22,988 bases of DNA. Source: Candidatus Schekmanbacteria bacterium (GTDB taxonomy: Bacteria; CSSED10-310; JACPHN01). The position numbers and the translations under genes were made by a program. The notes below the pieces were generated by a model. That model did not search any database. It had not been told where the DNA came from and was given only the letters and a program-made list of their open reading frames with translations. Numbering within the stretch: position 1 is the first letter of the stretch; every line of letters starts with the position of its first letter. Shown here piece by piece: positions 1 to 22,988 of the stretch. The stretch covers positions 1-22,988 of the forward strand of contig JACPHN010000209.1 of the NCBI GenBank assembly GCA_016188575.1, written 5' to 3'.

Positions 1-16
1 ACGCTCTCCGCTCGAC

Positions 17-80
17 CGCACCGACTTCCCGCGAGGGGAGCAAGGCCGGTCTTGGCGGCAATCTCCGGGAGGTCGGTGCG
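17..80. other. Imperfect inverted repeat, possible RNA hairpin
   Basis: The 15-base arm at 17-31 (CGCACCGACTTCCCG) is complementary at 14 of 15 positions to 66-80 (CGGGAGGTCGGTGCG), with a G-rich loop of 34 bases between. A smaller perfect 7-bp hairpin, CGTAGAC/GTCTACG, lies just downstream at 128-134 and 144-150. I see no gene attached to either. This could be a terminator or a structured leader belonging to something left of the window, or an outlying part of the palindrome-rich array that follows. Confidence 0.35.
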
Positions 81-344
81 ACTCCGACTGCAAGTCAGGA
101 ACGCTGTTCGCCTGGCGACGGAGACGGCGTAGACATCAACGCTGTCTACGTTTGTCTACCTTTTTAGGAACGGTCTGCAGAGGGAAGGAAGGCCGCCCAC
201 TGAGGTGCTTGTCCAGAGAGGCCCCAGGAGTTTCGGCGTCGGCCGAATGTGGCTTACACTTGCCGGAAGTTGAAGGCGGTGCGGCACCTGGGACCGCGGG
301 CCTCCGGCCCGCATCTTCCCCCCGCCCCGGCGACGTTGAACGCC

Positions 345-688
345 GCAAAACGTCGACGAACGCACCTTGGCCGGCCCAGGAGCACTTGTCGACTGTCGAC
401 GAACGCATCCCGGCCGACCGCGCGCACCCTGTCGATTGTCGACAGGGTAACCTGGGCCGCCCAAGTGACACTTGTCGACTGTCGACAAGCTCACATCGGC
501 CGCCCCTGCGTACTCTGTCGATGTTCGACAGACTTGCCTGGGCCAGGCCAGGTGGGTCTGTCGAAGCTCGTGAACCTGACATCGGCCGTCCCAGGTGACC
601 TCGTTGAATGTCGACAGGCGTACCTGGTCCGGCCAAACAGCGGCTGTCGACAATTTCGGGGCTCGGCCGAAGGTCCTCAGATGCTCGG
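345..688. repeat. Degenerate 43-bp tandem array of palindromes (about eight units)
   Basis: A 13-base near-palindrome of the form GTCGACTGTCGAC recurs exactly every 43 bases, at 388, 431, 474, 517, 560, 603 and 646, with a half-preserved copy at 345-357. The 30-base intervals are diverged but share a central GGCCG(C/T)CC and often end in CTT or TCT. In three units the complementarity runs past the core with different flanks: ACCCT/AGGGT around 426-448, CTT/AAG around 471-489, and TCT/AGA around 514-532. The period is not a multiple of three, so it does not encode a protein repeat. Weaker traces lie upstream, such as GGCCGCCC at 191 followed by GTCCAG at 211, so the array was probably longer. 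It lies beyond the 3' end of the transketolase gene. Confidence 0.85.
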
Positions 689-915
689 AAGTGTCGTAGG
701 CGCCCGCCTCCCTGCCTCCCCATGAGCGCCCGGATAAGGAGTGGCGGCGCGCAATGACCCTCCGCCGCTCACTGCGGGGAGGCCGGGAGAGGGTAGAACG
801 GCGAGCCCGCCGCTGTCCGCCCCCCGCCCCGACCCTCCCCCCGCCCCCGGAGGGGATGAACAGATACCCGTAGCGCGTCCGCTTCCGCGCAGGTCCGATG
901 GGTACGGAGCCGCGC
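689..915. other. Non-coding GC-rich spacer 3' of transketolase
   Basis: No gene is supported here. The segment is C/G-homopolymer rich. Positions 761-790 (CCGCCGCTC, then GCGGGGA, then GGGAGAGGG) resemble 4322-4352 in the other intergenic region and may be a decayed fragment of the same dispersed repeat. A short CCCC-CGGA-GGGG hairpin near 845-856 could help end transketolase transcription, but it has no T-run. Confidence 0.4.
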
Positions 916-2967
916 TCACAACATCGCTCTTGCCGCAACCACTACGGCATCGACGGTAAACCCAAACGTCGCGAGCAGGTCCGTGAACGGCGCCGACGCG
1001 CCATAGCCGCTCATGGCGATGACGCGGCCCGCCAGACCTGTGTAGCGTTCCCAGCCGAACGCCACTGCCTGCTCGACCGCCAGGCGCGCGGTAACCGCCG
1101 GAGGCAGCACGAAGTCGCGGTAGTCCTCATCCTGCTCCGCGAAAATCTCCCAGCACGGCATGCTCACCACCCGACACGGTATTCCTTCGGCCTCGAGTCG
1201 CTCGTGCGCCGCCACACAGAGGCTGACCTCGCTGCCGGTGCCGAGCAGCATGACGCGCGGCGGTGTCTGCGACTCCGCAGCCAGAACGTAGGCGCCCCGG
1301 GCCGCGCCTGACGCCGGCGCATGGCGCGACCGATCCAGTGTCGGAACCGGCTGCCGTGACAGCACCAGCGCGGCCGGCGCGTGGCGCATGGGGATGATCG
1401 CGCGCCAGGCCTCGACTACTTCATTGGCATCGGCCGGGCGGAACACCCGCAAACCCGGAATGGCGCGCAGCGACGCGAGGTGCTCTACCGGCTGATGGGT
1501 CGGTCCGTCTTCGCCGACGCCGATCGAGTCGTGGGTGTAAATGTGGATGACCGGGAGCTCCATCAGCGCCGACAGGCGCAGAGTCGGTCGCGCATAGTCG
1601 CTGAAGACGAGGAAGCCGGAGCCGAAAGGCCGGAGCTTGCACAGGGCCAGACCGTTGAGGATTGCTCCCATGGCGTGCTCTCGCACTCCAAAGTGGAAGT
1701 TCCGGCCCCCGGGCTCGCGCGCCGAAAGGTCGCCGGCACCTGCAAAGGTCAGTCGCGTCTTGGTCGATGGGGCGAGGTCCGCGGCGCCCCCCACAAGCCA
1801 CGGAATGTTCTTCGCGATCGCGTTGAGGACCTTGCCCGACGCATCGCGTCCGGCCATGCCTTTGGTGTCCGGCGGGAAGGCCGGCAAGTCGCGGTCCCAC
1901 CCTTCCGGCACGGTGCCCCGCTGCAGGTGCGCGAGCTCGCCGGCGAGCTCCGGGTAGGCCGCCGCGTACCTGGCAAAGAGGCGTTTCCATTGCGCGCTCA
2001 AATCCGCGCCGCGCCGAGCGAAACCCGCCGCGAAGTGCGCTCGCACCTCTTCTGGAACGAGAAACTGCGCGTCCTCTGGCCACCCGTAGGCGCGCTTGGT
2101 CAACCGTGCTTCGGCCTCGCCGAGTGGCTCGCCGTGGGCGGAGTGCGTATTCATCTTGTTCGGCGAGCCGAAACCGATCTGGCTGTCAACGATGATGAGC
2201 GTTGGCCGACCGGTCGGGCTCGGGAAGGTCGCCAGCGCCCGCGAGATCAGGTCGAGATCGTTGGCATCCACGACGCGGGTGACGGTCCATCCATACGCCT
2301 CGAACCGGGTCGCGACATCCTCGCTGAAGGCGAGCGCCGTGCTGCCCTCGATCGTGATCCGGTTGCTGTCATAAATCCAGCAGAGGTTGTCGAGCCCGAG
2401 GTGGCCGGCCAGCGAGGCTGCTTCGCTCGAAACTCCTTCCATCATGCAGCCGTCGCCGGCGAGCGCGAACACGTTGTACCCGATGAGCTCGAGATCGGGC
2501 CGATTGTACCTGGCACCCAACCACTTCGACGCGATCGCCATGCCGACGCTGTTTGCCACGCCCTGGCCCAAGGGGCCCGACGTCGTCTCCACCCCTGCAG
2601 TCAACTGACATTCGGGGTGTCCAGGGCAGCGACTGCCGAGCTGGCGGAAACGCTTGAGGTCAGCGAGCGAGACCGACTCCGCGGCGATGACTTCGCCGTG
2701 AGCATTGACCGCCCTCACCCCGGTCAGATGCAACAGGCTGTAGAGCAGGGTCGAGGCGTGGCCCATCGAGAGGACGAAGCGATCGCGATTGGGCCACAGC
2801 GGGTCATGGGGATCGTAGCGGAGGAAACGGTCCCAGATCGCATAGGCTACCGCCGCCATCCCCATGGGGGCTCCGGGGTGCCCGGAGCTCGCATGCTGAA
2901 CGGCGTCGATGCAGAGCGTGCGAATTGTCGTGATCGACAGTTGGTCGATGTCGGTTGGCAAGGGCAT
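916..2967 (-). CDS. tkt: Transketolase
   Basis: This thiamine-diphosphate enzyme moves two-carbon ketol units between sugar phosphates in the cytosolic pentose phosphate pathway (and the Calvin cycle where present). The 683-residue protein has the usual length and full domain order. GHPG lies at 29-32 and GHAS at 69-72. The ThDP/Mg motif runs from GDG at 171-173 to the Asn near 202. The pyrimidine domain carries the catalytic Glu in GVREHAMG, and the C-terminal domain has the characteristic SGYGASAP. The ATG at 2967 is supported by AAGGA seven bases upstream. The alkylation-repair gene ends 126 bp upstream on the same strand. No break or missing catalytic residue was seen. Confidence 0.97.
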   Translation of the reverse strand: MPLPTDIDQLSITTIRTLCIDAVQHASSGHPGAPMGMAAVAYAIWDRFLRYDPHDPLWPNRDRFVLSMGHASTLLYSLLHLTGVRAVNAHGEVIAAESVSLADLKRFRQLGSRCPGHPECQLTAGVETTSGPLGQGVANSVGMAIASKWLGARYNRPDLELIGYNVFALAGDGCMMEGVSSEAASLAGHLGLDNLCWIYDSNRITIEGSTALAFSEDVATRFEAYGWTVTRVVDANDLDLISRALATFPSPTGRPTLIIVDSQIGFGSPNKMNTHSAHGEPLGEAEARLTKRAYGWPEDAQFLVPEEVRAHFAAGFARRGADLSAQWKRLFARYAAAYPELAGELAHLQRGTVPEGWDRDLPAFPPDTKGMAGRDASGKVLNAIAKNIPWLVGGAADLAPSTKTRLTFAGAGDLSAREPGGRNFHFGVREHAMGAILNGLALCKLRPFGSGFLVFSDYARPTLRLSALMELPVIHIYTHDSIGVGEDGPTHQPVEHLASLRAIPGLRVFRPADANEVVEAWRAIIPMRHAPAALVLSRQPVPTLDRSRHAPASGAARGAYVLAAESQTPPRVMLLGTGSEVSLCVAAHERLEAEGIPCRVVSMPCWEIFAEQDEDYRDFVLPPAVTARLAVEQAVAFGWERYTGLAGRVIAMSGYGASAPFTDLLATFGFTVDAVVVAARAML

Positions 2968-3048
2968 GGAGGATTCCTTATTAGGTCGGTCGAGCGGCGC
3001 GCGGAGCGCGGAGCGCGAAAAGCTACCGACGAGCTCACCGACGCGACT

Positions 3049-3054
3049 ATTGTA
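3049..3054 (-). promoter_or_regulatory. Possible -10 element for transketolase
   Basis: On the minus strand the hexamer is TACAAT, one mismatch from the sigma-70 -10 consensus, about 80 bases before the transketolase ATG. The expected -35 region is GC-rich and unconvincing, so only the -10 is claimed. Transcription could also come through from the upstream repair gene. Confidence 0.3.
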
Positions 3055-3093
3055 GCCTCGGCGGCGGCGAAGGTCGCCGCGGTCCGGAGGAGC

Positions 3094-4293
3094 TCACGTG
3101 ACTGAGGGCACAACCGCCGGCGCCGCCGAGAAGCGGGCGGCCTTGTCCGACTTCGCGAGCGCGGCGTACTGCCACAGGTACCAGGTTGCCAGCGAGCGAA
3201 AGGGACGCCACGGTTCGGCCAGCTTGCGCAGCTCGTCCACCTGTGGCGGCGCGGCCAAGGCATAGAGCCGGCACATCGCATTGCGGAGCCCGAGATCGTC
3301 GACGGGAAAAACGTCGAGTCGTTTGAGATAGAAGATCAGGAGCATTTCCACCGTCCAGCGGCCGATCCCCTTGAGCGCGACGAGTCGCCGCACGACTTCG
3401 TCATCATCCAGGCGCGCCAGGGAGTCCAGGTCGAGACGACCGTCGGCGGCCTGGGCCGCCAGGTCGCAGATGTAGGTGGCCTTGCGCGCGGAGAGGCCGC
3501 ATGAGCGGAGGCGCTCGGCGCCCGCTGCGAGCACCGCGCCGGGGTACAACAATCCGCCCGTGCCCACCGCTTCCAGCAGCCGTGCGTGAATGGCGCGGCC
3601 GGCCGCGACGGAAACCTGCTGGAATACGATGGCGGCTGCGAGCGCGGTGAACGCGTCACCCTGGTCGAGACCGAGGTACGCGGCCAGGCGGAGCGGACCG
3701 ACGCGATCGATCACACCTGCAAGGTGCCGGTCCGCCGCGCGGAGATGACGAATGCCTTCGCCGTATAGTTGCGTCGTGTCGAATCCTTCGACTGTCAGGA
3801 GTCGCAGCTTGGTACACAACCCGCCGGCGCCGGAATAGCCGCCGAGCCGCCCGCCCGCCGCGAGAACGCGATGGCAGGGGACCACGATCGGCCATGGGTT
3901 CGCCGCCATGGCCTGCCCGACGCATCGCGCGCCGCCCGAGATGCCCGCGGCCGCCGCGAGCTCGCCATAGCTGATCGTGCACCCTACTGCGACCCGTCGG
4001 AGCGCGTGAAAGATGGCGCGGCGGGTGGCCGTCGTCGCGGCGAAATCCAGCGCGATATCCTGAAGCGGATCGCGGCCACCAGCGAGGTGCCGGCGGAGGC
4101 GCTCCGCAACCTCTTCCGCAAACACAGTGGGGGTCTCGACAAGCGCTGCTGCGCCGTCGCGCGTCACGTGCGCGGCCACATCGGCGGCTTCTGACTCCGG
4201 AAGCTGCACCCGCGTCAAGGCCTCGCCGCGCCAGGCAATGCCGCACGGCCCAAAAGTGGTCGAAAAAACATATGCGTTCGGCCGATCCGTCAT
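3094..4293 (-). CDS. Fused O6-alkylguanine-DNA methyltransferase / AlkA-type 3-methyladenine DNA glycosylase
   Basis: One 399-residue reading frame joins two alkylation-repair enzymes. Residues about 1-172 are an Ogt/MGMT methyltransferase: ISYGELAAAAG at 107-117, then the suicide-cysteine motif VVPCHRV with Cys140. This part removes alkyl groups from O6 of guanine onto itself. Residues about 190-385 are an AlkA/HhH-GPD glycosylase: FQQVSV near 224-229, the helix-hairpin-helix LKGIGRWTVEM at 307-317, and VDDLGL at 331-336. By alignment to AlkA, Asp333 is the catalytic acid. This part excises alkylated purines. The ATG at 4293 has GGAGAG nine bases upstream. The fusion covers direct reversal and base excision in one polypeptide. 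No Ada-type regulatory domain is present. The family calls are firm; coordination of the two activities is inference. Confidence 0.93.
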   Translation of the reverse strand: MTDRPNAYVFSTTFGPCGIAWRGEALTRVQLPESEAADVAAHVTRDGAAALVETPTVFAEEVAERLRRHLAGGRDPLQDIALDFAATTATRRAIFHALRRVAVGCTISYGELAAAAGISGGARCVGQAMAANPWPIVVPCHRVLAAGGRLGGYSGAGGLCTKLRLLTVEGFDTTQLYGEGIRHLRAADRHLAGVIDRVGPLRLAAYLGLDQGDAFTALAAAIVFQQVSVAAGRAIHARLLEAVGTGGLLYPGAVLAAGAERLRSCGLSARKATYICDLAAQAADGRLDLDSLARLDDDEVVRRLVALKGIGRWTVEMLLIFYLKRLDVFPVDDLGLRNAMCRLYALAAPPQVDELRKLAEPWRPFRSLATWYLWQYAALAKSDKAARFSAAPAVVPSVT

Positions 4294-4408
4294 GGGCGTT
4301 CTCTCCGTTTTGGCACCTGTCCCGCCGCTCGCGGGGAAGGAGGGAGGGGCCTGGTGTTGTGCTTACCGGGCGCCCTGCGGCCGCACCGCCGGGAGCTTCT
4401 GGCCGCCT

Positions 4409-4507
4409 GAATCCATCGCCTGTCTGAGGTCGCGGCGACTGCACCCGCCTCCGTCCCTCTCCCCCATGCGGGGAAGCTGAGGTGGGGGTCTTCGTGATGC
4501 ACTTTCC
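4409..4507 (+). repeat. Dispersed G/C-rich repeat, copy 1
   Basis: This ~99-base segment runs from GAATCCA through CCTCCGTCCCTCTCCCCCA to CTTCGTGATGC and CTTTCC. It matches, at roughly 80 percent by eye, the reverse complement of 7045-7146. Similarity appears to extend further left (about 4320-4408) in weaker form, giving a unit of perhaps 170-190 bases with a G-rich block at one end and a C-rich block at the other. It sits between the divergent repair and PAP2 genes. It contains no coding sequence of its own. Confidence 0.7.
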
Positions 4508-4555
4508 GCGCCGCTTGCAGTGAGACAGGCGGTGTCTTCAGGGCCGGCTCCCGTA

Positions 4556-4584
4556 TTGACGCTCAGCGCGCGTCATTGTAGCTT
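4556..4584 (+). promoter_or_regulatory. Candidate sigma-70 promoter for the PAP2-family gene
   Basis: TTGACG at 4556-4561 and TAGCTT at 4579-4584 are separated by exactly 17 bases, which would give a leader of about 60 bases before the PAP2-family gene. The -35 matches consensus at five of six positions and the -10 more weakly. Confidence 0.4.
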
Positions 4585-4651
4585 GTGAAAAAGGGACGGC
4601 CAAGCGTGTCCTGCCCCGCGCCCGGCCAGCTCGCTCGGTGCTCGCAGCTCT

Positions 4652-5554
4652 TTGCCGCAGGCCGCCATTCCCCTGCAGATGCTTCTTCTCGAAGGCAAAC
4701 CAGACGTGCAGCTCTTTGGTCCTATCCGCTCAGGCTTCGTGCGGCTCGAATCGACCCGCCTGCGGAGTCGCGCCGCATGGTTGCGCGACGCGCTGGCCAA
4801 CTACGCCGCGCTGGCCAACCACGCCGCGCATCCTTACCTGGTGCGATATCAGAAAGCGGTGCGGGTGTTATCGCTCGTCTTGGGCGTTTTCCCGCTCTAC
4901 TTCGTCATCAACGCGCGAACGCGTGGCGAGGTAGCCGCCGATCTCACTCTGGCGATCGATCGGGCCGTCGCGTTCGAGCCGACCTGGCAATACGTCTATT
5001 CGGCCGTGTACTTGTTCATGTTGCTGCCACTTTTCGTCGTCCGTTGCAACGAGCTCATCCGCCGGGCGTTCTGGGCATACCTGTTCATCCTCGTCGTCAG
5101 CTTCGGCTTTTTTCTGGCGTACCCCGTGCGATACCCGCGACCCGAGCTGGACGTTTCCAGTCTCGCGACGTGGGGAGCGCGGCTGAACTTTTTTCTCGAT
5201 GGCCCTCACAATTGCTTCCCTTCGCTTCATCTCGGGACCGCGTTCGCCTCGGCGCTGGTTCTCTGGCGGGTCGATCGGCCGGTCGGGCTCGGTGCGATGC
5301 TTGCCGCCACCGTCATTGGCTATTCGACGATGGCTGTCAAACAGCACTTTTTTCTCGATGTGCTCGCGGGAACGTCGCTAGGCGTGGCTGCCTACGCCCT
5401 GTTCGTGCGCAGCTATCCTCGCGGCGGCCGTCCCCGCGCCGAGATCCTTCGGCCACGCCGCTACTTGCTGCTTGCTGCGGCTTGCTATGGCGCGTTCGTG
5501 CTGTTTTGTCTCTGCGGCTACCTGGCCGACTGGCGGCCGTGGGAGCCGGGCTGA
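4652..5554 (+). CDS. PAP2-superfamily membrane phosphatase
   Basis: This is an integral membrane protein of up to 300 residues in the phosphatidic acid phosphatase type 2 / inositol-phosphoceramide-synthase-like group, which hydrolyses or exchanges lipid phosphates at the membrane surface. Hydrophobic segments lie near 70-87, 115-131, 139-157, 193-205, 209-225, 238-252 and 270-290. The catalytic motifs are CFPSLHLGTA (His193) and KQHFFLDVLAG (His232 and Asp236). The Arg usual at the start of the third motif is not evident. The reading frame opens with TTG at 4652; the first ATG is at 4679 (residue 10), and neither has a clear ribosome site, so the start is uncertain. It converges on the histidine kinase gene with only 25 bp between stops. 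The lipid substrate cannot be told from sequence. Confidence 0.85.
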   Translation: MPQAAIPLQMLLLEGKPDVQLFGPIRSGFVRLESTRLRSRAAWLRDALANYAALANHAAHPYLVRYQKAVRVLSLVLGVFPLYFVINARTRGEVAADLTLAIDRAVAFEPTWQYVYSAVYLFMLLPLFVVRCNELIRRAFWAYLFILVVSFGFFLAYPVRYPRPELDVSSLATWGARLNFFLDGPHNCFPSLHLGTAFASALVLWRVDRPVGLGAMLAATVIGYSTMAVKQHFFLDVLAGTSLGVAAYALFVRSYPRGGRPRAEILRPRRYLLLAAACYGAFVLFCLCGYLADWRPWEPG

Positions 5555-5579
5555 CGCGGCGACGTGGATCCAGGCCTTT

Positions 5580-6677
5580 CTAGCGAAGTGGCAGCACCAC
5601 TCGAAAGACGGCCCCGCCAATGGCGCCGCAAGCGTCGATTACGTTTCTCGCATCCGCACGGCCGCCGTGTGCCTCCACAATACCCTTGACGATCGCCAGG
5701 CCGAGCCCCAATCCATCGACGGGTGCCGCGCTCGGACCGCGCTGCTGCGGAAGGAATATCGTCTGCAGCTCGTCCTCAGGGACTCCGGGGCCGTCGTCGG
5801 CCACCTCGACCGTGACATCCTCCTCCGCTAACGCCAGGGACACGCAAACGCGGCTCCTTGCGAAGCGTATGGCGTTGGTAACCAGGTTGGTAACGGCGTT
5901 GACGACCCGCGCTTCATCCAGCTCCAGGCAAATGTCTGTTTGCCCCAGCCGAGCCTCCAGCCTTCGTCCAAAGCGCGCGGCCAGGCCGGCCATGTCGGCG
6001 ATGGCTTCCGACAACACCGCGCGCAGGTCGACTGCCTGCTTGTCGAGAGTGAGCTGACCCGATTCGATACGCGAGTGATCGAGCAGATCGTTGATGAGAC
6101 GGATCTGCCTTTGTACCTGGCGGTGAATGGCGCCGAGCAGTTGGCGCTGCAAATCGGTCGGCCGGCGTTCGTCGTCTACGAGCAGGTTATCGACGAGAAT
6201 CGATATCGTTGCGGCGGGTGCTCGCAGATCGTGCGAGACCACCGCCAGGAGTCGATCTTTCTCGCGATTGAGGCGTTCGAGCTGGGTGTTCGCGGCACTG
6301 AGCCGCTCCGCGGCCTCCTTACGGGCGGTGATGTCGAGTACCGAGCACATGACGAGCATGCCGTCCGGGGACCTGATCGGGTTCAGACCCACCTCGACGG
6401 GGAACACGGAACCGTCCTTGCGCCGGGCGAGCAGATCGCGTCCTCTGCCCATCGGGCGCTGCTCCGGAGACCTCATGTAGCCCGCGCGCATGGCAGCATG
6501 GTGTGGCTTCGCAGCATCCGGAAGCAGGACATCCACGACCGCCCCGGCGAGCTCTCCTTCGCGGTACCCAAAGAGTCGCTGAATTTCGGAATTCACGAAC
6601 AGGATTGTTCCGTGGGCATCGACGACGATCATGCCTACCGGCGATGCCTCGACGGCAAGGCGAAAGAGCTCGTTCAT
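5580..6677 (-). CDS. PAS-domain sensor histidine kinase
   Basis: The 365-residue protein has no membrane segments and is probably a soluble signal sensor. A PAS domain occupies about residues 3-118, ending in the PAC-type strand VMCSVLDITARKEAAERL. A short coiled coil leads to the HisKA dimerisation helix with the phospho-acceptor His149 in VVSHDLRAP. The ATPase domain shows the N-box at 260-272 (Asn264, Asn268), the G1 box DDGPGV at 294-299 and the G2 box GLGLGLAIV at 322-330. All catalytic boxes are intact. No response regulator lies nearby, so the partner is unknown. The ATG at 6677 has only a distant GAGG upstream. The PAS ligand or redox cofactor cannot be inferred. Confidence 0.93.
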   Translation of the reverse strand: MNELFRLAVEASPVGMIVVDAHGTILFVNSEIQRLFGYREGELAGAVVDVLLPDAAKPHHAAMRAGYMRSPEQRPMGRGRDLLARRKDGSVFPVEVGLNPIRSPDGMLVMCSVLDITARKEAAERLSAANTQLERLNREKDRLLAVVSHDLRAPAATISILVDNLLVDDERRPTDLQRQLLGAIHRQVQRQIRLINDLLDHSRIESGQLTLDKQAVDLRAVLSEAIADMAGLAARFGRRLEARLGQTDICLELDEARVVNAVTNLVTNAIRFARSRVCVSLALAEEDVTVEVADDGPGVPEDELQTIFLPQQRGPSAAPVDGLGLGLAIVKGIVEAHGGRADARNVIDACGAIGGAVFRVVLPLR

Positions 6678-7044
6678 ATTTTCTGCGATGACCTCGCGAA
6701 CATTGCTTCGTCGCCCCGTCCATGAGCGACGAGGCGGTTCCGCTTCTCGCTCCGCTGATCGCGGGAAGGCGAGCCGGCGGCGCGATTGCGAATGGCGTCC
6801 GGCGACGAAAGGTCACGACTCAGCGCCTCCCAACTCAGGCCGGGTGTTGGTCGTGCGCCATTCGCCCGACTGTCGGCGGTCGTTTCGCAAGTCCCAATAC
6901 CCGTGATGGCGCCGGGCTGACGTTCCACCGATCTGAGCTCACTCATCGCGAGCCGTCCTCAAGACAGCATAACAAGTCGTTGGCGCCAGCGCTACTGCCA
7001 GACGGGGCACCCTGAGCCACCGCCCATTCGGCTTCAGGCTGTGT
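6678..7044. other. Intergenic region without a supported gene
   Basis: This stretch lies between the kinase start and the dispersed repeat. Short open frames exist on both strands but have basic, low-complexity translations typical of GC-rich shadow frames. None has both a start and a ribosome site. I see no tRNA, terminator or clear promoter in it. Confidence 0.5.
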
Positions 7045-7146
7045 GGAAAGAGCATCACGAACACCCCCCACCTCACCTCCCCAGGCCAGCGGGGGGAGGG
7101 ACGGAGGGGGACGCTGTCGCGTGGACCTCGAACAGGCGGTGGATTC
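7045..7146 (-). repeat. Dispersed G/C-rich repeat, copy 2 (inverted)
   Basis: Read on the minus strand, this segment runs GAATCC, GCCTGTTCGAGGTC, CCCTCCGTCCCTCCCCC, GAGGTGAGGTGGGGGGTG, TTCGTGATGC and CTTTCC. It aligns end to end with 4409-4507 in opposite orientation. Weaker similarity continues to about 7230. The two copies flank the PAP2 and histidine kinase genes as an inverted pair. Confidence 0.7.
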
Positions 7147-7268
7147 GGGGTACGCCGGCCCATTGCGCGCGGCCGCCGCACGCCATAGGCTCTGCACTCG
7201 CAGCCCTCCCGCCGCGACGATCCGCGCCGGCGCGTAGACGGCCGCGTGGTTGGATCGGGAGGAGAGCG

Positions 7269-7982
7269 ATGGTGACGGAGTCGGCAAGGAAAGACCCCCT
7301 GACCGCGGCGCTGCGCGCCTTACCCGTTGGGGAGCAGACGGCGTTGACGCGCGAGCTTGGCGCGCGCGCCGCGGCGCTCGGCCTGACATACCTGGGTGGC
7401 GAGGGATTCCGGCCGATTCCGGTAGCGCTGCCGCCGGTCGTCTTCGGCGCGGAGCTTCTGCGCGGCCGCGCGGCACTGGCGCGGGCGATGGTGGCGGGCG
7501 TCGCTCGTATCGCGGCGGCAGTGCTCGCGGGCCACCTCGGCATGGCGCGGCGCGAGCGCATTCTCGGCGAGCTCGGTCCCACGGAACGAGCGCTCGTGGA
7601 GCGGACACTCGGCGCCGTTTCACGCCTCGCCACGGTGCGGGTGGACATGTTTGCCGCCGGCGCCGGGGATCGGGTGCTCGAAGTCAACGCGACCATTCCG
7701 GCGATGCAAGGGTATTCGGACATCGCTGCGGAGGCCTTTTTCGCGGCCATGTTGGCGCGGTTCGCGCCGCCACGCACCGCAAGCGCAACCGCGGAGCTCG
7801 CGGCGCTGCGCGGCGTCGCCGTCCATCGCCCTGGTGCACCGCGCAGCGGATTCTCAGCTCGGCGAGCTGACCTATCTCGCGGCGCGATTTCGCGCCGCCG
7901 GGCACGCTGCGCGCACCGTGCGCGCCGAGGACCTGTCGCTCGACGGCGCGGCTCGCTGCGCCGTGCCCGCGGGCGACAGTGA
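7269..7982 (+). CDS. ATP-grasp family protein, N-terminal part (frameshifted)
   Basis: The gene starts at ATG 7269 behind a strong ribosome site (GGGAGGAGA). It encodes a mostly alpha-helical N-terminus followed by an acidic metal-binding motif, VDMFAAG... VLEVNATIPAMQGYSDIA (about residues 127-160), where E-x-N resembles the Mg-ligand pair of ATP-grasp enzymes. Genuine sequence ends near 7822. An apparent extra C at 7823/7824 then throws the frame into Arg-rich nonsense up to the stop at 7982. Dropping one C gives GVAVIALVHRAADSQL, a smooth join to the next frame. The E-x-N motif comes before the lysine/glycine loop, which suggests a circularly permuted ATP-grasp fold (inference). The substrate is unknown. 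Confidence 0.75.
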   Translation: MVTESARKDPLTAALRALPVGEQTALTRELGARAAALGLTYLGGEGFRPIPVALPPVVFGAELLRGRAALARAMVAGVARIAAAVLAGHLGMARRERILGELGPTERALVERTLGAVSRLATVRVDMFAAGAGDRVLEVNATIPAMQGYSDIAAEAFFAAMLARFAPPRTASATAELAALRGVAVHRPGAPRSGFSARRADLSRGAISRRRARCAHRARRGPVARRRGSLRRARGRQ

Positions 7983-8769
7983 GACGGACGCCCCGTTCTA
8001 CCCGGACATTCTGTATCGCCACATCTTCGCCCGCCGCGTCGCCCCCGACAGCGCGCTCGGCGCGATTCTCGAGCATCCCGAGCGCCACCACCTCTACAAC
8101 CCGGTGGCTCCACACCTCGAACAGAAAAGTGTTCTCGCGGAGCTGTCCCGCTGCTCCGTCGAGGCGGACGCCGGGCGCGCTGCCGGCCTGGAAGAGCCGA
8201 TCGCACGGCTGGTGCGGGCCCATCTCCCGTGGACGCGGATGCTGTCACCGGGACCCGGCACCGGCCCCGACGGCCGGCCCGTTGCCGAGTTGATCCATTT
8301 CGCCGGCGAATCACCCGCGACGTTGGTCGTCAAGAAGAGCTGGGACTTCGGCGGCAAGGGTGTCTTTCTCGGCGCCGAGCACGGCGACGAGGCGAGCCGC
8401 CAGCGCATGCGGGAGCGCTTTGGCCGTGAGCTGTCCTGGCCCGAGCTGGTGCGCGCCTGCGCCGACGAAGGCGGCTGGGTCGCGCAGGAGCGCGTGTTGC
8501 TGCCGCGGCAAACTCTCGCGGTGGCGACGGCGGACGGCATCGTCGAGCGGCAGGTGTTTGTCGACGTTTCCGCCTATACCAATCTCGGCATCCCGGAGGT
8601 CGCCTACGGCGGCGTGTGCCGGGCGTCGCTGTCGCCGATCGTCAACATCCAGAGCGGCGGCGGCGTGGTGCCGCTGATCAGCGAGCGCGCGGCGGCGGAG
8701 CTGGTCAGCAGATGCGGGCTCGGCCAGGGCAGGCCGAGCGCGGGTGGCGGGACTCGCGGCGACGCGTGA
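7825..8769 (+). CDS. ATP-grasp family protein, C-terminal part (frameshifted)
   Basis: This is the continuation, in the other frame, of the gene starting at 7269. The first possible in-frame start is GTG at 7834, without a convincing ribosome site, so it is unlikely to be separately made. Visible motifs are HPERHHLYNPVAPHLEQKS, the nucleotide-binding strand and glycine loop VVKKSWDFGGKGVFLG (8326-8373), WVAQERVLLPRQ (a typical ATP-grasp hinge), RQVFVDVSAYTNLG, and SPIVNIQSGGGVVPL near the end. Repaired, the protein would have 500 residues. These enzymes form carboxylate-amine or peptide-like bonds through acyl phosphates; which bond this one makes is not visible. The break is one base, so a sequence error is as likely as true inactivation. 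Confidence 0.75.
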   Translation: MALVHRAADSQLGELTYLAARFRAAGHAARTVRAEDLSLDGAARCAVPAGDSETDAPFYPDILYRHIFARRVAPDSALGAILEHPERHHLYNPVAPHLEQKSVLAELSRCSVEADAGRAAGLEEPIARLVRAHLPWTRMLSPGPGTGPDGRPVAELIHFAGESPATLVVKKSWDFGGKGVFLGAEHGDEASRQRMRERFGRELSWPELVRACADEGGWVAQERVLLPRQTLAVATADGIVERQVFVDVSAYTNLGIPEVAYGGVCRASLSPIVNIQSGGGVVPLISERAAAELVSRCGLGQGRPSAGGGTRGDA

Positions 8770-8867
8770 CGTCATCGTGACCGTTCCAGACGAGCCGCCC
8801 TCCCTGTCACCTGGCGCTCAGATACGCCCCGGCTTCGCCACCTCACGCTCCTCCCCCTCCGCCGCGC

Positions 8868-8883
8868 TGGCATCACAGTTGCA
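8868..8883 (+). promoter_or_regulatory. Candidate sigma-54 (-24/-12) promoter
   Basis: TGGCATCACAGTTGCA fits the RpoN consensus TGGCAC-N5-TTGC with the diagnostic GG-N10-GC spacing. Transcription would start near 8894, about 13 bases before the AAGGAG ribosome site (8907-8912) and 26 bases before the ATG of the secreted protein. The geometry is right. No enhancer-binding-protein site was identified, and no RpoN activator gene lies in the window. Confidence 0.5.
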
Positions 8884-8919
8884 CATCCATCGGCAATACT
8901 CATCCCAAGGAGTCTTCCG

Positions 8920-11490
8920 ATGATCAAAAAGCAATCCAACCCCGCCACCGCCCCACGCCGCTCCTCGCGCTTCCGCCTCGCTCGGCGCCTCGCCGCCGCC
9001 GCAACGCGCGCCTCTTCCCTCCTTGCCACCCTCGCTCTCGCCTCCGCCGTGACCGCCGCCCCAACGACCCGGCTGACCGCCAGCCTCGCCCCCTCGCCAA
9101 GCTCCCCACCCGCCTCACAGCAATCACTCGCGGATCGCTTCGACGTTACCCGCCCCACGCCCCTGCAAGATGCGCAGGCGCGCAAAATCGAGATGCGCTC
9201 CGCCGACGCCGATGGCAACGCCCTGGCCAACGACCTCGTGGTCCCCGCAGGGCGTACCGCCTTCGTCAAGCTGGAGGTGGGCGACGACGTGATCCCCGAG
9301 TCCATTCAAGTCGATGCCGCCTTCGTCCCCCGCGACGGCTGCGCGGTCGCCCCGGCATCCTCGTTTGCTCAGGGCTCCGGCCTCGATACCTCGCCGATCG
9401 GCGGCGACGTCTGGGAAATCCGCTTCCCCGATGAACAGGCCGAAACCGCCAACATCATTATCCCGTTCCCGTCATTCGCCGCCGGCAACGAGATCCTCGT
9501 CAAGGTGCAATGGGATGCTCCGACCCGCTTTCGCGGTGTACAACATTACGAGATCAATCGCGACCTGGTCGTTTCCAACCGCACGACCTTCCCGCGCCCC
9601 GCAGTCACCCTCAGCGGTGCCCCGGAAGGGCGCATCCACGACTGGATGAACGGCACCAGCCCGACCAGGATCGCGATCACCGGCGACGTGAAGGCCGCCG
9701 TTCCCCTCACGAGCTTCGACCTCATCGGCACCGCTGCGACCGCGCCCGTCACCCAGTTCGATTGCCAGCTTCATGCCGCTCCGAACACGGATCCGGCCGA
9801 CCCGAACAACACCTACTGGGACTATCGCTTCCAGACTTCCTTCGCCCAAGACCAGGAGTCGGCCTACTTCGTCATGGACCCCGACTTCTTCGTCTCGCGC
9901 CTGATGCGCCTGCGCGCCGGCGATCTCCTCACGGGAGGAAACTTCGACAAGCTCCCATTTGTAGCCACCACCGATGGCTGGGGCGGCAGCCCGTCCGAGG
10001 GTATCCCCATGGCCGCGGGCATGCGCTCCACTCCGCGCTTCGTCGACAAGCTGCAGAACGCGGTCAATGACGCCTACCTCGATCCCGACTTCCTGTTCGA
10101 CATTCTTCCGGACGTGTGCGGCAGTGACGGTGACCGCAGGACCGTGGACTATCACGACGACCCCTCGCACCAGCGGTGCAGCGGCGACCCGAAATCCGCG
10201 CTCAACCACGACGACGGTCGGGACATCTGGCGCATCGACATGTTCCCCTGGACGCACCGCTCCACGCTCGACCTCGTCACCATGAGCGGCAGCGTCCTGC
10301 AGGCTCGCGTGCGGGTCGACAGCTTCGCACCGGCAACCGGCAACCCGGTCGTGAAAGCCTGGTACAACATGAACAACGACGGTAAGGACCCGTACGTGTG
10401 TGACGTTCGCCTCGGCGGCACGACCGTCGATGCCACGTTCACCTCCACCGTCGGCATCCGCAATGGCGCGTTCGTCGTTACCAATCCGCAGCTCACCTTC
10501 AACAGCGCCATCAATGTTGGCCACGAGTGCGACGATTGGATGGAGGACGTCATGGACTGGTTCACCGATGTCGTCAACGACAAGATCGAGGACGAGCTCG
10601 AGGATGTGCTCCGGGACGTCATCGAGCATGAGCTGGTGACCTACCTCAATGACGACCTCTTCCCGATGCTGTCGGACTACCTGCGCTACTCCGCCACCTT
10701 TGACGGCTATTCGCTGGCAATCGGCGGTGCGCTGCGCCCAGCGGAAAGCGGAGCACGCTCCGGGGGTATCTACGCCTACCTCGACGGCACGCTTGAGATG
10801 ACGGGTGCCGGGCCCGGCGCTCCGTACGACGCGCACTGGCTGAAGCGGCCGGCAGACCTGGCGGCGATCGCGTCCTCCATGGATGCCTACAACGCGAGCA
10901 ACTACGACGTCTTCCTGTCCCTGCAGCGAAACTACCTCGACAAGGCGCTGTTCGAGTCGTTCGCTAGCGGCTATCTGACCCGGCTCGTTCAGTACGGAAT
11001 TCCTGGTGCTCGCGTTGCACAAAGCCCGGTGCTGGAATTGACCGGAAACCCCTTTGTGATCGACGCCGGCAGCGTCATCGTGCCCGTCGGCGGCTACGAG
11101 ATCCTCGTTGCGGTCAAGGCGAGCGTCTTGTCGCTCGGCTTTCACGAAGTCCCGGAGTACGGCGCTGGCATGCACGCGCTCTCGATCGAGATCGACCCGG
11201 CATCGGAGGTCTACTGGGAGCTCTACGGCGCGGACGCGGATCTCTACAAGGCCGATATCGCCGCGCGCTGGTCGAGCGCCAACCCGCCGGTGTCCGATTC
11301 ACTCGCCGAGTCGTTCCATGCTGCCGCTGAAGATGCCAAGCTGGCTGCCATCGACGCTCTCGAGCAGGTAATCGAAGGGGCCACGCTGGTGGACTTCGGT
11401 GACAGCTTCAAGGTGAACGCCTCCGCCGGCCGCAATGGACAGAATCTGATGATCTTCGGCACGATCAACGGCCTTGTCCTGCCGCAATAG
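8920..11490 (+). CDS. Large secreted protein of unknown function
   Basis: The 856-residue protein begins at an ATG with AAGGAG seven bases upstream. An Arg-rich leader, a hydrophobic stretch near 33-46 and AVTAA before PTT form a Sec-type signal peptide cleaved near residue 47. The mature protein is acidic, with beta-rich N-terminal sections and few cysteines (including a CGSDGDRR...RCSGDP loop near 400-425). A strikingly acidic amphipathic helical stretch lies at about 535-587 (WMEDVMDWFTDVVNDKIEDE onward). This is followed by alternating strands and a final segment ending FGTINGLVLPQ. I recognise no catalytic motif or named family. The long amphipathic helix between beta sections recalls lipid-binding TULIP/BPI-like folds, but that is only a shape analogy. 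It appears to be a single-gene transcript, with a candidate sigma-54 promoter before it and a hairpin after it. Confidence 0.85.
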   Translation: MIKKQSNPATAPRRSSRFRLARRLAAAATRASSLLATLALASAVTAAPTTRLTASLAPSPSSPPASQQSLADRFDVTRPTPLQDAQARKIEMRSADADGNALANDLVVPAGRTAFVKLEVGDDVIPESIQVDAAFVPRDGCAVAPASSFAQGSGLDTSPIGGDVWEIRFPDEQAETANIIIPFPSFAAGNEILVKVQWDAPTRFRGVQHYEINRDLVVSNRTTFPRPAVTLSGAPEGRIHDWMNGTSPTRIAITGDVKAAVPLTSFDLIGTAATAPVTQFDCQLHAAPNTDPADPNNTYWDYRFQTSFAQDQESAYFVMDPDFFVSRLMRLRAGDLLTGGNFDKLPFVATTDGWGGSPSEGIPMAAGMRSTPRFVDKLQNAVNDAYLDPDFLFDILPDVCGSDGDRRTVDYHDDPSHQRCSGDPKSALNHDDGRDIWRIDMFPWTHRSTLDLVTMSGSVLQARVRVDSFAPATGNPVVKAWYNMNNDGKDPYVCDVRLGGTTVDATFTSTVGIRNGAFVVTNPQLTFNSAINVGHECDDWMEDVMDWFTDVVNDKIEDELEDVLRDVIEHELVTYLNDDLFPMLSDYLRYSATFDGYSLAIGGALRPAESGARSGGIYAYLDGTLEMTGAGPGAPYDAHWLKRPADLAAIASSMDAYNASNYDVFLSLQRNYLDKALFESFASGYLTRLVQYGIPGARVAQSPVLELTGNPFVIDAGSVIVPVGGYEILVAVKASVLSLGFHEVPEYGAGMHALSIEIDPASEVYWELYGADADLYKADIAARWSSANPPVSDSLAESFHAAAEDAKLAAIDALEQVIEGATLVDFGDSFKVNASAGRNGQNLMIFGTINGLVLPQ

Positions 11491-11541
11491 CAGGGCGCCC
11501 GCCGCACGCTGCCCTATTGGGCAACCCGGCTACTTCCCGAA

Positions 11542-11568
11542 GACACGGCGTCGCCTTGGCGCCGTGTC
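11542..11568 (+). terminator. Hairpin after the secreted-protein gene
   Basis: GACACGGCG (11542-11550) pairs perfectly with CGCCGTGTC (11560-11568) around a nine-base loop, about 50 bases after the stop codon. No T-run follows, so it is at best a weak intrinsic terminator or a 3'-end stabiliser. Confidence 0.45.
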
Positions 11569-11722
11569 GCGTCTATCAAGCTATCTGCGACTTCGCCGGT
11601 CAGAGTGAGTCTGTCGATTCCGCGTCTCGCCGCGGTGCTCACCATGATCCGCATCCTTCCCGGCAACTCATGATTTCACGGCGGTTTCCTCCAAAGCCCT
11701 CCCAAAGTACCGTTAAGCTTGG

Positions 11723-11751
11723 TTGACATCAACCGACAGGCGCGCTACACT
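11723..11751 (+). promoter_or_regulatory. Near-consensus sigma-70 promoter of the iron-transport operon
   Basis: TTGACA at 11723-11728 and TACACT at 11746-11751 are separated by 17 bases. This is the closest match to the housekeeping consensus seen in the window. Transcription would begin near 11758, leaving a leader of about 54 bases before the GTG at 11812. The promoter overlaps the possible upstream TTG start at 11719, which argues against that start. Confidence 0.7.
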
Positions 11752-11811
11752 TTTGCCGACCTCTGGCCTTATCCCCCTGCCTGCCGCGCGCGCTCTTTCG
11801 GAGACACTTCT

Positions 11812-13803
11812 GTGGACCAGATTCTACTCGTAGGCAATCCTAACGTCGGGAAGTCAGCGCTCTTTTCGGCGCTTACGGGCCGCTACGCGACCATCTCGAA
11901 TTACCCCGGGACAACAGTGGAGATCTCGCGCGCCGAGCTCGCGATCGGCGAGCGGCGCTTCGAGGTCATTGACACGCCGGGAACAACCACGCTCATGGCG
12001 CAATCCGAGGATCAGGCGGTGACGGAGCGGATCCTGCTTGCGAACCCGACGGCGACGATCACCTGTGTCGTGGACGCGCGGCAGCTTCGGCGCGGGCTGG
12101 CGCTGGCCTTGTCGCTGGCGGATCTGGGGGCGCCGATGGTGGTGGCGTTGAACATGATGGATGAGGCGCGCGAGGCGGGATACGAGTACGACGTGGCGAA
12201 GCTCGAGCAACTGCTCGGCGTCCCGGTCGTCGAAACCGTGGCGGTGACCAAGCAGGGCATCGGCCGCCTCCGCGACGCGCTCCTGCAGAGCCGCGCGGTG
12301 GCACAGCCGTCGCTCCGATCGCAGGAGCTCGAGCTCGCCGTGCGTGCCATTCTCGCGTTGATCCCCGCCCAAACGCCGATGGCACGGGCGCTGGCGGTCC
12401 TGGCGCTGATGGGGGATCCGCTTGCCTTGCAGCGCATCCACGCGGCCGCGGGCGATAGTATACTCGAGCGCATTTCGGTGATCTCGCGGCAGGCTCAGGC
12501 GAAGTATGCGGCGAACCTGACGACGCTCTTGCCCGCGGAGAGATTCCGTGCGGCCGAGCGCCTGGCGGGGGAGGTGACTCGCCGCCGGCCCCAGCGTCCC
12601 GGCCGCGTCGCCGATTTCATCGGTCGGGCCGCCATGCACCCGGTGTGGGGTTGGCCCATCCTTATCGGCGTCCTGTACGGCGTCTACCTCTTCGTCGGCG
12701 TTTTGGGCGCCGGCGAAGCGGTGGATTTCTTCGAGAACACGCTCTTTGCGCACTACATTACGCCCGCCCTGGAGGCCTGCCTGCGCTTTGTGTTGCCGAA
12801 TGGCGCCATTGAGTCGTTTGTGGTGTCCGCGCCCGGTCAGGCCGAGACTGGCCCGGGGCTGCTGATCGGCAACTATGGCCTGCTGTCCATGGGACTCTCG
12901 TACGCGGTGGCGATCGTGCTGCCGATCGTCGCCTTTTTCTTCGTCGCCTTTGCGCTCATGGAGGATTCCGGGTACTTGCCGCGCCTCGCCGTCATGCTTG
13001 ATCGCGCCTTCGGGCTCATGGGGCTCAACGGCAAGGCGGTGCTGCCTCTCGTGCTCGGGCTCGGCTGCGACACGATGGCAACCATGACGACGCGCGTGCT
13101 CGCGACGCGCAAGGAGCGGACGCTGGTCATCCTGCTGCTGGCCTTGGGAGTGCCCTGCTCGGCGCAGCTCGGAGTGATTCTGGCGATGATGGCGGCGCTA
13201 TCAGGGAGGGCATTTGCGATCTGGGTCGGTGCCGTGTCGCTCGCGATTCTGCTCGCTGGCGCCGTCGGTTCGCGACTGATCCCAGGGAAGACATCGGATT
13301 TCGTCATCGAGATTCCCCCCGTGCGCCGGCCGCGGGCAAAGAACGTCGCGCTGAAAACAGTATCGCGCGTCGAATGGTACCTGCGCGAGGCGGTCCCTCT
13401 GTTCATGCTGGGCACGGCGGTGCTTTGGGTGATGGACGCCTTGAACCTGCTGAAGCTGGTGGAGACCGCATTCGCGCCCATCGTGGTCGGCCTGCTCGAT
13501 TTGCCCCGGGAGACGGCAGAGGCGTTTCTGATCGGATTCTTGCGCCGGGACTACGGCGCGGCAGGTCTCTATCACACCTTCGCCCCAGTGCTCGAGGGCG
13601 GCGCGGCGGGTCCGCTCGTCGAGCGCCAGATCGTCGTGTCCATGGTGACCATCACGCTGTTTTTGCCGTGCGTGGCGAATTTCTTCATGATCATCAAGGA
13701 AAAGGGTCTCAAGACCGCGACCGCGATCTCGGGCGTGGTGCTGGTGAGCGCGATACTGGGTGGAACGACGTTGCGGCTGCTTATGGAGGCGAGCGGATGG
13801 TGA
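11812..13803 (+). CDS. feoB: Ferrous iron transport protein B
   Basis: This is a GTPase-coupled inner-membrane Fe(II) importer. I place the start at GTG 11812 (GGAGA seven bases upstream), so residue 8 opens the G1 motif; the frame is open to TTG 11719, but that codon lies in the promoter. The G-domain has GNPNVGKS at 8-15, YPGTT at 31-35, DTPG at 54-57 and NMMD at 114-117. Membrane gates follow with the conserved cysteines in GLGCDTMATMTTR and GVPCSAQLG. The protein has 663 residues, shorter than the ~770 of E. coli FeoB but usual for compact FeoBs. The G3 motif reads DTPG rather than the common DLPG. The stop overlaps the next gene's ATG, indicating translational coupling. Confidence 0.95.
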   Translation: MDQILLVGNPNVGKSALFSALTGRYATISNYPGTTVEISRAELAIGERRFEVIDTPGTTTLMAQSEDQAVTERILLANPTATITCVVDARQLRRGLALALSLADLGAPMVVALNMMDEAREAGYEYDVAKLEQLLGVPVVETVAVTKQGIGRLRDALLQSRAVAQPSLRSQELELAVRAILALIPAQTPMARALAVLALMGDPLALQRIHAAAGDSILERISVISRQAQAKYAANLTTLLPAERFRAAERLAGEVTRRRPQRPGRVADFIGRAAMHPVWGWPILIGVLYGVYLFVGVLGAGEAVDFFENTLFAHYITPALEACLRFVLPNGAIESFVVSAPGQAETGPGLLIGNYGLLSMGLSYAVAIVLPIVAFFFVAFALMEDSGYLPRLAVMLDRAFGLMGLNGKAVLPLVLGLGCDTMATMTTRVLATRKERTLVILLLALGVPCSAQLGVILAMMAALSGRAFAIWVGAVSLAILLAGAVGSRLIPGKTSDFVIEIPPVRRPRAKNVALKTVSRVEWYLREAVPLFMLGTAVLWVMDALNLLKLVETAFAPIVVGLLDLPRETAEAFLIGFLRRDYGAAGLYHTFAPVLEGGAAGPLVERQIVVSMVTITLFLPCVANFFMIIKEKGLKTATAISGVVLVSAILGGTTLRLLMEASGW

Positions 13804-14018
13804 ATCGCGATGAAATGACGTGCCCGGTTTGCACGCGGATCTTTGCCGCGGCGTGTGATTGTCACGACCGCGGCTGTTGGGCGTCCTCGGGCTGCAAGAT
13901 GGTCAGATGTCCGGACTGCGGCGAGGAGTTTTTTCCGACGGCGCCGGTGACAAGGCGGTTTTTCAGTTGGCTAGGTGGATCGCGGGAAGGAGCGGTGGGC
14001 GATGGAGCGAAGAGCTGA
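13797..14018 (+). CDS. Small Cys-rich (zinc-ribbon-like) protein in the feo operon
   Basis: This is a 73-residue protein whose ATG lies inside the end of feoB (seven-base overlap). It has eight cysteines and an adjacent His in its first 41 residues: C9-x2-C12, C20-x-C22-H23, C27, C33, C38-x2-C41. The last pair sits in MVRCPDCGEEFFP, a typical rubredoxin-knuckle zinc ribbon. The C-terminal 30 residues are basic and Ser/Gly-rich. It overlaps the following gene by 17 bases. The position between feoB and a FeoA-domain protein suggests a role like FeoC in assembling or sensing for the transporter (inference). Two zinc sites or an Fe-S cluster would both fit. I do not recognise a named family. Confidence 0.75.
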   Translation: MVNRDEMTCPVCTRIFAAACDCHDRGCWASSGCKMVRCPDCGEEFFPTAPVTRRFFSWLGGSREGAVGDGAKS

Positions 14019-14700
14019 GCACCTGCTGGAGAAGCTGTATCTGCGCTCGAAGGAGATCTACGAAGAGGAGCTGGACGTGCACTACCTGGGGCGGCGACTG
14101 CCTGACCCCGAGGCCGACGCCGCCGCTCGCAAAGAGGCGGAGGAGACCCTCATCGATGCCCGGTTCGCGGTGAGGCAGAACGGCAGCGTCATCATTACCG
14201 ATGCCGGAATCGAGGCGGCGCGCGACCTGACTCGCCGCTATCGGCTCGCCGAGCGCCTGCTGAACGATCTGCTGCTCGTCAAGGGCGACGAGGTGTCGGT
14301 TGGCGCATGTGCGATGGAGCATATCCTGTCACCGTCCGTGACGGATTCGATCTGCACGTTGCTCGGCCACCCGCCCGTCTGTCCCCATGGCAAGCCCATC
14401 CCGCCGGGAGCGTGTTGCGACGGCGACAAGCAGGAGCTGCGGCCGGTCGTCGTGGCGCTCGATCAGGTGCCGATCGGGCAGGACGGCCGCATTACCTTCG
14501 TGGCGTCGCGGGTAGCGGGTCGCATCGAGCAACTCAGCGCCATGGGCGTCACGTCGGGGGCGCGCATCCGCCTGGTGCAGCGCCGCCCTTCGGTGGTCAT
14601 CGACACCGGAGAGACGAGGATCGCGGTGGAGAAGGACATCGCGAGAGAAATCTTTGTCCGCCTCGGCGGCGGCGGAAACGGAGCGCTTGCCGCGGACTGA
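14002..14700 (+). CDS. DtxR-like metal-sensing protein with C-terminal FeoA domain
   Basis: The 232-residue protein starts at ATG 14002, with AAGGAG nine bases upstream. Residues about 70-145 match the DtxR/IdeR dimerisation and metal-binding domain: RRYRLAERLL at 78-87, then C103-x2-E106-H107, then GHPPVCPHGKPIP at 122-134. The C/E/H triad corresponds to the primary Fe(II) site of DtxR. The ancillary-site histidines 79 and 98 of DtxR align with Tyr80 and Ser99. Residues about 147-219 are an SH3-like FeoA domain, which in other systems contacts FeoB. The N-terminal 65 residues occupy the place of the winged helix, but the expected recognition helix reads DPEADAAARKEAEE, which is acidic. DNA binding is therefore doubtful. 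There is no separate feoA gene nearby. Confidence 0.88.
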   Translation: MERRAEHLLEKLYLRSKEIYEEELDVHYLGRRLPDPEADAAARKEAEETLIDARFAVRQNGSVIITDAGIEAARDLTRRYRLAERLLNDLLLVKGDEVSVGACAMEHILSPSVTDSICTLLGHPPVCPHGKPIPPGACCDGDKQELRPVVVALDQVPIGQDGRITFVASRVAGRIEQLSAMGVTSGARIRLVQRRPSVVIDTGETRIAVEKDIAREIFVRLGGGGNGALAAD

Positions 14701-14941
14701 GAGGGAGCTCGAGCAGGTGGTGCCGTAATTGCGGCCCGGGCGCCGAGGCTCAGGCGTACTGCGGGCAAGCCGCCGTAAATGCGATCGGCCAGGCGTTGCA
14801 GGAGCCCGGGTTGCTGGACTTGCCGGCAGCCGATCCCGGCGCGGACTGGGTGGAAGCTGAAGTTGCGCGCGTCAACATCGATGCTAATCGCTTGCGGCGG
14901 CGCCTGGGGCAGGTCGTACGAGGACCCCGGTCCCGTGCGGT
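14701..14941 (+). other. Intergenic region, possible coding remnant
   Basis: No complete gene is supported. One plus-strand frame from about 14715 to 14954 translates to a stretch with CRNC and AYCGQ followed by a non-random helical run (DWVEAEVARVNIDANRLRRR). It could be a remnant of another small zinc-ribbon protein. It has no ATG or ribosome site of its own, and it is open only because it continues an out-of-frame reading of the upstream gene. Confidence 0.2.
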
Positions 14942-15027
14942 CGCAACTCCGTAGTTGCGCGATCGCCCTGATCCTGGCAGGATGATCCTTACGCGGAGCC
15001 GTTGCGCCGGTCCTGGCCGGCTCCGCG
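14942..15027 (+). terminator. Cluster of hairpins between the feo operon and the surface-protein gene
   Basis: Three inverted repeats follow one another. CGCAACT/AGTTGCG lies at 14942-14948 and 14953-14959 with a four-base loop. ATCCT/AGGAT flanks GGC near 14971-14983. CGCGGAGCCG (14992-15001) pairs with CGGCTCCGCG (15018-15027). The last is the strongest stem, at ten perfect pairs. No T-run follows. They may end feo transcription or structure the leader of the next gene, whose ATG is at 15156. Confidence 0.45.
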
Positions 15028-15155
15028 AGCGAGTTTGGCGGCGCGGGCAGAAACAGGCCCGCGACGGGATCGTTCTCGAAGGGGCGTGCGCGACCCGCGG
15101 TGGGTGCGATTCGCGGGGCGGGCTGCGCGATCGCTCCAGGTCAGGAGCTGATCAC

Positions 15156-15650
15156 ATGGGTGAACGCAACGTCGTGGTCAAGCGGCAAAACGGGACGGCA
15201 CGGCAGGCGCGGGTGCGGAATGAGTTTTGGGCGCTCCTCGGTATCGCTCTGCTAGCGAGTGGCGGCCAAGTCGCAGCGGCTCCGTCCTTCGTCGAGGGGC
15301 GAGCCGCACCATTCACCTTCCCCGACGGTGGCGGCGTCCTCGGGATCGCCAAGGGCGACTTCAACGCCGACGGGCGGCTCGACCTCGCGGTGACTACGTC
15401 CTACGCCATCAGTGGAGTCGGCAACCGGGCTGACGTGCAGCTCGCGCTGGGGGCGGGCGACGGCAGCTTCCACGGCGCGGCAACCGTGTCTGTGCCGCTC
15501 ACCTCGACTGGAAGTGTGGCTCCCGCCTATGGCATCGCCGCCCGCGACTCCGACGGCGACGGCATCCTCACCTCGTCACCGCCTCGGCCGAGCTCCGCCA
15601 GGTACTCGTCTTCCGCGGGCGCGGCGACGGAACGCTCAACGAGGCGGTGA
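15156..15650 (+). CDS. Giant FG-GAP surface protein, fragment 1 (signal peptide and first repeats)
   Basis: The ATG at 15156 has CAGGAG nine bases upstream. A long basic N-region, then FWALLGIALLASGG and QVAAAPS, form a signal peptide cleaved near residue 44, so the product is exported. The first FG-GAP/VCBS repeat follows, with the calcium-loop signature GDFNADGRLDL. The second, DSDGDGIL, is cut by a frameshift. Between 15569 and 15570 a single G appears to be missing: restoring it gives GILDLVTASAEL and joins the next fragment exactly on the repeat consensus. After 15569 this frame is meaningless until its stop at 15650. The fragment alone would be a short exported stub. Confidence 0.8.
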   Translation: MGERNVVVKRQNGTARQARVRNEFWALLGIALLASGGQVAAAPSFVEGRAAPFTFPDGGGVLGIAKGDFNADGRLDLAVTTSYAISGVGNRADVQLALGAGDGSFHGAATVSVPLTSTGSVAPAYGIAARDSDGDGILTSSPPRPSSARYSSSAGAATERSTRR

Positions 15651-16543
15651 GCACGAATCTGACCCACCGTCCCAAGGGCCTGCAAGCGGCTGACTTCAAC
15701 GGCGACGGCCGGCTCGACGTCGCCACCGCCAATCCCGACGACAAGACCGTCTCGGTGCTGCTGGGAAAGGGCGACGGCGGCTTTCAGGCGGTGACCAACC
15801 ACGGGACCGGGGACGCCGCGGCCGACCTCGCGGTCGCCGACCTCAATGGCGACGGCAAGCCCGATATCGTGGCGGCGGTCTCGACCCCACATGTCCTCGC
15901 GGTTCTCCTGAACGACGGCAGTGGCGGGTTCCCCGCCAGCGCCACCAGCTTCGACGTCCGGCTCGCTCCGGCGGGCCTCTATCTCGGCGACTTCAACGGC
16001 GACGGGAAGCTCGATGCCGTCGTCGCTGGCACCGGCGGCTTCACGAGCTGCGCGAGCGTCTGCCTGGGATTCGTCGCCGGCAAGGGAGATGGGACCTTCA
16101 CGACGCCGGTGCCCGATGCCAACTATGCTAGCGGTGGGATCGAGGACCGGGTGGTCCGGCAGTTCAGCGAGAGCGGGCCGCTCGATCTCGACGGCGACGG
16201 CAAGCTCGACGTGGCTTTCACGAGCGGTCAGTCGTTCCTCGGCGACAACTGGGTCATGGTCGGCTTCGGCCAGGGCGATGGGACCTTCAAGATGCAGACG
16301 CTCGTTGCCTCCCCCGGCCCGAGGGTCAGCGGGTTCTGGGCCGATGGCACTCCGATTTCCACGCTCGTCGCCGGCGACTTCAACGGGGACAGCCTGGTCG
16401 ATCTCGCGCTCGGTGCCAGGAGCGAGGGGAGCCCCCCCCGACCGGGGGGGGCTCGCTCCTCCTCGCCAGCTCGCCGGGCGTCTTCCGGGCCGCTCGGAGC
16501 TTCGCCGGCGGCCGTCCCGACTGCGGCAACGGCTGCTACATGA
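15572..16543 (+). CDS. Giant FG-GAP surface protein, fragment 2 (repeats 3-7)
   Basis: The reading frame resumes at 15572; the first usable start codon is GTG 15647, with no good ribosome site and no signal peptide. Five repeats with DxNxDGxxD calcium loops are visible: ADFNGDGRLDV, ADLNGDGKPDI, GDFNGDGKLDA, LDLDGDGKLDV and GDFNGDSLVDL. One pair of cysteines (SCASVC) lies in the third. FG-GAP/VCBS repeats build beta-propeller blades and are common in adhesins and surface proteins. The meaningful frame stops at the C8/G8 hairpin near 16432; the tail to 16543 is out-of-frame Ser/Arg/Ala sequence. It is best read as the middle of the gene that begins at 15156. Confidence 0.75.
   Translation, partial: LVTASAELRQVLVFRGRGDGTLNEAVSTNLTHRPKGLQAADFNGDGRLDVATANPDDKTVSVLLGKGDGGFQAVTNHGTGDAAADLAVADLNGDGKPDIVAAVSTPHVLAVLLNDGSGGFPASATSFDVRLAPAGLYLGDFNGDGKLDAVVAGTGGFTSCASVCLGFVAGKGDGTFTTPVPDANYASGGIEDRVVRQFSESGPLDLDGDGKLDVAFTSGQSFLGDNWVMVGFGQGDGTFKMQTLVASPGPRVSGFWADGTPISTLVAGDFNGDSLVDLALGARSEGSPPRPGGARSSSPARRASSGPLGASPAAVPTAATAAT
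16418..16460. repeat. C8/G8 inverted repeat at a frame break
   Basis: AGGAGCGAG (16418-16426), then a five-base bulge, then eight Cs (16432-16439) pair with eight Gs and CTCGCTCCT (16444-16460) around a GACC loop. The upstream FG-GAP frame ends in this element and the downstream frame resumes on its far side. Homopolymer hairpins of this kind are both slippage-prone in vivo and error-prone in sequencing. Confidence 0.85.
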
Positions 16544-18690
16544 CCCGGGGGGCGGAGCTCGGGGACTTCACCGGCGACGGCAATCTCGACCTCGCCCACC
16601 TCACGGGCGCCCTCGACGTCCTCCCCGGCAACGGCGACGGCACCTTCGAGACCGCGATCCCCGCGCTACGGGAGGTACCGGGAGCGGGCGCCGGCGAGTA
16701 CTACTCGACCCTCCGAGCCGCCGACTTCGACCAGGACGGCAAGCTCGACGTCGTGTTCCTCGGCACCGACGGCGTCCAGGGCGGGGCGGCGCCTCGCCAC
16801 ATCATCGCCTACGGAGCCGGGGGCGGGACCTTTGGAAGCTCCCCGACCGTGCTCGCCAACCAGGCCAGCTTCGCCGGCAAGAACGTGGTCACCGGCGACT
16901 TCAACAAGGACGTCCGGCCCGACCTCGCGATCTGGGTCGAGCTCGCCTCGACCGCGCGGATCGAGGTCTACACCAGCGATGGGGCTTCGCGTTCCTTCAC
17001 CGCTCAGCCGAGCCTCGACATTTCGACCCCGGCCTCCGGCAAGGGCCTGCTTGCTGCGGACCTCACCAAGGACGGCAACCTCGACCTGGTCGCGCCGGCA
17101 GTCACGAGCGGGGTCACGGACATCATGCTCGCCCGCGGCAATGGCGACGGCACCTTCCAGGCGCCGGCGGTGATTGCCCCTTTCCCGCTCACCGCCGGGG
17201 TATCCGAGGACTTCGTGTCGGCGGACCTGAACGGAGACGGCAATCCCGATCTCGTCGGCATCGGTGGAAACCCCGAGACCAGCGTCTACGTGCTGCTCGG
17301 GACCGGCGGTGGGAGCTTCGGCGCGCCGCTCGAGCTCGCCTCCGGGACGGCGCAGACCGGGCTCGCGCATGTGCTGAGCGGCGACCTGAACGGGGATGGG
17401 AAGGTCGACTTGGTGACCATGCACTCCGGCGCGAACCGCAACAACTACACCGCGTTGGTCAACGATGCGGGGCCGCGCGCGGATCTCGGCCTCAGCGTGG
17501 CCGGCGGCACCGATCCGGTGGCGGTCGGCGACCGGATAACCTACGCGGTCACCGTCAAGAACGCCGACCCCGACTCGGCCGCCGGCGTGGTGCTGAGCGA
17601 CGCCTGGGGCGGCGACGGCCGCTTCTGGGCGGCGCGACCGACGCAAGGCTCCTGCAGCGGCAGCGGGCCGCTCTCGTGCGCGCTCGGCGAGCTAGCTTCG
17701 GGGGCCGAGGCGGCGGTGACTGTGGAGCTGACGAATGCCCTGGCGGTGGGTCCCCACTGGGACATGGCGGCGGCGAAGAGTGCCGTCGTTGACCCGAACG
17801 GCGCCGACAACGGCGCCGCCGGAAGCACCGGCGCCCGCACGGCCGGCGTCCGGATCGACGGCCCGCGGATCGTCCTCGTCGGCGAAACCCCGAGCTACGT
17901 CCTGCACTACGCCAACATCGGCGGCGCGAAGCTCACCTCCGCCGTGCTGCTGTTCCAACTCGCCCCGACCCTGGACTACGTGGCGAACACGGGCGGCGGC
18001 ATCTACTACGGGGATCGCAACCAGGTGTTCTGGAAGCTCGGCGACCTGGAGCCCGACGCGCTAGGCGAGGTGAGCCTGCAGGCGAGCGTCCCCTGGGGAA
18101 TCCCGCCGCACACGGCGCAAGGCGTCGCGGCGGCGCTGGGGTGGTCGGGGAGCCCGGCTGGCTCGCCGTTCGACGTGAGCTCCTACCTGAGCTACGTCGC
18201 CCGCACCGTGACCGCCCGTACGACGCTGACGACGAGCGAGGTCGATGCGCTCCTGGCTGGAGACACGCAGGCGAACGCGCTGTTTGCCCACGCCAAGGCG
18301 CAGGGTTACCAGTACTACGATGTCGCGACCCGGACGACGGGGAGCGACGGATCGCAGCGGACGAGCCTCTGGCTGATCAACCCCGCAAAGCACAGCCCGG
18401 CCGCGGTCACGATCACGAGCGGGGGGGAAGTGACGGAGAGCGTGAGCATACTCGAAGGCTTCGGCGCGAGCACCTACACGCTCGCCGACGCCGGCGGGTC
18501 GATGGCGTTCGACACCGAGCGCAACTGGTTTTCCGGCGCGACAGGGAGCTGGGCGAAGGCGAACAGTCCGAGCCTCGGGCAGTGCATGACTGGCTGCCTC
18601 GCCGAGAAGGCACCGATGCGGCTGCTCGGCCAGATCGTAAGAACAGTCGCTACGGCCAACACCGGGTTCGACTGCTGGGGGTGCTACTAG
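16444..18690 (+). CDS. Giant FG-GAP surface protein, fragment 3 (repeats 8-13, DUF11-like, Cys-rich)
   Basis: Meaningful sequence begins right after the C8/G8 element (GSLLLASSPGVFRAARSF); the first ATG is 16540, with no ribosome site. Six more FG-GAP repeats follow, from GDFTGDGNLDL to GDLNGDGKVDL near 17400, bringing the total to 13. Next comes a DUF11-like module (ADLGLSVAGGTDPVAVGD, about 17476-17840). A second one has YVLHYANIGGAKLTSAVL and ends near 18180. A segment with WLINPAKHSPAAVTITSGG then leads to a Cys-rich stretch, CMTGCLAEK and FDCWGCY. The frame stops at TAG 18688-18690, and the same frame reopens three codons later with more of the Cys-rich sequence. Loss of the C-terminal anchor would follow from termination here. 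Confidence 0.8.
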   Translation, partial: GGGSLLLASSPGVFRAARSFAGGRPDCGNGCYMTRGAELGDFTGDGNLDLAHLTGALDVLPGNGDGTFETAIPALREVPGAGAGEYYSTLRAADFDQDGKLDVVFLGTDGVQGGAAPRHIIAYGAGGGTFGSSPTVLANQASFAGKNVVTGDFNKDVRPDLAIWVELASTARIEVYTSDGASRSFTAQPSLDISTPASGKGLLAADLTKDGNLDLVAPAVTSGVTDIMLARGNGDGTFQAPAVIAPFPLTAGVSEDFVSADLNGDGNPDLVGIGGNPETSVYVLLGTGGGSFGAPLELASGTAQTGLAHVLSGDLNGDGKVDLVTMHSGANRNNYTALVNDAGPRADLGLSVAGGTDPVAVGDRITYAVTVKNADPDSAAGVVLSDAWGGDGRFWAARPTQGSCSGSGPLSCALGELASGAEAAVTVELTNALAVGPHWDMAAAKSAVVDPNGADNGAAGSTGARTAGVRIDGPRIVLVGETPSYVLHYANIGGAKLTSAVLLFQLAPTLDYVANTGGGIYYGDRNQVFWKLGDLEPDALGEVSLQASVPWGIPPHTAQGVAAALGWSGSPAGSPFDVSSYLSYVARTVTARTTLTTSEVDALLAGDTQANALFAHAKAQGYQYYDVATRTTGSDGSQRTSLWLINPAKHSPAAVTITSGGEVTESVSILEGFGASTYTLADAGGSMAFDTERNWFSGATGSWAKANSPSLGQCMTGCLAEKAPMRLLGQIVRTVATANTGFDCWGCY

Positions 18691-18699
18691 GGGAACCCC

Positions 18700-20922
18700 T
18701 TGGGCGGTTACGATTGCGCGGAAAAGGTGGCAAGCAAGACTGCCAAGATTTCTGGCATCAGCGAGATCGTGGACGTCGCCAAGTGCCAGGAAGAGTGTAA
18801 GGCCTGCATCAGGGGTGATCAGGGCGCGGACTGCCACCGCTGCACCAAGGGCCGGCTGGGGCGCCGCTCCGCCACCGGCTGGTGGGAGAAGAAAACGCGC
18901 GGAGACGTGGTCGTTTACACGTATTTCTGCAGCCCGGAGGGGTCCTACTACCTCGGGAGCGACGCATACCTGCAGAAGTGTCCACCCTGCCTATCCGGGG
19001 AGGTCATGGTGTGCACGGCGGACGAGTGCACGGATCCCGCCTTCAGTGACTGCTGCGGCTGCCGCGAGAAGAGCTGCACCGAGCAGCGCCGGCCGTGGCG
19101 GTGCCCGGCGGCCGCCGAGGACGCGCCGGCGGCCGCGAGCTGCGACAACAACCAGGCGGTGCTGATCGGCGAAGTCCGCACGGCTCACGACCCGAACCAG
19201 AAGGCCGGACCGCCGGGCGACGTGGTGCGCGGCCAGACGCTGAGCTACACTATCGACTACGAGAATACCGGCGAAGCGGCCGCCCAGGGGGTCTTCCTGA
19301 CTGACGAGCTGAGCGCGTCGCTCGATGACCAGACGCTGGTCATCGAGAACGGCGGGACCTACGCTGGGGCCACGCGGATGCTGTCCTGGTCGATCGGGGA
19401 CCTGGCGGTGGGGGGCAAGGGGCAGGTGGCCTTTTCGGTCGAGGTTCGCGCCGACGCAACGCTCGGCGCACAGGTAGCAAACGTGGCCAAGGTGTTCTTC
19501 CCGAGCGTGCCGGAAGTGACGTCGACGAACGCGGTGGTGTCGACGGTGCGGGCAGTGGTGGCCGAGCCGCAGCAAGTGAGCGTGGTCGAGGGCGGCTCCG
19601 TTCCCATTATGCTTGGCGGGCGGGATCCAGCCGGGCTGACGCTCTCCTACACAGTGACGGAGGGGCCGAGCAACGGCACGCTGAGCGGTTCGGCGCCGCA
19701 GCTCACCTACACGCCGGGCGCCGGGTACGAGGGGCCGGACAGCTTCGCGTTCGCCGTGAGCAATGGGCTCACCACCAGCGAGCCGGCGACGGTCGAGATC
19801 GTGGTAACGCCCTCGATGGCCGATCAGACGCCGCCGCGGGTGGTCTTGGTCGAGCCGGCGAACGGTGCGGTCGGAGTGGCGCTGCCGGTGGACTCCACGA
19901 GCACCATCGCGCGGGCCTGCTTCGACGAGCCGATCGACCCGGCGAGCGTGATCGGCGCCAACGTACGGCTCAGTGGCGCTGGCCAGGCGGTCGCCACCGA
20001 GCGCCTCCACGACCAGGCCCTGAGCTGCATCAGCATGCTGCCGGCGGCAACGCTCTCCAACGGCACCTCCTATGTGGCGACGATCGGGAGGGACCTGAAG
20101 GACACCTCGGGCAATGCGCTAGGGGCCGACTACTCGTGGGGCTTCGAGACCGTCGAGGCCGGGGCCGCGGCAACCGTCGCGCCGACCGCGGTCGATTTCT
20201 GCCTGATTGCGGTCCGTTCGGCCTCGCCGGCGCAGAGCGTGGCGGTCACCAACCCGGGGGCGTCGGGGCTGGCGGTGACCGGCGTAACGCTCGAGGGCAC
20301 CGACGCCGGGGACTTCGCGGTCGCCTCGGACGAATGCTCGTCGGGAGAGCTGATCGGGCGGGGAACCTGCCGGGTGGGGGTGACGTTCGCGCCGCGGACG
20401 GCGGGGGCCAAGACGGCCACGCTGAAGGTATCGTCGACGGCGGTGACCCTGCAGGTGGTGCTCAGCGGGATCGGCGGGACGGCGGCGCTGCGGTTCGCGA
20501 GCGACACGATCCGGGTCAGCGAGAGCGCCGGGTCGGTGGTCGTCGGAGTGTCGCGCGTCGGCAGCGCCGAGGCGGCCCTCGAGGCGAGCTACGCGACGGC
20601 CGACGAGACGGCGGTGGCCGGCTCGGACTACGTGGCGAGCTCCGGGACGGTGACGCTGGCCGCGGGGGAGACGGAGAAGTCGATCACCGTGTCGCAGGTC
20701 AACGACGGCGTGCAGGAGGTGGACGAGACCTTCCGGGTGACTCTCTCAGGCTCGGCGGTGTGCGGTGGCGCGCCAGCGGCGGCACGGGTGCTGGTCGCGG
20801 ACGATGACGTCCCCGCGGTGATCTTGCTCACGCCGGTGGGCCTGGCCGCGGCCGGCGGGGCGCTCCTGCTACTACGGCGGGCGCGGAGGCCGAGGCGAGC
20901 GCGGCGACTCCGCGCGGCGTAG
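18700..20922 (+). CDS. Giant FG-GAP surface protein, fragment 4 (Ig-like, choice-of-anchor, Calx-beta, C-terminal anchor)
   Basis: The frame is identical to the preceding fragment, separated only by TAG plus three codons. The nominal start is TTG 18700, with AGGGG shortly upstream. It has no signal peptide although all its domains are extracellular, which supports readthrough or a single ancestral gene. Visible order by residue: Cys-rich module (5-150); DUF11-like with HDPNQKAGPPGDVVRGQ (160-275); Ig/cadherin-like with GPDSFAFAVSNGLT (285-370); SbsA-type Ig with PPRVVLVEPANGAVGV (375-485); choice-of-anchor D (490-590); Calx-beta with RVSESAGSVVVGVSR and YVASSGTVTLAAGE (595-700). At the end, DDDVPAVILLTPVGLAAAGG and LLLLRR form a helix with a strongly basic tail, a tripartite anchor or sorting signal. 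Confidence 0.82.
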   Translation: MGGYDCAEKVASKTAKISGISEIVDVAKCQEECKACIRGDQGADCHRCTKGRLGRRSATGWWEKKTRGDVVVYTYFCSPEGSYYLGSDAYLQKCPPCLSGEVMVCTADECTDPAFSDCCGCREKSCTEQRRPWRCPAAAEDAPAAASCDNNQAVLIGEVRTAHDPNQKAGPPGDVVRGQTLSYTIDYENTGEAAAQGVFLTDELSASLDDQTLVIENGGTYAGATRMLSWSIGDLAVGGKGQVAFSVEVRADATLGAQVANVAKVFFPSVPEVTSTNAVVSTVRAVVAEPQQVSVVEGGSVPIMLGGRDPAGLTLSYTVTEGPSNGTLSGSAPQLTYTPGAGYEGPDSFAFAVSNGLTTSEPATVEIVVTPSMADQTPPRVVLVEPANGAVGVALPVDSTSTIARACFDEPIDPASVIGANVRLSGAGQAVATERLHDQALSCISMLPAATLSNGTSYVATIGRDLKDTSGNALGADYSWGFETVEAGAAATVAPTAVDFCLIAVRSASPAQSVAVTNPGASGLAVTGVTLEGTDAGDFAVASDECSSGELIGRGTCRVGVTFAPRTAGAKTATLKVSSTAVTLQVVLSGIGGTAALRFASDTIRVSESAGSVVVGVSRVGSAEAALEASYATADETAVAGSDYVASSGTVTLAAGETEKSITVSQVNDGVQEVDETFRVTLSGSAVCGGAPAAARVLVADDDVPAVILLTPVGLAAAGGALLLLRRARRPRRARRLRAA

Positions 20923-21327
20923 CCTGCCGGGCGACGGCGGCGGTCGCGCGCCGCTCGCCGCGAGGATCGGGGCGGGCGCAGGCAGGCGCTGCCGTTCCGT
21001 GCACGGATCGGCGTTGCCGCACACCGAGAAGTCCCATGGCTCGAGCCAGCGCCAGTCTACGCGTTCCGCAAACCGCCCTCCGGTCAACCGACCGCCGCGC
21101 TTGAATACAACCGCCTCTTTCCTCGTAACCATCGTGAACGACCGATCGATCCCCCGAGTCCCGCCCGCCGGGAAGCCAACAAAGGAAAAGGCGATGTCTG
21201 GTGTGTCCTCGATCTCGATGGCAAATGCGAAATCCGCCCCGTGCGTGGACCTGTGCTCCGCCGGAAACGCCACCTCGCACGCCTCGCGCGCCCAGGAAGC
21301 ACAACGAGAAGAGCAATCGAGCTCCAC
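20872..21327 (-). CDS. Possible antisense small protein (uncertain)
   Basis: A minus-strand frame starts at GTG 21327 with GGAG six bases upstream. Its middle third has an unusually globular-looking translation (DFAFAIEIEDTPDIAFSFV, then GFPAGG, then RVDWRWLEPWDFSVCG). It ends in Pro/Arg-rich sequence that overlaps the 3' end of the surface-protein gene. It lies opposite the disordered N-terminal part of the plus-strand gene at 21194, and wobble positions of the two frames coincide, so codon bias cannot decide between them. I recognise no family. It could be a shadow frame. Confidence 0.22.
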   Translation of the reverse strand: MELDCSSRCASWAREACEVAFPAEHRSTHGADFAFAIEIEDTPDIAFSFVGFPAGGTRGIDRSFTMVTRKEAVVFKRGGRLTGGRFAERVDWRWLEPWDFSVCGNADPCTERQRLPAPAPILAASGARPPPSPGRLRRAESPRSPRPPRPP

Positions 21328-22372
21328 GCCCTACTCCGCCGGCGAGTCCGAGACCCGCACTCGCGACCTGGCGCTCATCGGCCGCACCGAGAACGCCGGA
21401 GCCCCGGTCTCCACCCAATCGCCGGCGCCGGGCCGCGAGAAGAGCAACGTCGATCTCACGCAGCTCGCCTCCTCGCCGAGCGGGCGAACGGCGACGCCCG
21501 TGGCCCAGGCCAGCTCGGCTCAGACGCCGGCGAGCCAGTGCGCCTCGGGGTCGCTTCCGCCGGCGATGGAAAACGACGCGCTCCACACGGCCCAGACCTA
21601 CATGAGCCAGCTTCGCTCGCACCTGGGCGGCAAGCTTGATTTTCGGCCCCTCGAAAAGGAAGTGCAGCTCGGCGGGCTGGTGAGCCGACTGATGGGCCTG
21701 CAGAGCGCCCAGACCCGGGAAAACGTGAGCTCCCACCTTTCCTGGATGCGAACGGGGGATTCAATGGCCCAGCATTTTGGTGGCCAGCGCATCGACGGTC
21801 GCTCTCCCCAGCAATGGTATCGCCAGATCGACAACCTGCGCGGGGTCTCGGAAGAAGACAAGAGCCGCCTGCGCACCACAGTCTACAGCGCCTTCACCCT
21901 CGCCGGCCTGCGCCAGGCGGTTTCCCAGGCAGCGTACAATGCGCAGCGCGCCCAGCATGGAGCGACGACGAGCCTGAACCTCACGACGACCCGTGCGACC
22001 TTTCTGCGGGCGCTCACCGACGAGCTGGCCGGCCGGTCGCCTCGCAACCTCAACTTTCGGGAGACCGACTACGGGCAGGAGCTGCTGCGCCGCACCGGCG
22101 GCTGCCCGTCCGCTCAGAACCTGCCGCGGACGATCGACCCGGCCGGCGCGAAGCGTGACCTGGCGACGCTCGAGCAGTTTCAGAGCACGAAGCGCGGCTT
22201 TGGGGACGTGTTGTGGAACCGTTCGGCGCTGGACGTGGCGCGCCAGCGCGCCGGAGCTATGAACAGCGATTCGCTGCGCCACGCAATTCGCAGCGCCCGC
22301 GGCGTGGTGGGCGAAGAGGTCTGGCGCCGCATCCTGACCGCGAGCGGCCTGAAACCGGCGGACGTGCAGTAG
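21194..22372 (+). CDS. Unrecognised protein with disordered N-terminus and helical C-terminus
   Basis: I choose ATG 21194 because AAGGA lies seven bases upstream; the frame stays open to ATG 20999, but that extra stretch is low-complexity. The resulting 392-residue protein has no signal peptide. Residues about 1-120 are Ser/Ala/Thr/Pro-rich and probably disordered. From about residue 125 (MENDALHTAQTYMSQLRSHL) it is a helical, charged, globular-looking domain with FRPLEKEVQLGGLVSRLM, WYRQIDNLRGVSEEDKS, FLRALTDELAGRSPRN and VVGEEVWRRILTASGLKP. I recognise no motif. Minus-strand frames across the C-terminal half are clearly shadows. A disordered N-terminus ahead of a helical domain is seen in secreted effectors, but nothing here proves export. 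Confidence 0.6.
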   Translation: MSGVSSISMANAKSAPCVDLCSAGNATSHASRAQEAQREEQSSSTPYSAGESETRTRDLALIGRTENAGAPVSTQSPAPGREKSNVDLTQLASSPSGRTATPVAQASSAQTPASQCASGSLPPAMENDALHTAQTYMSQLRSHLGGKLDFRPLEKEVQLGGLVSRLMGLQSAQTRENVSSHLSWMRTGDSMAQHFGGQRIDGRSPQQWYRQIDNLRGVSEEDKSRLRTTVYSAFTLAGLRQAVSQAAYNAQRAQHGATTSLNLTTTRATFLRALTDELAGRSPRNLNFRETDYGQELLRRTGGCPSAQNLPRTIDPAGAKRDLATLEQFQSTKRGFGDVLWNRSALDVARQRAGAMNSDSLRHAIRSARGVVGEEVWRRILTASGLKPADVQ

Positions 22373-22582
22373 CGACGCCACCGGCGGGCCGCCTCGGTCC
22401 CGGTTCCGCACCTCGAAAACGCCCTCGGCTCCAAGGTCGATTTTCGTGGTGCTGGCGGTAGCAATAGCTGGGCAATCCAGATAAGGCGTGAGCAGATTCT
22501 GAAGAGCTACGATCCCATTGAGGATTTTTTGCCCCGGCTGGCACCGGCCTCTAGCACGAGTTCCCTGGCCGTGCGCCCATGA
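22373..22582 (+). other. In-frame open stretch after the preceding stop codon
   Basis: Directly after the TAG of the preceding gene the same frame stays open for 69 codons, with a plausible, non-repetitive translation (HLENALGSKVDFRGAGG, then SNSWAIQIRREQILKSYD, then PIEDFLPRL). It lacks an ATG and a ribosome site. The short motif LGSKVDFR resembles LGGKLDFR inside the upstream protein. It may be a degraded duplicate module or the remnant of a separate gene. Confidence 0.3.
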
Positions 22583-22843
22583 GTGGCCTGGAATGTCGCT
22601 GCGGTCCGCTTTTCCTGGTCATCAACCAGACGGGCCGGGCGGCAGACGTGCCCAACATATGTCCTGGAAAAGGGAATGGGCTTGGGCTGCAAAGCACTAG
22701 ACGAAGCCGTGGGGCAGGGCAAGTGGGGCGCCAAACCGGGTGCCGCTCCGGTGAAGCTGGTGTACGTCTATCCTCTGCTCCGAAACTACCTCTCCATTCT
22801 GCGAGGTATCCGCCAAGAGCTGACGGATGTCCCTCCGAGGTGA
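22583..22843 (+). CDS. Possible small hypothetical protein or gene remnant
   Basis: An 86-codon frame could start at GTG 22583, immediately after the stop of the open stretch before it. Its last 30 residues (APVKLVYVYPLLRNYLSILR, then GIRQELTDVPPR) look protein-like; the first half is basic and unremarkable. Its stop falls seven bases before the apparent group II intron boundary. It could be the truncated 5' exon side of a disrupted gene. I recognise no family. Confidence 0.25.
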   Translation: MAWNVAAVRFSWSSTRRAGRQTCPTYVLEKGMGLGCKALDEAVGQGKWGAKPGAAPVKLVYVYPLLRNYLSILRGIRQELTDVPPR

Positions 22844-22850
22844 ACAGATA

Positions 22851-22988
22851 GTGCGGCCGGGCAAGGTCGCGACATCGAGCGGGTGCGACGCCCGCCCCGG
22901 AAGGCTGGTCCGCCACCGGGTAGCAAGTCCTTGGAGGGACAAGGGTAGCCTTCGACTTCAAGCGTAGGACAGCAAGCAGGCAGGCCGC
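22851..22988 (+). mobile_element. 5' end of a group II intron (runs off the window)
   Basis: The sequence begins GTGCGGCCGGG, fitting the group II 5' splice consensus GUGYG. It continues with domain-I-like structure: the hairpin GCGGG-TGCGACG-CCCGC near 22888-22904, a CCCGG/CCGGG stem enclosing AAGGCTGGTCCGCCA, GGGTAGCAAGTCC, and CCTTG-GAGGGA-CAAGG followed by GGTAGCCTTCG. The run GGTGCGAC, then CCGGAAGG, then GGGTAGCAAG, then CCTTGGAG is what I recall from bacterial group II ribozymes of the kind that encode a reverse transcriptase/maturase. Only about 138 bases are visible, so neither the maturase nor domains V/VI can be checked here. Confidence 0.6.

Follow-up and report, generated by a model that had tools for sequence, protein, structure and literature searches.

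The transketolase locus and its palindrome array

The window, i.e. the whole 22,988-bp stretch of contig JACPHN010000209.1 analysed here (assembly GCA_016188575.1, Candidatus Schekmanbacteria bacterium), carries near its left end a transketolase gene whose 3' end points towards a tandem array of palindromes embedded among dispersed repeats (Table 1). Autocorrelation over positions 301-720 gave peaks only at 43, 86 and 129 (0.49, 0.54 and 0.46, respectively), and TRF scored the array at up to 208. An earlier note, made from the letters of this DNA, had described GTCGAC-N-GTCGAC cores at exact 43-base steps in about eight units, extending to position 688. The 43-bp step stands, whereas the count becomes a half-site, six full palindromes and a second half-site, one per 43 bp (352-651; full-site centres at 394, 437, 480, 523, 566 and 609), the array ends near 651-671 and the literal core occurs in only two sites, the working core being TGTCGA-NNN-TCGACA. 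The same stretch can be described as seven 40-bp TCGA...TCGA units separated by 3-nt linkers. The complementary flanks noticed in three units (ACCCT/AGGGT, CTT/AAG and TCT/AGA; 430-444, 473-487 and 516-530 with their flanks) are present, as is the second, GGCCG-type core midway between palindromes, which occurs in most units at 21.5 bp from the palindrome centre and constitutes a second mirror axis. Axes were found on the resulting 21.5-bp grid at 372.5, 394, 437, 458.5, 480, 523, 544.5 and 630.5, and the dyad lattice scored above 2000 of 2000 position permutations. Having two mirror axes per unit, the array therefore matches its own reverse complement.

Table 1. Coordinates of the array, its sites and its surroundings in the window
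Feature	Position	Strand	Basis
Flanking dispersed repeat A, begins GGCGTCGGCCGAATG, about 40 genome matches	235-320	+	Sequence search
Gapless co-linear stretch common to window and contig C127 (82%, 324 bp)	348-671		Sequence search
Whole array, GGCCG-core mirror axes at 372.5 + 43k	352-651		Unit alignment, dyad and lag tests
Left terminal half-site GTCGAC	352-357		Sequence; same aligned place in C127 and C66 copies
Palindrome 1, centre 394	387-401		Sequence and model match
Palindrome 2 TGTCGATTGTCGACA, flanks ACCCT/AGGGT	430-444		Sequence and model match
Palindrome 3 TGTCGACTGTCGACA	473-487		Sequence and model match
Palindrome 4 TGTCGATGTTCGACA	516-530		Sequence and model match
Palindrome 5, decayed right half (TCGTGA)	559-573		Sequence and model match
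Palindrome 6	602-616		Sequence and model match
Right terminal half-site TGTCGAC	645-651		Sequence; aligned in copies
Flanking repeat T, begins GGCTCGGCCGAA, end abuts array, many copies	659-721	+	Sequence search
Dispersed repeat B, about 150 bp, at least 16 good copies	704-870		Sequence search
Transketolase gene, 3' end towards array	916-2967	-	Pfam

Repeats A and T both open with GGCGTCGGCCGAA (235-247 and 659-671), which is the end of a set of MITE-like elements of 87-209 bp with paired inverted ends GGCGTCGGCCGAATG...CATTCGGCCGACGCC, varied interiors and size classes near 88, 126-128, 150 and 208 bp. In the 1.8 Mb of DNA read directly, 24 pairs of these ends were correctly paired and one was in the opposite order. 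At the window array and at those on contigs C127, C66, C56, C156, C74 and C32, such an element turns its outer end towards the array at a distance of no more than about 20 bp. Of the 15 arrays, 10 have the end motif of these elements, TTCGGCCGACGCC, no further than 150 bp away, where 0.7 would be expected; the inverted-repeat elements form a family separate from the arrays. The arrays sit beside MITE-like elements but lie outside them and have no such paired ends of their own. Elsewhere in the window, a short 18-bp tandem repeat, CGCGCTGGCCAACCACGC (4789-4829), falls within a 332-aa frame (4585-5583).

Copies of the array and the 43-bp lattice

The genome is a 9.2-Mb draft in 275 contigs, of which 1.8 Mb was read directly; some of the contigs read had been picked for carrying a repeat, so that the density of arrays cannot be extrapolated from them, and others yielded no further clear array. 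At least 15 arrays or fragments are present, in three sequence families that all have the 43-bp period. An array without any other copy, which the earlier note had named as a sign against its reading, is therefore not what we found, though all of the many copies belong to one genome. Family I comprises the window array and copies on contigs C127 and C66. The C127 copy is co-linear and gapless (82% over 324 bp), with the same half, six full and half sites; the C66 copy is older (69% by the search and about 61% when kept to the 43-bp register, with one 1-bp shift) and also consists of half, six full and half sites, its outer half-site having decayed. A periodicity scan exposed arrays of other sequence on C162 (family II) and C156 (family III), and searches with these scan-found arrays retrieved copies or fragments on C169, C56, C174, C119, C19 and C3 for family II, and copies on C107, C74, C32, C8 and C236 for family III. 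The units of the C74 and C32 arrays are near-identical, i.e. their sequences point to recent tandem growth, and the C19 array looks as if whole units had been lost. Exact TGTCGANNNTCGACA sites are confined to the arrays and occur nowhere else. The family III arrays of C156 (27950-28300) and C107 (9700-10030) resemble one duplicated segment that takes in the 3' ends of the adjacent genes.

Apart from a few bases where a gene ends, no coding-like frame is overlapped by any of the 15 arrays. Several abut the 3' ends of genes, and the neighbours vary between arrays, including transketolase, Fic, radical SAM and phosphomethylpyrimidine kinase genes as well as genes of no known kind. As the earlier note had proposed, the repeat is neither coding, substitutions being spread 18/18/21 over the codon positions and GC being flat by frame, nor a CRISPR, since its units are about 50-70% alike and there are no unique spacers between them. 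Outside this genome, no array was found in the other genomes of the phylum that were searched (seven) or in a 0.3-Mb sample, and plasmids and phages gave no matching array; two matches in viral contigs were discarded as chance matches in coding DNA, without an array.

All of the 13 arrays tested have a significant dyad lattice with mirror axes every 21.5 bp, and so read alike on both strands. Over the 1.8 Mb, once multiples of three are set aside, 43 was the only period to recur (13 arrays), any other being found at most twice, bar its double, 86; in 11 of 13 arrays no other lag did as well as lag 43. With period and dyad scored jointly, 11 matches exceeded z = 3.5, all at lag 43 and one doubtful; lags 40, 41, 44, 46 and 47 gave none. 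The doubtful match (C239:29463) has a high joint score, yet no clear array was seen there on inspection. Alignment on the mirror axis brings out a similarity between families I, II and III (p = 0.015, 0.005 and 0.007), which, with the dyad lattice of all 13 arrays tested, suggests that they probably form a single superfamily. Two further tandem repeats, at C238 205-552 and C29 10972-11413, are strong and have periods of 88 and 83, also not divisible by three. A Nitrospirales locus (L057 8544-8800) was rejected: it is a minisatellite built of GGCGGGAATGACAGG units whose period falls near 43 by accident, and it lacks the dyad lattice.

Core conservation and arm drift

The compensating arm changes claimed in the earlier note did not reach significance. 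In the window array, left and right arms matched their own partners no better than under random matching (p = 0.13-0.55); pair counting on 18 sites was equalled in 59 of 500 shuffles for covariation and in 411 of 500 for double changes. Between the window array and its co-linear C127 copy, 16 single changes break a pair and 4 are compensated, which is the uncompensated drift that the note itself had held to speak against its claim. The palindrome cores diverged little between these two copies, in that 16.2 of the 92 positions would be expected to differ and 5 do (p = 0.0003), the three central bases of the family I palindrome being free to vary. Moreover, the degree of conservation across the units of the C66 copy predicts the window/C127 divergence (rho = -0.42, p = 0.0045), a correlation that is not circular because the C66 copy stands apart from the pair compared. 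Conserved cores and drifting arms between co-linear copies speak more for a protein site with symmetry than for a hairpin under selection. Upkeep by gene conversion or, in a family of three copies, chance could give the same picture as constraint, and no core conservation was seen in families II and III. As for indels, repeat B is rich in them compared with the arrays, which have fewer indels than repeat B (p = 0.001), though not fewer than repeat A.

Candidate mechanism, rival readings and known repeats

We consider that these observations are best explained by a regular array of symmetric sites in a dispersed, intergenic and non-coding repeat, together with a putative protein lattice, an explanation that we hold to be moderately probable. 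The copy in the window comprises about seven 43-bp units with two mirror axes per unit, 21.5 bp or about two helical turns apart, and arrays grow and shrink by whole units beside the unrelated MITE-like inverted-repeat elements. A DNA-binding protein, probably a dimer, would sit on the palindromes at four-turn spacing along one face of the helix, and the bound protein would build a nucleoprotein array, in the manner of ParB on sopC or of BIME arrays recruiting DNA proteins. The arrays would have spread by copying, and not by serving each neighbouring gene. The repeat is probably specific to this lineage and would serve as a row of protein-binding sites at even spacing, not as an RNA. Among the possibilities raised in the earlier note, namely a protein-binding array, a cruciform or recombination region and a serial-hairpin RNA, putative protein sites provide the best mechanism, whereas a hairpin RNA is unlikely, covariation being not significant.

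A strong rival, which we regard as possible but less well placed, is that the arrays are selfish or neutral palindromic DNA, bound by no protein, that expands in tandem and then decays where it stands, its symmetry being left from the ancestral unit. The dispersal of arrays among MITE-like elements, the presence of both fresh and decayed arrays in the genome, the drift of arms without compensation, the lack of constraint on the cores of families II and III and the absence of a common neighbour gene are all consistent with this reading; against it, the family I cores were kept after duplication, and three families, though strongly diverged, have retained the 43-bp register and the mirror axes. 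An unlikely reading is that of a serial-hairpin RNA or a structure at mRNA 3' ends. The family I fold is very stable on both strands (z of about -11 and -8) and several arrays abut gene 3' ends, but covariation is not significant, the folds of the freshest arrays are barely, if at all, more stable than those of shuffled sequences (z -0.8 to -2), and the two strands are equal, which implies no preferred transcript. No promoter-like site was seen upstream of the array, and the array did not match Rfam; the sole match, on C127, was to the end of a group II intron. Besides this group II intron domain (RF00029; L022 3716-3794), that small contig carries a Fic gene as well as its copy of the family I array.

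The known system that shares the period is sopC of the F plasmid, the centromere of a type Ia ParABS system, which consists of twelve 43-bp repeats, most of them containing a palindrome (PMC6238139), a published layout that we checked on its sequence. In both, tandem units of about 43 bp each contain an inverted repeat, one clear palindrome, and follow one another at about four helical turns (PMC6238139). The two differ in that sopC is a single locus beside sopAB with near-identical repeats, whereas the arrays described here are dispersed and diverged, have two symmetry axes per unit and lie near no par genes, Pfam having identified neither ParA nor ParB among the array neighbours. The sole clear ParB gene is on contig C5, a weak second match being on C195, and a canonical parS, GTTCCACGTGAAAC (L189 6758-6771), sits upstream of the chromosomal parAB operon on C5; this ParB/parS pair was rejected as partner of the arrays. 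To say that the arrays may work like sopC is therefore reasonable, but membership fails because there are no par genes near, the loci are many and the sole clear ParB has a canonical parS. A sopC-type partition centromere, possibly of plasmid descent, is accordingly highly improbable despite its 43-bp period and single palindrome per unit (PMC6238139), given that the loci are dispersed and number at least 15, that the one clear ParB gene belongs to a parAB operon with a canonical parS upstream, and that no match was found among plasmids.

Among dispersed repeats, BIME/REPIN and BOX elements appear to be the closest. The arrays are dispersed intergenic palindromes, as are BIMEs and tandem REP-REPINs, some of which form ordered tandem clusters (PMC3116915, PMC3733652). 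Array units are nevertheless far shorter than BIME modules, and none of the 8 loci of Y1 (IS200-like) transposases has a 43-bp array or TIR motif near it, so that an association with RAYTs was rejected. The boxB module of pneumococcal BOX is about 45 bp long. Like the arrays, BOX is dispersed between genes, and its boxB modules stand in tandem in varying number (PMC3049150), but the arrays appear to lack boxA- or boxC-like ends common to all copies, the motif TTCGGCCGACGCC near 10 of 15 of them being the end of a separate element; their units are symmetric and they occur in another phylum.

Beyond the putative protein-binding array, the repeat might represent a novel DNA-organising system, in which arrays of fixed 43-bp period and 21.5-bp mirror lattice, staying in register through sequence turnover in the three families, would be bound at many chromosomal places by a lineage-specific protein forming a helical nucleoprotein array, an idea that we find doubtful. 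That three diverged families keep one 43-bp beat and its mirror axes suggests that spacing and symmetry outlast exact sequence, the beat being that of the best-studied plasmid centromere. The list of interspersed repeats in bacteria is short, and the arrays would extend it by a new architecture; they also offer a directly testable, dispersed DNA lattice in an uncultured phylum. A further array, on contig C192 (L128, about 930-1225), has a 42-bp tandem period, with TGCCCCG-CTCGAG-CGGGGGCA palindromes that are 88% alike, and lies about 300 bp from an A repeat; it is possibly a related class.
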